Assembly: GCF_918698155.1 (NCBI RefSeq)
Contig: NZ_CAKKLX010000009.1
Span: 1 to 64,000, forward strand
Reading direction: 5' to 3'
DNA from: Roseomonas sp. CECT 9278
Lineage (GTDB): Bacteria; Pseudomonadota; Alphaproteobacteria; Acetobacterales; Acetobacteraceae
Length of the DNA stretch: 64,000 bases
Shown here: positions 1 through 64,000 of the stretch, in pieces
Position numbering within the stretch: the stretch's first letter is position 1
Layout of the letters: every line of letters begins with the position of its first letter
Made by a program: the position numbers and the translations under genes
The notes under the pieces: generated by a model
The model's input: the letters and a program-made list of their open reading frames with translations, nothing else
Told to the model about the DNA's origin: nothing
Databases searched by the model: none

Positions 1-166
1 GTCCGCCGCCGGCCCCCGCGCCGCCGCCTGCGCCACCCCCGCCGCCGCCACCGCCGCCATCGTCGCCGTCATCGGCGCGCGCCGGCGCCCCGCCGGCCAG
101 CAGGACCAGCGCCACCGCCGCCAGCGCCATGGCGCGCGGGCGCCGCATTGCCGCCTTGCCTGTCAT
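1..166 (-). CDS. Gly-rich secreted protein, N-terminal part (cut by window edge)
   Basis: Reading leftwards from an ATG at 166 the frame stays open to the edge. It encodes a basic N-terminus, a hydrophobic Ala/Leu/Val core, a probable signal-peptidase site after an Ala-Arg-Ala, then an Asp-rich patch and a nearly pure Gly/Ala tract. A GGGAAG stretch sits 6 bases before the ATG at 166; in-frame ATGs at 172 and 148 are alternatives. It is transcribed divergently from the ECF sigma gene, so the two may share a control region. Only about 55 residues are visible and no catalytic domain can be recognised, so the function is unknown. The low-complexity Gly run could be the linker or head of a larger exported protein. 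Confidence 0.5.
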   Translation of the reverse strand, partial: MTGKAAMRRPRAMALAAVALVLLAGGAPARADDGDDGGGGGGGGGAGGGAGAGGG

Positions 167-235
167 GTGCATCTTCCCGGCATATGGGCGTCGCGCCCGG
201 CGATGCGACACCCCGGCCTTCGGAGCAGCCATCGC

Positions 236-733
236 GTGTCCACCTTCCAAACCGACCTGGTCGCGCTGCTGCCCCGGCTGCGCCGCTTCGCGCAGGCGCT
301 GTGCGGCCGGCCGGACCAGGCCGACGACCTGGTGCAGGAAGCCTGCGAACGCGCGCTGCGCAGCCAGGATGGCTTTACCCCCGGCACCCGCTTCGATTCC
401 TGGATGTTCCGCATCCTGCGCAACCTCTGGCTGGACAGCCATCGCCGGCGGGCGGCCCGCGGTGGCGTGCATGAAACGCTGGACGACGCCGAATCCATCC
501 CCGGCGCCGACGGCGCCAGCGTTACAATGAACCTGCTCGACCTGCGGGACGCGGAGCGCGCCCTGCTGCGTTTGCCCCACGACCAGCGTGAGGCGCTTGT
601 GCTGACATGCATCGAGGACCTGACCTATGCCGAGGCGGCTGCCGTGCTCGGCGTGCCGCCGGGCACGGTGATGAGCCGCGCGGCGCGCGGCCGCATCGCG
701 CTGGCCAAGGCACTGGGGGAGAGCGACCGATGA
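236..733 (+). CDS. ECF-type RNA polymerase sigma factor
   Basis: The protein is about 165 residues and has the two-domain layout of group 4 (ECF) sigma factors. Region 2 is near the N-terminus (RLRRFAQALCG, then DDLVQEACERAL and the FDSWMFRILRN segment). The C-terminal region 4 is a helix-turn-helix (LTYAEAAAVLGVPPGTVMSR). I chose the GTG at 236 because the preceding GGAG lies about 10 bases upstream and the reading then starts at the usual position before region 2; ATG at 203 is the alternative. It overlaps the next gene by ATGA, so sigma and anti-sigma are translationally coupled. ECF factors usually direct RNA polymerase to a small envelope or stress regulon, often including their own promoter; the inducing signal here is not visible. 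Confidence 0.88.
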   Translation: MSTFQTDLVALLPRLRRFAQALCGRPDQADDLVQEACERALRSQDGFTPGTRFDSWMFRILRNLWLDSHRRRAARGGVHETLDDAESIPGADGASVTMNLLDLRDAERALLRLPHDQREALVLTCIEDLTYAEAAAVLGVPPGTVMSRAARGRIALAKALGESDR

Positions 734-1401
734 GCATCCCCGACGAAACCCTGATGGCCTTCGCCGACGGCAGCCTGCCCCCGGCCGAGGTCAATCGCAT
801 CGCCGCGCTGCTCGATGCCGACCCGGCCTTGGCCGAGCGCGTGGCGCTGCTGGCGGATGGCCGGCGCATCGCCGCCGGCGCCTTCCGCGATGTGCTCGAC
901 CAACCGGTGCCCGCGCGCCTGCTGGCGGCCGCCACCGCGCCGCCCGCGGTCAACGACAACCGCCGCAACCCCTGGCGCCTGGCGGCCCTGGCGGCGGCGG
1001 CCGGGCTGCTGCTGGGCGCCTTCCTCGGCCCCCGCCTGCCGCTGCCTGGCGGCGCAGCCCCCGAAGCCGGGCTGCTGCCTGCGCGCGTCGCCACGGCGCT
1101 GGACGGCGCGGGCGGCCAGGGCGTGGTCGTCGCCGGCACGTACCTGGCCGAGGGCGGCGTCTATTGCCGGCGCTTCGCCATCCCCGACGAGACCGGCACG
1201 GTGCAGGGCCTGGCCTGCCGCGACCCCGAAGGCTGGCGCCTGCGCGTCGCGGTGGCGCGCAGCGCCGAGGGCGGCAGCTTCCAACCCGCCGGCGCCGACG
1301 ATCCGGTGATTGCCGAGATGCTCGAACGCCTGGGGGCCGGGCAGGCCCTGGATGCGAACGCGGAAGGCGCGGCACGGGCGCGCGGGTGGCGCGTGCGGTG
1401 A
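730..1401 (+). CDS. membrane-anchored anti-sigma factor
   Basis: A 223-residue protein with a short cytoplasmic N-terminal segment (residues about 1-75, beginning DETLMAFADGSLPP as in many anti-sigma proteins), a single Ala/Leu transmembrane helix around residues 85-105, and a periplasmic C-terminal domain. It has no obvious HxxxCxxC zinc motif, so it is not a classical ZAS-type anti-sigma. Position decides the call: it follows the ECF gene with a 4-base overlap. The expected role is to hold the sigma factor at the membrane until a periplasmic signal releases it. The C-terminal domain has one Cys pair and no recognised fold. Confidence 0.72.
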   Translation: MSIPDETLMAFADGSLPPAEVNRIAALLDADPALAERVALLADGRRIAAGAFRDVLDQPVPARLLAAATAPPAVNDNRRNPWRLAALAAAAGLLLGAFLGPRLPLPGGAAPEAGLLPARVATALDGAGGQGVVVAGTYLAEGGVYCRRFAIPDETGTVQGLACRDPEGWRLRVAVARSAEGGSFQPAGADDPVIAEMLERLGAGQALDANAEGAARARGWRVR

Positions 1402-1417
1402 GGATGCGCCATCGGGA

Positions 1418-1591
1418 GGGCCAGCCCGCCCGGACCCTCCCGCTGGGAGGCAACCGCCTCCCTGACCCGGGGTCAAAGGGCTGGTGGGGAGGAGGGGCCG
1501 CCAGCGCCCGTCGCGTTGGATCCGCCGACGAGCCCCTCCTCCCCGCCAGCCCTTCGTTTCCGCGGGTCCGGGGGCATGTATGCCCCCGGCG
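1418..1591 (+). repeat. three-hairpin dispersed element, copy 1
   Basis: This intergenic stretch aligns end to end with the reverse complement of 46479-46655. It holds a small GGGAGGC/GCCTCCC hairpin, a long imperfect stem built on GGGCTGGTGGGGAGGAGGGGC and its complement around a variable centre, and a third hairpin (GGGGGCAT/ATGCCCCC). The long stem differs between the two copies on both arms in a compensating way. It lies between the anti-sigma stop and the glycosyl transferase start. No protein frame is shared between copies. It could be a structured RNA, a strong terminator or a REP/MITE-like mobile sequence. Confidence 0.7.
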
Positions 1592-1671
1592 GGGGGGCCG
1601 GGGGGCTGGCCCCCGCCGCCCCGCCACCACCCCCGCTGGACCCCCTGCCGCGCCCGGGGCATAGCCCTCGC

Positions 1672-2730
1672 ATGCTGTTCGAAGCGGTTCTCCGGCATCT
1701 GGCGTTCGCGGGCGTGCTGGCGTTGGTGTCGGCGGCCGTGGTGCGGCTGATGATCGCCTGGCCGATCCTCGACCATCCGAATGCGCGATCGTCCCACCTG
1801 CGCCCGACGCCGCGCGGCGGTGGCCTGGGGGTGGTGGTCGCCTTCGTGCTGGGGATGGTGGTGCTGTATCTGGGGGCGGCCTTTGCGCGGCTGCCGGCGC
1901 TGCAGTTCGGCGGCGTGATCGGCGCCGCGGTGGCGATCGCGCTGGTGTCCCTGTGGGATGACGTCGCGGATCTGCGCTTCGCGGTGAAGCTGGGGGCGCA
2001 GGCGCTGGCGGCGCTGGTGGCGATCGGCAGCGGGCTGGTGCTGGAGCGGTTTGCCTTGCCCTGGGCGGGGGTGGTGCCGCTGGGCTGGCTCGGCGTGCCG
2101 ATCACGCTGTTCTGGATCGTCGGCTGCACCAATGCGGTGAACTTCATGGACGGGCTGGACGGGCTGGTCGGCGGGTCGGTGTTCCTGGCGGCGGTGATCC
2201 TGTGCGTGGCGGCGGGGGATGGCGGCGGCTGGTTCGTCTATGCGGCGTCGCTGCTGCTGGCGGCGGGGCTGGCGGGGTTCCTGCCGTTCAACCTGCATCC
2301 GGCGCGCATCTTCATGGGCGATGTGGGCAGCCAGTTCCTCGGCTTCATGATGGCGGTGCTGGCGGTGGCGGCGGCGGGGTTCGACGCGGCGCAGCTGTCG
2401 TTCCTGATCGTGCCGCTGCTGCTGTTCGGGCTGTTGTTCGATGCCGCCTTCACGCTGCTGCGGCGCGCGGCGATGGGCCGGCGCGTGGCGGCGGCGCATC
2501 GGACCCACCTGTACCAGATGGCCCAGCGCAGCGGCATCGGCGTGCGCGCCGTGGCCGGCCTGCATTGGGGCTTCGTGCTGTTCCATGGCGCGCTGGTGTG
2601 GCTGTTCGTGCAACTGCCGGCGGGCACCAAGCCGCTGGTGGTGCTGCCGGCGCTGGCGGTGCAGGCCGCCTGGGTGGCCTATGTGCTGTGGCGGATGCGA
2701 CGCGCCGGCCTCACCTGGGCAGAGGCATGA
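1672..2730 (+). CDS. undecaprenyl-phosphate glycosyl-1-phosphate transferase (WecA/MraY/WbpL family)
   Basis: A 352-residue polytopic membrane protein with about 10 hydrophobic segments. The family's cytoplasmic motifs are present in order: a PNARSSH...TPRGGG segment after the first helix, DD in WDDVADL, NAVNFMDGLDGL, the HPARIFMGDVGSQFLG loop, and the basic HRTHLYQ loop near the end. Enzymes of this family transfer a sugar-1-phosphate from a UDP-sugar to undecaprenyl phosphate, the first step of O-antigen, capsule or exopolysaccharide assembly. Length and motifs fit WecA/WbpL rather than MraY of peptidoglycan synthesis; the sugar cannot be told. ATG 1672 starts just before the first helix. 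It converges on, and overlaps by 20 bases, a YjbF-like lipoprotein gene, which also fits a surface polysaccharide setting. Confidence 0.85.
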   Translation: MLFEAVLRHLAFAGVLALVSAAVVRLMIAWPILDHPNARSSHLRPTPRGGGLGVVVAFVLGMVVLYLGAAFARLPALQFGGVIGAAVAIALVSLWDDVADLRFAVKLGAQALAALVAIGSGLVLERFALPWAGVVPLGWLGVPITLFWIVGCTNAVNFMDGLDGLVGGSVFLAAVILCVAAGDGGGWFVYAASLLLAAGLAGFLPFNLHPARIFMGDVGSQFLGFMMAVLAVAAAGFDAAQLSFLIVPLLLFGLLFDAAFTLLRRAAMGRRVAAAHRTHLYQMAQRSGIGVRAVAGLHWGFVLFHGALVWLFVQLPAGTKPLVVLPALAVQAAWVAYVLWRMRRAGLTWAEA

Positions 2731-3400
2731 TGTCGGGCGGCGCCGCGGGCGGCCCGAGCACCTCCACCACCAGCGGCGGCAGGCCTTCGCCAACCCATTG
2801 TTCCGAGCGGAACACGGCGTAGCTGCGCGCATCGGCCCAGAAGCGGTTGGTGAAGGTCGCGGCGCCGCGGCAGGTCTCGCGCACCAGCAGCGTGTCCTCG
2901 ACCTCCGCCGGCGCCACGCTGACGCGGCAATCGAGCCGCAATCCGAAGCGCATGCGGGACGGGTCGGTCTCCGAGCGCATCACATCGACCACACGCGCGC
3001 CGCTGACCGCGGTGCTGCCGAGCTCGCCGATGCGGGTCAGCGGATCCACGCCGTCGAAGCGCGTGGCGGCGACCACTTCGCGCAGCCCCGCCGTGGCGAC
3101 GATGCGCGGCCCCTCGGTGGCGACCACCACGCCGCCGGCGGTGCGCCACATGCGGCGCTCGCCCTCGGCCTGCACCAGGGTGGCGACGCCGCGGCGCGAG
3201 CCGAGCGTGAGCGCCAGCGCGGCCTCCGCCTGGACGGCCTCGCCGGCGGTCGTCCAATCGGCCTCGGGCAGCGCGGTGCTGGCCTCGAACAGGCTGTCGG
3301 GAAGCGGGATGGGCCAGACCATGACGCGCAGCACGTCGGCGCCGGTGGTATTGCCGCAGGCGCCGAGCAGCAGGGCGGAGAGCAGGAGAATTCCTCGCAC
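2711..3400 (-). CDS. YjbF/GfcB-like lipoprotein
   Basis: A 229-residue predicted lipoprotein: a short hydrophobic leader ends in LGAC, giving a lipid-modified Cys at residue 15. The mature part is compatible with the YjbF/GfcB family linked to exopolysaccharide or group 4 capsule export: a MVWPIPLPD-like early segment, Ala-rich central strands, IVATAGLREVVAATRFDGVDPL, and a C-terminal stretch with Trp and Tyr residues. The nearby glycosyl-phosphate transferase supports a polysaccharide role. The family call rests on overall pattern, not on a catalytic motif, and could be wrong at family level; the lipoprotein call is firmer. The 3' end overlaps the convergent upstream gene by 20 bases. Confidence 0.55.
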   Translation of the reverse strand: MRGILLLSALLLGACGNTTGADVLRVMVWPIPLPDSLFEASTALPEADWTTAGEAVQAEAALALTLGSRRGVATLVQAEGERRMWRTAGGVVVATEGPRIVATAGLREVVAATRFDGVDPLTRIGELGSTAVSGARVVDVMRSETDPSRMRFGLRLDCRVSVAPAEVEDTLLVRETCRGAATFTNRFWADARSYAVFRSEQWVGEGLPPLVVEVLGPPAAPPDIMPLPR

Positions 3401-3490
3401 GAGGCGAGAATATCACCACACTATTTAACCGTCAGGCGAAATTCGAGGCGCGCGCCGGATGGCCCGGCACCGGCGACCGGCGGTCCGCCG

Positions 3491-4315
3491 CTACTGGCTC
3501 GCGAGCCGCTCCAGCAGGCCCCGCAACAGCCCCGCGCCGTCGCCAAGCGCCTCCAGCGCCACCGGCCGCCCCGCCGCGGCATCGCCGCCGGACGGCCAGG
3601 CGGCGCGGTCCTGCGCCAGTTCGGCCGCCGAAAGCCGTCCATCCCCGTCGAAATCGAGGCCATCGACCAGCAGCCGCGCGGCCGCCAACGCCGCGATGCC
3701 GCCCAGACCCACCGCGGCCGCCAGCGCCTCCGGCTCGCCGCCATCCTGGGCCGCCATCGCCCAGGCCGTGCCGCGCAGCAGCCGCGCCACCTCCGCCACG
3801 CCGAGCAGCCCGTCGCCCGAGACATCCGCCACCGCCACCAGGGCGGCGAGGCAGGGCGCCATCGTTCCCGCCTGGCAGGCGGCTTCGAGCCGCTCCAGCG
3901 CGGCCAGCGCCGCCAGGCCCTCGCCATGCAGGACAGCGAGCGCCGGCGGCGGCACGGCGCAGCGCGCCCAGTGCCGCACGGGCGTGTCGCCGGGCAGGCG
4001 GTCGTCGCGCAGCTTGGCGTCGGGCTCGGCGGTCTCCAGCGCGTCGCCGGCGGCGCGCAACAGCACGCGCGGCGCCTCGGCCCCGGCGCCGGTGCCCAGC
4101 GTCCAGTCGCCAAGCGCGCGCAGGCCGCGCAGCCGCACCAGGCGGGCCGGGCCATCGGCCGGCAGCCGGACCACGCTGCGTGCCGTCAGGTGCAGCACCG
4201 CCGTGGGCGTGGTGCAGCCGCCCTGCGCCCAAGTGCCGCGCAGCGCCTCCGGGATCCCCTGCGCGGCGGCGGGACCGGCGGCGAGGAGGGCGGCGGCGAG
4301 CAGCAGCCGCTTCAC
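3491..4315 (-). CDS. secreted EF-hand protein
   Basis: A 274-residue protein with a clear Sec signal peptide (cleavage near residue 19, AAAQ). The C-terminal half carries two canonical calcium-binding EF-hand loops, D-V-S-G-D-G-x-L around residues 164-175 and D-F-D-G-D-G-x-L around residues 221-232, each ending in the expected acidic position. The N-terminal half has paired Cys residues and no domain I recognise. Its ATG overlaps the stop of the following gene (4312), so the two are probably translated together and may act together in the periplasm. A calcium-binding role is well supported; anything further is unknown. Confidence 0.75.
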   Translation of the reverse strand: MKRLLLAAALLAAGPAAAQGIPEALRGTWAQGGCTTPTAVLHLTARSVVRLPADGPARLVRLRGLRALGDWTLGTGAGAEAPRVLLRAAGDALETAEPDAKLRDDRLPGDTPVRHWARCAVPPPALAVLHGEGLAALAALERLEAACQAGTMAPCLAALVAVADVSGDGLLGVAEVARLLRGTAWAMAAQDGGEPEALAAAVGLGGIAALAAARLLVDGLDFDGDGRLSAAELAQDRAAWPSGGDAAAGRPVALEALGDGAGLLRGLLERLASQ

Positions 4316-5772
4316 CGCAGCTCCAGCTCCACCCCGGCGCAGATGTCGGTGCCGGCCAGGATCATCTCCCGCCCGTCGCGGAACACCGCGACCAGGTCGA
4401 CCAGGCAGGGCGTGCCCTCGGGCGGGGCGAAATCGAGCGTTTCGTTCACGCCGAGCACGGTGCGGCCCAGCCGGTCGACGCCGCGGGGCGCGCCGGGCGC
4501 ATCGGCGTAGATTTCGGCGACCGGCACCTCGGCGGCGTTGCGCAGGCGCACGCTGCCGGGCCGCGGGCCGGTATCGGCGGAGTCCTCGCCCTCATCCAGC
4601 CGGTCGGCCAGGGTCCAGCCCGGGCGCAGCACGATAGTGCCGGTCTCGCACAGGTTGATGCCGGTGCGTTCCTCGGCGGCGCGGCGTTCCTCGAAGACGA
4701 TCCGCAGGTCGCCCTCGCAGTCGCGCAGCCTGGCGGAGACCTCGCGGCGCTGGCCGCGCGGCAGCACTTCCTCGCCCAGCCTGTCGGGGCCCCAATCCTC
4801 CTCCGAGACGCCGGAGAGGTAGACTTCCTGGATCGTGGCGCCGTGGCGGTTGACCAGCGTGACGCGCCGTTCCGGCGGGCGCGGCGCGCCCGAGCCGTCG
4901 AAGGCCACGTCCCGCGTGGTGCACAGGTCGATGCCCTGCTTCACTTCCTCGGCATCGTCGTCATAGACGGCGCGCAGGTCCCACAGGCAGGCCGTACCGC
5001 GCAGCCGCAGCGTGAAGTTGGTGCCCGGCTGGAGCACCGTGTTGCCGAGCCGGTCGGCCCCCCAGGCCAGCGGCGCGCGGGTCGAGGCGTAGAATTCGCG
5101 GATCGTGCGGTCGGCGGTATTGGCGATGCGTGCCTCGCGCCGCGGCGCGTTGGGGTCGCCGAAGGTCATGCGCGGGTCGCGGCACAGGTTCACCGCGGCG
5201 CGCGTGTCTTCCTCGCCATCCTCGAAGATGGCGGTGATGTCGAAGATGCAGTCGCGCGTGCGGCCGAGGCGGATGCGGAATTCGCGCGAGGGCTCGATCA
5301 CATTCTCGCCGAGCCGGTCGGGGCCGCGGCCATCGCCGCCCGGCCGCGCGGCGAACAGCTGCAGCAGGGTGGTGTCGGTCTCGTTGCGGATGGTGGCCTC
5401 GCGCAGCGGGATGGCGGGGTCGCCGAACTGCACGCGGCGGTTCTGGCAGATGTTCTGGCGGCGGCGTTCCTCGGTGCCGTCCTGGAACACGGCGCGGAAT
5501 TCCAGCGTGCAGTCGGTGGCCTGGATGCGGGCGCGGAAATTGCCGCGGTCGGGCACGGTGTCGGCGCCGAGCAGGTCGGGGCCGAAGGCCTCGCTGCCGG
5601 GGGGGGCGGCATAGAGCTCGCGCAGGGTCTGCCCGGATTGGTTGGTGATGGTGGCTTCGCGCTCGCGCACGGGGGGTGGCGGCGGGGCGGCCTGCCGCGG
5701 CGCGGCCTGGGCGAGGGCGGCGAGGGGGGACAAGGCGAGGCAGGCTGCCATCGCCAGGAAACGCAGGCGCAT
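4312..5772 (-). CDS. secreted protein of five ~85-residue Cys-containing repeats
   Basis: A 486-residue protein. ATG 5772 is preceded by GGAAGG at good spacing and starts a signal peptide (Leu/Ala core, ALAQA). After a Pro-rich linker come five divergent repeats. Each has an N-terminal strand of the R-x-A-T-I-x-N type, a G-x-D-R-L-G motif, an acidic F/Y-x-D/E-D/E-G turn, and two cysteines (one mid-repeat, one in a D/N-[IL]-C segment), suggesting one disulfide per repeat. I do not recognise a named family. It could be a periplasmic or surface binding scaffold. It is translationally coupled to the EF-hand gene downstream, which suggests a shared calcium-dependent or envelope role (inference). 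Confidence 0.72.
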   Translation of the reverse strand: MRLRFLAMAACLALSPLAALAQAAPRQAAPPPPPVREREATITNQSGQTLRELYAAPPGSEAFGPDLLGADTVPDRGNFRARIQATDCTLEFRAVFQDGTEERRRQNICQNRRVQFGDPAIPLREATIRNETDTTLLQLFAARPGGDGRGPDRLGENVIEPSREFRIRLGRTRDCIFDITAIFEDGEEDTRAAVNLCRDPRMTFGDPNAPRREARIANTADRTIREFYASTRAPLAWGADRLGNTVLQPGTNFTLRLRGTACLWDLRAVYDDDAEEVKQGIDLCTTRDVAFDGSGAPRPPERRVTLVNRHGATIQEVYLSGVSEEDWGPDRLGEEVLPRGQRREVSARLRDCEGDLRIVFEERRAAEERTGINLCETGTIVLRPGWTLADRLDEGEDSADTGPRPGSVRLRNAAEVPVAEIYADAPGAPRGVDRLGRTVLGVNETLDFAPPEGTPCLVDLVAVFRDGREMILAGTDICAGVELELR

Positions 5773-6073
5773 GCGGGGCCTTCCGGGGGGAGAACGGACC
5801 CTACAATGGTCGCGTGGCACGGGGCCGCGCAAGCGCAGCGAAGCCACAGTGATGCGGAAAAGTGACGGTTGCCCTATTGCGCTGCAGCACCCGTGCAGGA
5901 AGGCCGCAGCGCGGGCGTTCCCGGACCGCGGGAGCAGGCGCCGTTCGGCGCGCGCCAACGCCCGCCGCCGCGGGCTGCCGGGTGCCGGCCGATGCCGGTG
6001 CCGGCGTGATCAGGAAGGTGCCGTGCCCGCGGTCGCTAACGTGCCGCCAACCCGCCACGTCCATGATGCCGGG
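5773..6073. other. intergenic region between divergent genes, no gene seen
   Basis: About 300 bases separate the repeat-protein start from the FliI-type ATPase start. The ribosome binding site of the leftward gene lies in its first 15 bases. The rest must hold both promoters, but I see no convincing -35/-10 pair, RNA gene or long inverted repeat. Open frames crossing it are shadow frames. Confidence 0.4.
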
Positions 6074-7405
6074 ATGCGCCCTGACCTTGCCGCCACCGCC
6101 GCCGCCCTTGGCACCCTGCCGCCGCAGGCGGTGCATGGCACCGTCACCGGGCTGGGGGGGCTCGCGATCACGCTGGAGGGTTTCGGCCCGCTGGCGGCGA
6201 TCGGCGACCGGCTGCGTGTCGAACCGCCAGCCGGCGCGCCCGTGCTGGCCGAGATCGCCGCCTTCCGTGACGGGCGGGCGGAGGCTGTCGCGCTGGGTCC
6301 GATCACCGGCCTGTCGGCGGGGGCGCGGGCGGTGCTGGCGCCGCGCCCGGCGCTGGCGGTGGGCGATGCCTGGCTGGGGCGCGTGCTGGACCCGATGGGT
6401 GCGCCGATGGACGGGCGGCCGCCGCCGGCCCCCGGCGCGGCGCGGCGCCCGACCCATGCGCCGGCGCCGGCCGCCGGGCAGCGGGCCAGGCTGGGGCCGC
6501 GCCTGGCGCTCGGCGTGCGGGTGCTTGATCTGTTCGCGCCGGTGCGGCAGGGGCAGCGGTTGGGGCTCTTCGCCGCCTCGGGCGTGGGGAAATCCACCCT
6601 GATGGCCATGCTGGCGGGGGGCGTGGCGGCGGATGTCATCGTCTTCGCGCTGGTGGGTGAACGCGGGCGGGAATTGCGCGAATTCCTCGAAGACGACCTC
6701 GGCGCCGAAGGCCTGGCGAAGTCGGTGGTGATCTGCGCGACATCCGACACCGCGGCGCCGCTGCGGCGCGAGGCCGCCTATGCCGCCATGACCGTCGCCG
6801 AGCATTTCCGCGACCAGGGCAAGCAGGTGCTGCTGCTGATGGACAGCGTGACGCGATTCGCGCTCGCGCTGCGCGAGATCGGCCTGGCGGTGCGCGAACC
6901 GCCGGCCACGCGCGGCTACCCGCCATCCGTCTTCACCGAATTGCCGCGGCTGCTGGAACGCGCCGGGCCGGGGCCGGAGGGAAGCGGCGGCGCCATCACC
7001 GCCCTGTTCACCGTGCTGGTGGAAGGCGACGACCACGACGAACCGGTGGCCGATGCGGTGCGCGGCATCCTCGATGGGCATGTCGTGCTGGACCGCCGCA
7101 TCGCCGAGGCCGGGCGCTACCCGCCGGTGGATGTGCTGCGCTCGCTCAGCCGCACCGCGCCGGCGGTGCTCGACCCGCATGAGCGCCCGCTGGTGGCCGA
7201 GGCACGGCGGCTGCTGTCCACCTATGCCGAGGTGAAGGACCTGGTGCGGCTGGGGGCCTATCGGATCGGCCATGACCCGCAGGCGGACGAGGCCGTGCGC
7301 CTGGCGCCGGCGATCGAGCAGGTGCTGGCGCAGCCCAAGGGCGAGGCCAGCGACCCCGACCAGGCCTTCGCCGCCCTGGCGGCGGCGATGGCGGGCGAGG
7401 GCTGA
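6074..7405 (+). CDS. fliI: FliI/YscN-type export ATPase
   Basis: A 443-residue protein of the normal FliI length. The N-terminal beta-barrel domain (residues about 15-95) is followed by the conserved LGRVLDPMGAPMDG segment, a Walker A loop (AASGVGKST, Lys about 173), the VFALVGERGREL strand, a Walker B region (VLLLMDSVTRFA), and the PPATRGYPPSVF loop. This ATPase energises protein export by flagellar or type III secretion machines. ATG 6074 fits family alignments, although its ribosome binding site is weak. No other flagellar or secretion gene is in the window, so it is a solitary copy here. FliI is favoured over YscN/SctN by general resemblance only. Confidence 0.85.
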   Translation: MRPDLAATAAALGTLPPQAVHGTVTGLGGLAITLEGFGPLAAIGDRLRVEPPAGAPVLAEIAAFRDGRAEAVALGPITGLSAGARAVLAPRPALAVGDAWLGRVLDPMGAPMDGRPPPAPGAARRPTHAPAPAAGQRARLGPRLALGVRVLDLFAPVRQGQRLGLFAASGVGKSTLMAMLAGGVAADVIVFALVGERGRELREFLEDDLGAEGLAKSVVICATSDTAAPLRREAAYAAMTVAEHFRDQGKQVLLLMDSVTRFALALREIGLAVREPPATRGYPPSVFTELPRLLERAGPGPEGSGGAITALFTVLVEGDDHDEPVADAVRGILDGHVVLDRRIAEAGRYPPVDVLRSLSRTAPAVLDPHERPLVAEARRLLSTYAEVKDLVRLGAYRIGHDPQADEAVRLAPAIEQVLAQPKGEASDPDQAFAALAAAMAGEG

Positions 7406-7483
7406 GCGCCCCCCGCGCCCCCTTTGCGCGCGCGGCGCGCCGGTGCATGAGCAGCCCCGGCCGCAGCAGCGGGAGCCAGCGCG

Positions 7484-8104
7484 ATGCAACGAACGGACAA
7501 GTCCGCCGGCCATGTCGTGATCACCGGCATGGGCCGCACCGGCACGACCTTCCTGGTCCAGCTTTTCACCTTCCTTGGCTTCGACACCGGCTTCACGCGG
7601 CAGGCCGCCCTGGAATCGGTCAACGGCGTGTCGCGGGCCGGGCTGGAATTCTCCCACCTCCAGCCCGCGCGCTGGCCGTATGTGGTGAAGTCGCCGCGCA
7701 TCGCGCAGGTGCTGCATCGCCTGCTGGAGACCGCGCAGGTCCGGGTGAAGCTGGTGATCCTGCCGGTCCGCGCCGCCGCCGACGCGGCGGCCAGCCGGAT
7801 CCGCGTCTCGCGCGAGGGCGAGCGGCAGGGCGGGATGTGGCTGGCGCCGACCGAGCAGCGGCAGCGGGGGGCGCTGCTCAACGTGAACCACGCCCTGCTG
7901 TGCACGATCGCGCGGTTCCGGGTGCCGCATGTGCTGCTGCATTTCCCGACCCTGGTGCAGGATGGCGACTACCTGTTCGCCGCGCTGGAGCCGATGCTGC
8001 GGGAGCATGGCGTCGATGCCGCGGAATTCACGGCCGCCTTCGCCGCGGTGGCGCGGCCCGAGCTGGTCCATCGCTTCGAGGGTGCCGGCGGCGCGGCGGG
8101 CTGA
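7484..8104 (+). CDS. sulfotransferase-like P-loop protein
   Basis: A 206-residue protein starting with a phosphate-binding loop typical of sulfotransferases (GMGRTGTTFLVQLF, residues about 15-28), in the position that binds the 5'-phosphosulfate of PAPS. A later segment (YVVKSPRI) resembles the second PAPS-binding region with a conserved Lys and Ser. At about 206 residues it is shorter than classical sulfotransferases (250-300), so the acceptor-binding part may be reduced, or the protein may be a kinase-like relative. No neighbour suggests the acceptor. It ends about 130 bases before the HMG-CoA-lyase-type gene, separated from it by a pair of hairpin repeats. Confidence 0.6.
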   Translation: MQRTDKSAGHVVITGMGRTGTTFLVQLFTFLGFDTGFTRQAALESVNGVSRAGLEFSHLQPARWPYVVKSPRIAQVLHRLLETAQVRVKLVILPVRAAADAAASRIRVSREGERQGGMWLAPTEQRQRGALLNVNHALLCTIARFRVPHVLLHFPTLVQDGDYLFAALEPMLREHGVDAAEFTAAFAAVARPELVHRFEGAGGAAG

Positions 8105-8143
8105 GGGGCCGCGCTGGCGCCGGCGGTCTGGCGCGCTCCCCTG

Positions 8144-8190
8144 ACGCGCGCGTTGCCGCGCGATTGACCTACGCGCGCGTTGCCGCGCGA
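8144..8190 (+). repeat. two direct copies of a 20-bp hairpin
   Basis: The 20-base unit ACGCGCGCGTTGCCGCGCGA occurs exactly at 8144-8163 and 8171-8190 (27-base period). Each copy can fold as CGCGCG/CGCGCG around CGTTGC. It lies 50 bases before the ATG of the HMG-CoA-lyase-type gene. It could be a tandem operator or a terminator for the gene before it. Confidence 0.6.
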
Positions 8191-8240
8191 CACCTTCCGG
8201 GACTACATCCAGCGGTGCCGCCCACCGAGGACCCCGCCCC

Positions 8241-9146
8241 ATGCCCGAGACCGCCATCATCAGCGAGGTCGCCCCGCGCGACGGCATCCAGTCCATCAAC
8301 CCGGCCTCGCCGGTCTCGACCGACGCCAAGATCGCGCTGATCCAGGCCTGCTACGATGCCGGGCTGCGGCGGATGGAAGTCGGGTCCTTCGTGTCGCCCA
8401 AGGCGATCCCGCAGATGGCGCAGACCGAGATCGTGCTGGCCGCCTGCAAGCAGATGCCCGGCCTGGAATCCACCGTGCTGGTGCCGAACCGCCGCGGCTT
8501 CGATGCGGCGATCGAACACGGCGCCGACCGGCTCGGCTTCTTCATGTCGGCCACCGCCGGGCACAACAAGGCGAACCTCAACCGCACGCGCGAGGAATCC
8601 TTCGACGAACTGGCGAAGCTGGTGCGCGACACGCCCAAGGGCACGCTGATCCGCTTCAACCTGTCCTGCGTCTTCCACTGCCCCTTCGACGGCGTGGTGA
8701 GCGAGGCCGAGGTGATGCCCTGGATCGAGCGCATCGTCGCCCTCGATCCCGACATGGAGATCGCGCTGGCCGACACCACCGGCAATGCCAGCCCCGACCA
8801 GGTGGGGCGCATCTTCCGCCACGCCATCGGCAAGTGGGGCGGCCGCTTCGCCTTCCACGGCCACGACACCTACGGCATGGGCGTGGCGAATGTCTCCGCC
8901 GCCTGGGAGGCCGGCTGCCGCGTGTTCGACAGCGCCGCCGGCGGCATCGGCGGCTGCCCCTTCGCGCCGGGCGCCACCGGCAACGTGGCGACCGAGGACG
9001 TGGCCTGGATGTTTGCCCGCATGGGCGTGCAGACCGGCGTGGACTGGCCGCGGTTGCTGGTCGCCGCCGACATGGCGGCCGGCATCCCCGGCGCCGTCCC
9101 GGGCGGGCGGATGCGCGCGGTGCCGGCGGCGCGGCTGGCGGCATGA
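8241..9146 (+). CDS. hydroxymethylglutaryl-CoA lyase family protein
   Basis: A 301-residue TIM-barrel enzyme of the HMG-CoA lyase/HMGL-like family. It opens with the substrate loop E-V-A-P-R-D-G-I-Q, has the metal ligands H-G-H-D at residues 206-209, and carries the signature loop around the catalytic Cys239 (GGIGGCPFAPGATGN). HMG-CoA lyase splits 3-hydroxy-3-methylglutaryl-CoA into acetyl-CoA and acetoacetate in leucine and ketone-body metabolism. No leucine-degradation genes are nearby, and Acetobacteraceae carry many HMGL paralogues, so a related 3-hydroxyacyl-CoA or citramalyl-type substrate is possible. The start at 8241 matches the family N-terminus. Confidence 0.82.
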   Translation: MPETAIISEVAPRDGIQSINPASPVSTDAKIALIQACYDAGLRRMEVGSFVSPKAIPQMAQTEIVLAACKQMPGLESTVLVPNRRGFDAAIEHGADRLGFFMSATAGHNKANLNRTREESFDELAKLVRDTPKGTLIRFNLSCVFHCPFDGVVSEAEVMPWIERIVALDPDMEIALADTTGNASPDQVGRIFRHAIGKWGGRFAFHGHDTYGMGVANVSAAWEAGCRVFDSAAGGIGGCPFAPGATGNVATEDVAWMFARMGVQTGVDWPRLLVAADMAAGIPGAVPGGRMRAVPAARLAA

Positions 9147-9197
9147 TGCTGCGCGCCCCCTTCCTTGCGCGCCCGTGGCACCCAATCTGACCCCGTG

Positions 9198-10100
9198 ATG
9201 CGCCCGGTCCTCCCCCTTCTCCTGCTGATCGGCGCCTGCGCCGCCGAGCCGCCGCCCGGGGCTGCCCTGCCGGGCGGCGGGGATGGCGGCACCTTCGTGG
9301 CCGATTATGGCGGCGGCACCGCGCCGGTGGCGCGCTATGTCCGCCTGCCCGATGGCCGCGCCGTGCCGGTCGAGGCGCCGCCGCGTGCCGCCGCGCCGGC
9401 GCCCACGCCCGGGGCCGACGGCAAGCCGGCGGGCGGCGGCGACGCGGTGGCCGAGGCACCCGCGCCGCGCCCACGGTCCGGCCGAGCCACCAGCACCGGG
9501 TCGGCCTTCGCGGTCACCGCCAACGGGCTTGCGGTGACCAACGCCCATGTCGTGCAGGGCTGCGCGAGCGTGGTGGACGAACAGGGGCGCCCGGTCCGCG
9601 TGGTGGCGGCCGACCGCCGGCGCGACCTGGCGCTGATCGATACCGGGCGCGGCTTCGGGTCGGTCGTGCGGTTCCGGCCGCAGGCGGCGGTGGACCTGGG
9701 GGAGACCGTGCTGGTCTTCGGCTTCCCCTATGGCCAGGCGCTGGGCACCGGCATCAACGTGACCAACGGCATCGTGACCGGCCTGGCCGGGCCGGGCGGC
9801 GATGTCTCCCGCTTCCAGATGAACGCCGCGGTTCAGCCCGGCAATTCCGGCGGGCCGGCGGTGGATGATGCCGGGCTGCTGCTGGGCGTCGCGGTCGGTC
9901 GGCTGAACGACCTGGCGGTGCTGCGGGCCACCGGCTCCCTGCCGCAGGGCGTCAACTTCGCCATCCGCGCGACCGAGGTGGAACGCTTCCTGGCCGAGCA
10001 GAATGTCCGCCCGGCGCGTGGCCCGCAGGGCGGCACGGGCGCGCGGGCGGTGTCGGCCACCGTGGCGCCGGCGGTCTTCCAGGTGCTGTGCCGCGCCTGA
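9198..10100 (+). CDS. exported trypsin-like serine protease (S1C type), probable lipoprotein
   Basis: A 300-residue protein with a short leader ending in IGAC (possible lipid-modified Cys14), a Pro/Ala/Gly-rich linker (residues about 55-95), and a chymotrypsin-fold protease domain. The catalytic triad is visible: His117 in TNAHV, Asp143 in RRDLALI, and Ser217 in GNSGGP. It has no PDZ domain, so it is a reduced DegP/HtrA relative. The likely role is proteolysis in the periplasm or at the inner face of the outer membrane. The ATG at 9198 was chosen over an upstream ATG because it begins directly with the hydrophobic leader. A hairpin at 10112-10129 probably terminates the transcript. Confidence 0.85.
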   Translation: MRPVLPLLLLIGACAAEPPPGAALPGGGDGGTFVADYGGGTAPVARYVRLPDGRAVPVEAPPRAAAPAPTPGADGKPAGGGDAVAEAPAPRPRSGRATSTGSAFAVTANGLAVTNAHVVQGCASVVDEQGRPVRVVAADRRRDLALIDTGRGFGSVVRFRPQAAVDLGETVLVFGFPYGQALGTGINVTNGIVTGLAGPGGDVSRFQMNAAVQPGNSGGPAVDDAGLLLGVAVGRLNDLAVLRATGSLPQGVNFAIRATEVERFLAEQNVRPARGPQGGTGARAVSATVAPAVFQVLCRA

Positions 10101-10111
10101 CCCGGCGCGCC

Positions 10112-10129
10112 GCGGGCCGTGAGGCCCGC
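10112..10129 (+). terminator. hairpin after the serine protease gene
   Basis: A perfect 7-base stem (GCGGGCC/GGCCCGC) with a GTGA loop begins 12 bases after the protease stop. There is no T-run, which is common in such GC-rich genomes, so termination is probable but unproven. Confidence 0.45.
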
Positions 10130-10266
10130 AGGACCGGTCCGGCGACCCGCACCATGCGCCACGTCACTGCGGGCTGCCACGCCCTTGCCGCAACCTTTCC
10201 GTCATTCCGGCGCTTTGAGTGGCGATGATGATGATGAGGTCGCGCAGCGCGGCGAACGGAGGTTGC

Positions 10267-10404
10267 ATGTCCGAAGCCGAGATCGAGCGGCGGATGGCGG
10301 AACTGGACCGCCTGCTGAACGACCCCGAGACGCGCATGGACGCGAACCGGGTCTGGGCGCTGGCGGCCGAACTGGCGCGCAAGCCCGAGCCGGCGCGCCG
10401 GTAG
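10267..10404 (+). CDS. small charged helical protein
   Basis: A 45-residue protein rich in Glu, Arg and Leu, almost entirely predicted helix. A GGAGG ends 4 bases before its ATG, a strong translation signal, which supports it as a real small gene. The sequence (ERRMAELDRLLNDPETRMD) loosely resembles the N-terminal coiled-coil of peptide chain release factors, but it is far too short to be one. No function can be assigned. It stands alone between the protease and tlyA. Confidence 0.5.
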   Translation: MSEAEIERRMAELDRLLNDPETRMDANRVWALAAELARKPEPARR

Positions 10405-10414
10405 GGCAGGTCGC

Positions 10415-10434
10415 GATCAGACGGAATCCTCCGA
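10415..10434. repeat. short intergenic repeat, copy 1
   Basis: The 20 bases GATCAGACGGAATCCTCCGA match the reverse complement of 37580-37599 at 17 of 20 positions. Both sit in intergenic DNA close after a stop codon. The sequence looks like the small dispersed GATC/GAATC-type palindromic repeats common between alphaproteobacterial genes. Confidence 0.45.
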
Positions 10435-10541
10435 TCGGGCAAAGTTGCCCGTTCCATCAATGATCCAGAGGCACTGAAGCGAGCCAAGGCGAGCGGCAAC
10501 GGCTTTGGGCCGCGGCGCGCGCATCGCCGGCCGGTCGGCCC

Positions 10542-11291
10542 CTATGCGTCCTTCACCGCCGCGATCAGGAATTCGCGATTGCCCTCGGGGCCGGTGATCG
10601 GGCTCGGCTCGATGCCCAGGACGCGCCAGGCGGGCAGCGACGCCCACCAGTCCCGGATGGTCGCGCAGACGTCGTCGTGCACCGCCGCGTCGCGCACCAC
10701 GCCGCCCTTGCCCACGCGATCGGGCCCCGCTTCGAATTGCGGCTTGATCAGCGCGACCGCGAAGGCGCCCGGGGCCGCCAGGCCGAGAGCAGCCGGCAGC
10801 ACCGTCCGCAGCCCGATGAAGGACGCATCGCAGACCACCGCGCCGGGCGCCTCGGGCACCTGCTCCGTGCCCAGGTGGCGGGCGTTGGTGCGTTCCAGGA
10901 CCACCACGCGCGGATCGTTGCGCAGCTTCCAGTCGAGCTGCCCATGCCCGACATCCACCGCATAGACGCGCGCCGCCCCGCGGGTCAGCAGCACGTCGGT
11001 GAAGCCGCCGGTCGACGCACCCACATCCACCGCGACGCGCCCTGCCGGATCCAGCCCGAAATGCGCGAGCCCATGTGCCAGCTTGATGCCGCCGCGGCTC
11101 ACCCAGGGATGGTCCTGCCCGCGCAGTTCGAGCGGCAGGTCCCAGGCCAGCAGGTCCCCCGCCTTGTCGATGCGCCGTTCGCCCGAGAACACCTTGCCGG
11201 CCAGGATCAGGGCCTGGGCACGGGGCCGCGACACGGCCAGGCCGCGTTCGACCACCAGGACATCGGCACGCACCCGCCCGGGGCCGCTCAT
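10542..11291 (-). CDS. tlyA: TlyA-family rRNA 2'-O-methyltransferase
   Basis: A 249-residue protein with an N-terminal S4 RNA-binding domain (residues about 8-65, LAVSRPRAQALILAGKVFS) followed by an FtsJ-like Rossmann methyltransferase. The SAM-binding strand is VAVDVGASTGGFTDVLL, followed by VYAVDVGHGQLDWKL and the catalytic Lys/Asp/Lys region (CDASFIGL, ALIKPQFE). TlyA methylates ribose 2'-OH groups of 16S and/or 23S rRNA; the older haemolysin name reflects a secondary observation. It lies 16 bases downstream of the cobalamin/SCHIC-like gene on the same strand and may be co-transcribed. Length and motif order are normal. Confidence 0.88.
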   Translation of the reverse strand: MSGPGRVRADVLVVERGLAVSRPRAQALILAGKVFSGERRIDKAGDLLAWDLPLELRGQDHPWVSRGGIKLAHGLAHFGLDPAGRVAVDVGASTGGFTDVLLTRGAARVYAVDVGHGQLDWKLRNDPRVVVLERTNARHLGTEQVPEAPGAVVCDASFIGLRTVLPAALGLAAPGAFAVALIKPQFEAGPDRVGKGGVVRDAAVHDDVCATIRDWWASLPAWRVLGIEPSPITGPEGNREFLIAAVKDA

Positions 11292-11307
11292 GGCGCCCCG
11301 GCCGTCA

Positions 11308-12132
11308 TCAGTCGCGCAGGCCGGCCCGGCGCAGGCGCAGCGCGGTCTCGGAGATCACCGCGGCCTCGATCGCGCTGCCGGTGAAGCCATCGAGCGCAAG
11401 CGCGCTGGCATCGCCAGGCACCTGGCCCGGCAGCCCGCCGCCCAGCACCAGGATCGCGGCATTGCGCGAGGCGCGGCGGAGGCCCTCCACGGTGGCGCGG
11501 ATATCGGCCTCCTGCGCGCCGGGCTCGATGCTGATCCAGGCGACGTCGAAGGTGCGGTCATGCGCCGAATCGCGCGCTTCCTCGGCACCGTGGCTCGGCA
11601 CGTCGCACACATCCCAGCCGGCGCGGTCGAAGAAGCGCAGCGCCACGCCGTGCTCCACGCTCGGCATGTCAAGCGCGCCGGACAGCGTCAGCGCGGTGTT
11701 CATGGACGCCGGCTCGCCGCTGCCCGGCACTTCTGCATCGTCCAGCGACAGCAGGCACATGCGCAGCTGCCACACCTTCGCGAGGCGCTCGGTCTGGTCG
11801 AATTCGGTCGGATCGTAGCGCCGCCGCAGCGCATCGGCGGCCGGCAGGATGATGTCGCGGCAGATCGGGCGGAACATGTGCCCATCGGGATTGAGCGCGG
11901 CGAGCGCGGCGATGCCGTCCGCCAGCGTGCCATCGGCCAGGGTGCCCGCCAGGGCGGCGGCGTCGGACCGCCAGGTGCCGGCCCGCGGCGCGCCGAAGCG
12001 CGCGGCCAGCGCCGGCACCAGCAGTTGGGCGGCGACATTCGCCAGGAGGGCGCCGCGACGCGCGGCGGTCAGGGGCATCACCGGGCTGAACCGGGCGGTG
12101 GGCGGTCGGGCGGTCCCGTCGAGCGGCGACAT
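11308..12132 (-). CDS. cobalamin-binding/SCHIC-like regulatory protein (PpaA/AerR-like)
   Basis: A 274-residue soluble protein. The N-terminal half is helical. The C-terminal half (residues about 160-260) has the alternating strand/helix layout of a B12-binding Rossmann domain, beginning with a helix followed by GWDV and ending with the AAILVLGGG strand. The classical D-x-H-x-x-G cobalamin motif is not obvious, which fits divergent PpaA/AerR or SCHIC domains that bind cobalamin or haem as light or redox sensors. A TGT-N12-ACA box upstream and dxs next door are suggestive. An alternative is an ordinary cobalamin-domain protein of unknown role. The domain call is moderate and the regulatory role is inference. 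Confidence 0.45.
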   Translation of the reverse strand: MSPLDGTARPPTARFSPVMPLTAARRGALLANVAAQLLVPALAARFGAPRAGTWRSDAAALAGTLADGTLADGIAALAALNPDGHMFRPICRDIILPAADALRRRYDPTEFDQTERLAKVWQLRMCLLSLDDAEVPGSGEPASMNTALTLSGALDMPSVEHGVALRFFDRAGWDVCDVPSHGAEEARDSAHDRTFDVAWISIEPGAQEADIRATVEGLRRASRNAAILVLGGGLPGQVPGDASALALDGFTGSAIEAAVISETALRLRRAGLRD

Positions 12133-12291
12133 TCTGATCAGCCCCCCTTTCTCCCGGCGGATTCCCGCCGTCGCATTGCCATGTCCTGCGGCGTGGACGC
12201 GCGTGCCGCACCTCGCAGGGGCTGGGCCCTGGTCCGCCCCGGCGAGGCGGCACCATCCCTGGGGGTAAGCCTAGCCCCGCCTCGGCGACTG

Positions 12292-12321
12292 TGACAATGG
12301 CACTGTCAATTCACAACGACA
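12292..12321. promoter_or_regulatory. candidate operator: TGACA inverted repeat overlapping a TGT-N12-ACA box
   Basis: TGACA at 12292-12296 pairs with TGTCA at 12304-12308. The same TGT begins an 18-base TGT-N12-ACA box (12304-12321), which matches the PpsR/CrtJ consensus spacing. It lies about 170 bases upstream of the cobalamin/SCHIC-like gene. The surrounding bases are unusually AT-rich for the window. A chance match to such a short consensus is possible. Confidence 0.3.
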
Positions 12322-12390
12322 GTCCGGCTGACCCAATCGTATCGCGGGCGTCGCGACACGTGCCGGTTGTGTCACCGAAGCCCGCGCATG

Positions 12391-14310
12391 TCAGGCGCGC
12401 GCGGGCTGCGCCTTGTGGGCCTGGCCCAGCGCCGCCAGCGCGGTCGCGGCGATCTGCGGCGCGTTCAGCCCCGCTTCATCGTATTGCTTGCGCGGCGCGT
12501 CGTGGTCGATGAAGCGGTCCGGCAGGCACATCGGGCGGAACTTCACCCCGCCATCGAGCAGCCCGCGCTCCGCCAGGTGGTGCATCACCAGCGCGCCGAA
12601 GCCGAGGATCGAGCCTTCCTCGATGGTGATCAGAACTTCGTGTTCGCGCGCCAGGCGTTCCACCAGCGCGGCGTCGAGCGGCTTGGCGAAGCGGGCATCG
12701 GCGACGGTGCAGGACAGGCCGTGCGTCGCGAGCTCATCCGCCGCCTTCAGGCATTCGGCCAGCCGCGCGCCATAGGACAGGATGGCGATCGACGTGCCCT
12801 CGCGCAGCACCCGGCCGCGGCCGATCGGCAGCACCGTGCCGCGCGCCGGCAGCGCAAGACCCAGGCCCTCGCCGCGCGGGTAGCGGAAGGCGGTCGGGCG
12901 GTCGTCGATCGCGGTGGCGGTGGCGACCATGTGCATCAGCTCGACCTCGTCCGCCGCGGCCATCAGCACCATGCCCGGCAGGCAGCCCAAATAGGCGATG
13001 TCGAAGATGCCCGCATGCGTCGCGCCGTCGGCACCGACCAGCCCGGCGCGGTCCATCGCGAAGCGCACCGGCAGCGACTGCAGCGCGACATCGTGCATGA
13101 TCTGGTCGTAGGCGCGCTGGAGGAAGGTGGAATAGATCGCGCAGAAGGGCTTCATGCCCTCGGTCGCCATGCCGGCGGCGAAGGTGACGGCGTGCTGTTC
13201 GGCGATGCCGACATCGAAGCAGCGCTTCGGAAATTTCTTGCCGAACATGTCGAGGCTGGTGCCTGACGGCATGGCGGCGTTGATCGCGACGATGGTGTCG
13301 TCGTGCTCGGCCTCGGCGATCAGCGCGGTGGCAAACACCTTCTGGTAGGTCGGCGGGCCGGGCGGCGCCTTGGCCTGTTCGCCGGTCACGACGTTGAACT
13401 TCTGCACGCCGTGATACTTGTCCGAGGCTGCCTCGGCGGGCGCGTAGCCCTTGCCCTTCTGGGTGACGACATGCAGCAGGATGGGGCCGGCATGGTCGGT
13501 GTCGCGCAGGTTGCGCAGCACCGGCAGCAGGTGGTCGAGGTCATGCCCATCGACCGGGCCGACATAGTAGAAGCCCAGCTCCTCGAACAATGTCCCGCCG
13601 GTCAGCAGGCCGCGCGCGTATTCGTCGGCGCGGCGGGCGGCGCGTTCCAGCGGCGCGGGGAAGCGCTTGGCCACCCGCGCCATCAGGTCGCGCAGGCTGA
13701 GGAAGGGGCGCGAGGAGACCACGCGCGACAGATAGGCCGACATCGCGCCCACCGGCGGGGCGATCGACATGTCGTTGTCGTTGAGGATGACGATCAGGTT
13801 CGCCTTCGACGCGCCGGCATTGTTCATGGCCTCGTAGGCCATGCCCGCGCTCATGGCGCCGTCGCCGATCACGGCGATGACGTGCCGGTCGTCGCCCTTC
13901 AGGTCGCGCGCCACCGCCATGCCGAGGCCGGCCGAAATCGACGTGCTGGAATGCGCCGCACCGAAGGGGTCGTATTCGGATTCCGACCGCCGCGTGAAGC
14001 CCGACAGCCCGCCGCCCTGGCGCAGCGTGCGGATGCGGTCGCGCCGCCCGGTCAGGATCTTGTGGGGATAGGCCTGGTGGCCGACATCCCAGATCAGCCG
14101 GTCATTCGGCGTGTCGAACACCGCATGCACGGCCACGGTCAATTCCACCACGCCGAGCGACGCACCGAGATGCCCGCCGGTGGAGGACACCGCGTCGATC
14201 GTCTCGGCGCGCAATTCCTCGGCCAGGCGCTTGAGCTGGTCGCCGGAGAAGTTCTTCAGGTCGGCCGGGACGCTCACGCGATCCAGCAGGGGGGTGGCCG
14301 GGCGGTTCAT
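12391..14310 (-). CDS. dxs: 1-deoxy-D-xylulose-5-phosphate synthase
   Basis: A 639-residue thiamine-diphosphate enzyme of normal length. It condenses pyruvate and glyceraldehyde-3-phosphate to deoxyxylulose-5-phosphate, the first step of the MEP isoprenoid pathway. Visible motifs are [17 protein letters not shown] near the N-terminus, [15 protein letters not shown], the thiamine-binding [15 protein letters not shown] followed by [12 protein letters not shown], the [15 protein letters not shown] active-site loop, and the transketolase C-domain. The ATG at 14310 overlaps the ispA stop (TGATG) and has GAGGA just upstream. It is the last gene of xseB-ispA-dxs, so precursor supply and prenyl chain synthesis are co-expressed. 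Confidence 0.97.
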
Positions 14311-15224
14311 CAATTCCTCCGCGCGATCGCGTAGCCGGCGAGCGCGCGCAACAGATCGGCACGATCACCCAATGCGTCCAGATGCGCCGCCGCCTGGGCG
14401 GCCAGACGTTCCGCCTGCGCACGGGCGCGGTCGAGCCCGAGCAGCCCGACCAGCGTGGCCTTGCCGGCGGCGGCATCCTTGCCGGTGCGCTTGCCGGCTT
14501 GCTCGGCGCTGACCGTCGCGTCCAGCAGGTCGTCGGCGATCTGGAAGGCCGCGCCCAGGTCACGACCATAGGCGGCGAAGGCGTGGCGCATCTGCAATGG
14601 CGCCTTGCCCAGGATGGCGCCGGCCTCGGCCGAGAATTCGATCAGCTTGCCGGTCTTGAGCATCTGCAGGCGGCCGATCTCGGCTTCCTCGAGCGGTTCG
14701 CCCACCCGTTCGGCCATCATGTCCATCATCTGGCCACCGCACATGCCGCGCGGGCCGGCGGCGCGGGCCAGGCCGCGGCACAATTCGGCGCGCACGAAGC
14801 TGTCCGAATGCGCCTCGGGTTCGGCCAGGGCATAGAAGGCATTGGCCTGCAGCGCATCGCCGGCGAGCACCGCGGTCGCTTCGTCGAAGGCCTTGTGGAC
14901 GGTGGGCTTGCCGCGGCGCAGGTCGTCGTCGTCCATGCAGGGCAGGTCGTCATGGACCAGCGAATAGGCGTGCAGCATCTCGATCGCGGCGGCGGTGCGC
15001 AGCGCGGCATCGCGCGAGACGCCGAATTGCCGCGCACCTTCCAGCACCAGGAAGCCGCGCAGCCGCTTGCCGCCGCCCATCGCGGCGTAGCGCATCGCAT
15101 CGAACAGCGGGGCCTCCAGCCCCTCGGCGCGCGGGATCAGCATGTCGAGCGCCTGGTCGATCTCGATGGCGGCCTCGGCCATGGCGGCGCGCAGGGCGTC
15201 GGCGGAAGCCGTCATGGTGTCCAT
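14310..15224 (-). CDS. ispA: farnesyl (short-chain polyprenyl) diphosphate synthase
   Basis: A 304-residue all-helical prenyl synthase. The first Asp-rich motif [14 protein letters not shown] (residues 92-105) and the second, DDLLDA (from residue 231), both bind Mg-diphosphate; KRLRG near residue 53 binds isopentenyl diphosphate. It builds farnesyl diphosphate from IPP and DMAPP for undecaprenyl lipid, quinones and carotenoids. The start has GGAG 5 bases upstream and follows xseB with a single base between. The xseB-ispA-dxs order is widespread in proteobacteria. Product chain length (C15 or C20) cannot be fixed from the sequence alone. Confidence 0.95.
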
Positions 15225-15225
15225 G

Positions 15226-15483
15226 CTACTCCACGTCCCGCAGGGTCAGCCCGGCGGGCCCTTCCACGATGGCCTGCACCTTCTGCTCGGCCTCCGCGAG
15301 CTTGCGCTCGCAATGGCCGCGCAGCGCGGCGCCGCGCTGGTAGGCGGCGACCGAGGCTTCGAGCGCCCCGGCGCCCGATTCCAGCGCCTTCACGATGCCT
15401 TCGAGCTCGGCCAGAGCCTGCTCGAAGGTGAGGGTTGCGATGTCGGGGGGCGTGTCGCCCGCCGCTGTGCTTGTCCTGGCCAT
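15226..15483 (-). CDS. xseB: exodeoxyribonuclease VII small subunit
   Basis: An 85-residue helical protein with the family pattern: LTFEQALAELEGIVKALESG, a short turn, then AYQRGAALRGHCERKLAEAEQKV. It binds the large subunit XseA (not in the window) to form exonuclease VII, which degrades single-stranded DNA. It is the first gene of the xseB-ispA-dxs operon, one base before ispA. Length and order are typical. Confidence 0.93.
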   Translation of the reverse strand: MARTSTAAGDTPPDIATLTFEQALAELEGIVKALESGAGALEASVAAYQRGAALRGHCERKLAEAEQKVQAIVEGPAGLTLRDVE

Positions 15484-15518
15484 GTCAGGCGAGGTTAACA
15501 GTCAATCGGGGGGGAAGG

Positions 15519-16487
15519 CTATTGCGGCTCGATCCCGGCCTGGCGGATGGCATTGGTCCACTTGGTGGTCTCGGCGCGCACGAAGGCGGCGGCCTGTTCG
15601 GGCGTCGAGCCGCGGACGGTCATGCCGAGCGCGCCGGCCAGGCGCGAGCGCATCTCCTCGGTGGCGAGTGCGGCCTGCACGGCGCGGTTGAGCAGCGCGA
15701 TGCGGTCGGGCGCCGTGCCGGCGGGGGCGAAGAGGGTGAACCAGGCGATCACCTCGTACTCCGGCAGGGAGCCGGCCTCGCGCACCGTCGGCACGTCGGG
15801 CACGGCGGCGGAGCGTTGGGCCGAGGTTACGGCCAGGATGCGCAGCGAGCCAGCCTGGGCCTGCGGCAGGATGACCGCCTGGTCGGCGATGAACATGTCG
15901 ACGCGCCCGGCCAGCATGTCCTGCACCGCGAGCGGCGAGGAGCGGTAGGGAACGCCGAGCATCCGCACGTTCGCCTGGGCGGCCAGCGCGGCCGCCGCAA
16001 CCTGCTGGGAGGAGGAGGCGGTGGCGTAGGTGATGCCCTCCGGCCGCGCGCGGGCGGCGGTGATGAGGTCGGCCAGCGTGCGGTAGGGGCTGTCGGCCTT
16101 CACGGCGACCAGCAGCGGGACGGTGGCGATGGTGGAGATCGGCGCGAAGCCGTTCTCCATGTCGAAGGGCACCTGGCGGAACAGGGCGCGGGCGGCGGCG
16201 TTGGTGGAGTTGGTGCCGACCAGCAGGGTGTTGCCGTCGGGCGTGGCGCGGGCGACGGCCTCGGCGCCGATCAGGCCGTTGGCGCCGGCGCGGTTCTCGA
16301 CCACGACAGGCTGGCCAAGCGTGGCGCGCATGCCCTCGCCGAGTAGGCGGCCGACGGTGTCGGTGGCGGAGCCGGGGGCGAAGGGGACGATGGCGCGGAT
16401 GGGGGCGGTGGGCCAGGCGGGTTGGGCGGCCGCGGTCGCGGGCAGCAGGGCGGCGGCCGGCAGGGCCAGCAGGGTGCGGCGGTTCAT
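15519..16487 (-). CDS. Bug-family tripartite tricarboxylate transporter receptor
   Basis: A 322-residue periplasmic binding protein with a signal peptide (MNRRTLLALPAAALLPATAAAQP). The usual Bug landmarks are present: IRAIVPFAPGSATDTVGRLL early, VVVENRAGANGLIGAEAVARATPDGNTLL for carboxylate binding, GVPYRSSPLAVQDMLAGRVDMF in the second lobe, and VPDVPTVREAGSLPEYEV. These proteins bind small carboxylated metabolites for TctAB permeases. No permease genes are adjacent, so it is an orphan receptor, as most Bug genes are. The ligand is not predictable. Confidence 0.9.
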   Translation of the reverse strand: MNRRTLLALPAAALLPATAAAQPAWPTAPIRAIVPFAPGSATDTVGRLLGEGMRATLGQPVVVENRAGANGLIGAEAVARATPDGNTLLVGTNSTNAAARALFRQVPFDMENGFAPISTIATVPLLVAVKADSPYRTLADLITAARARPEGITYATASSSQQVAAAALAAQANVRMLGVPYRSSPLAVQDMLAGRVDMFIADQAVILPQAQAGSLRILAVTSAQRSAAVPDVPTVREAGSLPEYEVIAWFTLFAPAGTAPDRIALLNRAVQAALATEEMRSRLAGALGMTVRGSTPEQAAAFVRAETTKWTNAIRQAGIEPQ

Positions 16488-16559
16488 GGGGGGCGTCCTC
16501 CCGGAAGGTCGGGGGCGAGATAGGACGGGGTGGGGGGCGCGTCCAGGGTGGGGGGCGTC

Positions 16560-17258
16560 TCAACCCTTCTTCGGCATCGCAGACGTGCGGAGCATGATGC
16601 AATCCACGTCAGGCGGCTGGCCCTTGAATTGGCGCTTGTCGACCACGAAAGCCGACTGCCTGTCGAGCCACTTCAGTTTCGCGCGCAACCCAGTCGGCAC
16701 TGTCGCTCCGAGATCCGTCAGCCGCGCCCATTCGCCATCCCTTGTCGCCTGGAGTATCGCCCTCCCATAGGCGGCGACGCGCTTCGCGTCATTCGCCGCC
16801 ACCGCGGCAACCGCTTTCCGAGGCGTCGCGGTGTGCGGCACGCGGGCATCGGTCGGAATGAAGATTGTGCAGCATGCTTGGAAGGCGTCGGGCGTTGCCG
16901 TCCGCCCGACACCGATCACCATCAACCCGGCTTCCCTGATGCGAAGCGCGAGGTCGGCAAAGTCACTGTCGCTCGACACGATGCAGAAACCGTCCAGCGG
17001 AGCGGTGTGGAGCAGGTCCATGGCATCGACGACAAGGGCGATATCCGTCGCGTTCCTGCCCCTGCCTGTGCCGCCGCGGATCGGAAAACGCTGGATGGGT
17101 CGGATCGCGAATGCCTTGAGCAACTGCTTCCAGACATCCAGGTTCGAACTGCGCCAGTCGCCGTATGCGCGGCGGATGACGGTCGTGCCATGAGCCTCGA
17201 TGGTCGCGAGCAGGTCCGGTATCGTGCGGTGGCTGGCATTGTCCGCATCGATCAGCAC
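16560..17258 (-). CDS. NYN-domain (PIN-like) putative RNase with C-terminal LOTUS-like domain
   Basis: A 232-residue protein. The N-terminal NYN/PIN-like fold has conserved acidic residues in LIDADNAS at the start, in ATDIALVVDAMDLL, and in SSDSDFADLALRIREAG, which together form a metal-dependent nuclease centre. The C-terminal ~80 residues (about 150-232) resemble the small winged OST-HTH/LOTUS domain often attached to NYN nucleases. The likely role is RNA cleavage or decay. The start is odd: the first in-frame start is a GTG (17258) inside the first strand, and a good GGAGG lies about 40 bases upstream without a nearby start codon. Base composition is lower in GC than its neighbours, suggesting transfer. 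Confidence 0.72.
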   Translation of the reverse strand: MLIDADNASHRTIPDLLATIEAHGTTVIRRAYGDWRSSNLDVWKQLLKAFAIRPIQRFPIRGGTGRGRNATDIALVVDAMDLLHTAPLDGFCIVSSDSDFADLALRIREAGLMVIGVGRTATPDAFQACCTIFIPTDARVPHTATPRKAVAAVAANDAKRVAAYGRAILQATRDGEWARLTDLGATVPTGLRAKLKWLDRQSAFVVDKRQFKGQPPDVDCIMLRTSAMPKKG

Positions 17259-17358
17259 GGCCAGGCGGCGGCGACGATCAGGAAAGCGGGCTGCTTTTCC
17301 TCCGGATCGGACGGCTCATCACCTTCGGTGAGATTCGGTGCGCGACCTCCCACTGCAG

Positions 17359-18930
17359 TCACATTGCCCTGCGCATCCTTCGCGCCGCCATCTCCCCGAT
17401 CATCACACACGTGAAGTGCAGGTTCGCCCGGCAATCCGTCGGCATGATCGACGCATCCGCCACCCGCAGCCCCGCCACCCCGCGCACGCACAGATCCGGG
17501 TCCACCACCCCGCGCGGATCCTCATGCGCCGTCATCCGGCATGTCCCGGCGGCGTGCTGGATGTCGGATGCCTCGCGCAGCATCAGCGCATCGAGGTCGC
17601 CATCCGGCAGCCCCGCCGCGGCCTGAATCGACAGCCCGCTGTCGCCGAAGGTGACCGCCTCCGCGATGCCCGCTACCGGATCGCGCACGCACAGCTGCGC
17701 CAGGCGCTTCACGCCGTTGCGCATGCGCTCGCGGTCGCGCGGGTCGGCCAGCATGTTCTCGTCGACCACGGGCTGCGCCTCCGGGTCCGCCGAGACCAGG
17801 CGCAATTCCCCCTGCGAGAAGGCGTCGTAGAGCGCCACGCCGATCGCCCCCTCGCCCGCCGGCAGCCCGTCCGTCGTCAATCCGCGATGATTGTAGGCGA
17901 TCATGATCATGTCGCGCTCGCCGCCGCCCGCCAGGCCGCTGCTGTAGGTCAGGCAGCAATTGGTGTGGCGCGCCTCGGTACCCTGCGCGCGGAACTGCGG
18001 CTTCAGCGCGAGCGTCGCGCGGAGGATCGGGTGGTCCATCAGATGCTGCCCGACCGCGGGCAGGTCGGCGACCACTGCGATGCCCAGCCCACGCAGCGCC
18101 GCCGCCGGCCCGATGCCCGACCGCATCAGGATGCAGGGCGAATGGATCGCGCCGGCACACAGCACCACCTCGCGCGCGGCGACCTCCTCCCACGCATCGC
18201 CGAAGCGCACGCGCACGCCGCGCGCCCGCGCGCCATCGAACAACACCCGATCGACCAGCGCGCCGCCGCGGATCGTCAGGTTTTTCCGCCCACGCGCGGG
18301 TTCGAGATACCCGTCATTGGTCGTGACGCGCTTGCCATCGCGCAGGTTGATCGGGTTGCAGGAAATCCCCTCGCCCTCGGGCGCGTTCAAATCCGCCTTC
18401 CAGCGATACCCGGCTTCCAGCGCCGCATCGCGCAGCGCCAGATCCACCGCGCCCCAGCGGTCCACCGGCATGCGGAACACCGGCAGCGGCCCGCCGCGGC
18501 GCAGGCCGGGCGCGAGCCCGGTATCCGCGTCATCCTCGATGGCGTCGTAGATCGGCAGCACATCGGCCGCCGACCACCCTTCGCAGCCGGCTTCGGCCCA
18601 ACTGTCGAAGGCCGCCGGCACGCCGCGGATGGCGATCTGCGCATTCACCGCCGACGACCCGCCCAGCGCCTTGCCGCGCCAGTAGAAGCGGGGGTCCTGC
18701 ACGGCGGTGCGGCGCGCCGTCAGCCCCGGCCATTGCCAGGCGGCCTGGTGCGCCGGGTCGTGCATGAACGGGATGATGTTGGCGCTGCGCAGCGCGGCCG
18801 GGGCCTCGGCCGAACGCCAGTCGCGCCCGGCTTCCAGCAGCAGCACGCGGCGGTGGGGGTCCTCCGACAGCCGTGCCGCCAGCGGCGCGCCGGCTGACCC
18901 GGCGCCGACCACGATCACGTCGTACCTCAT
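17359..18930 (-). CDS. GMC-family FAD-dependent oxidoreductase (choline dehydrogenase-like)
   Basis: A 523-residue flavoprotein starting directly with the FAD-binding motif DVIVVGAGSAGAPLAARLSED, followed by LLLEAGRDW. The GMC signatures are present: GKALGGSSAVNAQIAIRG (signature 1), AGAIHSPCILMRSGIGP (signature 2), the catalytic His in DIQHAAGTCRM and the C-terminal LRVADASIMPTDCRANLH segment. GMC enzymes oxidise alcohols such as choline, sugars or aromatic alcohols; the substrate is not determined. The ATG overlaps the stop of the HDAC-like gene by 4 bases, making it the third gene of a coupled tusA/HDAC-like/GMC operon. Confidence 0.9.
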   Translation of the reverse strand: MRYDVIVVGAGSAGAPLAARLSEDPHRRVLLLEAGRDWRSAEAPAALRSANIIPFMHDPAHQAAWQWPGLTARRTAVQDPRFYWRGKALGGSSAVNAQIAIRGVPAAFDSWAEAGCEGWSAADVLPIYDAIEDDADTGLAPGLRRGGPLPVFRMPVDRWGAVDLALRDAALEAGYRWKADLNAPEGEGISCNPINLRDGKRVTTNDGYLEPARGRKNLTIRGGALVDRVLFDGARARGVRVRFGDAWEEVAAREVVLCAGAIHSPCILMRSGIGPAAALRGLGIAVVADLPAVGQHLMDHPILRATLALKPQFRAQGTEARHTNCCLTYSSGLAGGGERDMIMIAYNHRGLTTDGLPAGEGAIGVALYDAFSQGELRLVSADPEAQPVVDENMLADPRDRERMRNGVKRLAQLCVRDPVAGIAEAVTFGDSGLSIQAAAGLPDGDLDALMLREASDIQHAAGTCRMTAHEDPRGVVDPDLCVRGVAGLRVADASIMPTDCRANLHFTCVMIGEMAARRMRRAM

Positions 18931-19856
18931 GCCCGCATCAGCGCCCGCACATGCGCCGCCGCCGAGCGCCCGAGCGCCTCCAGGTCGTAGCCGCCTTCCA
19001 GCAGGCTGACCACGCGCCCGCCGCAGCAGCGGTCGGCCACGGCGCACAGCGCCTCGGTCACGAAGGCGAAGTCGGCTTCCCGCACGCGCAGCTGCGCCAG
19101 CGGGTCGGCGGCATGCGCGTCGAAGCCGGCCGAGATCACCAGCAGGTCGGGCGCGAAGGCCTCGATCGCGGGGATGATCCGCTCCGCCCAGGCGGCGCGG
19201 AAGGCCGCGCCATCCGCCCCCGGCGGCAGCGTCACATTGAGGATATTGCCGACGCCGTGCTCGGTCTCGTCGCCGGTGCCGGGATACAGCGGCCATTGGT
19301 GCGACGAGGCGTAGAACACCGATGCATCGGCGTCGAAGCAGGCTTGCGTGCCGTTGCCGTGGTGGACGTCGAAATCCACCACCGCGACGCGCTGCGCGCC
19401 GTGTTCGGCCTGCGCGTGGCGCGCCGCGATCGCGGCATTCGCGAACAGGCAGAACCCCATCGGCCGGCCGGGTTCGCAATGATGCCCCGGCGGGCGCGTG
19501 GCGCAGAAGGCGCGGCGGACCTCGCCCCTCATCACCGCATCCACCGCGGCCACGGCGGCGCCGGCGGCGCGCAGCGCGGCCTCGGCGCTGCCCCAGGACA
19601 TGATGGTGTCGCCATCCAGCGCCACGCGTTCGTCGGGTTCGGGGCGGATCCCCAGGATGGCGGCGACGTAGTTCCCCGGATGCACGCGCGCGAGCTGCGC
19701 CTCGGTCGCCAGCGGCGCCTCGTCGCGGATGAGGTCCACGAACTCCCCGGCCTCCAGGGCGCGGAGCACGGATCGCAGCCGGTCCGGGCATTCCGGATGG
19801 TGCGGCCCCGGATCATGGTGCAGGCAGGCGCGGTGCGTCAGCAGCAGGACACTCAC
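18927..19856 (-). CDS. histone-deacetylase-family zinc amidohydrolase
   Basis: A 309-residue protein of the arginase/deacetylase fold. It has the early HHPECPDRL loop, RPPGHHCEPG with the catalytic His pair, the zinc ligands in VVDFDVHHGNGTQ, and the third ligand in SAGFDAH, then LEGGYDLEALG. In bacteria such enzymes deacetylate polyamines (AphA), acetyl-CoA synthetase (AcuC) or other acetamides; the exact substrate is open. It starts with GTG at 19856, overlapping the TusA stop (GTGA), and its own stop overlaps the GMC oxidoreductase start, so all three are translated in series. Confidence 0.9.
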   Translation of the reverse strand: MSVLLLTHRACLHHDPGPHHPECPDRLRSVLRALEAGEFVDLIRDEAPLATEAQLARVHPGNYVAAILGIRPEPDERVALDGDTIMSWGSAEAALRAAGAAVAAVDAVMRGEVRRAFCATRPPGHHCEPGRPMGFCLFANAAIAARHAQAEHGAQRVAVVDFDVHHGNGTQACFDADASVFYASSHQWPLYPGTGDETEHGVGNILNVTLPPGADGAAFRAAWAERIIPAIEAFAPDLLVISAGFDAHAADPLAQLRVREADFAFVTEALCAVADRCCGGRVVSLLEGGYDLEALGRSAAAHVRALMRA

Positions 19857-20092
19857 GCCGGCGGGTCCTCGCGCTTGCGGATCACGAAGCGGTAGGCGCC
19901 GGCTTCTTCCCCGAAGGCCACCAGCGCGTGGCCGGTCTCCTTGCAGAAGGCGCGGAAATCCGCGACCGAGGCGGGGTCGGTGGCGAGCACCGTCAGCCGC
20001 GCCCCCGCCGGCAGCCCGCGCAGCGCCTTGTTGGCCTTGAGCACCGGCAGCGGGCAGCTCAGGCCCTTCACATCGAGCAGCGTCTCGCTCAT
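19853..20092 (-). CDS. TusA/SirA/YedF-family sulfur-carrier protein
   Basis: A 79-residue protein with the family's C-P-x-P motif near the N-terminus (LDVKGLSCPLPVLKANKAL) and the DPASVADFRAFCKETGH segment that follows it. TusA-like proteins carry persulfide sulfur on the first Cys for tRNA thiolation or cofactor synthesis; several paralogues have unknown partners. It is the first gene of a three-gene coupled operon with an HDAC-like enzyme and a GMC oxidoreductase, which is not the classic tus context, so a dedicated redox or sulfur-transfer role is possible (inference). Confidence 0.88.
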   Translation of the reverse strand: MSETLLDVKGLSCPLPVLKANKALRGLPAGARLTVLATDPASVADFRAFCKETGHALVAFGEEAGAYRFVIRKREDPPA

Positions 20093-20309
20093 GGCGATGA
20101 TTGCACCACCCGCCGCGCATCGCGTCCAGCGCGGGGTTCCGTGCCGACCCGCCGCCGGTGCACACTGCACCCAGGGGCGTCGCCACGGCGCTCGATTCGG
20201 CCGGGCTGTCGTCGGCTTGCCAAAGGCCGCAGCCGGCCCGTGGGCGGCTCGCAGCCAGGGCCGTGCCGGGCCATATGATGGCGGCTACGGCGTTCGGGGA
20301 TGGGACGGC

Positions 20310-21200
20310 ATGCGGTTCGGCATCGACCTCGGCGGCACCAAGATCGAGATCGTGGCACTCGACCGCGACGGCGTGGTGCGGCTGCGTCATCGCCGGCCGA
20401 CGCCGCAGGGCTATGACAGCATCGTCGAGACGATCGCCGCGGTGGTGGCGCAGGCCGAGCGCGAGACCGGCATGCGCGGCAGCGTCGGCATCGGCATCCC
20501 GGGCAGCCTCAGCCCGGCCACCGGCCTGGTCCGCAATGCCAATTCCCAGGCGCTGAACGGCCGGCCGCTCGACCGCGATGTCGCGGCCGCGATCGGGCGC
20601 GAGGTGCGTGTCACCAACGACGCCAATTGCCTGGCCATGAGCGAGGCGGCGGACGGCGCCGGCGCCGGCTACCGCACGGTCTTCGCCGTCATCATCGGCA
20701 CCGGCTGCGGCGGCGGCATCGTCAGTTCGGCGCGCATCCTCGACGGCCCGAACGGCACCGCCGGCGAGTGGGGCCATACGCCGCTGCCCTGGATGACGCA
20801 TGACGAATTCCCCGGCCCGCGCTGCTGGTGCGGGCGGCATGGCTGCCTCGAGACCTTCCTGTCGGGCCCGGGCCTGGCGGCCGATTGCGACGGGCCGGGT
20901 GCGCGCGATGCCGGAAGCATCCCGGCGCGCGCCGCCGCCGGCGAGGCGCAGGCACAGGCCGCCCTGGCGCGCCACACCGACCGCCTGGCGCGCGCGCTCG
21001 GCCTGATCGCCAACATCATCGACCCCGACGTGGTGGTGCTCGGCGGCGGGCTGTCGAACATGGCGCACCTGTACCGCGACGTGCCGCCGCTGATGGCCCG
21101 GCACGTGCTGGGCGACGTGGCGCGCACGCCCGTGGTGCAGGCGCGGCACGGCGATTCGTCCGGCGTGTTCGGCGCGGCGCGGCTGTGGGACGGCGCGTGA
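20310..21200 (+). CDS. ROK-family sugar kinase (fructokinase/GlcNAc kinase-like)
   Basis: A 296-residue kinase beginning with the ATP phosphate loop GIDLGGTKIEIVALD. It has the ROK features: VGIGIPGSLSP, NDANCLAMSEA with the catalytic Asp, FAVIIGTGCGGGIV, GEWGH, and the zinc-binding CWCGRHGCLE cluster, then VVVLGGGLSN. Such enzymes phosphorylate glucose, fructose, mannose or N-acetylglucosamine; NagK- or Mak-type specificity cannot be separated here. ATG 20310 is directly before the P-loop. A small membrane protein gene overlaps its stop (GTGA). Confidence 0.9.
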   Translation: MRFGIDLGGTKIEIVALDRDGVVRLRHRRPTPQGYDSIVETIAAVVAQAERETGMRGSVGIGIPGSLSPATGLVRNANSQALNGRPLDRDVAAAIGREVRVTNDANCLAMSEAADGAGAGYRTVFAVIIGTGCGGGIVSSARILDGPNGTAGEWGHTPLPWMTHDEFPGPRCWCGRHGCLETFLSGPGLAADCDGPGARDAGSIPARAAAGEAQAQAALARHTDRLARALGLIANIIDPDVVVLGGGLSNMAHLYRDVPPLMARHVLGDVARTPVVQARHGDSSGVFGAARLWDGA

Positions 21201-21589
21201 ACGCCGGGCTGATCTATGGCGCGCTCGCCTTCGCCGCCGGCGGCGTGCTGGGGCCGCTGCGCGAGCTGCTGCTGGTGCCGGCGATCGGCGCGCCCGGCGC
21301 CGCGATGGCCGAGGCCGCGGCGATGGCGCTGCTGCTCTGGCTCGCGGCGCGGCGGGTGGTGGCGCGGCTGGCGGCGCCCACGCTGCGCGCACGCGCCGCC
21401 ATGGCCGGCATTGCGCTGGCGCTGGTGCTGGCCAGCGATGCCGCGCTGGGGCTGCTGCTGGATGCCAGCGGCCTGAGCGCGGGCCGTGCGCCGCGCGACC
21501 TGACGCTGCAGCTCACCGGCCTCGCGCTGCTCGCGTGGCTGGTGGCGATGCCCTTCGCGGTGCGCCGCCATGCCGTCGCTGTGCCGTGA
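21197..21589 (+). CDS. small polytopic membrane protein of unknown function
   Basis: A 130-residue, strongly hydrophobic protein with about four predicted transmembrane helices and short Arg-rich cytoplasmic loops (positive-inside pattern). GTG 21197 overlaps the kinase stop, and its own 3' end overlaps the dinB start by 20 bases, so it is embedded in a tight cluster. I do not recognise a family. Similar sizes are common among uncharacterised alphaproteobacterial inner-membrane proteins. Confidence 0.65.
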   Translation: MNAGLIYGALAFAAGGVLGPLRELLLVPAIGAPGAAMAEAAAMALLLWLAARRVVARLAAPTLRARAAMAGIALALVLASDAALGLLLDASGLSAGRAPRDLTLQLTGLALLAWLVAMPFAVRRHAVAVP

Positions 21590-22838
21590 CTGCCTGCGCC
21601 CGGACGACCGCGCCCTGGCGCGGTGCGCGGCCTGCGGGTCGCGCCGCATGGTCGCGCATGACGACCTGTTCGCGCTCGCGGTCGCGCATGTCGATTGCGA
21701 TGCCTTCTATGCCAGCGTCGAGAAGCGCGACCGGCCGGACCTGCTGACCCGCCCGGTGATCGTGGGCGGCGGCCGGCGCGGCGTGGTCTCGGCCTGCTGC
21801 TACATCGCGCGGACGCGCGGCGTGCGCTCCGCCATGCCGATGTTCAAGGCACTGGCCGCCTGCCCCGATGCCGTGGTGATTAGGCCGGACATGGCGAAGT
21901 ATGTGGCCGAGGGCCGGCGCATCCGCGCGATGATGGAGGCGCTGACCCCGCTGGTGCAGCCGCTGTCGATCGACGAGGCGGCGATGGACCTGTCGGGCAC
22001 GCAGGCGCTGCATGGCGCGCCGCCGGCGGTGGTGCTGGCGCGCTTCGCCGCGGCGGTGGAGCGCGAGGTCGGCGTGACCGTGTCGATCGGCCTGGCGGCG
22101 AACCGGCTGATGGCGAAGCTGGCGGCGGAACGCGACAAGCCGCGCGGCTTCGCGGTGATCGGTGCGCGGGAAGCGGCGGGGTGGCTTGCGCCGCAGCCGG
22201 TCGCGCTGCTGCCGGGCGTCGGGCCCGCCATGGCGAAGCGCCTGACGACGGCGGGGTTCAGCACGCTGGGGCAGCTGGCCGTGCTGGACCCGCGCGAGGC
22301 ACTGCGCCGCTTCGGGGAGGACGGGCCGGCCCTGGCGGCCCGCGCGCGCGGCGAGGATGCGCGCCGCGTCGATCCCGACCGCGAGACCAAGTCGGTCAGC
22401 GCCGAGACGACCTTCGACTCCGACCTCTCGGCGCCGCCGGAGCTCGAGGCGGTGCTGTGGCGATTGTGCGAAAAGCTCTCGGCACGGCTGCGCGACAAGG
22501 CGCTGGCGGCGGCGGGCGTGACGTTGAAGCTGAAGACCGCAACCTTCGCGACACGCACCCGCGCGGCGCGCCTGGCGCAGCCGACGCGCCTGCCCGACAT
22601 GCTGTTCGACGCCGCCCGGCCTCTGCTGGCACGCGAGGCGGATGGCACGGCGTTCCGCCTGATCGGCATCAGCGCGCAGCCGCTGGCGGCGGCCGACGAC
22701 GCCGATCGCGGCGACCTGGCCGACCCCGAGGCGCCGCGGCGCGCCGCGCGCTGGGCCGCCGTGGAGACGCTGCGCGCGAAGTTCGGCGATGGCGCGGTGG
22801 TGCGCGGCCGCGGCCTTCGCAAGCCGCCGCGCGCATGA
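21570..22838 (+). CDS. dinB: DNA polymerase IV (Y-family), with N-terminal Cys-rich extension
   Basis: A 422-residue translesion polymerase. Residues 5-24 carry two C-x-x-C pairs (CRDC, CAAC), a zinc-ribbon-like head seen in many alphaproteobacterial DinB proteins. The catalytic palm follows with HVDCDAFYASVEKRDRP and the second acidic pair in PLSIDEAAMDLSG, then the helix-hairpin-helix (LLPGVGPAMAKRL) and little-finger domain (KSVSAETTFDSDL). It copies past damaged bases with low fidelity and is normally SOS- or stress-controlled; no LexA box is evident because the start lies inside the preceding gene. Confidence 0.95.
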   Translation: MPSLCRDCLRPDDRALARCAACGSRRMVAHDDLFALAVAHVDCDAFYASVEKRDRPDLLTRPVIVGGGRRGVVSACCYIARTRGVRSAMPMFKALAACPDAVVIRPDMAKYVAEGRRIRAMMEALTPLVQPLSIDEAAMDLSGTQALHGAPPAVVLARFAAAVEREVGVTVSIGLAANRLMAKLAAERDKPRGFAVIGAREAAGWLAPQPVALLPGVGPAMAKRLTTAGFSTLGQLAVLDPREALRRFGEDGPALAARARGEDARRVDPDRETKSVSAETTFDSDLSAPPELEAVLWRLCEKLSARLRDKALAAAGVTLKLKTATFATRTRAARLAQPTRLPDMLFDAARPLLAREADGTAFRLIGISAQPLAAADDADRGDLADPEAPRRAARWAAVETLRAKFGDGAVVRGRGLRKPPRA

Positions 22839-22895
22839 TGCAGGCCCCGGGGCAACACCCTTGCGCCGGCGCCTGCTTTCCGGCACGCCCATCGC

Positions 22896-24143
22896 ATGAA
22901 CCGCAAGGCGATCGCCTGGGCCACCTTCGACTGGGCGAACAGCGCCTTCCCGACGGTCGTCTCGACCTTCGTGATCGCCGCCTATTTCACCCAGGGCATC
23001 GCGCCCGACCCGGCCACCGGCCAGGCGCAATGGGGCTGGATGCAGACCATCGCGGCGGTGTGCATCGCCTTGCTGTCGCCCATCCTGGGTGCGCTGGCCG
23101 ACAATGGCGGGCGGCGGCGCGCCATGCTCGCGGCCTGCACGCTGCTGACCGGCATGTTCACCGCGCTGGTGTGGTTCGCCAGGCCCGACCCGTCCTGGAC
23201 CCTCTATGCGCTGGTGTGCGTCGGCATCGCGACCATCGCCTTCGAGATCGGCACGGTCTTCTACAACGCCATGCTGCCCGAGGTGACCACGCCGCGGACG
23301 ATGGGCCGCGTCTCCGGCCTGGCCTGGGGGCTGGGCTATGCGGGGGGGCTGGCCTGCCTGGGCGTGGCGCTGGTGCTGCTGGTGCAGCCCAACCCGTCGC
23401 TGTTCGGCCTCGACCGCGGCGCGTCGGAGCATGTCCGCGCGACGGCGCTGCTGGTCGGCCTGTGGACGGTGGTCTTCGCCTGGCCGGTGCTGCTGTTCGT
23501 GCCCGACCCGCCGGGTGCGCGCCTGCCGGTGGGCCAGGCGGTGACAGCGTGCCTGGCCGAGACGAAGCGCCTGGTCCAGGGCCTGCCGGGGCGGCCCGAC
23601 ATGCTGCGCTTCCTGGTCGCGCGGCTGTTCTACACGGATGGGCTGAACACGCTGTTCGCCTTCGGCGCCATCTACGCGGCCGGCGTGCATGGCATGGGGA
23701 TGGAGCAGATCCTGCTGTTCGGCATCGCGCTCAATGTCACGGCCGGCCTGGGTGCCGCGGGCTTCGGCCTGGTCGAGGACCGCCTGGGGTCGAAGCGCAC
23801 GGTGATGGTGGCGCTGGCCAGCATGGTGGTGCTGGGGGCGGCCTTGCTGCTGACCGACAGCGTGGCGTGGTTCTGGGGGCTGGCGATGGCGCTTGGCTTG
23901 TTCATGGGGCCGGCGCAGGCGGGGTCGCGCACGCTGATGGCGCAGATGGCGCCGGAGGGGCAGTGCGCGGCGCATTTCGGGCTGTTCGCGCTGTCGGGGC
24001 GTGTCACGGGCTTCCTGGGGCCGGCCGCGCTGGCGGCGGTCACCGCGGCGACCGGCAGCCAGGCCCTGGGGATGTCGACCGTGCTGGTCTTCCTGGTGCT
24101 GGGCGCCGGCATCCTGGCGACGGTCCGTCCGGTGCGGGGGTGA
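22896..24143 (+). CDS. UMF1-family MFS transporter
   Basis: A 415-residue protein with about 12 membrane helices. It opens with the signature of the UMF1 (Atg22-like) group, AWATFDWANSAFPTVVSTFVIAAYF, and has the loop ILGALADNGGRRR after helix 2-3 and a FYNAMLPEV segment in helix 4. UMF1 proteins are thought to export amino acids or other small molecules; the substrate is unknown. It starts 57 bases after dinB and runs convergent to the GT61 gene, whose stop is 4 bases away. Confidence 0.88.
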   Translation: MNRKAIAWATFDWANSAFPTVVSTFVIAAYFTQGIAPDPATGQAQWGWMQTIAAVCIALLSPILGALADNGGRRRAMLAACTLLTGMFTALVWFARPDPSWTLYALVCVGIATIAFEIGTVFYNAMLPEVTTPRTMGRVSGLAWGLGYAGGLACLGVALVLLVQPNPSLFGLDRGASEHVRATALLVGLWTVVFAWPVLLFVPDPPGARLPVGQAVTACLAETKRLVQGLPGRPDMLRFLVARLFYTDGLNTLFAFGAIYAAGVHGMGMEQILLFGIALNVTAGLGAAGFGLVEDRLGSKRTVMVALASMVVLGAALLLTDSVAWFWGLAMALGLFMGPAQAGSRTLMAQMAPEGQCAAHFGLFALSGRVTGFLGPAALAAVTAATGSQALGMSTVLVFLVLGAGILATVRPVRG

Positions 24144-24147
24144 TCCG

Positions 24148-25095
24148 TCAGCCGCGCCCCAGCATCGTGTCCAGCGTGGTGCGCAGCGCGACGGGATCGA
24201 CGCGGAAGTCCGGCGCATTCTGGCCGGCATCCTGCGGCAGGACGACATGGCGCAGGCCGAGCACCGCCGCGATGTTGGTGAACATCGGCGGGCAATAGCC
24301 GCGCCCCGGCACCAGTTCCAGCAAGAGCGCGCCGCGCTGCATGAACAGGATGTTCGCCAGCCCCGCGCCATGCGGCGCCACCACGGCCTCGGCCTGGGCG
24401 AACAGGCGCCAGGCCTGCACCAGCGGCAATGTCTCGATCTGCACTTCGGTGAAGCCGCGCAGCGCACATAGCCGCGCGATCGCCTGCGCATTCCTGACAC
24501 GCCGCCGTGCCGCCCCGCTGCGCGAGACCAGGATGCGCCGCGGCAGCGCCGGCGCGTCCCGGTCGGCCAGCGCCGCCCGGGCGGCCGCCGCCCGCAGCCA
24601 GTCGATCGCCGCCATGTCGCGCAACTGCCCCGCCCCGCCCAGCGCGTGGGGCAGCACCAGCAGGTCGTCGCAGCGCACCATCCTGTCCTTCGGCACCCGT
24701 TGGAACCGCCCCGGCGCCACGCCCAGCGCGGTCGCGATGCGCGCCGCGTATTGTTCGGCGAAGTCGTCGACCAGGAGCGTCCGCGCCGCGCCCCCCGGGA
24801 CCTGCTCCAGCGCCCCGAGGTTGAGCGCGAAATCCGCCAGCGCGTGGTAGTAGTTCCAGGATCCGCCGAGCAGCGCGACGGGTTCGCGCAGGTGCTGCAC
24901 GGGCAGCGAGGCGTCGATCTCGATCGACGCGCCGTCGCGCCGCGTGCAGGCGCGCGGCCGCTGCGTCGGGCACCACAGGGCCCCCGCCGTGTTGAAGACC
25001 GTCCAGTCGCCGCCGATGACGCGCGCGCGATGGAGCCGGGCCGGGCAGGTGGGCCAGGACAGCGCGGGCAGGCGCAGCAGGCGCGACGCCGTCAT
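24148..25095 (-). CDS. glycosyltransferase family 61 protein
   Basis: About 315 residues. The C-terminal half carries the GT61/DUF563 landmarks: RILVSRSGAARRRVRN, then a core with GFTEVQIETLPLVQAWRLFAQAEAVVAPHGAGLANILFM and a following glutamate in LLELVP. The early segment GGSWNYYHALADF matches the conserved N-terminal motif. GT61 enzymes add pentose or other sugars to cell-surface glycans. ATG 25095 is preferred over the longer frame because the latter would overlap the flavin reductase gene. It lies 16 bases after that gene on the same strand. The acceptor is unknown. Confidence 0.82.
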   Translation of the reverse strand: MTASRLLRLPALSWPTCPARLHRARVIGGDWTVFNTAGALWCPTQRPRACTRRDGASIEIDASLPVQHLREPVALLGGSWNYYHALADFALNLGALEQVPGGAARTLLVDDFAEQYAARIATALGVAPGRFQRVPKDRMVRCDDLLVLPHALGGAGQLRDMAAIDWLRAAAARAALADRDAPALPRRILVSRSGAARRRVRNAQAIARLCALRGFTEVQIETLPLVQAWRLFAQAEAVVAPHGAGLANILFMQRGALLLELVPGRGYCPPMFTNIAAVLGLRHVVLPQDAGQNAPDFRVDPVALRTTLDTMLGRG

Positions 25096-25111
25096 CCCGC
25101 CTGGCGCGATC

Positions 25112-25744
25112 TCAGCGATCCCGCTGCCCCGCCACGAAGGCGCCCCCATCGGTGGGGCGCAGTGCCTCGAACAGGTCGGTCACCGCCGCGTAGTCGCGGT
25201 AGCCGCAGCGCGCCACCGGCTGCGCGGCCAGCGTGTCGAAGCGGCCGTCGCGCAGATAGGCCTGGTCGATATGCACGCCGACCACCTGGCCGATGATGAT
25301 CCAGCCCTGCAGCGCCGCGCCCTCGGTGTCATGCAATTGCATCGACGACACCACGCGGCATTCGAGCGACGCCGGGGACGCCGCGACACGTGGCGCGCGC
25401 ACCACGCGGCAGGGCGCTTCCTCCAGCCCCGCGGCGGCGAATTCGCTCTCGCCCGCCGGCTGCGCGCCGGAGGAGACGTTCATCGCGTCGAACAGGTGGC
25501 GCGGGACCAGGTTGCAGACGAACTCCCCGGTCGCGATGGCGTTCGCCGCGCTGTGCTTCATCGTCTCGGTGGTGAACATCACCATCGGCGGGCGCGAATG
25601 CACCGCGTTGAAGAAGGAATAGGGCGCCAGGTTCGCCCGCCCCTGCGCATCCACCGTCGAGATCCAGCCGATCGGCCGCGGTGCCACGATGGCCTTGAAG
25701 GGATCATGCGGCAGGCCGTGCCCGTGGCGCGGTTCGTAGAACAT
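25112..25744 (-). CDS. flavin reductase family protein (FMN-binding split barrel)
   Basis: A 210-residue protein of the flavin-reductase-like split-barrel family, with the flavin-contacting segments APRPIGWISTVDAQGRANLAPYSFF near residue 20-45 and SRPPMVMFTTE, then KHSAANAIATGEFVCNLV. Members reduce FMN or act as small flavoprotein oxidoreductases. The start follows the tctA stop directly, so it is co-translated with the transporter, suggesting that it processes the imported carboxylate or serves a monooxygenase elsewhere (inference). Confidence 0.88.
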   Translation of the reverse strand: MFYEPRHGHGLPHDPFKAIVAPRPIGWISTVDAQGRANLAPYSFFNAVHSRPPMVMFTTETMKHSAANAIATGEFVCNLVPRHLFDAMNVSSGAQPAGESEFAAAGLEEAPCRVVRAPRVAASPASLECRVVSSMQLHDTEGAALQGWIIIGQVVGVHIDQAYLRDGRFDTLAAQPVARCGYRDYAAVTDLFEALRPTDGGAFVAGQRDR

Positions 25745-27241
25745 TCAGCCCCTCCGCTTCGCCACGATCGCCCAGAGCCGCGGCCCCGCCAGCGCCAGCA
25801 CGGCGATGGCCAGGATCACCGCGCTGCCCGGCCGCGTCACGAAGACCGACCATTCCCCCTGGCTGATGGTGAGCGCCTGGCGCAGCGCCTGCTCGGCCAT
25901 CGGCCCCAGGATCATGCCGATCACCACCGGGGCCACCGGGAAGTCGAAGCGCCGCATGAACATCGCCACCACGCCGAGCGTATAGAGGATCACGAGGTCC
26001 CATACGCTGTTCGAGATGCCGTAGGTGCCGATCGTCGCAAACACCAGGATGCCGGCATACAATTGCGGCACCGGGATCTTGAGGATGCGGACCCATAGCC
26101 CGACCAGCGGCAGGTTCAGCACCACCAGCATCACGTTCGCGATGAACAGGGACGCGATCAGCGTCCAGACCAGTTCCGCCTGCTGCGTGAACAGCAGCGG
26201 CCCGGGATTGATGCCATAGGACTGGAAGGCGCTCAGCATGATCGCCGCGGTCGCGCTGGTGGGCAGGCCGAGCGTGAGCATCGGCACCAGGATGCCGGCG
26301 GCGGCGGCGTTGTTCGCGGCTTCCGGCCCGGCCACGCCTTCGATCGCGCCGGTGGTGCCGAATTCCTTCTGGTATTTCGGCTTCGCCAGCTTCCGTTCGG
26401 CGTAGTAGCTCAGCATGGTCGGCATCTCGGTGCCGCCGGCCGGCAGCACGCCGAAGGGGAAGCCCAGGCCCGCGCCGCGCATCCAGGGCCAGAAGGACCG
26501 CTTCAGGTCCTGCTTCGACAGCATCACGCTGCCCACCGGCAGCACCTGTGCCTCGCCGCCGTGATGGCGCCAGGCCATGTGCAGCGCCTCGCCCACCGCG
26601 AACAGCGCAACCGCGACCAGCACCACGTTCACGCCATCGAGCAGCTCCGGCACGCCGAAGGTCAGCCGCGGCTGGCCGGTCTGCAGATCGATCCCCACGA
26701 GGCCCAGCATCAGCCCGAAGGCGAGCGAGGTCAGCCCGCGCAGCGCCGACGAACCCAGCACCGCCGACACCGTCACGAAGCACAGCACCATCAGCGAGAA
26801 ATACTCCGCCGGTCCCAGCACCAGCGCCCATTCCACGATGACCGGCCCGATGAAGGCGATGCCCAGCGTGCCCACCGTGCCCGCCACGAAGGACCCGATC
26901 GCCGCCGTGGCCAAGGCCGGCCCCGCGCGCCCGTTGCGCGCCATCTTGGCCCCTTCGAGGGCGGTGATGATCGATCCGCTCTCGCCTGGTGTGTTCAGCA
27001 GGATCGACGTGGTGGAGCCGCCATACATCGCGCCATAGAACACCCCGCAGAACAGGATGAAGGCGCCGGTCGCGCTCACCTGGAAGGTGATGGGCAGCAG
27101 CAGCGCGATGGTCAGCGCCGGTCCGATGCCCGGCAGCACGCCCACCGCCGTGCCGAGGAAACACCCCAGCAGCGCCCAGGCCAGGTTGGTGAGCGTGAGC
27201 GCATTGCCGAAGCCGAGCGCGAGGCCCGCGATCGAATCCAT
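25745..27241 (-). CDS. tctA: tripartite tricarboxylate transporter large permease subunit (TctA)
   Basis: A 498-residue membrane protein with 11-12 helices and the two TctA signatures: [21 protein letters not shown] in the first hairpin and [19 protein letters not shown] with the conserved Pro-Gly-Glu. A second repeat carries [14 protein letters not shown], and [14 protein letters not shown] is in the C-terminal half. With TctB and the Bug receptor TctC it imports di- or tricarboxylates using the ion gradient. It belongs with tctC and tctB upstream on the same strand, but phzF and a structured repeat lie between. ATG 27241 fits the family start. Confidence 0.95.
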
Positions 27242-27257
27242 CAGGGTGCTTTCAAGG

Positions 27258-27380
27258 GAAGGTCGGGGGAGGGAACGCCCGCGATCCATTTTCTGTCACT
27301 GGGGAACTGACAGCCGAGGTCAGTTCCCCAGTGCCAGAAAACGGCGGCGGATTCGGGGGAGGTGTCCTCCCCCGACCTTC
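27258..27380. repeat. nested inverted repeat between phzF and tctA
   Basis: The inner arms 27289-27311 and 27319-27341 are near-perfect complements (23 bases, TTTTCTG...ACTGAC) around a 7-base loop. The outer arms 27258-27272 and 27366-27380 are exact complements (GAAGGTCGGGGGAGG). A further GGGGGAGG/CCTCCCCC hairpin lies inside the right arm. It fills nearly the whole gap and reads into the 5' leader of tctA. It may be a phzF terminator, a leader structure for tctA, or a small mobile palindrome. The inner arms are less GC-rich than the surroundings. Confidence 0.7.
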
Positions 27381-27388
27381 ATCTTGCG

Positions 27389-28282
27389 TCACAGCACCGC
27401 CTCCCCGCGCAGCACCGCCACGCAGCCCCCGCCCACGCGCGCCCGGATGCCGTCCTCGGTGCGCCGTGCCCGCGCGCGCAGCAGGCTTGGCCGCCCCATC
27501 TGCGCGCCCTGCGTGATGTCCCAGGCGCCTTCCTCGGCACCATCGAGGTGCAGCAGGAAGCCCGCCAGCGGCGTCGCCGCGCTGCCGGTCGCCGCGTCCT
27601 CGACCGTGCCGGTCAGTGGCGAGAACATGCGCGCGCGCACCGCCGCGCCGTCGCGGCAATAGATGTAGAGCGACAGGAAGCCGCGCGTGGCCTCCGGATG
27701 CTCCGCGACGGCACGGCGGAAGGCCGCGAGGTCGGGCGTGGCGGCGGCCAGGGCCTCCGGCGTCACCTCGGTGAGCAGGCGGTGGTTGCCGCCATCGGCC
27801 GCCAGCACCGGCGCGTGGCGCGCTGTCACGATCGCGTCCTCGGCGATGCCGGCGCAGGCGGCGGCGGTGGCGGCCGGCAAGGTCGCGCCGAGCTTGAGCG
27901 GCTGTGGCGCGGCGACCTCCGCGCCCACCACGCGCCCGGCCTGGTCGCGGTCCAGCACCACCTCCACCAGGCCGGCGGGTTCCTCGAAGCGATAGGCGCG
28001 CGGCGCGGCCTCGTCCTCGCGGCCCAGCACCCAGGCGGTCCCGACATTGGGGTGGCCGGCGAAGGCCATCTCCGCCACGCGGTTGAAGATGCGCACGCGG
28101 GCGCTGTTCTGCGGATGCGCGGGCGGCAGCACGAAGGTCGTCTCGCTGAGATTGAACTCGGCGGCGAGGGACTGCATCTCGGCATCGGTCAGGCCGCGGG
28201 CATCGGGAAACACCGCGAGCTGGTTGCCGCCGAAGCGGGTGTCGGTGAAGACATCGACGGTGACGAAGCGGAAGGCGCGCAT
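27389..28282 (-). CDS. PhzF-family isomerase/epimerase
   Basis: A 297-residue protein with the diaminopimelate-epimerase-like fold of PhzF. It begins VDVFTDTRFGGNQLAVFPDA, has the catalytic Glu in EFNLSETTFVLPP, the substrate loop RIFNRVAEMAFAGHPNVGTAWVL, and MFSPLTGTVEDAATGSAATPLAGFL near the end. PhzF itself isomerises dihydro-hydroxyanthranilate in phenazine synthesis; most relatives, like this one without other phz genes, have unknown substrates. It lies between tctB and tctA on the same strand and so may share their transcript. A 131-bp repeat begins 8 bases before its start codon. Confidence 0.9.
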   Translation of the reverse strand: MRAFRFVTVDVFTDTRFGGNQLAVFPDARGLTDAEMQSLAAEFNLSETTFVLPPAHPQNSARVRIFNRVAEMAFAGHPNVGTAWVLGREDEAAPRAYRFEEPAGLVEVVLDRDQAGRVVGAEVAAPQPLKLGATLPAATAAACAGIAEDAIVTARHAPVLAADGGNHRLLTEVTPEALAAATPDLAAFRRAVAEHPEATRGFLSLYIYCRDGAAVRARMFSPLTGTVEDAATGSAATPLAGFLLHLDGAEEGAWDITQGAQMGRPSLLRARARRTEDGIRARVGGGCVAVLRGEAVL

Positions 28283-28290
28283 TGTTCTAT

Positions 28291-28421
28291 GCCCTCAGGC
28301 GCCGGGCGCCGGCATGCGCCGGCTTGGCTTGCGCGCCGGGCACTGGTGCGTGGGCGGCGGCTTGCGGGTTGGGCGCGGTCGCGCTGCGCGCTCGCGGATC
28401 GTGCAGGGGCACGATCCGGTT
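28291..28421 (+). repeat. 131-bp multi-hairpin dispersed element, single copy
   Basis: It begins GCCCTCAGGCGCCGGGCGCC and ends after a GGATCGTGC/GCACGATCC hairpin, matching the units of the array at 40050-40590 over their full length. Hairpin sequences differ from the array units but stay paired: GCCGGC/GCCGGC here against GCCCGC/GCGGGC there. It lies between the tctB stop and the phzF start codon, in opposite orientation to both genes. Confidence 0.75.
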
Positions 28422-28474
28422 TGCTGTGGCCGGCGGGCGTGCGCTGGCCACGGGCGCGTCCTGGTGCGCCGGCA

Positions 28475-28981
28475 TCACGTCACCTCCCGCCCCAGCGCGC
28501 GCAGGATCGCGCCCTCCAGCAATCCGGCGCCGATATTCACGCCCAGCGCCTCGACGAACAGGAAGAAGGCGCCGAGCGACACCAGCAGCGCGATCGCGGC
28601 ATCGCGCAGCGGGCTGCGGCTGCCGAAGGCGCGCGCGGTGCAGACGAACTGGATGGCGGCGGACAGCGCGAAGCCGAGCGGCACGATCAGCACCAGGTTC
28701 AGCAGCATCCCGCCGCCCAGCCAGGCCAGCGAGACCACGTTCGGCGGCCCCGCCTCCGCGACCTCAGGAATGTCGGCGCTCCAGCCGCCGCGCAGCGCCG
28801 CCACCACCAGCAACAGGCCAAGCGCCGCCAGCGCGCCGGCGACCAGCGCCGGCACCAGCTTCGGCCCCACCACGGCATAGACCGGCGTCACCGGGATCAC
28901 CCAGGTGAGCCACCCCGCCATCGCCCCCAGCGCCACCACGCCGAGGCCGACCGCCAGATCCGGAACCGCGCCAGGCTTCAT
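28475..28981 (-). CDS. tctB: tripartite tricarboxylate transporter small subunit (TctB)
   Basis: A 168-residue protein with four predicted transmembrane helices, a soluble-looking loop (SADIPEVAEAG) in the middle, and the C-terminal FLFVEALGVNIGAGLLEG segment typical of TctB. It is the poorly conserved small subunit that completes the TctABC carboxylate importer. It sits 10 bases downstream of the tctC gene. The usual tctC-tctB-tctA order is kept, but phzF separates it from tctA. Confidence 0.88.
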   Translation of the reverse strand: MKPGAVPDLAVGLGVVALGAMAGWLTWVIPVTPVYAVVGPKLVPALVAGALAALGLLLVVAALRGGWSADIPEVAEAGPPNVVSLAWLGGGMLLNLVLIVPLGFALSAAIQFVCTARAFGSRSPLRDAAIALLVSLGAFFLFVEALGVNIGAGLLEGAILRALGREVT

Positions 28982-28991
28982 CGCCGCGGCC

Positions 28992-29951
28992 TCAGGCGAG
29001 GCCGAGATCCTTGAGCACGGCCTCCATGTCGGCGCGGTCGCGGTCCAGGAACTGGTCGAAGGGCGCGCCGGTCAGGAAGGCATCCTCCCAGCCGCGATCC
29101 TCCAGGATGCGCTTCCAGGCATCGGTCGCGTGCACGGCCGTCATCAGGTCGACCAGCGCCTGGCGCTGTGCGGGGTTGATGCCCGGCGCGCCGAACACGC
29201 CGCGCCAGTTGATCGCCACCACGTCGATGCCGCTTTCCTTCAGCGTCGGCACCGCGGGATCGATCCGCCGCTCGCCGGTGGTGGCCAGGGCGCGCACGCG
29301 CCCGGCCTTGATCTGTTCGGAGAATTCCGACCAGCCGGAAATCCCTGCCGTGACCTGTCCGCCCAGGATGGCGGCCTGCGCCGGCCCGCCGCCCGGGAAC
29401 GCCACGAAGGACGCCTCGCGCGCCTGGCGGCCGAGCTTCTGCAGCATCAGGCCCAGGATGATGTGGTCGGTGCCGCCCGCGCTGCCGCCCGCGACCGACA
29501 CGCCGCGCGGATTGGCCTTCAGCGCATCGGCGAACTGCGTGATGGTCTGGATCGGGCTGTTGGCCGGCACGATGATCACGCCGGCCTCGGCGGTCATGCG
29601 CGCGATCGGCACGGTGTTCTGCAGCGTCACCGGCGTCTTGTTCGTGAGCGTCGCGCCGACCATGACGGAGCCCGAGACCATCAGCGCATCGGCGCGCCCG
29701 CGGCGCTGCGCCAGGAAGCGCGGCAGGCCCACCGTGCCGCCGGCGCCGCCGACATTCTCGAACTGGAAGGTGCCGACCAGGCTGGCGGCGCGGGCGGCCT
29801 GCTCGATGGCGCGGCCCAGGCCGTCCCAGCCGCCGCCCGGGCCGGCCGGGACAAACATGTAGATGCTCGCGAAGCGCTGCTGCGCGAAGGCCAGGCGCGG
29901 GGCAAGGCCGAGCGCGGCGGCGGCAGCCAGGAAGGTGCGGCGTTGGGTCAT
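28992..29951 (-). CDS. tctC: tripartite tricarboxylate transporter receptor (TctC/Bug)
   Basis: A 319-residue periplasmic receptor with a Tat/Sec-like leader (MTQRRTFLAAAAALGLAPRLAFA). It belongs to the TctC branch: YMFVPAGPGGGWDGLGRAIEQAA, then FENVGGAGGTVGLPRFL, the ligand loop GGSAGGTDHIILGL, and FPGGGPAQAAILGGQVTAGISGW. It captures a carboxylate for the TctAB permease encoded just downstream (tctB after 10 bases). Its promoter must lie in the 189-base gap that it shares with the divergent repeat-protein locus. The ligand is unknown. Confidence 0.93.
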   Translation of the reverse strand: MTQRRTFLAAAAALGLAPRLAFAQQRFASIYMFVPAGPGGGWDGLGRAIEQAARAASLVGTFQFENVGGAGGTVGLPRFLAQRRGRADALMVSGSVMVGATLTNKTPVTLQNTVPIARMTAEAGVIIVPANSPIQTITQFADALKANPRGVSVAGGSAGGTDHIILGLMLQKLGRQAREASFVAFPGGGPAQAAILGGQVTAGISGWSEFSEQIKAGRVRALATTGERRIDPAVPTLKESGIDVVAINWRGVFGAPGINPAQRQALVDLMTAVHATDAWKRILEDRGWEDAFLTGAPFDQFLDRDRADMEAVLKDLGLA

Positions 29952-30140
29952 GGCGGTTCCGGTCGTTTCCTCGAATCTTGGGCAAGTCTGCGACGCGGCC
30001 AGGGCCAAGGGAAGCAGGGAAAGCACGCGCCCGGGCGCGCTGGCCCTGCCGCGGGTGCGACGCATTCGCTTGGAGCCCGCTTGCGCTGCCGCATCCGGTG
30101 ACGGAAGGATGCCCCGGGGGAATCGGGGGAGGACGCCACC

Positions 30141-30539
30141 ATGACGGGGAACGGGGATGCGCCGCGGCTTGGCCGCAGGCTGCTGGTGTTGCGCGTGGCC
30201 GGGCTGGGTGCCGCGGCGGCCACGCTGTCGGGCTGCGTCGTGGCGCCGGCGCCGGTCTATGCGCCCGGCCCGGTCCGCACGGGGCGGACCGATGCCGACC
30301 CCAGTGACGGGCCTGGCCAGGGCCGTGGCGGCTACCGTGGCCCGGCGCGCACCGGGGTGACCGACGCCGATCCCAATGACGGGCCCGGCCAGGGGCGCGG
30401 CGGGTATCGCGGGCGCGCCCGCACCGGGCTGACGGATTCCGACCCGAATGATGGTCCGGGCCAGGGGCGCGGCGGCGGCCGGCGCCAGGTCAGCGACAGC
30501 GACCCGCGCGACGCGCCGGGCCGCGGCCGCGGCTGGTAG
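30141..30539 (+). CDS. D-x-D-P-x-D repeat protein A, probable lipoprotein
   Basis: A 132-residue protein with GGGGGAGGA upstream of the ATG. Residues 10-32 form a leader: Gly-Arg-Arg followed by LLVLRVAGLGAAAATLSGC, combining a twin-Arg pair with a lipobox that would lipidate Cys32. Residues 46-132 are four repeats of 16-24 residues, each holding a D-[AS]-D-P-[SNR]-D core preceded by Thr or Ser and followed by G-P-G-Q-G-R-G or a similar Gly/Arg tail; the last ends in GRGRGW. No known domain is present. It is the first of three paralogues leading to a JmjC oxygenase gene, and it is the likely substrate or partner of that enzyme (inference). Confidence 0.75.
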   Translation: MTGNGDAPRLGRRLLVLRVAGLGAAAATLSGCVVAPAPVYAPGPVRTGRTDADPSDGPGQGRGGYRGPARTGVTDADPNDGPGQGRGGYRGRARTGLTDSDPNDGPGQGRGGGRRQVSDSDPRDAPGRGRGW

Positions 30540-30700
30540 CGACCCGCGCGCGCGCCGCATGCGGCGGGGCCGGTGCGGCGGCGCTGTTGCGAAATCCTTC
30601 GCAGGACCGGTGTGCCAGCGCACTCACCAAGCCTTCACGCCGCTTGCCGAAACTGTTCCGCCGGGCCGATGATGCAGCCAGGGGAAGGAGCAGTGCTGAG

Positions 30701-31228
30701 ATGACCGATCGGGATTCCGCCCAGGACGCACCACCGCCTGCAGCCGCGGAGGATGGCGAGGAGCGTCGGCTTGGCCGGCGCCTGCTGGTGCTGCGCGTGG
30801 CCGCGGCCGCGGGCGTGGCGGCCATTGCGGCCCCGGCGGCGCAGGCGCTGGAGGCCACGCCCGTCCAGTACCGTACCGGGCTCACGGATTCCGACCCCAG
30901 CGACGGGCCAGGCTATGGCCGCGGCGGTGGCCGCCGTGGCACCGGCATCACTGATGCCGATCCCAGCGACGGGCCGGGCTTCGGGCGTGGCGGCTATCGC
31001 GGGCCGGCGCGCACCGGGATCACCGATGCCGACCCCAATGACGGCCCCGGCCAGGGCCGCGGCGGTTATCGCCCGCGCCCGCAGGGCCGGCCCTATACCG
31101 GCATCAACGATGGCGACCCGGGCGATCCGTCCGGCTACGGCACCGGCTGGCGCCAACGCCAGCAGCCGCGTGGCGTGACCGACAACGACCCGAACGACGC
31201 GCCGGGCCGCGGCCGCGGCTGGCGCTGA
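30701..31228 (+). CDS. D-x-D-P-x-D repeat protein B, exported
   Basis: A 175-residue paralogue of protein A. ATG 30701 has GGAG 10 bases upstream; longer readings lack the shared start. The leader (LGRRLLVLRVAAAAGVAAIAAP, ending AQA) keeps the Arg-Arg pair but has a signal-peptidase I site instead of a lipobox. Residues 58-175 contain five repeats of 18-28 residues with cores DSDPSD, DADPSD, DADPND, DGDPGD and DNDPND, plus Tyr, Phe or Gln at a variable position before Gly-Arg-Gly. It ends in GRGRGWR, nearly as in A. A 161-base gap separates it from A; C follows after 24 bases. Confidence 0.75.
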   Translation: MTDRDSAQDAPPPAAAEDGEERRLGRRLLVLRVAAAAGVAAIAAPAAQALEATPVQYRTGLTDSDPSDGPGYGRGGGRRGTGITDADPSDGPGFGRGGYRGPARTGITDADPNDGPGQGRGGYRPRPQGRPYTGINDGDPGDPSGYGTGWRQRQQPRGVTDNDPNDAPGRGRGWR

Positions 31229-31252
31229 CCGGCACCCGCCGGACGCGCTGCG

Positions 31253-31708
31253 ATGGCCGGGGATGACCTCACGCGGCGCGGACGGCTCTCGCGCCGCCTG
31301 CTGGTGCTGTGTACGCCGGCGGCCGCGCTGGTGCCGATCGCGGCGCTGGTGCCCGCTGTCGCGCAGGCCCAGCCGCGCACCGGCTATTCGGATGGCGACC
31401 CGCGCGACCCGGCGGGGCGCGGGCGGCCCTATACCGGGCAATCCGACAGTGATCCGCGCGATGGCGCCGGACGCGGCCGGCCCCGCACCGGCTATTCCGA
31501 CAGCGACCCGCGCGACGGCGCCGGCCGCGGTCGCCCGCGCACCGGTGTGTCCGACAGCGACCCCCGCGATGCCGCCGGGCGTGGCCGCCCCCGCACCGGC
31601 CTGTCCGACAGCGACCCCCGCGATGCCGCGGGCCGTGGCCGCCCGCGCACCGGCTTTTCCGACAGCGACCCGCGCGATGCCGCCGGGCGCGGACGAGGAT
31701 CCCGATGA
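31253..31708 (+). CDS. D-x-D-P-x-D repeat protein C, exported
   Basis: A 151-residue paralogue of A and B. The leader SRRLLVLCTPAAALVPIAA, ending AVAQA, has Ser-Arg-Arg as in Tat signals. Residues 42-151 are six nearly identical 18-residue repeats (54 bases each): R/Y-T-G-x-S-D-S-D-P-R-D-x-A-G-R-G-R-P, the variable residue being Tyr, Gln, Val, Leu or Phe. Near-identity at DNA level suggests recent expansion by slippage or recombination. Its stop overlaps the start of the JmjC oxygenase by ATGA, so enzyme synthesis depends on translation of this gene. Asp, Asn, Arg and Pro are all conceivable hydroxylation targets. Confidence 0.78.
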   Translation: MAGDDLTRRGRLSRRLLVLCTPAAALVPIAALVPAVAQAQPRTGYSDGDPRDPAGRGRPYTGQSDSDPRDGAGRGRPRTGYSDSDPRDGAGRGRPRTGVSDSDPRDAAGRGRPRTGLSDSDPRDAAGRGRPRTGFSDSDPRDAAGRGRGSR

Positions 31709-32883
31709 CTGCCACCTTGGCTGAAGACGCCTGGTCCCTGGCCTTCGGGACGATGCCGCTCGAGGACGGGCTGGCGCTGCGCGAGGCCACCGCCTGGCGC
31801 CTGATGCCGGGCAACGACCCCGACCGCTATGCCGGGCTGCTGTCGATCGCCGACCTCGATGCCTTCCTGCGCACGGATGCCGCGCGGACGCCGCGGGTGT
31901 CGATGGCCGATGGCGCCCGCAAGGGCGGCGCCGGCGTGCCGTTCGAGGAATACATCGAGGATGGCGGCGACCGCGTCGACCTGCCGCGACTGCTGGCGCG
32001 CCATGATGATGGCGCGAGCCTGGTGGTCTCGCAGTTCCACGAGGTCCATCCGCCGCTGGCACGCTTCTGCCGCGGGCTGGAGAAGGCCTTCCTGCATGGC
32101 GTGCAGGCGAACATCTACCTGACGCCGCCGGGCGCGCAGGGCTTCCGCGTGCATTTCGACACCCATGACGTGCTGGTGCTGCAGGTCTCCGGCCGCAAGG
32201 CGTGGCGGGTGTGGGACGCCATCCCCTATGCCGCGCCGACGCGCCACACGCCCTGGCACAACAATGCCGCGCCCGAGGGCGAGCCCCATGCGCTGCTGAT
32301 GGCGCCGGGCGACGCGCTGTACCTGCCGCGCGGCGTGCTGCACGAGGCGATGGTCCAGGACGGCGCGGAACCGTCGCTGCACGTGACCGTCGGCTTCATG
32401 GAACCAGCGATCGGCGAGATGCTGCGTGACCTGCTGGGCGAGCTGGAGGCGGAGGAACCCGCGCTGCGCGCCGCCATCCCGACCTGGCGCCTGGGCGAAC
32501 CCGAGGGCGTGGCGGCGGTGCGTTCCGTGCTGCGTGGCGCGCTGGCCGCGCTGGGCCATGACGGCCTGGCCGATCGGGTCGCGGTCGCGGCGCTCGACCG
32601 CCTGGTGCGCGACCGCATGTCGTTGCCGCGGCGCGGCCTTGTGGCGCGCGTGCCCGGCCCGCAGGATCGGCTGCTGCTGTCCGAGACGATGCACCACACG
32701 CTGGTGCCGCTGCCCGCGGGCGGCGCCGCGCTGCGCTGGTATGGCGGCGTCGAGACCCTGAGTGCCACGGAGTTCGCCTGGCTGGTCGCGCTGGAGGACG
32801 GCGCGACGCCGGCATCGCTGGGCGAGGACGCGCTGGCCTTCTGCCGCCGCCTCGCCCGCGTCGGGCTGCTGGAGCCCGTCTGA
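31705..32883 (+). CDS. JmjC/cupin-type 2-oxoglutarate oxygenase
   Basis: A 392-residue protein of the Cupin_4/JmjC (ribosomal-oxygenase-like) group. The iron triad is intact: His150-x-Asp152 in GFRVHFDTHDVLVLQ and a distal His213 in GDALYLPRGVLHEAM. The downstream VSGRKAWRVW and the second strand LHVTVGF fit the double-stranded beta-helix, and the C-terminal ~150 residues look like the dimer/winged-helix region of this group. Known members hydroxylate Arg or His in ribosomal proteins; others act on peptides. It overlaps the last of three Asp/Arg-rich repeat proteins by 4 bases, which makes those proteins the best substrate candidates (inference). A ribosomal target remains possible. Confidence 0.85.
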   Translation: MTATLAEDAWSLAFGTMPLEDGLALREATAWRLMPGNDPDRYAGLLSIADLDAFLRTDAARTPRVSMADGARKGGAGVPFEEYIEDGGDRVDLPRLLARHDDGASLVVSQFHEVHPPLARFCRGLEKAFLHGVQANIYLTPPGAQGFRVHFDTHDVLVLQVSGRKAWRVWDAIPYAAPTRHTPWHNNAAPEGEPHALLMAPGDALYLPRGVLHEAMVQDGAEPSLHVTVGFMEPAIGEMLRDLLGELEAEEPALRAAIPTWRLGEPEGVAAVRSVLRGALAALGHDGLADRVAVAALDRLVRDRMSLPRRGLVARVPGPQDRLLLSETMHHTLVPLPAGGAALRWYGGVETLSATEFAWLVALEDGATPASLGEDALAFCRRLARVGLLEPV

Positions 32884-33122
32884 GGCAAAGCCCGGTCCGA
32901 TGGGGCTTGCCTGATCGGGTCGGGGTGCTCGTGAAGACCGGGGACTGGCGGGGATGCCCGCGCCCTTCGGGGTGATCGCCTGCGCGGCCCTGGCGGCCGT
33001 CATCTGGCAGGGCGGCCGGGTCGCTCCGCCGGCAAGCCGTGCCGCCCGGACCTCCCGCAACTGGCCCGGCGCCGGCGCCTGCCCTACCGTGGCGGGGCAA
33101 CCACCAGCCGGGAACCCCAGCC

Positions 33123-33503
33123 ATGGCCCTCACCGTCCAACAGATGCTCGCCGCCGCCGAGGCCGTGGTGCCGCGGATCTCGCCCGAGGAGGCCAAGGGC
33201 CTGGTCGGGCGCGACGACGTGGTGTTCCTGGATGTGCGGGAGCCCAACGAGGTCGCGGCCTCCGGCAAGGTGCCGGGCGCGCTGGCCATCCCGCGCGGCC
33301 TGGTGGAATTCCGCGCCGACCCGGCATCGGCCCTGCACGATGCGAATTTCGACCGGGCCAAGACCGTGGTGGCCTATTGCGCCTCGGGCGGGCGCTCGGC
33401 GCTGGTGCTCAAGACGCTGCACGACATGGGCTACACGAACGTGCGGAACCTCGGCGGCTTCAAGGGCTGGGCCGATGCGGGCGGCGAGATCGAGAAGGTC
33501 TGA
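33123..33503 (+). CDS. rhodanese-like domain protein
   Basis: A 126-residue single-domain rhodanese. It has VVFLDVREPNEVAASGKVPGALAIPRG, the hallmark early loop, and the active-site Cys in VAYCASGGRSALVLKTL, followed by VRNLGGFKGWADAGG. Such proteins carry sulfane sulfur on the Cys for sulfur transfer or detoxification. ATG 33123 is the start that matches the family; longer readings are low-complexity. It ends directly against the convergent rlmN stop. No sulfur-metabolism gene is adjacent. Confidence 0.9.
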   Translation: MALTVQQMLAAAEAVVPRISPEEAKGLVGRDDVVFLDVREPNEVAASGKVPGALAIPRGLVEFRADPASALHDANFDRAKTVVAYCASGGRSALVLKTLHDMGYTNVRNLGGFKGWADAGGEIEKV

Positions 33504-34748
33504 TCAGGCCGCCGGCTTGGGCGCGCGCGGGCGGGGCGCACGCTCGCTTTCCGTCTTCAACTGCCCGCAGGCCGCCAGGATGTCGCGCCCGCGCGGGCGG
33601 CGGATCGGGCTGGAGTAGCCGGCATCGTTCAGGATGCCGGCGAAGCGCTGGATCGCTTCGCTGGTGCTGGTCCTGTAGGCGCTGCCGGGCCAGGGATTGA
33701 ACGGGATCAGGTTCACCTTGGCCGGGATGCCGCGCAGCAGGCGCACCAGCTCGCGCGCCTCGGCCTCGCTGTCGTTCACGCCGCGCAGCATGACGTATTC
33801 GAAGGTGATGCGCCGCGCGTTCGAGGCACCGGGATAGCGCCGGCAGGCCGCCAGCAAATCCTCGATCGGGTATTTGCGGTTCAGCGGCACGATTTCGTCG
33901 CGCAGTTCGTTCGTCACGGCATGCAGCGAGACCGCCAGGCCGACGCCCAGCTCCGCCCCGCAGCGATCCATCATCGGCACCACGCCGGAGGTGGACAGCG
34001 TGATGCGCCGGCGCGACAGGCCGATGCCCTCGTGGTCCATGATGATGCGCAGCGCCTTGGCCACGTTCTCGTAGTTGTAGAGCGGCTCGCCCATGCCCAT
34101 CACGACGATGGTGGACAGCAGCCGCGGCGCGCCATCCTTGGGCGAGGGCCATTCGCCGTAGGAATCCCGCGCCGCCATGAACTGACCGACGATCTCGGCC
34201 GCGCCCAGGTTGCGCACCAGTTTCTGCGTGCCGGTGTGGCAGAAGGTGCAGGACAGGGTGCAGCCGACCTGGGTGGAGATGCAGACCGCGCCGCGATCCT
34301 CCTCCGCCGAGGGGATGTAGACCGTCTCGATGCGCTGTGCGTCGCGGAAGGCGAAGACCCATTTGCGCGTGGAATCGGTGCTGTCCTGCCGGGTCGCGAC
34401 CTCCGGCCGGCCGACCACGAAGCGTTCCGCCAGCCTGGCCTGCATGGGCTTGGCGATGGTCGTCATCTTCGCGAAGTCGGTCTCGCCCTGGTGGTAGATC
34501 CAGTGCCAGACCTGCTTGGCGCGGAAGGGCTTTTCGCCGATCGCGGCCATTTCGGCGGCGAGTTCCTCGCGCGACAGGCCGACCAGGTCGCGGCGGCCAT
34601 CGGGCAGGGTGGCGGGCGGCGGGGCGAAGATCGCGGCCTTGGCGAGGATGCGGGCGCGCTCGGCATCCAGCAGGCCATCGGTGGTCGCGCTGGTCGCCGT
34701 GCTGCCGGCGTCCATGCTCACCGTCGCTCCACCGCCTCCGGGGCTCAT
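33504..34748 (-). CDS. rlmN: 23S rRNA (adenine2503-C2)-methyltransferase RlmN
   Basis: A 414-residue radical-SAM enzyme. The [11 protein letters not shown] loop holds the three iron-sulfur cysteines. [16 protein letters not shown] in the N-terminal RNA-binding part, [15 protein letters not shown], the [17 protein letters not shown] segment and the catalytic Cys near AACGQLKTE at the end all fit RlmN. It methylates A2503 of 23S rRNA and A37 of some tRNAs. ATG 34748 overlaps the ialB-like stop (ATGA); a second ATG at 34715 is possible because the first 30 residues are poorly conserved. Confidence 0.95.
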
Positions 34749-35278
34749 CGCCGCGGCGGCGACGCCGGGCATTCCTGGCTGATGGCGTCGTAGGCGGCCG
34801 AGAAGCCGGTCAGGCTGAAGGTGTCGGTGGCGGTGCCGCGCCCGCCGGCCCGCGGGCCGCGCGCCACGGCATTGGCGCCGCCACGGAAGGCGGCCACCGC
34901 GGCACGCCCGTCGCGTGCGAAGGCGGAATTGCCGCCGGTGTAGAACGGCAGTTCGCGGCTGCCCACGGCGACCGTGACCGCCGCGTTGCGCGGATAGGCA
35001 TAGCCCGCCGAGAGCGCCACCTGGTCACGGCTCGCGGCCCGGTGGGTGACGGTGAGGATCACGCCGTCCCGCGCCGGGTCGGACCGCGACGCGCGGGTGA
35101 AGGCGTAGCACACCTTCTGCCCGGCCTCGGTATGCACCGCGGCGATCCAGTCCTGGAAATCGCCCAGCCGTCGCGGACCCTGCTGCGCCGGCGCGGCGCC
35201 CGCGGGTGCGCGCTGCTGCGCGATGGCCGGCACGGCGACCAGGGCGGACAGGGCGAGGCAGAGGATGGCGGCGCGCAT
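34745..35278 (-). CDS. IalB-family (invasion-associated locus B) periplasmic protein
   Basis: A 177-residue protein with a signal peptide ([17 protein letters not shown]). The mature part matches the IalB pattern: [22 protein letters not shown], a ...[23 protein letters not shown] strand pair, [15 protein letters not shown], and a C-terminal [19 protein letters not shown] with a closing Cys. IalB was named for erythrocyte invasion in Bartonella, but the family is widespread in free-living alphaproteobacteria and its general function is unknown. It is coupled to rlmN by a 4-base overlap. ATG 35278 starts the leader. Confidence 0.85.
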
Positions 35279-35413
35279 GGGCGGTGTTCTACGAAGCCCG
35301 GGCGCGCGGGGCAACCGCGCCGCGCCGGGGGAGCGCCGCGCCAAGGCGCCGGCGCCGTCCCGCGACGCCATGGCTGGCTGGCCGTCCGCCGCGTCCCGGC
35401 GTAACAGGCCGCC

Positions 35414-36652
35414 ATGACCGACGCCGCCGACGCCGCCCTGGCCGCCCAGTACGAGGCCTACCCCTATCCCCTGCGCGACCCGCGGGACGAGGCGAAGCGC
35501 CTGGTGGTCGGCAGCCCGTCACACCTGCGCGAGGTCGACCACTGGATCTTCGGCGCCCGCCGCCCGGCCGCCACGCCGCTGCAGGCCCTGGTGGCCGGTG
35601 GCGGGTCGGGCGATGCCACCGTGATGCTGGCGCAGCAGCTGGCCTGGGCTGGGCGGCCGGGCGGCGTGACCTGGCTCGATCGTTCCGCCGCCGCGCGCAA
35701 GGTGGCCGGGGCGCGGGTGGCGGCCCGGTCGCTGTCCAACGTGACCTTCGCCGAGGCGTCGATCCTGGACCTGCCGGGCAGCGGGCTCGGGCCCTTCGAC
35801 TACATCGATTGCTGCGGCGTGCTGCACCACCTGCCGGACCCGCTGGAGGGGCTGCGGGCGCTGGTGTCGGTGCTGGCGCCGGGCGGCGGCATCGGGCTGA
35901 TGGTCTATGCGCCGCATGGCCGCACCGGCGTGTACATGCTGCAGGATGCGCTGCGGCTGCTGGCGCCGCCCGATGAACCGCCGGCGCAGCGCGTGGATGT
36001 GGCCAAGCGGTTGTGGAAGCAGGCGCCCGAGACCGCCTGGCTGCGCCGCAACCCCTGGATCACCGACCACCTGAAGGGCGGCGATGCCGGCATCTACGAC
36101 CTGTTGCTGAACCCGCGCGATGTCGCCTTCTCGGTCCCGGCGCTGGCGGCGCTGGTGGATGGCGCGGGGCTCGAGATCCGCTGCCTGGTCGAACCCTTCC
36201 GTTACGACCCGGACAGTTTCCTGACCGACCCGCGGCTGCGCGAGCGCACCGCGCGGCTGGACCCGGTTCAGCGCGCCGCCCTGGCCGAGGCGGCGGCCGG
36301 CAACATGGGCATCCACATCGCCTATTGCGTGCGGCGCGGCGAGGCGGTGCTGCCCGACTGGACCGACCCCGCCGCCGTGCCGGTGCTGCGCGAACTGGAT
36401 GCCGCGAAGGTCGCCGCCGGCATCCCGGGCGACGGCATCCTGCGCGTGGCTGCCGACGGGCTGGTGGTGCCGGTCGCGCTGCCGCGCCTGGCTGCCGCCA
36501 TCATCGCGCGGGTCGATGGCCGGCGGTCGGTCGGTGAAATCGGCGACCAGCTCGCGGCCAACGGCGTCTCGCGCGAGGTCTTCGCGAAGGATTTCGCCGC
36601 CCTGGCGCGGGCGCTGGAGCGCGTCAACCGGCTGCTGCTGGCGGCCGCCTGA
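35414..36652 (+). CDS. SAM-dependent methyltransferase with C-terminal extension
   Basis: A 412-residue protein. The N-terminal two thirds is a class I methyltransferase: YEAYPYPLRDPRD start, ALVAGGGSGDATVML as the SAM-binding loop, then TWLDRSAAARKVAGAR, DYIDCCGVLHHLPDP and LAPGGGIGLMVY. The C-terminal ~90 residues (about 320-412) resemble a small winged-helix domain (DGRRSVGEIGDQLAANGVSREVFAKDF). The YPYP opening is common in a family of uncharacterised bacterial methyltransferases. Substrate unknown. It stands alone on its strand. Confidence 0.8.
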   Translation: MTDAADAALAAQYEAYPYPLRDPRDEAKRLVVGSPSHLREVDHWIFGARRPAATPLQALVAGGGSGDATVMLAQQLAWAGRPGGVTWLDRSAAARKVAGARVAARSLSNVTFAEASILDLPGSGLGPFDYIDCCGVLHHLPDPLEGLRALVSVLAPGGGIGLMVYAPHGRTGVYMLQDALRLLAPPDEPPAQRVDVAKRLWKQAPETAWLRRNPWITDHLKGGDAGIYDLLLNPRDVAFSVPALAALVDGAGLEIRCLVEPFRYDPDSFLTDPRLRERTARLDPVQRAALAEAAAGNMGIHIAYCVRRGEAVLPDWTDPAAVPVLRELDAAKVAAGIPGDGILRVAADGLVVPVALPRLAAAIIARVDGRRSVGEIGDQLAANGVSREVFAKDFAALARALERVNRLLLAAA

Positions 36653-36841
36653 CGGGGCGTCCGGCGACCAGTTCGCGCGCTGCTGCCGTCTCGTGCCGAT
36701 GCGCCCGCCCGATCCCGGGCCGGCCTGCGCGCCGCTCGGTCGGGCATCGCGCCGCGACCTGCCTGAACGCCGCCGCGACGTGCTGGCCGCCGCGCGCGTT
36801 CTCCCGGAAGATGGCACCAGACATGGCCAGGAGGGCCTCGC

Positions 36842-37402
36842 ATGACGGTGATCGTTGGTTTGTCCGGGAGCCTGCGCGGCGGCTCGCTCAACACCGCGCT
36901 GCTCAAGGCGGCGCAAGGGCTGATGCCGCCGGGCGCGCGCCTCGATGTCGCGACCCTGCAAGGAATTCCGCTTTATGACGGCGACCTGGAGGCGGCGCAG
37001 GGCCTGCCCGCCGCGGTGACGGCGCTGAAGGACCGGATTGCCGCGGCGCAGGGCCTGCTGCTGGTGACGCCGGAATACAACAACGGCATCCCGGGCGTGT
37101 TCAAGAACGCGATCGACTGGCTGTCGCGGCCGTCATCCGACATTGCGCGGGTGTTCGGCGGCAGGCCGGTCGGGCTGATCGGCGCCTCGCCGGGCGGGTT
37201 CGGCACCATGCTCGCGCAGAATGCGTGGCTGCCGGTGCTGCGGACGCTGGGCACGGAGCTGTGGACCGGCGGGCGGCTCATGGTGTCGCGCGCGGGTGGC
37301 GTGTTCGATGCCGGCGGGGCGCTGACGGATGCCGCGGTCGAGAAGCAACTGCGCGGCTACATGGAGGGCTTCACGGCCTACGTCGCGGCGCGGGCGGCGT
37401 AG
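36842..37402 (+). CDS. NAD(P)H-dependent FMN reductase (ChrR/YieF-like)
   Basis: A 186-residue flavodoxin-fold protein. The FMN phosphate loop GLSGSLRGGSLNTALLKAA is at the N-terminus and VTPEYNNGIPGVFKNAIDWLSRP is the flavin-contacting motif of the NADPH-dependent FMN reductase family, followed by PVGLIGASPGGFGTMLAQ. Enzymes of this type reduce quinones, chromate, azo dyes or free FMN. Nothing nearby narrows the substrate. The transcript probably ends at the inverted repeat near 37506-37561. Confidence 0.92.
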   Translation: MTVIVGLSGSLRGGSLNTALLKAAQGLMPPGARLDVATLQGIPLYDGDLEAAQGLPAAVTALKDRIAAAQGLLLVTPEYNNGIPGVFKNAIDWLSRPSSDIARVFGGRPVGLIGASPGGFGTMLAQNAWLPVLRTLGTELWTGGRLMVSRAGGVFDAGGALTDAAVEKQLRGYMEGFTAYVAARAA

Positions 37403-37505
37403 ACCGCGTCCGATCAGCGGGACCGTCGGGTCGCGTCGCGACGGGCGCGGCCCAACGTGTCGGCCGCGCTGCGGCGAGCGGTGGCATCGCCGGTCATGCG
37501 GCGCG

Positions 37506-37561
37506 GCTAGAGCATGCTACGTTCGCTCGCGCTCACTTCGCAGGCTCTAGCCTGTTGTTTT
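37506..37561 (+). terminator. terminator-like inverted repeat after the FMN reductase gene
   Basis: GCTAGAGC (37506-37513) pairs exactly with GCTCTAGC (37544-37551) across a 30-base loop, and the following bases CTGTTGTTTTC are T-rich, unusual for this genome. It lies about 100 bases past the stop. A short-repeat origin is an alternative to a true terminator. Confidence 0.45.
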
Positions 37562-37579
37562 CAGAGCATCTTCACGCGT

Positions 37580-37599
37580 TCAGAAGATTCGATCTGATC
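37580..37599. repeat. short intergenic repeat, copy 2
   Basis: TCAGAAGATTCGATCTGATC is the reverse-complement partner of the element at 10415-10434 (17 of 20 identical). It lies just past the cmk stop on the cmk transcript side. A preceding AGAGCATCTTCACGCG stretch may be part of the same repeat. Confidence 0.45.
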
Positions 37600-37609
37600 G
37601 GGATCTGCC

Positions 37610-38281
37610 CTAAGCCCCCAGCCGCGCGCGCACCAGCCGCAGCGCCTCGGCGAAGGCGGCATCGGCATCCAGCGTGGTGGTGTCGAGCTGCAGCGCATCC
37701 GCCGCCGGGCGCAGCGGTGCCACCGGGCGGTTGGCGTCCTGTGCGTCGCGATCGCGGATCTCGGCCTCGACCTGCGCGGGGTCGGCGGCCACGCCGCGGC
37801 CGGCCAGTTCCAGGAAACGCCGGCGCGCGCGTTCCGCGACGCTGGCCGTGACGAACAGCTTCGCCGCCGCGTCGGGAAACACCACGGTCCCGATATCGCG
37901 CCCATCCAGCACCGCGCCATGGGCGCGGCCGAAATCGCGCTGGAAATCCAGCAGCGCGGCGCGCACCGCCGGGATGGCGGCGACCGCGCTGGCCGCCATG
38001 TCGGCCAGCGGGCCGCGCAGGTCGGCGCGGGCCAGGTCCTCGGGCACCAGGGCGCGGGCCGCGGCCTCGGCGATCGTGGCGTCGCGCGGGTCGGCGCCGG
38101 CATCCAGCACGCGCCGCCCGACCGCGCGATACAGCAGGCCGGTGTCGAGGTAGGGCAGGCCCAGCGCCGCCGCGAGCCGGCGCGCCAGGGTGCCCTTGCC
38201 CGCCGCGGCCGGTCCATCCACCGCGATGATCGCGCGCGGCGCGGGGTCAGGCGCCGGCAATCGGCCCGCCCGGCGCGCCAT
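37610..38281 (-). CDS. cmk: cytidylate kinase
   Basis: A 223-residue nucleoside monophosphate kinase. The P-loop is [15 protein letters not shown] (Lys29). [13 protein letters not shown] binds CMP, and [15 protein letters not shown] and the [16 protein letters not shown] lid segment are typical of bacterial Cmk. It converts CMP/dCMP to the diphosphates. The gene overlaps the 3' end of aroA by 35 bases on the same strand, a common alphaproteobacterial pair. The usual downstream neighbour rpsA is absent here. Confidence 0.95.
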
Positions 38282-39605
38282 TGCCCACCAGCCCGTTCAT
38301 CAGCACTGCGAAGCCGGGGAAGGAGGTGTCGATGAAGGCGGCATCATCCACCGTCACCGGCATCCGCGCGCCCAGGCCCATCACCAGCGCCGCCATGGCG
38401 ATGCGGTGGTCCATGTGCGTCTCGACCGTGCCGCCGCCGGGAATGGCGCCGCCGGTGCCCTGCACGATCAGGTCGTCGCCCTCGATCGCCGCGGTCACGC
38501 CGTTCACCGCCAGCAGCGCGGCGGTGGCGGACAGGCGGTCGCTTTCCTTCACGCGCAGTTCCGCCAGGCCCTTCATGCGGGTGATGCCCTGCGCGGCGGC
38601 GGCGGCCACGGCCAGCACGGGGTATTCGTCGATCATCGACGGCGCGCGGCCGGGCGGGACGGTCACGCCGGTCAGCTGCGTGTATTCCGCGACGATGTCG
38701 CCGACCGGCTCGCCGCCGGCGATGCGTTCGTTCTCGACGCGCAACGCCGCGCCCATTTCGCGCAGCGTCGCGATCAGGCCGGTGCGGAGCGGGTTGAGGC
38801 CGACATTCTCGATCACCACGCGCGATCCCGGCACCAGCAGCGCCGCCACGATGGGAAAGGCCGCCGAGGACGGGTCGCCGGGCACCACCACCGGCGCGGC
38901 CACCAGTTCCGGCTGGCCCTCCAGCGTGACCACGCGGCCGGCGGGCGTATCGGTCACGGACACCGTCGCGCCGAAATGGCGCAGCATGTTCTCGGTGTGG
39001 TCGCGCGTGGGTTCCGGTTCGACCACGCGGGTGGTGCCGGGCGCGCAGAGGCCCGCCAGCAGGCAGGCCGATTTCACCTGCGCGGAGGCGACCGGCAGCA
39101 CGTAGTCGATGGGCAGCGGGTCGGTGGCACCGCGCACGGCCAGCGGCAGGCGGCCGCCCTCGCGCGTCCAGAACTGGGCGCCGGTGGCCGAGAGCGGGTC
39201 GGTCACGCGCTTCATCGGGCGTTTCCGCAAGGAGGCATCGCCGGTCATCACCGCGAAGACCGGATGGCCCGAGATCAGCCCCAGCAGCAGCCGCGCCGCG
39301 GTGCCGGAATTGCCCATGTCCAGCACATCGGCCGGTTCCACCAGCCCGCCCACGCCGCGCCCGGCCACGCGCCAGGCGCCGGGGCCGGTCTGCGTGACCT
39401 CGGCGCCCAGGGCGCGCATGGCGGCGGCGGTGCGGAGCACGTCCTCGCCTTCCAGCAGGCCGGTGATGGTGGTGGTGCCGACCGCCATGGCGCCGAACAT
39501 CAGGGCGCGGTGGCTGATCGACTTGTCGCCCGGCACGCCGAGCCGGCCGGACAGCGGGGCGGAGGGGGCGGCGGCACGAAGCGGCCTCGGCGCGGGATCG
39601 GACAT
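38247..39605 (-). CDS. aroA: 3-phosphoshikimate 1-carboxyvinyltransferase (EPSP synthase)
   Basis: About 452 residues. It resembles the CP4-like class II EPSP synthases: [20 protein letters not shown] near the start, [27 protein letters not shown], and [17 protein letters not shown] with [11 protein letters not shown]. It makes EPSP from shikimate-3-phosphate and PEP in aromatic amino-acid synthesis. The PEP-binding loop reads GNSGTAAR, with Gly where CP4 has Ala, the ordinary glyphosate-sensitive residue. ATG 39605 is used; an in-frame GTG at 39623 is possible. It is transcribed with cmk and divergent from the TIGR02300-type gene. Confidence 0.95.
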
Positions 39606-39715
39606 GGCTTGGGCGTTTGACACGCCCCGGCATCGCGTGGCAATGCGCCCGACCTTTTGGAAATCCGCGACGAGGCACCACCCCCCGGCCCCGTTGCGCG
39701 AGACGGATGTGATCC

Positions 39716-40042
39716 ATGGCGAAGCCTGAACTCGGCCTGAAGCGCAGCTGCGTCTCCTGCGGCACCAGGTTCTACGACCTGGCGCGCGCGCCTGCCGTCT
39801 GCCCGAAATGCGGCACGGAGCAGCCGGCGGAGCAGCCGCGCCTGCGCCGCGCCGCCGCCACGCCCATCCCGGACGAGAAGCTGAAGAAGCGCGCCGTCGC
39901 CGCGGAGGCGGAGGGCGAGGAGCTCGAGGTGGAGGATGTCGAGGGCGACGAGGCGATCGAGGACGCCGAGGAGCTCGAGGACGAGGCGGACGGCATCGAC
40001 GAGGCGATCGAGGTCGAGACCGAGCGCGACGAAGAGACGTAA
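39716..40042 (+). CDS. TIGR02300-type acidic zinc-ribbon protein
   Basis: A 108-residue protein. Two C-x-x-C pairs ([12 protein letters not shown] and VCPKCG) form a small zinc ribbon with the conserved FYDL...PAVCPKCG pattern. The C-terminal 60 residues are extremely acidic (Glu/Asp), probably disordered. The family is specific to alphaproteobacteria and usually lies beside aroA, as here. Function unknown; a transcription or RNA-related role is only a guess. A tandem repeat array begins 8 bases after the stop. Confidence 0.9.
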
Positions 40043-40049
40043 CTTTTTT

Positions 40050-40590
40050 GCCCTCAGGCGCCGGGCGCCCGCGGATCGCTGCGCGATCCTAGTTTCTTTG
40101 CCCTCAGGCGCCGGGCGCCCGCATGCGCGGGCTCGGCTTGCGCGCCACGCACGGGTGCGCCGGGCGCGGCTGATGGGTTGGGCGCGGTCGCGCCGTGCGC
40201 TCCCGGATCGCTGCGCGATCCGTTTTGTCTGCCCTCAGGCGCCGGGCGCCCGCATGCGCGGGCTTGGCTTGCGCGCCACGCTTGGGTGCGCCGGGCGCGG
40301 CTGATGGGTTGGGCGCGGTCGCGCCGTGCGCTTCCGGATCGCTGCGCGATCCGTTTTGTCTGCCCTCAGGCGCCGGGCGCCCGCATGCGCGGGCTTGGCT
40401 TGCGCGCCACGCACGGGTGCGCCGGGCGCGGCTGATGGGTTGGGCGCGGTCGCGCCGTGCGCTCCCGGATCGCTGCGCGATCCGTTTTGTCTGCCCGTAG
40501 GCGTTGGGCGCCCGCATCCGCGGGCTTGGCTTGCGCGCAACGCGCTGTTGAACCCATCGCGACAGGTTGTCTCGGCGCGGTCGCGCCATA
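40050..40590 (+). repeat. tandem array of the 131-bp multi-hairpin element
   Basis: Full units start at 40100, 40231 and 40362, each at exactly 131-base spacing; a shortened unit (internal deletion) starts at 40050 and a degenerate one at 40493. Each unit begins GCCCTCAGGCGCCGGGCGCC and contains hairpins GCCCGC/GCGGGC, GGCGC/GCGCC and GGATCGC/GCGATCC. 131 is not a multiple of 3, so no frame is conserved and the long reading frames across it are not genes. Related copies are at 28291-28421 and, inverted, 58094-58363. From 40591 to 40735 I see nothing beyond the sod leader. Confidence 0.88.
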
Positions 40591-40735
40591 CGCCACCGAA
40601 CCGCCGCGCGACCCGCCGTTCTGCGCAGGTCGCGGGCGATGTCGGCGCGCCACGCGTTCCGTCCGCCGGCACAACGCGCCTGTTGCCCCGACGTGGCGCG
40701 GGCGCACATTCTCCCGGCATGACAGGGAGAAACCC

Positions 40736-41461
40736 ATGACCATCCTCCATCGCCGCGGCCTGTTCCTCGGTGCCGCGGGCCTTGCCGCGAGCCTCGCCGT
40801 GGCACGCCGTCCGGCCTATGCCCAGGCGCCCGCCGGGCCCTTCACCCTGCCGCCGCTGCCCTATGCGCCCAACGCGAACGAAGCCGCCATCGACGCGATG
40901 ACCATGGAGATCCACCACGCGCGCCATCACGGCGCGCAGGTGGCCGGGCTGAACGCGGCGGTGCGCGACCAGCCGCAACTGGCCGCGATGCAGCTCGACG
41001 ACCTGCTGATGCGGCTGTCCCAGGTGCCGGAGGCCATCCGCACCGCCGTGCGCAACAATGGCGGCGGCCATGCCAACCATTCGATGTTCTGGGAGATCAT
41101 GGGCGGGGCGGGCGGCGAGCCGACCGGCGACCTGAAGGCGGCGATCGACCGCGACCTGGGCGGGATGGAGAAGTTCCGCACCGACTTCAACGCGGCCGGA
41201 ATGCGCGTGTTCGGCTCGGGCTGGGTCTTCGTGACCGTGACGCCGGCCGGCGCCCTCGCGATCACGACGAAGCCCGGCCAGGACACGCCGCTGATGGACG
41301 GGCAGCGCGTGCTGATGGGCAACGACGTCTGGGAGCACGCCTACTACCTGCGCTACCAGAACCGCCGCGCGGACTACCTGGCGTCGTGGTGGAACGTGCT
41401 GAACTGGGAGAAGCTCCAGGCGCGCTACGACGCGGCGCGCGGCGGCACGCTCAGGGTCTGA
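40736..41461 (+). CDS. exported iron/manganese superoxide dismutase
   Basis: A 241-residue protein. The leader HRRGLFLGAAGLAASLAVA, ending AYAQ, has a twin-Arg motif, so Tat export is likely. The mature enzyme has the Fe/Mn-SOD ligands His60 (MEIHHARHH), His115 (GGHANHSMFW), Asp197 and His201 (NDVWEHAYY). The GGGHANHS context is more typical of Mn or cambialistic enzymes. It would remove superoxide in the periplasm, unlike the usual cytoplasmic form. GGGAGA lies 6 bases before the ATG. The upstream region is the repeat array. Confidence 0.93.
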   Translation: MTILHRRGLFLGAAGLAASLAVARRPAYAQAPAGPFTLPPLPYAPNANEAAIDAMTMEIHHARHHGAQVAGLNAAVRDQPQLAAMQLDDLLMRLSQVPEAIRTAVRNNGGGHANHSMFWEIMGGAGGEPTGDLKAAIDRDLGGMEKFRTDFNAAGMRVFGSGWVFVTVTPAGALAITTKPGQDTPLMDGQRVLMGNDVWEHAYYLRYQNRRADYLASWWNVLNWEKLQARYDAARGGTLRV

Positions 41462-41543
41462 CCGGGCGCGGCGGCGCGCCGAACCCGCCGCCGGGGCCAG
41501 GCTGATGCAGGACCGGCGGCACGATGCCGCGGCCCGGCCCATG

Positions 41544-42500
41544 CTATTCGCGCGTGATCCCGGTCGCGCGGATCAGGTCGCCGAAATGGCGCAGGTCGGC
41601 GGCGATGGTCGTGGCGAGCTCCTCCGGCGACCCCGCCGCGGGGGTCAGCCCGCCGGCGCGCAGGCGGTCCTGCATCTCGGGCGCGGCGACTGCCTGGCGC
41701 ATCGCGGCATTCAGCCTGGCCACCAGCGCTGGCGGCAGCCCGGCCGGGCCGGCCAGCGCGAACCAGTTGGGCCGCAGCGCCTCGGGCGCGATCCCCGCCT
41801 CCGCCATGGTCGGGACGTTCGGGAATTGCGGCAGCCGCGCCGTGCCGCCGGCCCCCAAGGCCGCCAGCCGTCCATCCTGCACCAGCGCCGCCACCGAGGG
41901 CGGCGTGGACACCAGCAGCGCCACGTCGCCTGCCACCGTCGCCGTCGCTGCCGGGCCGGTGCCGCGATAGGGCACGTGCAGCATCCGGATGCCGGCATCG
42001 CGCGCGAAGGCCGCGGCATTGAGGTGCGGGATGCTGCCCACCCCGGTGCTGCCGTAGGCGAGCTCCCGCCGCCGCGCCAATTCGACCAGCTGGGCTAGCG
42101 AGGTGACGCCGAGCCCCGCATTCACCACCAGCACGTAGTGGCCGGTGGTGGCGATGCCGATGGGCGCGAAGGCGCGGTCCGCGTCGTAGGGCAGCGGCGC
42201 GTGCAGGACCGGGTTGACCGAGAATACCTCGCCCGGCGCGACGAGCAGGGTGGTGCCGTCGGGCGTGGACCGCACCACCGCCTCGGCGGCCAGGATGCCG
42301 TTCGCGCCGGGGCGGTTCTCGACCAGGATCGTGCGTTGCAGCGGCCCGGCCATGTGCTGCGCCAGCAGCCGCGCGGTCAGGTCCACCGCGCCGCCCGGGG
42401 CGACGGACACGATCAGGCGGATCGGGCGCGTGTCGGCCTGCGCCAGCGCGGGCAAAGGCAGCAACGTGGCGAACAAGGCGCGGCGGGCGATGCGGGTCAT
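41544..42500 (-). CDS. Bug-family substrate-binding receptor
   Basis: A 318-residue periplasmic receptor with a signal peptide (ATLLPLPALAQAD). Bug landmarks: IRLIVSVAPGGAVDLTARLLAQ, ILVENRPGANGILAAEAVVRSTPDGTTLL, HVPYRGTGPAATATVAGDVALL and FPNVPTMAEAGIAPEALRPNW. Its ATG overlaps the stop of a class II aldolase gene (ATGA), so receptor and enzyme are co-translated. The likely job is to capture the carboxylate precursor that the aldolase pathway uses. No permease is adjacent. Confidence 0.9.
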   Translation of the reverse strand: MTRIARRALFATLLPLPALAQADTRPIRLIVSVAPGGAVDLTARLLAQHMAGPLQRTILVENRPGANGILAAEAVVRSTPDGTTLLVAPGEVFSVNPVLHAPLPYDADRAFAPIGIATTGHYVLVVNAGLGVTSLAQLVELARRRELAYGSTGVGSIPHLNAAAFARDAGIRMLHVPYRGTGPAATATVAGDVALLVSTPPSVAALVQDGRLAALGAGGTARLPQFPNVPTMAEAGIAPEALRPNWFALAGPAGLPPALVARLNAAMRQAVAAPEMQDRLRAGGLTPAAGSPEELATTIAADLRHFGDLIRATGITRE

Positions 42501-43225
42501 GCGGGGTTTCCTTCCGGCAGGCCGGCGCGACGGCGCCATTGTTCCCAGGCGCGGTCCATGGCGAAGGGGCGCAGGTTGAATTCCGCCGCGGCCACGGCCT
42601 CGCCCGGCGTCAGCGTGCGGACCTGGCCGAGCGCCGCGGCGGCCGCCTGGGCCTGTGCGTTGCGCATGCCGTAGATGCAGCGGAACGCCAGCTCCACCAC
42701 GCCGCGCGCCGCCACGCTCACGCCATGGCCGCGCATCAGCACGGTCCAGTGGGGGCCGAGCGCCCTGGCCAGGCTGTCGCCCTGCTCCGGGGTCGAGACG
42801 AGCAGGTTGGTGTCGCCGAATTCCTCCTGGCTGTCCCAGAGCGGCACGACGGCGCCCATGGTCGCACCCAGGTGGAACACCGGCACCAGCGGCACGCCGG
42901 TGATGCAGAAGGGCATCATGGGTGGCGCGTGGTGGTGGCAGACCGCCATGACATCGGGGCGCGTGCGGTAGATCGCGGCATGGATGGCGCGCTCGGCGAA
43001 GATGCGCAGGTCGGTCGGCGCCACCGGCGTGCCGTCCAGGTGGAAGGCGAGGATGTCGGCGTCCTCGACCAGTTCGGCGGCGCGCACGCGGGGCATCAGG
43101 AACGTGTCCGGCGCCGCGGGGTCGCGGGCCGAGACATGGCCGAAGCTGTCGATCACGCCCTCGGTCGCCAGGATGCGGCTGGCGGCCACGACCTCGCGCA
43201 GCAGGGCCTGGGTGCTGATGCTCAC
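42497..43225 (-). CDS. class II aldolase/adducin-family protein
   Basis: A 242-residue zinc enzyme of the AraD/FucA fold. The metal-binding His residues are in VMAVCHHHAPP and in HWTVLMRGHGVSVAARG, and GVIDSFGHVSARD is the phosphate/substrate loop. Members are sugar-phosphate aldolases, epimerases or decarboxylases; this branch in Bug-linked operons often acts on small hydroxy acids, but the substrate is unknown. It starts with GTG 43225, follows the LysR gene by about 86 bases, and overlaps the Bug gene. The operon suggests regulated use of a carboxylate. Confidence 0.85.
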   Translation of the reverse strand: MSISTQALLREVVAASRILATEGVIDSFGHVSARDPAAPDTFLMPRVRAAELVEDADILAFHLDGTPVAPTDLRIFAERAIHAAIYRTRPDVMAVCHHHAPPMMPFCITGVPLVPVFHLGATMGAVVPLWDSQEEFGDTNLLVSTPEQGDSLARALGPHWTVLMRGHGVSVAARGVVELAFRCIYGMRNAQAQAAAAALGQVRTLTPGEAVAAAEFNLRPFAMDRAWEQWRRRAGLPEGNPA

Positions 43226-43311
43226 GGCTGGTCGTTCTCCCTTGCGTCTGCGCGTGGGCATAGAAGCGTCGCCCGCGCAGCCGCGTCCAACACCTTCGGC
43301 TTCGCGCAGCC

Positions 43312-44268
43312 CTAAGCGATTCCTTCCGCCGGCATGTCGCCCGGCGCGGGCAGCAGCGGATGGGCGAAGGGCCCGAGCGCCTTCGCGAGCACCACCAGCG
43401 CGACATGGACCACTTCGGTGAGCACCGCCTCGTGCCGCAGCCGGCCTTGAGGCCCGGTGACGGCGAGGTAGAGCGTGCGCCGCAGGGCCGGCGCTACCAC
43501 CGGGCGGGCTACCAGCCGCCCCTCGGCCACCTCCTGCGCGACCGTGCCGAAGGGCAGGATGCCGGCGACGCCGCCACGCAGGATCATGTTCTTGATGCCC
43601 GGGATCGAGCGGACCTCGTAGGCGAGCCGCGGCGTGAGGCCGAGCTCCCGCGCGGTGCCCTCGACCAGGCTGCGCACGCTGTCGCGCGCCTCGGGCAGCA
43701 CCAGGGGCTGCGCCAGCGCTTCGGCGAAGGCGACGGAGGTGCCCTGACCGGGGCCGGGCAGCGTCACCAGCGCCAGATCCTCCTGGTACAGGCCGCGTCG
43801 CGCGACGCCCGGGATGTCCGGCAGCTCGTAGGCGAGCGCGGCATCGAGGTCGCCCCGTTCGAGCGCATCGGCGAGCAGGTGGCTCATGTCTTCCGCCAGG
43901 CTGAGCACCAGGCGCGGCGCGCGCTCGCGCGCCAGCAGGACGATCTCGGGCGCGACCATGTGCATGAGGCTGGGCGTCAGGCCGAGGCGGATGGTCTCGT
44001 CCGCGTGGCCGCGCAGGGCCGTGACGTCCTGCCGCGCTGCCTCCACCAGGTCGAGGATGGCGCGGGCGCGCCGCATCAGCAGGCGGCCGGCCTCGGTCGG
44101 GGCGGTCCCGCGCGAATGGCGTTCGAGCAAGGCCACGCCGAGCTCCTCCTCCAGCGCGCGGATCTGCATGCCGAGCGCGGGTTGCGCGATGCGCAGCCGG
44201 TCGGCGGCGCGCGTCATGCTGCCGGCCTCGGCGGCCTCGATGAAATAGCGGAGCTGGCGCAGGTTCAG
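43312..44268 (-). CDS. LysR-family transcriptional regulator
   Basis: About 318 residues. The N-terminal winged helix-turn-helix is clear: [48 protein letters not shown], followed by the two-lobe effector domain with [12 protein letters not shown]. The most natural start is a CTG at 44268, giving the standard LysR N-terminus, with a perfect GGAGG 9 bases upstream; readings from GTG 44319 or ATG 44370 add an uncharacteristic Pro/Ala-rich extension. It precedes the aldolase and Bug genes on the same strand and probably controls them in response to their substrate. Divergent argG starts at 44404. Confidence 0.88.
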
Positions 44269-44403
44269 GCCGGCATGCCTCCAAGGCGATGGGGCAGCGT
44301 GGCAGACGGCCAGCCCCACGACCAGGGGGCCGCCCGGCGCGCCCTTGCCTGTCCGGGTGCGGGGCGCCATACCGCGCCCGTTCTAGACAAGTGGGAGCGC
44401 CCG

Positions 44404-45639
44404 ATGCGCGTGAAGGACGTGAAGAAGGTCGTGCTTGCCTATTCCGGCGGGCTCGACACCAGCGTGATCCTGAAGTGGCTGCAGACCACCTATGGCTGCG
44501 AGGTGGTGACCTTCACCGCCGACCTCGGCCAGGGCGAGGAACTGGGCCCGGCGCGCGACAAGGCGCTGCTGCTCGGCATCAAGCCCGAGAACATCTTCAT
44601 CGACGACCTGCGCGAGACCTTCGTGAAGGACTTCGTCTTCCCGATGTTCCGGGCGAATGCGCTGTACGAAGGGATGTACCTGCTGGGCACGTCGATCGCG
44701 CGGCCGCTGATCGCGCAGCGGCAGATCGAGATCGCGGAGAAGATGGGTGCGGATGCCGTGGCGCATGGCGCGACTGGCAAGGGCAACGACCAGGTCCGCT
44801 TCGAACTCAGCTATTACGCGCTGAAGCCGGACATCAAGATCATCGCGCCGTGGCGCGAATGGGAGCTGACTTCGCGCACCGCGCTGATCGCCTTCGCCGA
44901 GCAGCACCAGATCCCGATCGCCAAGGACAAGCGCGGTGAATCGCCGTTCAGCGTGGACGCGAACCTTCTGCACTCGTCGTCCGAGGGCAAGATCCTCGAG
45001 GAACCCTGGGATGCGCCGGACGAGATGGTCTGGCAGCGCACGATCTCGCCCATGGATGCGAAGGACGAGGTCACCGAGATCACCATCGAATTCGAGCGCG
45101 GCGACGCGGTCGGCATCAATGGCGAGCGCCTGTCGCCCGCCACGCTGCTGACGAAGCTGAATGCGCTGGGCCGCGAGAACGGCATCGGCCGCCTCGACCT
45201 GGTGGAGAACCGCTTCGTCGGCATGAAGTCCCGTGGCTGCTACGAGACACCGGGCGGCACGATCCTGTCCGTGGCGCATCGCGCGATGGAATCCATCACG
45301 CTGGATCGCGAGGCCTGCCACCTGAAGGACTCGCTGATGCCGCGGTATGCGGAGATCATCTACAACGGCTTCTGGTTCGCCCCCGAGCGCCGGATGCTGC
45401 AGGCGCTGATCGACGAGAGCCAGGCGAGCGTGACCGGCACCGTCCGGCTGAAGCTCTACAAGGGCAACACCATCGTGACCGGCCGGCAGTCGCCGCATTC
45501 GTTGTACTCGATGAAGCATGTGACCTTCGAGGACGACCAGGGCGCCTATGACCAGTTCGACGCCCAGGGCTTCATCAAGCTGAACGCGCTCCGCCTGCGC
45601 CTCGGTGCGATGGCCGGCCGCCGCGGCGGCGCCCTGTAG
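44404..45639 (+). CDS. argG: argininosuccinate synthase
   Basis: A 411-residue enzyme of normal length. It has the ATP pyrophosphatase loop [16 protein letters not shown] near residue 11 and family blocks [41 protein letters not shown] and [19 protein letters not shown]. It joins citrulline and aspartate using ATP in arginine synthesis. GGGAG precedes the ATG. A perfect 9-base hairpin just past the stop suggests that the gene is transcribed alone. argH is not in the window. Confidence 0.98.
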
Positions 45640-45650
45640 GTTCCCGCGGT

Positions 45651-45672
45651 CCAGGGGGCCGTCGCCCCCTGG
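45651..45672 (+). terminator. hairpin terminator after argG
   Basis: CCAGGGGGC (45651-45659) pairs perfectly with GCCCCCTGG (45664-45672) around a 4-base loop, 12 bases after the argG stop. The following GGCGGGGAGG is not T-rich, so it would be a GC-type terminator. Confidence 0.55.
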
Positions 45673-45841
45673 CGGGGAGGTCCGGAGGGGCAGCGCCCCG
45701 CCGGCTCTCAGTCGCTGATGATGGTGGCTGCCCGGATCGGCGCTTCCTGGGTCGCCGCCTCCCGCGCGCTGGCGGAAACCGGCGGTTTGTGATGCTTCCC
45801 GGGCTGCTCTACCGTGCCGCGATTCGCCGCGAGGACACGCC

Positions 45842-46402
45842 ATGCCCGCCATTGCCCGCATCTCGCTTGCCGTCGCGCTGCTGGCGTTCGCCGCGCCGGC
45901 GGCACTCGCGCAATCCGCCTGTCCCGGCCGCATCTCCGCCAATGCCTTCGCGCCGGTGCCGCGCGATGCCGCCATTACGGTGCCCGACCGCGCCGGCGGG
46001 TCGCCGAATGAACAGCGGCTGCGCCGTGCGATCGTGGCCGCGCTGCAAGGCAACGGCCGGCGCATCGCGGCGGATGCGCCCTTCATCCTGTCATGGCGTG
46101 GCGGCGTGAGCGCCGAGGGCGACAATTTCGGCGGCTTTGGCGACACCATGCAGGGCCGCAGTTTCCGCGACAGCGACGACCTGTCCTGGGTGCAGAACGT
46201 GCCGCGCGCCGGCGGCCGCCGCGTGCCGGTGCTGCGCGTCAGCGGCACGGTGGAACTGCGCGACCGGGCCGCGAACCGGGTGGTCTGGACCGCCGTGATC
46301 ACCTGCGAACGTCATGGCACGGATGACGAGGCGCTGTTCACGCACCTGGCCGGCGCGGTGGCGCCGCTGCTTGGGCAGTCCGCGGCGGGCCGGCCGTTCT
46401 GA
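45842..46402 (+). CDS. secreted protein of unknown function
   Basis: A 186-residue protein with a strong signal peptide (LAVALLAFAAPAALAQ) and a mature domain of about 160 residues. It has a Cys early in the mature part (SACPG) and one near the end (VITCERHG). The body alternates short strands, suggesting a small beta-rich fold, and the mention of NEQRLRRAIVAALQGNG resembles the helix of lipoprotein-like proteins that bind surface polymers. I do not recognise a family. It lies alone between argG and a Bug receptor, followed by a copy of the three-hairpin repeat. Confidence 0.55.
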   Translation: MPAIARISLAVALLAFAAPAALAQSACPGRISANAFAPVPRDAAITVPDRAGGSPNEQRLRRAIVAALQGNGRRIAADAPFILSWRGGVSAEGDNFGGFGDTMQGRSFRDSDDLSWVQNVPRAGGRRVPVLRVSGTVELRDRAANRVVWTAVITCERHGTDDEALFTHLAGAVAPLLGQSAAGRPF

Positions 46403-46478
46403 GCGCCGGGAGGGCTTTGCCCGCCCGGACCCTCGCGGGCTCCCATCGCAGATGCTCTGCTTCTGCGATGGGTCCCGA

Positions 46479-46655
46479 CGCCGGGGGCCTATGTGCCCTC
46501 GGACCCGCGGAGAGAGTGAATGGCCAGGATGGGGGAGGGGCTCGTCGGCGGCACCTGCGCGACGGGCGCGCCATGCCCCTCCTCCCCATCCTGGCCATTT
46601 GACCCCGGGTCTGGGAGGCGGCTGCCTCCCAGCGGGGTGTCCGGGGGGCTGGCCC
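46479..46655 (-). repeat. three-hairpin dispersed element, copy 2 (inverted)
   Basis: The reverse complement of this stretch aligns colinearly with 1418-1591, including GCTGGGAGGC, GACCCGGGGTC, GCGCCCGTCGCG, CCGACGAGCCCCTCC and CGCGGGTCCG blocks. The long stem here is TGGCCAGGATGGGGAGG and its complement, where copy 1 uses GGGCTGGTGGGGAGG and its complement, so both arms changed together. Left of it (46440-46475) is another hairpin (TCCCATCGCAGA/TCTGCGATGGG). The whole 46403-46706 gap otherwise holds only the leader of the next gene. Confidence 0.72.
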
Positions 46656-46706
46656 CCCGCCGCGCGGAACCGTAGCCTCCTGCCAAAGCCAGGGAGCGCA
46701 AACGTC

Positions 46707-47651
46707 ATGACCACACGCCGGACCATCCTTGCGGGCGCCGCCGGGCTGCTTGCCGCGCCGTCCGTCGCCCGCGCCTGGGAGCCCGCGCGGCCGATCCAGC
46801 TGATCGCCGGCTTTCCGCCCGGGGGCGGCACGGACCTCCAGGCGCGCGCCCTGGCCGAGGCCGCGAGCCGCTTCTTCCCCACGCCGCTGGTGGTGATCAA
46901 CCGCCCAGGCGCCGGCGGCGCGATCGCCGCGCAGCAGGTCGCGGGCATGGCGCCGGACGGGCTGAACCTGCTGGTCGGCGGCGGGTCCGAGAGCACCTCG
47001 CTCGCTGCCTTCCGCGACCTGCCCTACGACCCGAAGCGGTCCTTCCGCGCCATCCTGCGCATCACGCGCCAGCCGCTGCTGATCGTGGCGAAGCGCGGCG
47101 GGCGCTTCGCCGACCTTGCCGCCGCGGTCGCCGCTGCCAAGGCCTCGCCGGGGTCCGTCACGCACGCCTCCTCGGGCATCGGGTCGATCTACCATGCGGT
47201 CTTCGTGCTGTTCTCGGCCGCGGCGGGGTTCGAGATGCTGCACGTGCCCTTCTCGGGCGGTGCGCCGTCCTTGCAGGCGCTGCTGGCGGGCACGGTGGAC
47301 CTGGCGGTGCTGGCGCCGGAGGAGACCGGCGGGATGGTCCAGTCGGGCGAGATCCGCGCGCTGGCGGTCTGCTCGGCGGAGCGCATCCCGGTCCTGCCCG
47401 ATGTGCCGACGCTGCGCGAGCAGGGCTGGAACGTGGTGGTCGAGAACATGAAGGGCCTGAACGCACCGGCCGGATTGCCGGACGAGATCTATGCCTCGTT
47501 GCATGACCGCTTCCGGCGCGCCTTGCAGGAACCCGCCTGGCGCGGCTTTCTCGACCGCACCGGCACCTTCGAGGGCTACCTGGACGGGCCTGGCTACCAG
47601 GCGGCGATGGATGCCGTGCTGGACGGGCTGCGGGCCAGCGTCAGGCGGTGA
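46707..47651 (+). CDS. Bug-family substrate-binding receptor
   Basis: A 314-residue periplasmic receptor with a twin-Arg-like leader (MTTRRTILAGAAGLLAAPSVARA). It shows IQLIAGFPPGGGTDLQARALAEAA, VVINRPGAGGAIAAQQVAGMAPDGLNLLVGG, HVPFSGGAPSLQALLAGTVDLAVL and LPDVPTLREQGW, the usual Bug blocks. GGGAG lies about 10 bases before the ATG. It has no permease or catabolic partner nearby and is convergent with the ferredoxin-NADP reductase gene. It is the fourth Bug/TctC protein in the window. Confidence 0.88.
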   Translation: MTTRRTILAGAAGLLAAPSVARAWEPARPIQLIAGFPPGGGTDLQARALAEAASRFFPTPLVVINRPGAGGAIAAQQVAGMAPDGLNLLVGGGSESTSLAAFRDLPYDPKRSFRAILRITRQPLLIVAKRGGRFADLAAAVAAAKASPGSVTHASSGIGSIYHAVFVLFSAAAGFEMLHVPFSGGAPSLQALLAGTVDLAVLAPEETGGMVQSGEIRALAVCSAERIPVLPDVPTLREQGWNVVVENMKGLNAPAGLPDEIYASLHDRFRRALQEPAWRGFLDRTGTFEGYLDGPGYQAAMDAVLDGLRASVRR

Positions 47652-47679
47652 TGCCGGCGGCGGAGCAGCCCTCCGGCCC

Positions 47680-48693
47680 TCAACCCGCGGGCACGCCCTT
47701 CGTCGTCGAGTATTCGAAGTGCAGCGCCTCCCCCGGAAACACCCGGGGGTGGATGGCGTGCGCGGTCATGGCGGCCTCGCTGAAGCCCTGCAGGATCAGC
47801 TTCAGCTTGCCCGGATAGGTCGCGATGTCGCCGATGGCGAAGACGCCGTCGATGTTGGTGGCGCAGGTCGCCGGCTGCACGGCGATGTGGCTGCGGTCGA
47901 GCCCCAGCCCCCATTCCGCGATCGGGCCCAGTTCCATCGACAGGCCGAAGAAGGCCAGCAGGTGGTCGGCGGGGATGTCGCGTTGCTCGCCCTTCAGCGT
48001 GGCGAGGGTGACCGCGTCCAGCTTCGCGCCATCGCCCTTCAGGCCGTGCAGCTGGTAGGGGATGGCCATCTCGACCTCGCCGCGCGCGGCGGCGGCGTCG
48101 AGCTGCGCGGCGGTCTCGGGTGCCGCGCGGAATTTCGGGCGGCGATGCACGACCGTGACGGTCGCGATGTCCTTCAGCGACAGCGCCCAGTCCACCGCGG
48201 AATCTCCGCCGCCGGCGATCACCACGCGCTTGCCGCGGAAATCCTCGCGCCGCGCCACCAGGTAGCGCACGGCGCCCGAGGCCTCGTAGCCCGGCAGGCC
48301 ATCGAGCGGCGGACGGTTCGGCCCGAAGGCGCCCGCACCGGCGGCGATGATCACCGCCTTGCAGCGGATGGTGTCGCCGGCGCTGGTGCCCAGCGTCAGC
48401 ACGCCGCCCTCGCTCATCAGCCGTTCGACGCGCCGGCCGAGCAGGTAGGTAGGTGCGAAGGGCGCGGCCTGTTCCTCCAGCTTCGCAATCAGGTCGGCCC
48501 CGGCGATCGAGGGATGCGCCGGCACGTCGAAGATCGGCTTTTCCGGGTACAGCGCGGTGCATTGCCCGCCCACGGCTTCCAGCGCATCGACCACCACCGA
48601 CTTCATCCGCAGCATGCCGCATTCGAACACCGCGAACAGGCCCACGGGCCCCGCGCCGATGATCGCCACATCCGTATCGATGACGGCCGTCAT
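47680..48693 (-). CDS. ferredoxin/flavodoxin-NADP+ reductase (thioredoxin-reductase-like type)
   Basis: A 337-residue flavoprotein without the redox-active CxxC of thioredoxin reductase. It has the FAD motif VAIIGAGPVGLFAVFECGM, VVDALEAVGGQCTALYPEKPIFDVPAHP, the NADPH motif VVIAGGGDSAVDWALSL and the C-terminal FAD segment GVFAIGDIATYPGKLKLILQGFSEAA. These features fit the YumC/TrxR-like ferredoxin-NADP reductases. It would pass electrons between NADPH and ferredoxin or flavodoxin. ATG 48693 starts right before the first strand. Confidence 0.9.
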   Translation of the reverse strand: MTAVIDTDVAIIGAGPVGLFAVFECGMLRMKSVVVDALEAVGGQCTALYPEKPIFDVPAHPSIAGADLIAKLEEQAAPFAPTYLLGRRVERLMSEGGVLTLGTSAGDTIRCKAVIIAAGAGAFGPNRPPLDGLPGYEASGAVRYLVARREDFRGKRVVIAGGGDSAVDWALSLKDIATVTVVHRRPKFRAAPETAAQLDAAAARGEVEMAIPYQLHGLKGDGAKLDAVTLATLKGEQRDIPADHLLAFFGLSMELGPIAEWGLGLDRSHIAVQPATCATNIDGVFAIGDIATYPGKLKLILQGFSEAAMTAHAIHPRVFPGEALHFEYSTTKGVPAG

Positions 48694-48773
48694 GGCCACT
48701 CCCCCGAATCCTGCCCCGCGTGATAGACGGGACGCCCCGAGGTTCATAGCCGGCGCCCCCCGGCAGGCCCCCC

Positions 48774-49232
48774 ATGCCCCCGACCGTGACATTGGAACTG
48801 CCCGACCTTTCCGCCACCCATGCCCTCGCGGCGCGGCTGGCGGCGCTGTTGCGCGCGGGCGACGCGGTGCTGCTGGAAGGCCCGCTGGGGGCGGGCAAAA
48901 GCGAACTGGCGCGCGCCGTGCTGCGGGCGGCGGCGGGAGATCCGGCGCTGGAGGTGCCGAGCCCGACCTTCACCCTGGTGCAGTCCTACGAGCTGCCGGC
49001 CGGCCCGGCGCATCATTTCGACCTGTATCGGCTGGACGGGCCGGCAGGCTTGGACGAACTCGGCTGGGACGAGGCGCGGGAGGGGATCGTGCTGGTGGAA
49101 TGGCCGGACCGCCTGGGCGCGCTGGCGCCGCCCGAGGCGCTGCGGATCGCCCTGGCGCCGCTGGACGCCGAGGATGCGCGACATGCGCGCCTGTCCGGCT
49201 GGGATGCGCGGCTTCGGGCGCTCGCCGCATGA
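48774..49232 (+). CDS. tsaE: tRNA threonylcarbamoyladenosine biosynthesis ATPase TsaE
   Basis: A 152-residue P-loop ATPase. It has LEGPLGAGKSELARAVLRA (Walker A, Lys42), VPSPTFTLVQSYEL, the HHFDLYRLDGPAGLDELGWDEA segment and VLVEWPDRLG, in the order of TsaE. It works with TsaB and TsaD to make t6A37 on ANN-decoding tRNAs. It is the first gene of a tight cluster; its stop overlaps the next start (ATGA). This pairing with amgK is common in alphaproteobacteria. Confidence 0.95.
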   Translation: MPPTVTLELPDLSATHALAARLAALLRAGDAVLLEGPLGAGKSELARAVLRAAAGDPALEVPSPTFTLVQSYELPAGPAHHFDLYRLDGPAGLDELGWDEAREGIVLVEWPDRLGALAPPEALRIALAPLDAEDARHARLSGWDARLRALAA

Positions 49233-50218
49233 GGGATGTCGCCGCCTTCCTCGGCGACCACGGCTTCGGTGCGGCGCGCGCGGAGTGGCTGCCGGGCGAT
49301 GCCTCGCACCGCCGCTACGCGCGGCTGCGCGGCGGGCCGCGCCCGGCACTGCTGATGGATGCGCCGCCGCCCGAGGATGTGCGCCCCTTCGTCGCGGTGG
49401 CACGCCACATCGCCGGCATCGGGCTCTCGGCGCCCGACATCATCGCCACCGACGACGCCGCCGGGCTGCTGCTGATCGAGGATTTCGGCGACGCCACGCA
49501 TGCCGCGCTGCTGGACGCCGGTGAGGCGGCGCTGCCCTGCTACCTCGACGCCGCCGAGGCGCTGGCCGCGCTGCATGAAGCGCCGCCGCCGGCGTCGCTG
49601 CCGGCCTGGGGCGGGGCGGAAATGGCGCGCGCCACCGCGGCGACCTTCCTCGACTGGTGGTGGCCGGCGGCGATGGGCGCGCCGGCCGATGCCGACACGC
49701 GCGCCGCGCTGGACGCCGCGATCGGCGCCATGGTCGCGCCCTTCGCGCAGGATGGCGCCTTCGTCCATCGCGACTTCTTCCCGGCCAACCTGATGCGGCT
49801 TTCCGGTCGCGCAGGGCCGCGCCGCACCGGGTTGCTCGATTTCCAGGACGCCGCGCGCGGCAGCCCGGCCTACGACCTGGTCTCGCTGGTCGAGGATGCG
49901 CGGCGCGACGTGGCGCCGGCGGTGCGCGATGCCGCCATCGCGCGGTACCTCGATGCGCGCGGCGGCGTCGATCGCGACCGCTTCCACGCGGCCATGGCGG
50001 CCTGCGCGGCGCAGCGGCACCTGCGCGTGGCGGCGCTGTGGGTGCGGCTTGCGCGGCGCGATGCGAAGCCTGGCTACCTGGTGCACGGGCCGCGCTGCTG
50101 GCGCCTGCTGGACGCGGCGCTGGCGCATCCCGCGACCCGGCCGCTGCGCGATTTCCTCGATGCGCGCGTCCCGCATGACCTGCGCCGCAATCCCATTGCC
50201 GTGACGGAGCCCGCATGA
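49229..50218 (+). CDS. amgK: N-acetylmuramate/N-acetylglucosamine kinase (AmgK)
   Basis: A 329-residue aminoglycoside-phosphotransferase-fold kinase. It has DASHRRYARLRGG near the N-terminus, IEDFGDATHAALL, the catalytic FVHRDFFPANLM (His-Arg-Asp...Asn) and the metal-binding LLDFQDAARGSPAYDLVSL. AmgK phosphorylates MurNAc at the anomeric position, the first step of the shortcut cell-wall recycling route that bypasses de novo UDP-MurNAc synthesis and gives fosfomycin tolerance. It overlaps tsaE and is followed by murU with another 4-base overlap, the diagnostic pair. Confidence 0.93.
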   Translation: MRDVAAFLGDHGFGAARAEWLPGDASHRRYARLRGGPRPALLMDAPPPEDVRPFVAVARHIAGIGLSAPDIIATDDAAGLLLIEDFGDATHAALLDAGEAALPCYLDAAEALAALHEAPPPASLPAWGGAEMARATAATFLDWWWPAAMGAPADADTRAALDAAIGAMVAPFAQDGAFVHRDFFPANLMRLSGRAGPRRTGLLDFQDAARGSPAYDLVSLVEDARRDVAPAVRDAAIARYLDARGGVDRDRFHAAMAACAAQRHLRVAALWVRLARRDAKPGYLVHGPRCWRLLDAALAHPATRPLRDFLDARVPHDLRRNPIAVTEPA

Positions 50219-50943
50219 TCGACCTGACCCATGCCATGGTGCTCGCCGCCGGCCTCGGAACGCGGATGCGGCCACTGACGGACGACATGCCGAAGCCGAT
50301 GCTCGACCTGGGGGGGCGGTCGCTGCTGGACCATGCGCTGGATCGGCTGGCGGCGGCCGGCGTGACGCAGGCGGTGGTCAATGCGCATTGGCGGGCGGAC
50401 CGCGTTGCGGAGGCGATGTCGCTGCGGGACCATCCCTGCGTCGCCTTGCAGCGCGAGGAGGCATTGCTGGAGACCGGCGGCGGCGTGGCGCGCGCGCTGC
50501 CGCTGCTGGGCGATGCCCCCTTCGCGGTGGTGAATGGCGACGCCTTTTGGCTGGACGGGCCGACCCCGGCGCTGCGGCGCCTGGCCGCGGCCTTCGACCC
50601 CGCGCAGATGGACGCGCTGCTGCTGATGGTCCGCACCACGCAGGTCGATGGCGCGGTGGGGTTGGGGGATTTCCTGCTGGATCCGCTCGGGCGGATGCGG
50701 CGGCCGAAGGAGCGCGAGATCGCGCCGTATCTCTATGCGGGGGTGCAGATCCTCTCGCCGGCGCTGTTCGAGGGCGCGCCGTCAGGGGCCTTCAGCCTGA
50801 ACCGGCTGTATGACCGCGCGGTCGAGAACGGGCGGCTGTTCGGGCTGGTGCATGATGGGGTGTGGTTTCACCTCTCGACGCCGGAGGACCTTCGATACGC
50901 GGAGGAGACGCTGCGGGCGGGGCTGGTGCGGGCGTTGTTCTGA
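50215..50943 (+). CDS. murU: N-acetylmuramate-1-phosphate uridylyltransferase (MurU)
   Basis: A 242-residue nucleotidyltransferase. It opens with MVLAAGLGTRMRPLTDDMPKPMLDLGG, the UTP-binding loop, then LLETGGGVARALPLLGDAPFAVVNGDAFW with the metal Asp, and ends with VWFHLSTPEDLRYAEETL. It makes UDP-MurNAc from MurNAc-1-phosphate supplied by AmgK, completing cell-wall recycling. The start overlaps the amgK stop and its stop (TGATG) overlaps the following OmpA-like gene by one base. Confidence 0.93.
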   Translation: MIDLTHAMVLAAGLGTRMRPLTDDMPKPMLDLGGRSLLDHALDRLAAAGVTQAVVNAHWRADRVAEAMSLRDHPCVALQREEALLETGGGVARALPLLGDAPFAVVNGDAFWLDGPTPALRRLAAAFDPAQMDALLLMVRTTQVDGAVGLGDFLLDPLGRMRRPKEREIAPYLYAGVQILSPALFEGAPSGAFSLNRLYDRAVENGRLFGLVHDGVWFHLSTPEDLRYAEETLRAGLVRALF

Positions 50944-51566
50944 TGGTTGCGCGACTGGCTGTGGCCTTTGCCGTCCTGGTCGGCTTCCATCTGCCTCAGC
51001 GGGCTTGGGCCGCTGACGACCTGTTCGACCTTATACGGCTATTCACCGTGTATTCTCACTGCGCCGGACACAGCGGGAGAATCGGTGCCTTCGTGACGAA
51101 TGCGGGGCCGGACGCTCGGGCCGACCGTGTTGTCGATCAGGTGGTCGAGGTCTTCCGTCAGGACGGCGGCTCCGTGCTTGTTGCGGGGCATCGGGATACA
51201 CGCGATGCGGATGGGTCCGACCTTCGGAACGCCGAAGCCGTTGCCCAACTGATCGTTCAGCGTGGCGTCCCGCCGAACCGCATCTGGGTCGCCGGACGTG
51301 GTGATACGGAGCCCTTGATCAGCGGCGCGTCAGAGACGGATGCCATGCACAATCGCCGTGTGGAAATCACACCGACGGCGTGGGGCTCCACGTGCCGTCG
51401 CGACTATCAGCAACGCGTGGCCGAATCCGTGCGTCAGAACTGCGTCGGCGACGCCGGACGCAACAACGCTTGGGAATGCGAGGTCGGCTTCACCATACTC
51501 GGAGGTGGCGTTCCGCCAGCAGCAAACCAGTGGCCGCCGCACGTGTGGCAAAGACGCCGCCCATGA
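50943..51566 (+). CDS. OmpA-like peptidoglycan-associated secreted protein
   Basis: A 207-residue protein with a signal peptide (VAFAVLVGFHLPQRAWA) and one OmpA-C-like domain: VVEVFRQDGGSVLVAGHRDTRDAD, SDLRNAEAVAQLIVQRGVPPNRIWVAGRGDTEPLI and the terminal HNRRVEI. That domain binds peptidoglycan through Asp and Arg, both present in this pattern. The C-terminal ~50 residues with extra Cys are unusual. Codon use and GC content differ from the neighbours, and the gene splits the common murU-addB neighbourhood, suggesting insertion. It overlaps murU by one base. Confidence 0.75.
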   Translation: MVARLAVAFAVLVGFHLPQRAWAADDLFDLIRLFTVYSHCAGHSGRIGAFVTNAGPDARADRVVDQVVEVFRQDGGSVLVAGHRDTRDADGSDLRNAEAVAQLIVQRGVPPNRIWVAGRGDTEPLISGASETDAMHNRRVEITPTAWGSTCRRDYQQRVAESVRQNCVGDAGRNNAWECEVGFTILGGGVPPAANQWPPHVWQRRRP

Positions 51567-51591
51567 AACGGCCAGGACGGGTGGGATCACG

Positions 51592-54500
51592 ATGAACCTG
51601 TTTGCCATCCCGCCCGCGTCGCCCTTCCTCGACACCCTCGCCGCCGGCGTGCTCGCGCGCCTGTCGGATGCCGCGCCCGACGCGCTGGCACGCACCACCA
51701 TCCTGCTGCCCACGCGCCGCGCCGCGCGTGCGCTGCGCGAGGCCTTTCTGCGCGCCGCCTCCGGTCGCGCGCTGCTGCTGCCGCGCATGCGTGCGCTCGC
51801 CGGCCTGTCCACCGAGGATGCCGACGAACTCGCGCTGCCCGACCTGCTCGACCTGGCGCCGGCGGTCGAGCCGCTGACGCGCCAGGCGGTGCTGGCGGCG
51901 ATGGCCGCGCGCATCCCGCGCCGTGCCGGCGGCCCCGCCACGCCTGAGCAGGCCTGGCTGCTGGCCGGTGAATTGGCGCGGCTGTTCGACGAGATCGCGC
52001 TGGAGGAACACGACCTCGATTCCTTGGCGCTGATGACGCCGGGCGAGGTCGCGCAGGGCTGGCTGGCGCGGCTCGATGCGCTGGTGCCCGACCGCCACGC
52101 GGCGCATTGGCAGATCACCACCACGGTGCTGCGCGGAATCGCGACCGACTGGAACGGCTGGCTCGACGACCGCGGGCTGCTCGATATCGGGCTGCGGCGC
52201 GTGCGCGCCCTGGCGGCGCAGGCCGCGGCGTGGCGCGACGCACCGCCGGCGCATCCGACCATCGCGGCCGGCATCGGCGCCGGCGGCACCATCCCGGCGG
52301 CGGCGGCGCTGCTGGGCACGCTGGCGCGCGCGCCGCAGGGTGCCGTGGTGTTGCAGGGCCTGCCGGAAGCGATGGACGACGCGCTGTGGGAGGCCGTGCG
52401 CGCATCGCCTACGCATCCGCTCGCGGGCCAGGCGCGGCTGCTCGCGGCGATGGGGGCGTCGCGCAGCGACCTGCTGGCCTGGCATGAACCCTCGCCAGCC
52501 GGCGCCGCGCCGGATCGTGCCGTGCTGCTGGGCCGCGCGCTGGCGCCGGCGGCGGGGCTCGCTGCCTGGACGCAGCGCGACCCGGCACGCTGGGATGCGG
52601 CGCGTGAGGGGCTGACGCGCCTGGTCGCCGCCGATGCGCAGCAGGAAGCCGCCGCCATTGCGCTGCTGCTGCGCGAGGCGATGGAGACCGAGGGCGCGCG
52701 CGCCGCGCTGATCACGCCCGACCGCGACCTGGCGCGGCGCGTCTGCGCCGAGCTCGCGCGCCATGGCATCACCGCCGATGACAGCGCCGGCGCGCCGCTC
52801 GCCGAGACCCCTGCCGCTGCTTTCCTGCGCCTGCTGGCGCGCATGGTGGCGGAGGGCTTCGCGCCGGTGCCGCTGCTGTCGGTCCTGAAGCATCCGCTGT
52901 GCGCGGGCGGCATGGCGCGGGACGAATGGCTGGCGGCGGCGCGCGCGCTGGAACGCATCGCGCTGCGCGGGCCGCGGCCGGCCGCCGGGCTGGCCGGCCT
53001 GCGCGCGTCGGTGAAGGCGGCAGGCGATGCGCCGGCCTCGGTCACGGCGCTGCTCGATGCGCTGGAAGCGGCGCTGGCGGGCTTCGACACGCTGCCCGAT
53101 GCGCCGGCGCGCCCGCCCGCCGACCTGCTCGCCGCGCATATGGCGGCGGCGGAGGCGCTGGCCGCGACACCCGACCTGCCGGGCGGGCTGCGCCTCTATG
53201 CCGGGGAGGAAGGCGAACCGCTGGCGCGCCACCTCGATGCGCTTGCCTCCGCGCTGCCGCACATGCCGCCGATCGCGCCCGCCGATTGGCCGGACCTGTT
53301 CGAGGGCGCGCTGGCCGGGCCGGTCGCGCCGTCGCTGCGCGCCTCGCGCGGGCGGGGGGCGGCGGCGCATCCGCGCATCGCGGTGCTCGGCCTGTTGGAA
53401 GCGCGGCTGCAATCCTTCGACCGCGTGGTGCTCGGCGCGCTGGAGGAGAGCGTCTGGCCGCAGGCGACCGAACCCGGCCCATGGATGAGCCGCCCGATGC
53501 GCGCCGCCTTCGGCCTGCCGGAAGCGGAGGCGCGCATCGGGCGTGTCGCGGCGGATTTCCTGTTCGCCGCGGCTTCGGCGCGCGGGGCGGTGCTGTCATC
53601 GGCGCTGCGGCGTGGCGGGTCGCCGCGCGTGCCGGCGCGCTGGATGGTGCGGCTGGACACCTTCCTGGCGGGGCAGGGCGGGATGGCGCTCGTGGCATCG
53701 ACCGCTGCGGGATGGGCGACGGCGCTGGATGCGCCGGGCGTGGTGGCACACTGCGCGCGGCCGGCCCCCACGCCGCCGGCGGTGCTGCGGCCGCGGCGCC
53801 TGACCGTCTCCGATGCCGCGCTGCTGATCGCCGACCCCTACGCCTTCTACGCGAAGCGCGTGTTGCGGCTGCAGCCGCTGAAGGCGCTGGAGGAGGATGT
53901 CGGCGCCATCGAATACGGCACGCTGGTGCACGACGCGATGGCGGGCTTCCTGCGCGCGCTGCCGCTGGCCTGGCCGGGCGAGGAGGCCGCGCGCGCGACC
54001 TGGACGCGCGCCAGCGAGGCGGCGCTGAGCGTCCATGCCGACCGGCCCGGCATCCTCGCCTTCTGGGCGCCGCGGCTGGCGAATATCGGTGACTTCGTGA
54101 TCGCCGAGGAAGCCGCGCTGCGCGGCGATGGCGGCCTGATCGCCTGCCATGTCGAGACCAAGGGCAAAGCCGCACTGTCGCTGCCGGGCGGCGAGGTCGA
54201 GATCGAGGCACGCGCCGACCGGCTCGACCAGCTCTCCTCCGGCGGGTGGCGCGTGGTGGACTACAAGACCGGCACGGTCCCGAAGGAAGCGGCGCTGGCC
54301 GATGGCGGCGCGCCGCAACTGCCCATCGAGGCCTGGCTGCTGCGGCAGGGTGCCTTCCGCGGCACGCCGGGGGTCGCGCGCGACCTGATCTACTGGCGCC
54401 TGACCGGCGGCGAGCAGCCTGGCGAGGTCAAGAAAATCGACGCCACCGCGCTGGACTATGCGGCGATCGCGCAGGAGCGGCTGGAGCATCTCGCGGCGCG

Positions 54501-54621
54501 CTGGCTGCTGGGTGACGCGCCGTTTGCCTCGCGCCCGCATCCGTCGCGCAGCGCGGCGGGCGGCGACTACGACCACCTGGCGCGGGTGGACGAATGGTCG
54601 GCCGGGGAGGGCGAGGCATGA
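51592..54621 (+). CDS. addB: AddB, helicase/nuclease subunit of the AddAB double-strand-break repair complex
   Basis: A 1009-residue protein. The N-terminus (TTILLPTRRAARALREAFL) and middle follow the AddB/RexB inactive helicase fold, with LLEARLQSFDRVVLGALEESVWPQATEPGPWMSR as a strongly conserved block. The C-terminal PD-(D/E)xK nuclease has ADRLDQLSSGGWRVVDYKTGTVPKEAAL. With AddA it resects broken DNA ends to a Chi-like site for RecA loading. ATG 51592 is preceded by GGTGGGAT; the longer frame upstream belongs to the OmpA-like gene. It overlaps addA by 4 bases. Confidence 0.95.
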   Translation: MNLFAIPPASPFLDTLAAGVLARLSDAAPDALARTTILLPTRRAARALREAFLRAASGRALLLPRMRALAGLSTEDADELALPDLLDLAPAVEPLTRQAVLAAMAARIPRRAGGPATPEQAWLLAGELARLFDEIALEEHDLDSLALMTPGEVAQGWLARLDALVPDRHAAHWQITTTVLRGIATDWNGWLDDRGLLDIGLRRVRALAAQAAAWRDAPPAHPTIAAGIGAGGTIPAAAALLGTLARAPQGAVVLQGLPEAMDDALWEAVRASPTHPLAGQARLLAAMGASRSDLLAWHEPSPAGAAPDRAVLLGRALAPAAGLAAWTQRDPARWDAAREGLTRLVAADAQQEAAAIALLLREAMETEGARAALITPDRDLARRVCAELARHGITADDSAGAPLAETPAAAFLRLLARMVAEGFAPVPLLSVLKHPLCAGGMARDEWLAAARALERIALRGPRPAAGLAGLRASVKAAGDAPASVTALLDALEAALAGFDTLPDAPARPPADLLAAHMAAAEALAATPDLPGGLRLYAGEEGEPLARHLDALASALPHMPPIAPADWPDLFEGALAGPVAPSLRASRGRGAAAHPRIAVLGLLEARLQSFDRVVLGALEESVWPQATEPGPWMSRPMRAAFGLPEAEARIGRVAADFLFAAASARGAVLSSALRRGGSPRVPARWMVRLDTFLAGQGGMALVASTAAGWATALDAPGVVAHCARPAPTPPAVLRPRRLTVSDAALLIADPYAFYAKRVLRLQPLKALEEDVGAIEYGTLVHDAMAGFLRALPLAWPGEEAARATWTRASEAALSVHADRPGILAFWAPRLANIGDFVIAEEAALRGDGGLIACHVETKGKAALSLPGGEVEIEARADRLDQLSSGGWRVVDYKTGTVPKEAALADGGAPQLPIEAWLLRQGAFRGTPGVARDLIYWRLTGGEQPGEVKKIDATALDYAAIAQERLEHLAARWLLGDAPFASRPHPSRSAAGGDYDHLARVDEWSAGEGEA

Positions 54622-57600
54622 GCGAGTCGCCCCGCCAACGCGCCGAACACGCGCAGTCCCGCGCATCGGACCCGGCGGCTTCGGCCTGGGTGGAGGCGTC
54701 GGCCGGGTCGGGCAAGACCAAGCTGCTGACCGACCGCGTGCTGCGCCTGTTGCTGGCGGGTGTCGAGCCCGGCCGCATCCTGTGCCTGACCTTCACCAAG
54801 GCGGCGGCGGCCGAGATGGCGACGCGCCTGGCGCGCGCCCTGGGTGGCTGGGCGACGGCGGAGGATGCGGCGCTGGACGCCGCGCTGGGCGCGCTGACCG
54901 GGCGCGTGCCGGATGCCGCGGAGCGTACCGCGGCGCGCGCGCTGTTCGTGCGCGTGCTGGAGCAGCCGGGCGGGATGCGGATTTCCACCATCCATGCTTT
55001 TGCACAGTCGCTGCTGCGCGCCTTCCCGCTGGAAGCCGGGCTCGCACCGCAATTCGCGGTGGTCGAGGACCAGGATGCACGCGCGATGCTGGCGCGCGAG
55101 CGCGAGGCGGTGCTGGCCGGCAGGCCGGATCGCGCGGCGCTCGATCACCTCGCGCGGCTGGTGCCGCCGACGCGATTTGCCGAGGTGGTCGGGACGCTGG
55201 CGGCGACGCGCGGGCGGCTGCTGCGCGCGGTGGATGCGCGCCAGGGGCTGGCGGGGTTCGAGGGCGCGCTGGCGCATGCGCTGGGCTTGCTGCCGGGCGA
55301 GGCCACCGAGGATGCGGTGCTGGATGCGGCCTGTACGGGCGTGGGTGCGTCGGTGCCGCGCGCCGGTGCGCTGCTGCGCGCCAGCGGCAACGCCAACGAC
55401 CAGGCGCGTGGCACTGAGATCGCCGCCTGGCTGGCGCGCGATGCCACCGCGCGCGCAGCGCATTGGGAGGGGTGGCGCGGCCTGCTGCTCACCGAAAAGA
55501 ACGAGCCGCGCAAGAGGTTCGCGACGCAGAAGGCCGGCGCCGACGCGCCCTTCATCCAGGACACGCTGACGGCGGAGGCGGAGCGCGTGCAGGCGGCCGA
55601 GCAGGCCCGCGCCGCCGCCCGCGTGCTGGCCGCCACCATGGCGCTGCTGGCGATCGGCACGCCGGTCCTGCGCCGCTACGAGGCCGCCAAGGCGCGCGCC
55701 GGCATGCTCGACTACGACGACCTGATCCGTGGTGCCGAGCGCCTGCTGGAGGATCCGGGCAGCGCCTGGGTGCTGTTCAAGCTGGATGGCGGGCTCGATC
55801 ATGTTCTGCTGGACGAGGCGCAGGATTCCAACCCCGACCAATGGGGCATCGTGCGCGCGCTGACCGGCGAGTTCTTCGCCGGCGAGGGTGCGCGCGAGCA
55901 GGGCCGCACCGTCTTCGCGGTGGGCGACGTCAAGCAGTCGATCTACGGCTTCCAGGGCGCCGATGCCGAGGGCTTCGCGCGGGAGCGCGCGCATTACGGC
56001 GATGTCGTGCCACGCGCCGGGCTGGATTTCCGCCCGGTGCCGCTCGACGTGTCGTTCCGGTCCACCGCGCCGGTGCTGGCGCTGGTCGATGCCGTGTTTG
56101 CCGGCGGCGAGGCGCGCGAGGGCGTGGTCCAGGGCGAGGCGCCGCTGCGCCATTACGCCGATCGCGCCGGCCACGCCGGCAGCGTGGAATTGTGGCCGCT
56201 GCTGGAGGTCGGCGCGGCCGAGGCCCCGCCACCCTGGGCCCCGCCCGATGCGCCGGTGGATGGCGAAGGTGCGGCGCCGCGCCTGGCCGGGCTGCTCGCG
56301 CAGCGCATCCGCTTCATGCTGGACCACGAGACGCTGCCCGCGCGCGTCGAGCGCGGCGCGGACCAGCCGGAGGGGCGGCCGGTGCGGCCGGGGGATATCC
56401 TGGTGCTGCTGCGATCCCGCGCGCGCGGCGGCTTCCTGGCGGCGCTGGTGCGGGCGCTGAAGGACCTCCGCATTCCGGTTGGCGGCGTGGACCGCATGGT
56501 GCTGGCCGAGCAGATCGCCGTGCAGGACCTGCTGGCGCTGGCCGATGTGATGCTGCTGCCGGAGGACGACCTCACGCTTGCCGCGCTGCTGAAGTCCCCG
56601 CTGGTCGGGCTGGACGAGGACGAGGTCTACGCGCTGGCGCAGCCACGGCAGGGGTCGCTGTGGGGTGCGCTGTCGGCGCATCGTGGCGCCGAGACGCGCC
56701 TTGGCCGCGTGGCGGACTGGATCGCGCAGCAGATGGCGCGCGCCGATTTCGCGACGCCGCATGCGCTGTTCGCCGACGTGCTGGGCGGGCCGGGGCCGAT
56801 CGACGCGCGCGCCGGGCGGGCGCGGATGCTCGCCCGGCTCGGCCCCGATGCGGCGGATCCGATGGACGAGTTCCTGAACGCCGCGCTGGAGCATGAGCGC
56901 GCGCATCCGCCGTCCCTGCAGGGCTTCGTGCACCGCCTGCGGCAGGGCGGTGCGGAGGTGAAGCGCGAGGCGGAAGGCGTGGGCGACGCCGTGCGCATCA
57001 TGACCGTGCATGGCGCCAAGGGCCTGCAGGCGCCGATCGTCATCCTGCCCGACACCACCGGCGACCCGCCCGACCGCGCCGCGCTGCGCTGGATCGAGGA
57101 CGACCTGCCGGCCTGGGCGCCGAAGCAGAAGGGCTTCGCCGCCACCGCGCTGTCCGACCGCCGCCAGGACGACAAGGATGCCGAGGCGCGCGAGCAGCAC
57201 CGGCTGCTGTATGTGGCGCTGACGCGCGCGGAGGATCGCCTGGTGGTCTGCGGCTGGCAGGGGCGGCGCGCAGTGCCGGGCGGCTGCTGGTATCGACTGG
57301 TCGAACAGGGCTTCTCTCGACTGGACGGCGCGCAGGCGGACCCCTTCGGCGGGCCGGAGGAGATGTTCCCGGCCGACGCCGTCGTGCACCGGCTGGAAGC
57401 GCCGCAGACCGCGCCGCCGCGCATCGAGGACCCGCCACGGGTCGCGGCTGCCGCGACCGCGTTGCCTGGCTGGGCGCGTGTGCCGGCGCGGGTCGAGACG
57501 CCGGAAGGGGCGGTGGCGCCGTCGGCCTTGCCCGGCGAGGAGGAGACGCCCGCCGCGCCGCCGCGACCCTCCGACGATCCGCGCGGCCTGCGCTTCCGTC

Positions 57601-58088
57601 GCGGCCGATTGGTGCATGCGTTGTTGCAGCACCTGCCGGACCACGCGCCCGCGATGCGCGCGGATGTCGCGCGGCGCTACCTGGCGCGGCCGGGGCATGG
57701 GCTGGATGCGGCGGAGCAGTCGGCGGTGCTGCACGAGGTGACCGCGCTGCTGGAAGCCCCGCTGGTCGCGGCGGCGCTCGGCCCCGGCAGCCTGGCGGAG
57801 GCGCCGCTGGCCGGGCGCGTCGGCGGGCGGCTGATTGCCGGCCAGGTGGACCGGTTGCTGGTGGAGCCCGGTCGCGTGCTGGTGCTGGACTACAAGACCA
57901 ACCGGCCGCCGCCGATGGATGTGGCGGCGGTGGCGCCGCTGTATCTGCGGCAGATGGCGGCGTATCGCGCGCTGCTGCGTGCGGCGTTTCCCGGCCGGCG
58001 GGTGGAATGCGCGCTGGTCTGGACCTATGGCGCGAGGGTCATGGCGTTGCCGGACGCATTGCTGGACCGGCACGCGCCGGCGCCGTGA
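54618..58088 (+). CDS. addA: AddA, UvrD-type helicase/exonuclease subunit of AddAB
   Basis: A 1156-residue protein. It has helicase motif I EASAGSGKTKLLTDRV (Lys33), LTFTKAAAAEMATR (Ia), VLLDEAQDSNPDQW (II), FAVGDVKQSIYGFQGAD (III), VRIMTVHGAKGLQAPIVILPDT (V) and LLYVALTRAEDRLVV (VI). The C-terminal RecB-like nuclease ends with GQVDRLLVEPGRVLVLDYKTNRP. It unwinds and degrades DNA ends with AddB. The start overlaps the addB stop. The 3' end runs into an inverted pair of the 131-bp repeat that separates it from the convergent amidohydrolase. Confidence 0.96.
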   Translation: MSESPRQRAEHAQSRASDPAASAWVEASAGSGKTKLLTDRVLRLLLAGVEPGRILCLTFTKAAAAEMATRLARALGGWATAEDAALDAALGALTGRVPDAAERTAARALFVRVLEQPGGMRISTIHAFAQSLLRAFPLEAGLAPQFAVVEDQDARAMLAREREAVLAGRPDRAALDHLARLVPPTRFAEVVGTLAATRGRLLRAVDARQGLAGFEGALAHALGLLPGEATEDAVLDAACTGVGASVPRAGALLRASGNANDQARGTEIAAWLARDATARAAHWEGWRGLLLTEKNEPRKRFATQKAGADAPFIQDTLTAEAERVQAAEQARAAARVLAATMALLAIGTPVLRRYEAAKARAGMLDYDDLIRGAERLLEDPGSAWVLFKLDGGLDHVLLDEAQDSNPDQWGIVRALTGEFFAGEGAREQGRTVFAVGDVKQSIYGFQGADAEGFARERAHYGDVVPRAGLDFRPVPLDVSFRSTAPVLALVDAVFAGGEAREGVVQGEAPLRHYADRAGHAGSVELWPLLEVGAAEAPPPWAPPDAPVDGEGAAPRLAGLLAQRIRFMLDHETLPARVERGADQPEGRPVRPGDILVLLRSRARGGFLAALVRALKDLRIPVGGVDRMVLAEQIAVQDLLALADVMLLPEDDLTLAALLKSPLVGLDEDEVYALAQPRQGSLWGALSAHRGAETRLGRVADWIAQQMARADFATPHALFADVLGGPGPIDARAGRARMLARLGPDAADPMDEFLNAALEHERAHPPSLQGFVHRLRQGGAEVKREAEGVGDAVRIMTVHGAKGLQAPIVILPDTTGDPPDRAALRWIEDDLPAWAPKQKGFAATALSDRRQDDKDAEAREQHRLLYVALTRAEDRLVVCGWQGRRAVPGGCWYRLVEQGFSRLDGAQADPFGGPEEMFPADAVVHRLEAPQTAPPRIEDPPRVAAAATALPGWARVPARVETPEGAVAPSALPGEEETPAAPPRPSDDPRGLRFRRGRLVHALLQHLPDHAPAMRADVARRYLARPGHGLDAAEQSAVLHEVTALLEAPLVAAALGPGSLAEAPLAGRVGGRLIAGQVDRLLVEPGRVLVLDYKTNRPPPMDVAAVAPLYLRQMAAYRALLRAAFPGRRVECALVWTYGARVMALPDALLDRHAPAP

Positions 58089-58093
58089 TTGCG

Positions 58094-58363
58094 CCAGAAT
58101 CTGATCGCGCGACGGCGCGATCCGGGAGCGCACGGCGCGACAGCGCCCGGACCGTCAGTCGCGCGCAGTGCGCCAGTGCGTGGCGTGAAAGCCAGGGCGG
58201 CGCAGGCCGGCGCCCGGCACCCGAGGGCGCAAAATGCGGATCGTGCGGCTGCACGATCCGGGAGCGCAAAGCGCGACCGCGCCCAGACCGTCAGCGATGC
58301 CAGGCGCGCCAGTGCGTGGCGCGCAAGCCAAGCCGCCAGAGGCGGCGCCCGGCGCTTGAGGGC
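58094..58363 (-). repeat. two inverted copies of the multi-hairpin dispersed element
   Basis: Read on the minus strand, units begin at 58363 and 58228 (135-base spacing) with GCCCTCAAGCGCC and GCCCTCGGGTGCC. Both carry a paired GGATCGTGC/GCACGATCC- or GATCGCGC/GCGCGATC-type hairpin, and unit one has a perfect GCGCGCCA/TGGCGCGC hairpin. The sequence lies between the convergent addA and amidohydrolase stops and nearly fills the gap, so it could end both transcripts. Confidence 0.8.
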
Positions 58364-58373
58364 GCAAAACGAC

Positions 58374-59543
58374 TCAGCGAGCGAGCTCTTGCTCCACGAG
58401 CCTGGCGAAGACCGAGGCGCCGAGCGGGATCAGGTCGTCGTTGAAGTCGAAGCGCGGATTGTGCAGGCCGACCGTATGCCGCCCGCCATCGCCCTGGCCG
58501 ATGCCGATGAAGGCGCCCGGGCACTTCTGCAGCATGTAGGAGAAATCCTCCGCCCCCATGCGCGGGGGCGCGTTGCGGTGGATGCGCGTATCCCCAAGCA
58601 CCGCTGCCGCGGCGGCCTGCGCGCGCAGCGTTTCGGCCTCGTGGTTGATGGTGGGCGGATAGCCGCGCGTGAAGGCGAGTTCCGCACGCGCGCCATGCGC
58701 TTCCGCGATGGCCTTCACGATGGTGCCGAGGCGCGCTTCCACCATGTCCTGCACCTCGGTCCGGAAGGTGCGCACGGTACCGTTGAGCTCGGCGATCTCG
58801 GGGATGACATTGCCGGCCGAACCGGCGTGGAACTGGCACAGGCTGACCACCGCGGTGTCGATCGGGTCCATCGATCGCGAGACGATGGACTGCGCCGCCA
58901 CCACGATCTGCGCGCCGACCAGCACGGGGTCGATGCAGATCTGCGGGCGCGAGGCATGGCCGCCCTTGCCATGGATGGTGATGCTGATGCGGTCGGCGGC
59001 GGCCAGCACCGGGCCGGCGGTGATGCGCGCCTCGCCCAGGGGCAGTTCCGGGTCGTTGTGCAGGGCATAGACCTGGTCGGTGGGGAAGCGGTCGAAAAGG
59101 CCTTCTTCCACCATCACGCGGCCGCCGCCGCCGCCTTCCTCCGCCGGCTGGAAAATGAAGTGGACGGTGCCGTCGAAGTTCTTCGTCTCGGCCAGGTAGC
59201 GCGCGGCACCCAGCAGCATGGTGGTGTGCCCGTCATGGCCGCAGGCATGCATCTGGCCGGGCGTGGTGGACCGGTGCGGCATGTCGTTGGCTTCCTGCAT
59301 GGGCAGGCAGTCCATGTCGGCGCGCAGGCCGATGCTGCGCTTCGAGGAACCGCTGCGGAGCACGCCGACCAGGCCGGTGCCGGCGATGCCGCGATGCACC
59401 TCGATCCCCCAGGCCGCCAGTTGCTGCGCCACCAGCTCCGAGGTGCGGTGTTCCTGGAACCCCATCTCCGGATGCGCGTGGATGTCGCGGCGCGTGGCCG
59501 CGAGCTCGGGCTGGAAATCGGCGATGCGGTTGTAGATCGGCAA
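58374..59543 (-). CDS. M20-family amidohydrolase (N-acyl-amino-acid/hippurate hydrolase type)
   Basis: A 389-residue metallo-amidohydrolase. It has RRDIHAHPEMGFQEHRT, the metal-binding GLRADMDCLPMQE and ACGHDGHTTMLLGAA, the catalytic Glu pair in FIFQPAEEGGGGG, the dimerisation-domain GKGGHASRP, and MGAEDFSYML near the end. Members hydrolyse N-acyl amino acids, hippurate or indole-acetyl conjugates. Downstream of a class III aminotransferase and a CNT nucleoside-type transporter on the same strand, it may belong to one nitrogen-scavenging group (inference). The start codon is the natural family start. Confidence 0.92.
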   Translation of the reverse strand: MPIYNRIADFQPELAATRRDIHAHPEMGFQEHRTSELVAQQLAAWGIEVHRGIAGTGLVGVLRSGSSKRSIGLRADMDCLPMQEANDMPHRSTTPGQMHACGHDGHTTMLLGAARYLAETKNFDGTVHFIFQPAEEGGGGGRVMVEEGLFDRFPTDQVYALHNDPELPLGEARITAGPVLAAADRISITIHGKGGHASRPQICIDPVLVGAQIVVAAQSIVSRSMDPIDTAVVSLCQFHAGSAGNVIPEIAELNGTVRTFRTEVQDMVEARLGTIVKAIAEAHGARAELAFTRGYPPTINHEAETLRAQAAAAAVLGDTRIHRNAPPRMGAEDFSYMLQKCPGAFIGIGQGDGGRHTVGLHNPRFDFNDDLIPLGASVFARLVEQELAR

Positions 59544-59605
59544 GGTCGTGTCCCCGTTCGGTCAGGTGAGCGTAGCGTGATTTCAGCCGGCGTGCGTGCG
59601 GCGCG

Positions 59606-60937
59606 TCACAAGCCGGCGACCGCGGCGTCCACCGCATCGCCGAAGCGCTCGACGATCATCGCGATCTCGGCGGCGTTGGTGACGTAGGGCGGGGCCAGGA
59701 TGACGTGGTCGCCATGCTTGCCGTCGATGGTGCCGCCCATCGGGTAGCAGGCCAGGCCGCGCGCGAAGGCTTCCTTCTTGACGCGTTCGTTGACCGCCAG
59801 CGCCGGGTCGAAGGTGGATTTCGCGGCGCGGTCAGTCACCAGCTCCACAGCCCAGAACAGGCCACGGCCGCGGATGTCGCCGACCTTCGCGTGGTTGCCG
59901 AGGCGTTCGACCAGCCCCTGTTCCAGCAGCGCGCCCATGGCGGTCACGTTGTCGAGCAGCTTCTCGTCGCGGATGACCTCCTGCACCGCCAGCGCCGCCG
60001 CGCAGGCGACCGGATGCGCCTGGTAGGTATGGCCATGCTTGAAGGTGCCGGAACCCTTCGTCAGCGCGTCGATCACGCGGCCATGCACCAGGATGCCGCC
60101 GATCGGCTGGTAGCCGCCGCCCAGGCCCTTGGCGATGACCTGGATGTCGGGCGACACGCCTTCCTGTTCCCAGGCGTGCAGCGTGCCGGTGCGGCCCATG
60201 CCGGACATGACTTCATCGAGGATCAGCAGCGCGCCGTGGCGGTCGCACACCGCCTTCATGGCCGGGAAGTAGCCGGGCAGCGCGGTGGCGCAGCCGAGTG
60301 TCGCGCCGACGACCGTTTCCGCGCAGAAGGCGATCACGTTCTGCGGGCCGAGGCGCTGGAATTCGGCTTCGAGTTCCGCGGCCAGGCGCGCGACGTAGTC
60401 GGCATCGGTCTCGCCATCGCGCCGGTCGCGATAGGCGAAGCAGGGCGAGACATGGCTGAAGGCGTCCGACAGGATCGGCGCATAGGGCGCGCGGCGCATC
60501 GCGTTGCCGCCCGCGGCCAGCGCACCGAGCGTATTGCCGTGATAGGACTGGCGCCGCGCGATGAACTTCGTGCGCTGCGGCTGCCCGGCTTCCAGCGCCC
60601 ATTGGCGCGCGATCTTGAGCGCGGCCTCCATGCCCTCGGATCCCGACGACACGAAATACGCGTGGGTCAGGCCGCCCGGCGCGTGGCCGACCAGCATGTC
60701 CGCGAGCTGTTCGGCGCTGCCGGCGCTGAACAGCGCTGTGTGGGCATAGCAGAGCCGGTCGATCTGGTCCTTCATGGCCTGGATCACATGCGGATGGCCG
60801 TGGCCGAGGCAGGCGACGGCGGCACCGCCGGAGCCATCGATCACCTCATGGCCCGATGCGTCCCGCAGCCAGATGCCGCGGCCGGAGACGGCGACGGGCG
60901 GGGCCTCGCGCAGGTTGCGGTGGACGATGTGGGTCAT
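59606..60937 (-). CDS. class III PLP-dependent aminotransferase
   Basis: A 443-residue fold-type I transaminase. It has SGGAAVACLGHGHPHVI near the start, FVSSGSEGMEAALKIARQW, SYHGNTLGALAAGG, LILDEVMSGMGRTG and the PLP Lys in VIAKGLGGGYQPIGGILV, with THTYQAHP-like GHTYQAHPVACAAAL. Class III enzymes move amino groups from omega-amino acids, amines or GABA to 2-oxo acids. ATG 60937 has GGAG 9 bases upstream. It lies between the amidohydrolase and the CNT transporter; the substrate is not predictable. Confidence 0.93.
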   Translation of the reverse strand: MTHIVHRNLREAPPVAVSGRGIWLRDASGHEVIDGSGGAAVACLGHGHPHVIQAMKDQIDRLCYAHTALFSAGSAEQLADMLVGHAPGGLTHAYFVSSGSEGMEAALKIARQWALEAGQPQRTKFIARRQSYHGNTLGALAAGGNAMRRAPYAPILSDAFSHVSPCFAYRDRRDGETDADYVARLAAELEAEFQRLGPQNVIAFCAETVVGATLGCATALPGYFPAMKAVCDRHGALLILDEVMSGMGRTGTLHAWEQEGVSPDIQVIAKGLGGGYQPIGGILVHGRVIDALTKGSGTFKHGHTYQAHPVACAAALAVQEVIRDEKLLDNVTAMGALLEQGLVERLGNHAKVGDIRGRGLFWAVELVTDRAAKSTFDPALAVNERVKKEAFARGLACYPMGGTIDGKHGDHVILAPPYVTNAAEIAMIVERFGDAVDAAVAGL

Positions 60938-60973
60938 GGAGAGGGCTCCTTCGCCCGCCATCCTGCACCGGCG

Positions 60974-62224
60974 TCAGGGCGCTGTCAGCACGCCCACCAC
61001 CGCGCCGGTCATGCAGCAGGCGATCGTGCCGGACACCAGCGACGGCAGCCCCAGCTTCACGATGTCGGTCCGCCGCTCCGGGCACATCGCCGACATGCCG
61101 CCCACCATGATCCCGACCGCGCCCAGGTTGGTGAAGCCGCACAGCGCATAGGTCAGGATCAGCCGCGAGCGATCGGACAGCCCGGCGCCGCCGGACTGCG
61201 CCAGCTCCAGGTAGGACACGAATTCGTTGACGATCATCTTGGTGCCGAGCGAGGCCCCGACCGTCGCCGCCTCCGCCGCCGGCACGCCCATGGCCCAGGC
61301 CACCGGCCACAACACCCACCCCATCGCGCGCTGCAAGGTGAAACCGGTCAGTGGCTCCAGCGCCAGGTTCACCAGCGCGACGATCGCCACGAAGACGATC
61401 AGCGACGCCATGATCCCGAGCAGCAGGTTCAGCCCGTCCTGCGTGCCGCGCACCAGCGCATCCATCGAGGAATCGTAGAGCTTCTCCGGAATGCCCTCGT
61501 CGCCCGCCGTCGCCACCTCGCCCGGCGCGGGCGGCATCATCAGCAGCGCCACCAGGATCGCCGCCGGCGCCGAGACCAGCGACGCCGTCAGCAACTGCCC
61601 CGCCGCATCCGGCACCACCGGCGCGATGAGCAGCGCATAGACGACCAGCGTATTGCCGCTGATGGTGGCGAGGCCGGCCGTCATCACGACAAACAGTTCC
61701 GATCGCGTCAGCCGCGCCAGCCAGGCGCGGATCATCAGCGGGGCCTCGACCATGCCCACGAACACGTTCGCCGCCACGCCGAAGCCGGCCGCGCCGCCCA
61801 GGCCGAACAGCCAGCCGAGCGCGCGCGCCATGACCCGCACGATCGCGGGCAGGATGCCCCAATGATACAGCACTGAGGACAGCGCACCGACCACCAGCAC
61901 CAGCGGCAGTGCCTGGAAGAACAGGATGAAGGACGCACCTGGGAAAGGTTCCTGGAACGGCAGCGGCCCGCCGCCCAGGTAGCCGAAGACCAGCGCGGTG
62001 CCGGCCTTGGTGGCGGTGGCGAGCGCATTCACGCCATCGCCGATCAGTGCGAAGGCCGCGCGCGCCAGCGGCACGTTCAACAGCACCGCGGCGAGCAGCA
62101 GCTGCAACGCCAGCCCCGCCACCACCACGCGCCACGACACGCCGCGCCGGAACCCGCCCAGCGCCCAGGCCAGCGCCGCCAGCAGCAGCAGCCCGGCGGC
62201 GGATTGAATCTGCAGCGTGTTCAT
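60974..62224 (-). CDS. CNT-family (NupC-like) nucleoside transporter
   Basis: A 416-residue protein with about 10 membrane helices. It has GGPLPFQEPFPGASFILFFQALPLVLVVGALSSVLYHWG, the conserved GFGVAANVFVGMVEAPLMIRAWL, and TKMIVNEFVSYLEL near the C-terminal core, all CNT (NupC/ConC) hallmarks. It imports nucleosides with H+ or Na+. Its ATG overlaps the rmuC stop. The aminotransferase follows after 36 bases, so the three genes may be co-transcribed. Confidence 0.92.
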   Translation of the reverse strand: MNTLQIQSAAGLLLLAALAWALGGFRRGVSWRVVVAGLALQLLLAAVLLNVPLARAAFALIGDGVNALATATKAGTALVFGYLGGGPLPFQEPFPGASFILFFQALPLVLVVGALSSVLYHWGILPAIVRVMARALGWLFGLGGAAGFGVAANVFVGMVEAPLMIRAWLARLTRSELFVVMTAGLATISGNTLVVYALLIAPVVPDAAGQLLTASLVSAPAAILVALLMMPPAPGEVATAGDEGIPEKLYDSSMDALVRGTQDGLNLLLGIMASLIVFVAIVALVNLALEPLTGFTLQRAMGWVLWPVAWAMGVPAAEAATVGASLGTKMIVNEFVSYLELAQSGGAGLSDRSRLILTYALCGFTNLGAVGIMVGGMSAMCPERRTDIVKLGLPSLVSGTIACCMTGAVVGVLTAP

Positions 62225-63444
62225 CAGGGCAGCACCTTGGGCGGCTCGGGTTCGTCCATCTCGAGATCGGCCAGGCGCTGCCCGCCACGCTTGATGGCGG
62301 CGGAGGAGGTCTCGATCATGTCGATGTCCTTCTGGGCCTGGCCGAAATGGCGGCGCAGGCTCTCGGTGCGGTCATCGAGCCGTCCGACATCGGCCAGCAG
62401 CCGGTCGAGCTCCCGGCGGATCTTTCCGGCCTCCTGCCGCAGCCGCACGTCGCGCAGCAACGCGCGCATGGTGCCGAGCACGGCCCACAGCGTGGTCGGC
62501 GAGACGATGTACACGCCGCGCCGCGTCGCATCGCTCACCACCGGCACCAGGCTGGTGTGCAGCTCCGCGTAGATGGCTTCGGAAGGCACGAAGATCAGCG
62601 CGCCATCGGCCGTCTCGCCGGGGATGATGTAGCGCTCGGCCACGTCCTTCACGTGCTTCTGCACATCGGCCGCCAGGCGCTTCAATGCCGCGGCGCGCGT
62701 CGCATCATCGGGCGCCTCGCGCAGGGCCAGCCAGGATTCGAGCGGGAACTTGGAATCGATCGCGATGGGGCCGGGCGGGTTCGGCAGATGGATCAGGCAG
62801 TCGGCGCGCTTGCCGTTCGACAGCGTGGCCTGCAGCGCATAGGCCTCGGCCGGCAGGCGGTCGGCGATGATCTGCTCCATCTGCGCCTCCCCGAAGGCGC
62901 CGCGGGCCTGCTTGTTGCCCAGGATGGAGGACAGCGTGCCGACCTGCGCGCCCAGGGCCTCGATGTTCCCGCGCGCGGCGTCGATCACCGCGAGTCGTTC
63001 GCGGATCTCGGTGGTCGTCGCGCCGAGCGACTGCGTCACGCGTTCGGTCTGGCCCGACAGCGCGAGCGTCAGGCTCTCGTTCTGCGCCTTGATCGCCTCG
63101 GTGAGCGATTTCTCCGCGCCTGTCATGCGGTCCGCGAGTGCGGCTTCCTGCGCCGAGATGCGCGCCACCTGCTCCTTCACGGCCTCGCTCAGCACGCGTG
63201 TCTGGTCGAGCACCACGGCGTTCACGCGCTCGGCGATGTCGCCTTCCAGTGCGGCGACCCGGTCGGCCTGGCGGTCCTGCGCCGCGGCCACCGCATCGAC
63301 GCGCCCGAGGATCTGCCCCAGCACGGGGTCCGGCGCCGGCCGGCGCAGCAGGATGGCGAGCACCAGCAGTACGGCCGCGACCAGGATCGCCATCGGCAGC
63401 GCGGCGTCGGGCGGCAGAAGGCCGAGGATGAGCCGGTCGTCCAT
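62224..63444 (-). CDS. rmuC: DNA recombination protein RmuC
   Basis: A 406-residue protein. It has an N-terminal membrane-type helix (PMAILVAAVLLVLAIL), a long coiled coil (residues about 60-170), and the RmuC domain with KQARGAFGEAQMEQIIADRLP, PIAIDSKFPLESWLAL, HVKDVAERYIIPGETADGALIFVPSEAIYAEL and VYIVSPTTLWAVLGTMRALLRD. RmuC restrains inverted-repeat recombination and is thought to be a membrane-linked nuclease of the endonuclease fold. ATG 63444 precedes the helix. It lies next to a carbonic anhydrase gene with tandem 24-bp repeats between them. Confidence 0.94.
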   Translation of the reverse strand: MDDRLILGLLPPDAALPMAILVAAVLLVLAILLRRPAPDPVLGQILGRVDAVAAAQDRQADRVAALEGDIAERVNAVVLDQTRVLSEAVKEQVARISAQEAALADRMTGAEKSLTEAIKAQNESLTLALSGQTERVTQSLGATTTEIRERLAVIDAARGNIEALGAQVGTLSSILGNKQARGAFGEAQMEQIIADRLPAEAYALQATLSNGKRADCLIHLPNPPGPIAIDSKFPLESWLALREAPDDATRAAALKRLAADVQKHVKDVAERYIIPGETADGALIFVPSEAIYAELHTSLVPVVSDATRRGVYIVSPTTLWAVLGTMRALLRDVRLRQEAGKIRRELDRLLADVGRLDDRTESLRRHFGQAQKDIDMIETSSAAIKRGGQRLADLEMDEPEPPKVLP

Positions 63445-63523
63445 GCGTCTCCGGGCGAATCGGGGTCGGGCGGCCAAGTCTCGCACCGCCGCGGGCGGGG
63501 CGCGAGGGTCACCAAGGCATCAC

Positions 63524-63590
63524 CGCGGGCGGTGTTCAGGCAAGCGTCGCGGGCGGTGTTCAGGCAAGCGTCGCGGGCGGTGTTCAGGCA
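63524..63590. repeat. three tandem 24-bp repeats at the end of the carbonic anhydrase gene
   Basis: The unit CGCGGGCGGTGTTCAGGCAAGCGT occurs at 63524-63547 and 63548-63571, with a third, partial copy (19 bases) from 63572. The third copy contains the TCA (stop codon) of the leftward carbonic anhydrase gene, so each unit repeats that stop region. It looks like a slippage duplication of the gene's 3' end. Confidence 0.8.
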
Positions 63591-64000
63591 GCCGCCGCCG
63601 GTCCCGCTGCCGGCACCAGCACCAGCCGCCCGGTCGCCACGCCGAAATGTGCGCCATGCAGGGTGAGCCGGCCCTCCGCCACCGCCTCGATGACCCAGGG
63701 AAAGGTCATCAGGTTGGCAAGCGAGATGCGCACCGCCTCGTGCTCCGCGACCTCCTGGCGCTGCTCCGGCACATCGCAGCGTAGCGCCACTTCGCGCGCG
63801 CGCCCGGCGATGCGGATCCAGCCTGCGACGAAATCCGCCGCCTCCGGCGGGACGCCTTCCAGCACGGCGCGGATGCCGCCGCACAGCGCATGGCCCATCA
63901 CCACGATGCGGTCGACCTTCAGCACCCGCACGGCGAATTCCACCGCCGCGCTGGTGCCGTGGAACAGCGCATCGGGCATGTAGGGCGGGACCAGGTTGGC
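63584..64000 (-). CDS. beta-class carbonic anhydrase, C-terminal part (cut by window edge)
   Basis: The frame is open from 64000 to a stop at 63584-63586. It carries NLVPPYMPDALFHGTSAAVEFAVRVLKVDRIVVMGHALCGGIRAVLEG, which includes the beta-carbonic anhydrase zinc ligands His and Cys (GHALCGG), and SLANLMTFPWVIEAVAEGRLTLHGAHFGVATGRL, the C-terminal motif. The enzyme interconverts CO2 and bicarbonate. The N-terminal part with the first Cys ligand lies beyond the window, so the true start is not visible. The TGA lies in a tandem 24-bp repeat. Confidence 0.9.
   Translation of the reverse strand, partial: ANLVPPYMPDALFHGTSAAVEFAVRVLKVDRIVVMGHALCGGIRAVLEGVPPEAADFVAGWIRIAGRAREVALRCDVPEQRQEVAEHEAVRISLANLMTFPWVIEAVAEGRLTLHGAHFGVATGRLVLVPAAGPAAAA

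Follow-up and report, generated by a model that had tools for sequence, protein, structure and literature searches.

A JmjC-type oxygenase gene paired with genes for aspartate-repeat proteins: a candidate system for multi-site hydroxylation of putative Tat-exported proteins

Three repeat genes and an oxygenase gene

The window (the whole stretch of 64,000 nucleotides analysed here) carries three small repeat genes followed by a gene for a 2-oxoglutarate (2OG)/Fe(II) oxygenase (Table 1). In-frame counts confirmed what a sequence-only reading had proposed, that these three genes encode 4, 5 and 6 D-x-D-P-x-D units, 15 in total. Scanning the entire window in six frames returned 17 matches to the motif, the two outside these units lying at 31692, in another forward frame, and at 11527. 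The same reading had described an ATGA overlap between gene 3 and the gene of a 392-aa JmjC oxygenase with an intact HxD...H triad; both observations held, the overlap falling at 31705-31708.

Table 1. Features of the repeat gene and oxygenase locus
Feature	Position	Strand	Description
Repeat gene 1	30141..30539	+	132 aa; 4 DxDPxD units; RR signal, lipobox LSGC (Cys32)
Tandem array in gene 1	30266..30476	+	72-nt array (Tandem Repeats Finder)
Repeat gene 2	30701..31228	+	175 aa; 5 DxDPxD units; LGRRLLVLRVA signal ending AQA
Tandem array in gene 2	30875..31072	+	66/72-nt array (Tandem Repeats Finder)
Repeat gene 3	31253..31708	+	151 aa; 6 units; SRRLLVL signal ending AQA
Tandem array in gene 3	31372..31692	+	54-nt array, 108 and 162 nt also detected (Tandem Repeats Finder)
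JmjC_2 (PF08007) 2OG/Fe(II) oxygenase gene	31705..32883	+	392 aa
Catalytic JmjC domain	32053..32418	+	Oxygenase residues 117-238 (Pfam)
C-terminal winged-helix / RRE-fold domain	32638..32880	+	Oxygenase residues 312-392 (predicted; AlphaFold2, VIA-align)

Purifying selection acts on all four genes, and the open reading frames behave like genuine ones. Across 11 orthologue comparisons (Nei-Gojobori), dN/dS was 0.13-0.20 for gene 1 (two comparisons), 0.17-0.24 for gene 2 (three), 0.11-0.24 for gene 3 (three) and 0.16-0.23 for the oxygenase gene.

The six units of gene 3 are regular 18-aa copies of the kind TGxSDSDPRDxAGRGRPR. The overall unit consensus is T-G-x-[TS]-D-x-D-P-x-D-x-x-G-x-G-R-G, and an alternative unit has a longer loop, for example D-x-D-[ST]-G-x-x-A-D. 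Oxygenase-linked repeat proteins are 90 to about 390 aa long and consist of a Tat-type signal followed by about 2-12 Asp-rich units, and a copy of the gene 2 type was found at 11/11 loci compared. The three repeat proteins of the window gave no Pfam match at E<=1, while the NCBIfam scan returned two weak, sub-cut-off matches over the signal regions.

An Arg pair was found by script in 66 of 67 repeat ORFs, and on reading in the last one (L004); an AxA motif or a lipobox was found by script in 60 of the 67. The shared Arg-Arg element noted earlier is present, but it is not a recognisable RiPP leader: it forms the n-region of a Tat-type signal, followed by a hydrophobic stretch and the AxA or lipobox. 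Such signals support the predicted export of the repeat proteins. The product of gene 1 is a putative Tat-exported lipoprotein, and the genome encodes TatC (G000:C4, E 1.4e-74).

The oxygenase matches Pfam JmjC_2 (PF08007) with E 1.6e-25 and 89.5 bits, against a cut-off of 22. No substitution of His150, Asp152 or His213 occurs in 12 close sequences or in 16 divergent relatives; K165, which we take to be the 2OG-binding Lys, is invariant in the 16 and aligns with a Lys of NO66. By sequence, the closest solved structures are those of NO66 and MINA53 (E 1e-20), with a weaker match to YcfD (2.5e-5).

The C-terminal domain was modelled alone because a full-length AlphaFold2 run on the 12 close sequences gave a mean pLDDT of 42 and an unusable catalytic domain. 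Residues 305-392 then reached pLDDT 89 and pTM 0.77, and the modelled domain folds like RiPP recognition elements (RREs) and like the MINA53 winged helix. In VIA-align, where Z values around 8 are frequent and 8hkr, a methyltransferase without relation to it, also scored 8.3, the domain aligned with the TbiB1 RRE (Z 8.4, rmsd 2.0 over 67 residues), PqqD (Z 8.1, 2.5 over 78), the C-terminal part of MINA53 4bxf (Z 8.2, 3.4 over 86) and MINA53 2xdv (Z 9.9, 4.6 over 85). Foldseek returned no match to the model at E<=0.001, and Pfam no PqqD match in the oxygenase. The winged-helix fold is also present in ROX enzymes of ribosomal function, and with its JmjC domain and the modelled winged helix the oxygenase is of the ROX type.

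The annotated neighbours in the window are, by Pfam, TctA, TctB, TctC, a rhodanese and RlmN. When heuristically called neighbours were clustered over 36 stretches, 32 of them around the oxygenase, no third gene family occurred in more than 9. Together with the Pfam scan this agrees with the earlier statement that the operon has no other obvious partner. No dedicated leader protease or transporter common to the loci was recognised, either in this clustering or among the five annotated neighbours; instead of a classical RiPP, the system may therefore yield a processed protein. SapC genes lie divergently upstream at 8 loci from other genera. Rfam, at the gathering threshold, gave no match in 25-42 kb of the window.

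Co-occurrence of the oxygenase and the repeat proteins

In 150 genomes of the family, using cut-offs of E<1e-45 for the JmjC orthologue and E<=1e-6 for the repeat protein, the orthologue was found in 19 and a repeat protein in 20, and all 19 were within the 20 (Fisher p 3.6e-23, only indicative since the genomes are related). A repeat gene lies directly upstream of the orthologue in 18 of the 19, the exception being G005, where it lies elsewhere in the genome. The extra genome of the 20, G106, has repeat genes without the orthologue, and G091 has a JmjC protein outside the cut-off (E 7.5e-31) without repeats. Within the genus, G188 and G224 have the JmjC gene without an adjacent repeat gene but carry one elsewhere, and G169 and G178 have neither the JmjC gene (E<=1e-25) nor repeat genes.

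The pairing is also seen in other alphaproteobacterial families, where an adjacent repeat gene was present at 11 of 12 loci (E<1e-60), and to further loci of the phylum sample (4 of 5). No repeat gene was found for the related JmjC genes of G442, whose contig stops just downstream, and G929. Adjacency is preserved while enzyme identity falls to 26-31%. We read class-level adjacency directly because a single-query repeat-protein search of the class matched 5 of 385 genomes, probably missing longer-loop repeats. As a control, one script found repeat genes at 43 of 49 orthologous loci versus none of 38 stretches with other JmjC_2 genes (30 distinct non-orthologous loci plus 8 second copies). A longer-loop repeat protein used as query against plasmids gave no match, and no partner common to more than 6 emerged when neighbours were clustered in 19 stretches around orphan repeat matches. 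At L201, and likewise at L171, the repeat gene escaped the unit pattern.

The oxygenase gene and the Asp-repeat genes are co-inherited and usually lie side by side. The co-occurrence that the sequence-only reading had asked for is near-perfect in the family and is accompanied by the same pairing outside it; with the adjacency kept among such distant enzymes, it supports the proposed two-part system of enzyme and repeat proteins. Lack of co-occurrence in other genomes, which that reading had named as evidence against its proposal, was not what the survey showed.

Candidate substrate, target residue and mechanism

Since the oxygenase rarely occurs without repeat proteins, it probably hydroxylates them at many places. 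We are highly confident that the repeat proteins are substrates of the enzyme; we consider hydroxylation of Asp an even call. To our knowledge, the residue targeted by characterised PF08007 enzymes is Arg or His as opposed to Asp.

Asp is the sole residue type, among 13 tested, present in 385/385 units, with the first and last Asp columns circular because the unit pattern imposed them (Asp at the first position, D or S at the last). At motif position 3, which the pattern left free, Asp occupies 372 of 379 units. Streptomyces clavuligerus offers a case independent of the pattern: a 48-aa peptide that contains the DxDPxD motif twice (IADNDPSDPPI and IADPDPFDPVI), whose gene ends 91 nt upstream of a JmjC gene. 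This JmjC protein is 35% identical over 92% to the repeat-linked enzyme of G471 (E 1e-65).

Over 47 loci, the whole repeat region is without Arg at L156 and L206, without Gly and Thr at L206, without Asn at three loci and without His at 31; His is absent from the units of the window as well. Arg, Asn, Gly, Thr and His were rejected as a universal target, each being wholly absent from at least one linked locus. Asp, Asn, Arg and Pro had all been named as possible targets; Asp is the best candidate because some whole repeat regions lack Arg, some lack Asn, and 38 of the 385 units lack Pro.

It is unlikely, in our estimate, that the repeat proteins are hydroxylated by the enzyme at a residue other than Asp; the options would be Arg in the GRG end (at C-3), the DxDP Pro and, with lower odds, Ser. 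These are common residues (Arg in 371, Pro in 347 and Ser in 301 of 385 units), and Pro and Ser stay in play because, like Asp, they are never wholly absent from the repeat region of a locus. YcfD, which hydroxylates the beta-carbon of Arg (PMC4295552) and has uL16 Arg81 as a substrate, provides a precedent for Arg. However, no Arg at all occurs in the repeat region of L156 or in that of the S. clavuligerus peptide, Pro is absent from one whole L188 repeat protein and from all L162 DxD units but one, and Ser occupies variable positions.

A multi-step RiPP-like pathway, in which hydroxylation would be followed by cutting or cyclising into small peptides by enzymes encoded elsewhere, seems to us improbable. 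Relatives of the enzyme in Streptomyces, Rhizobium, Pseudanabaena and Mycetohabitans adjoin genes for small peptides, radical SAM enzymes, LanM or aldo/keto reductases, and a RiPP-macrocyclising 2OG enzyme is cited in PMC12710340 (reference 45). This pathway is disfavoured by the Tat-type nature of the signal sequences and by the lack of a shared third gene family in the clustered stretches. The broader suggestion of a RiPP-like system survives in part. A putative precursor gene is clustered with the gene of its candidate modifying enzyme at 18/19 family and 11/12 class loci, a recognition element is indicated by predicted fold only, and that fold and the S. clavuligerus peptide favour the suggestion; the RR element as a modification leader does not stand.

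We regard it as very improbable that the protein is an ordinary ribosomal oxygenase (of uL16, uL2, uL15 or bL27) that lies beside the repeat genes by chance. Its nearest relatives in sequence and fold, NO66 and MINA53, would fit such a role, but its distribution tracks that of the repeat proteins in the family, adjacency is kept across families with none at the 30 distinct control loci, and another JmjC_2 in the same genome (G000:C16) belongs to a type present in 30/150 family genomes (E<=1e-5). Action on uL16/bL27 only, named earlier as an outcome that would speak against the system, is made unlikely by this distribution. Similarly improbable is a non-enzymatic chaperone or Tat escort: some Tat substrates have their own dedicated cytoplasmic chaperones and the JmjC protein has a predicted RRE-type domain, but H150, D152, H213 and K165 are invariant over the 16 divergent members.

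The reading that we favour, with somewhat better than even confidence, is a two-component post-translational modification system in which a cytoplasmic JmjC oxygenase hydroxylates many units of Tat-exported proteins, probably at Asp. In our model, the oxygenase would hold its substrate in the cytoplasm, perhaps through the RRE-fold domain, and would use Fe(II), O2 and 2OG to hydroxylate the units, most likely at the beta-carbons of conserved aspartates. It may also act on substrates whose genes lie at other places in the genome. Once modified, the proteins would leave through Tat and lose their signal peptide, the gene 1 product being retained as a lipoprotein, and would act in the periplasm or at the surface. 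There, arrays of hydroxyaspartate could, as a guess, bind metal or Ca2+; a metal-binding role of the modified repeats is, in our view, doubtful.

Relation to known systems

NO66 (RIOX1), MINA53 (RIOX2) and YcfD/RoxA are, like the enzyme described here, PF08007 proteins, and MINA53 appears to share its winged helix; unlike them, this oxygenase is genetically tied to putatively exported Asp-repeat proteins, a candidate many-site substrate, instead of ribosomal proteins. The proposed multi-site beta-hydroxylation of Asp, in a repeat protein that would be secreted and may offer Ca2+ ligands, resembles that of EGF-like domains by AspH, which belongs to a different enzyme family and acts in the ER, not the cytosol, on the EGF fold. 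Collagen prolyl hydroxylation likewise joins a 2OG oxygenase to many repeats of an exported protein, as the modification presumed here would, but involves another residue, enzyme family and fold.

A passage of PMC12710340 reports PF08007 JmjC proteins with RRE domains and bacterial homologues of ~30% identity in 'RiPP-like genomic contexts'. The predicted architecture here is similar, with a JmjC plus an RRE-type domain; the difference lies in the putative Tat-exported repeat proteins as candidate substrates, a pairing absent from that passage. In open papers we found no description of this enzyme/repeat-protein pairing, the sole close remark being that passage, and it looks undescribed so far. 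PMC12257519 presents BpmG and PbsQ as JmjC/cupin hydroxylases in the making of biphenomycin-type RiPPs, with known or predicted action on the ribosomal peptide. Here, too, a cupin/JmjC enzyme has a candidate ribosomal substrate; PbsQ differs in that it belongs to a multi-enzyme cluster and its target is Orn of a small peptide.

If true, the favoured reading would provide a non-ribosomal, genetically defined substrate for PF08007 oxygenases, a sequence code that directs hydroxylation to many sites and, coupled to Tat export, a bacterial counterpart of collagen- or EGF-type hydroxylation, and would link eukaryotic ROX enzymes with RRE-guided peptide tailoring. More tentatively, D-x-D-P-x-D may be a portable substrate code with which a ROX-family oxygenase makes an exported, metal-chelating poly-(beta-hydroxyaspartate) protein, and NO66/MINA53 may share ancestry with RRE-guided peptide hydroxylases. 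Alphaproteobacteria would then use the code for many-site Tat-exported proteins and S. clavuligerus for its 48-aa peptide, and the surface or periplasmic product would be made in an O2- and 2OG-dependent fashion. Gene 3, whose regular units would be served by one enzyme, could be a compact model for the site, order, processivity and docking of the reaction, and the two genes together a possible route to hydroxylated repeat polymers.

Pairing of the oxygenase with repeat genes

All four genes were found at exactly the positions assigned to them by the sequence-only reading, with 4, 5 and 6 in-frame D-x-D-P-x-D units in the three repeat proteins and an ATGA overlap between the third repeat gene and the oxygenase gene. 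Six-frame translation of the window gave two extra motif matches outside these frames, at 31692 (another plus-strand frame) and 11527. Comparisons with orthologues, 11 in all, gave dN/dS values of 0.11-0.24 in the repeat genes and of 0.16-0.23 in the oxygenase gene. Thus, the reading frames are genuine. A Pfam scan of the four products recognised the oxygenase alone, as JmjC_2 (E 1.6e-25). Elsewhere in the window, a 131-bp tandem repeat (3.7 copies, 40058-40615) recurs 11.8 kb away as a single copy, 85% alike, at 28285-28401, and a separate 136-bp array occupies 58103-58369.

The proposed coupling of oxygenase and repeat proteins was strengthened by a co-occurrence check in 150 genomes of the family Acetobacteraceae. 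A close oxygenase (E<1e-45) was present in 19, the window's own genome included, and a repeat protein (E<=1e-6) in 20, among them all 19 oxygenase genomes (Fisher's exact p 3.6e-23, uncorrected for relatedness). The extra genome, G106, is an assembly of about 250 contigs carrying a repeat protein without a close oxygenase. A repeat gene adjoins the oxygenase gene in 18 of the 19 genomes and lies on another contig in the nineteenth, G005. Two genomes of the window's genus (G188, G224) have an oxygenase gene without an adjacent repeat gene and a repeat gene elsewhere; two more (G169, G178) have neither. Our search for related loci named 11 (nine titled Neoroseomonas or Roseomonas, two MAGs), each with its oxygenase gene preceded by one, two or three repeat genes. 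G091 has a lower-scoring protein (E 7.5e-31, outside the E<1e-45 cut-off) and no repeats; the neighbour of this protein, judged by eye, we take to resemble a TonB receptor.

Beyond the family, a divergent profile searched against 385 alphaproteobacterial genomes gave 12 loci in 11 genomes at E<1e-60. The repeat gene adjoins the oxygenase gene in 11 of these loci, downstream of it in one (L159); the exception, G442, has no adjacent repeat gene and lies at a contig end. Five more loci, none of them outside this class, came from a draw of 349 genomes across the phylum: four have repeat genes divergent from the oxygenase gene (G910, G906, G781, G806), and in one, G929, no repeat gene was found. 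Two repeat types predominate: D-x-D-P-x-D and one with a longer loop, for example TDSDTGAYADPVGQGRG.

As a control, we analyzed stretches around other JmjC_2 genes, named RoxA-like for convenience. A repeat gene was found in none of these 38 stretches (30 distinct loci), most with flanks of about 1.5 kb; applied to the 49 orthologous loci, the same script detected a repeat gene in 43. Three of the six misses have repeat genes elsewhere in the genome (G005, G188, G224), G910 has repeats next to the oxygenase gene that are looser in form, and G442 and G929 yielded no repeat genes. The RoxA-like member of the window's own genome has E values of about 1e-10 to 1e-9 against NO66, MINA53 and YxbC, and of only 0.002 against YcfD.

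Export signal, C-terminal domain and candidate target residue

At the N-terminus of the repeat proteins, an n-region with RR leads into a hydrophobic stretch. RR was detected by script in 66 of 67 repeat ORFs, and the remaining one carries it on reading; an AxA or lipobox follows in 60 of the 67, a set in which some starts are called too far upstream. Repeat proteins from outside the family show a textbook Tat motif (SRRSFL, SRRSFV, GRRGFM), and TatC is encoded in the window's genome. Because of these features, the leader is best described as a predicted Tat-type targeting signal; the Arg-Arg previously described as shared is indeed shared, and it is the leader's role that is corrected. A short L[ST]D[DE][DQ]I-like element, which could serve in docking, precedes RR in some extra-family proteins (6 of 67 by regular expression; on reading, also at L067 and L186-L189, and as LEPDEI in S. 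clavuligerus) and is absent from the window's repeat proteins.

The iron triad and Lys165 of the oxygenase are invariant in 16 divergent members, and a profile search of solved structures returned NO66 and MINA53 at E ~1e-20 and YcfD at 2.5e-5. Its C-terminal 88 residues have a confidently predicted fold (pLDDT 89), which aligns with the MINA53 winged helix (4bxf; Z 8.2, rmsd 3.4 over 86 residues), the TbiB1 RRE (Z 8.4, rmsd 2.0 over 67 residues) and PqqD (Z 8.1, rmsd 2.5 over 78 residues), Z values near 8 being common with this tool and reached (8.3) by the unrelated methyltransferase 8hkr. Foldseek gave a best E of 0.04 (probability 0.99) for this domain and nothing at 0.001. The modelled fold is one common to the winged helices of ribosomal oxygenases and to RiPP recognition elements (RREs). 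RRE-like domains fused to PF08007 are described in fish and algae, with bacterial homologues in RiPP-like contexts (PMC12710340); the passage of that paper on these contexts does not name the oxygenase/repeat-protein pairing.

The PF08007 enzymes known so far act as Arg or His hydroxylases (PMC4295552, PMC6006756). His is absent from the window's repeat units. When 13 residue types were tested in 385 units from 46 loci, Asp was present in all 385, followed by Gly (383), Arg (371), Thr (358), Pro (347), Ser (301), Asn (232) and His (20). When the complete repeat region of each of 47 loci is considered, L156 and L206 have no Arg at all and L206 also lacks Gly and Thr; every locus keeps some Asp, Pro and Ser. 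The pattern used to extract 379 of these units itself fixed the first Asp and limited the last position to D or S; the third motif position, left free, is Asp in 372 of the 379. Since Asp occupies every unit and nearly always this free position, we consider it the first-choice candidate for hydroxylation, by elimination and not proof, with Arg and Pro next. Asn, also put forward earlier alongside these three, is wholly absent in three loci.

Distant repeat genes and the predicted product

Our model suggests that the cytoplasmic oxygenase would hydroxylate the repeat proteins at many sites before Tat export, yielding a periplasmic or surface product whose modified repeats might bind metal or Ca2+. 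This proposal is based on the conserved pairing, the export signals, the intact catalytic residues, the RRE-fold domain and additional, non-adjacent repeat genes. Such genes lie distant from the oxygenase gene in many genomes (L191-L200, L202-L205, L170, L172, L173), which suggests that a single enzyme serves several substrates in trans. No oxygenase was recognised in the 3.4-kb stretch around the orphan repeat gene of the window's own genome. A DSBA-family gene lies beyond this orphan, and ShlB/FhaC-type genes lie near the distant repeat genes of L203 and L205. SapC-type genes upstream of the repeat/JmjC genes in eight family loci from other genera (tblastn; one confirmed by Pfam) weakly hint at the cell surface. 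The system falls within known peptide and protein hydroxylation by 2OG oxygenases with RRE-type docking, hydroxylation here being predicted. The original finding stands, with corrections to the role of the leader and to the likely target residue, and the oxygenase/repeat-protein pair is of high value as a testable system.

Locations of genes and loci related to the oxygenase/repeat-protein system
Feature	Location	Remark
Second JmjC_2 gene, 402 aa (RoxA-like)	G000:C16:38076-39269 (L069)	type present in 30/150 family genomes
Orphan repeat protein, own genome	G000:C2:36203-36757 (L018:1483-2190, minus strand)	RR signal, D-x-D-P-x-D units
SapC-type gene loci	L055, L057, L059, L062-L066	divergent
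SDGND/SDMND cassette loci	L207, L210-L213, L215-L220	usually a further gene, which is APH-like in L219

Small-peptide relatives

On an S. clavuligerus plasmid, 91 nt separate the end of the gene for a 48-aa peptide from the JmjC/cupin gene that follows. The peptide, which has no RR signal and no GRG, ends VIADNDPSDPPIAIADPDPFDPVI, containing two D-x-D-P-x-D motifs, and the enzyme covers 92% of the repeat-linked enzyme of G471 at 35% identity (E 1e-65). In our midpoint-rooted tree, it falls on the 31-row side holding all repeat-linked enzymes (97/95), within a 20-row group (93/92, below the tool's star) shared with the repeat-linked enzymes other than the window's and with four rows (L068, L164, L208, L209) for which no repeats are known. 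We regard this pair as the best independent sign that this enzyme branch may recognise D-x-D-P-x-D.

A different cassette is present on other Streptomyces plasmids, in 11 of the 13 non-clavuligerus Streptomyces loci examined. It combines a JmjC gene and an aldo/keto reductase gene with one for a peptide of 43-52 aa that carries SDGND or SDMND close to the C-terminus. The four enzymes of this cassette entered in the tree all group with the RoxA-like members (97/95). It may represent an undescribed small-peptide modification cassette.

The JmjC relative of L208 (Rhizobium etli pRetIE4803b) is in a RiPP-like context: its neighbours are genes for a radical SAM/SPASM protein and a 77-aa peptide, together with other unknown genes. 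A LanM gene lies near a JmjC relative in Pseudanabaena (L229), and a radical SAM gene near one in Mycetohabitans (L230).
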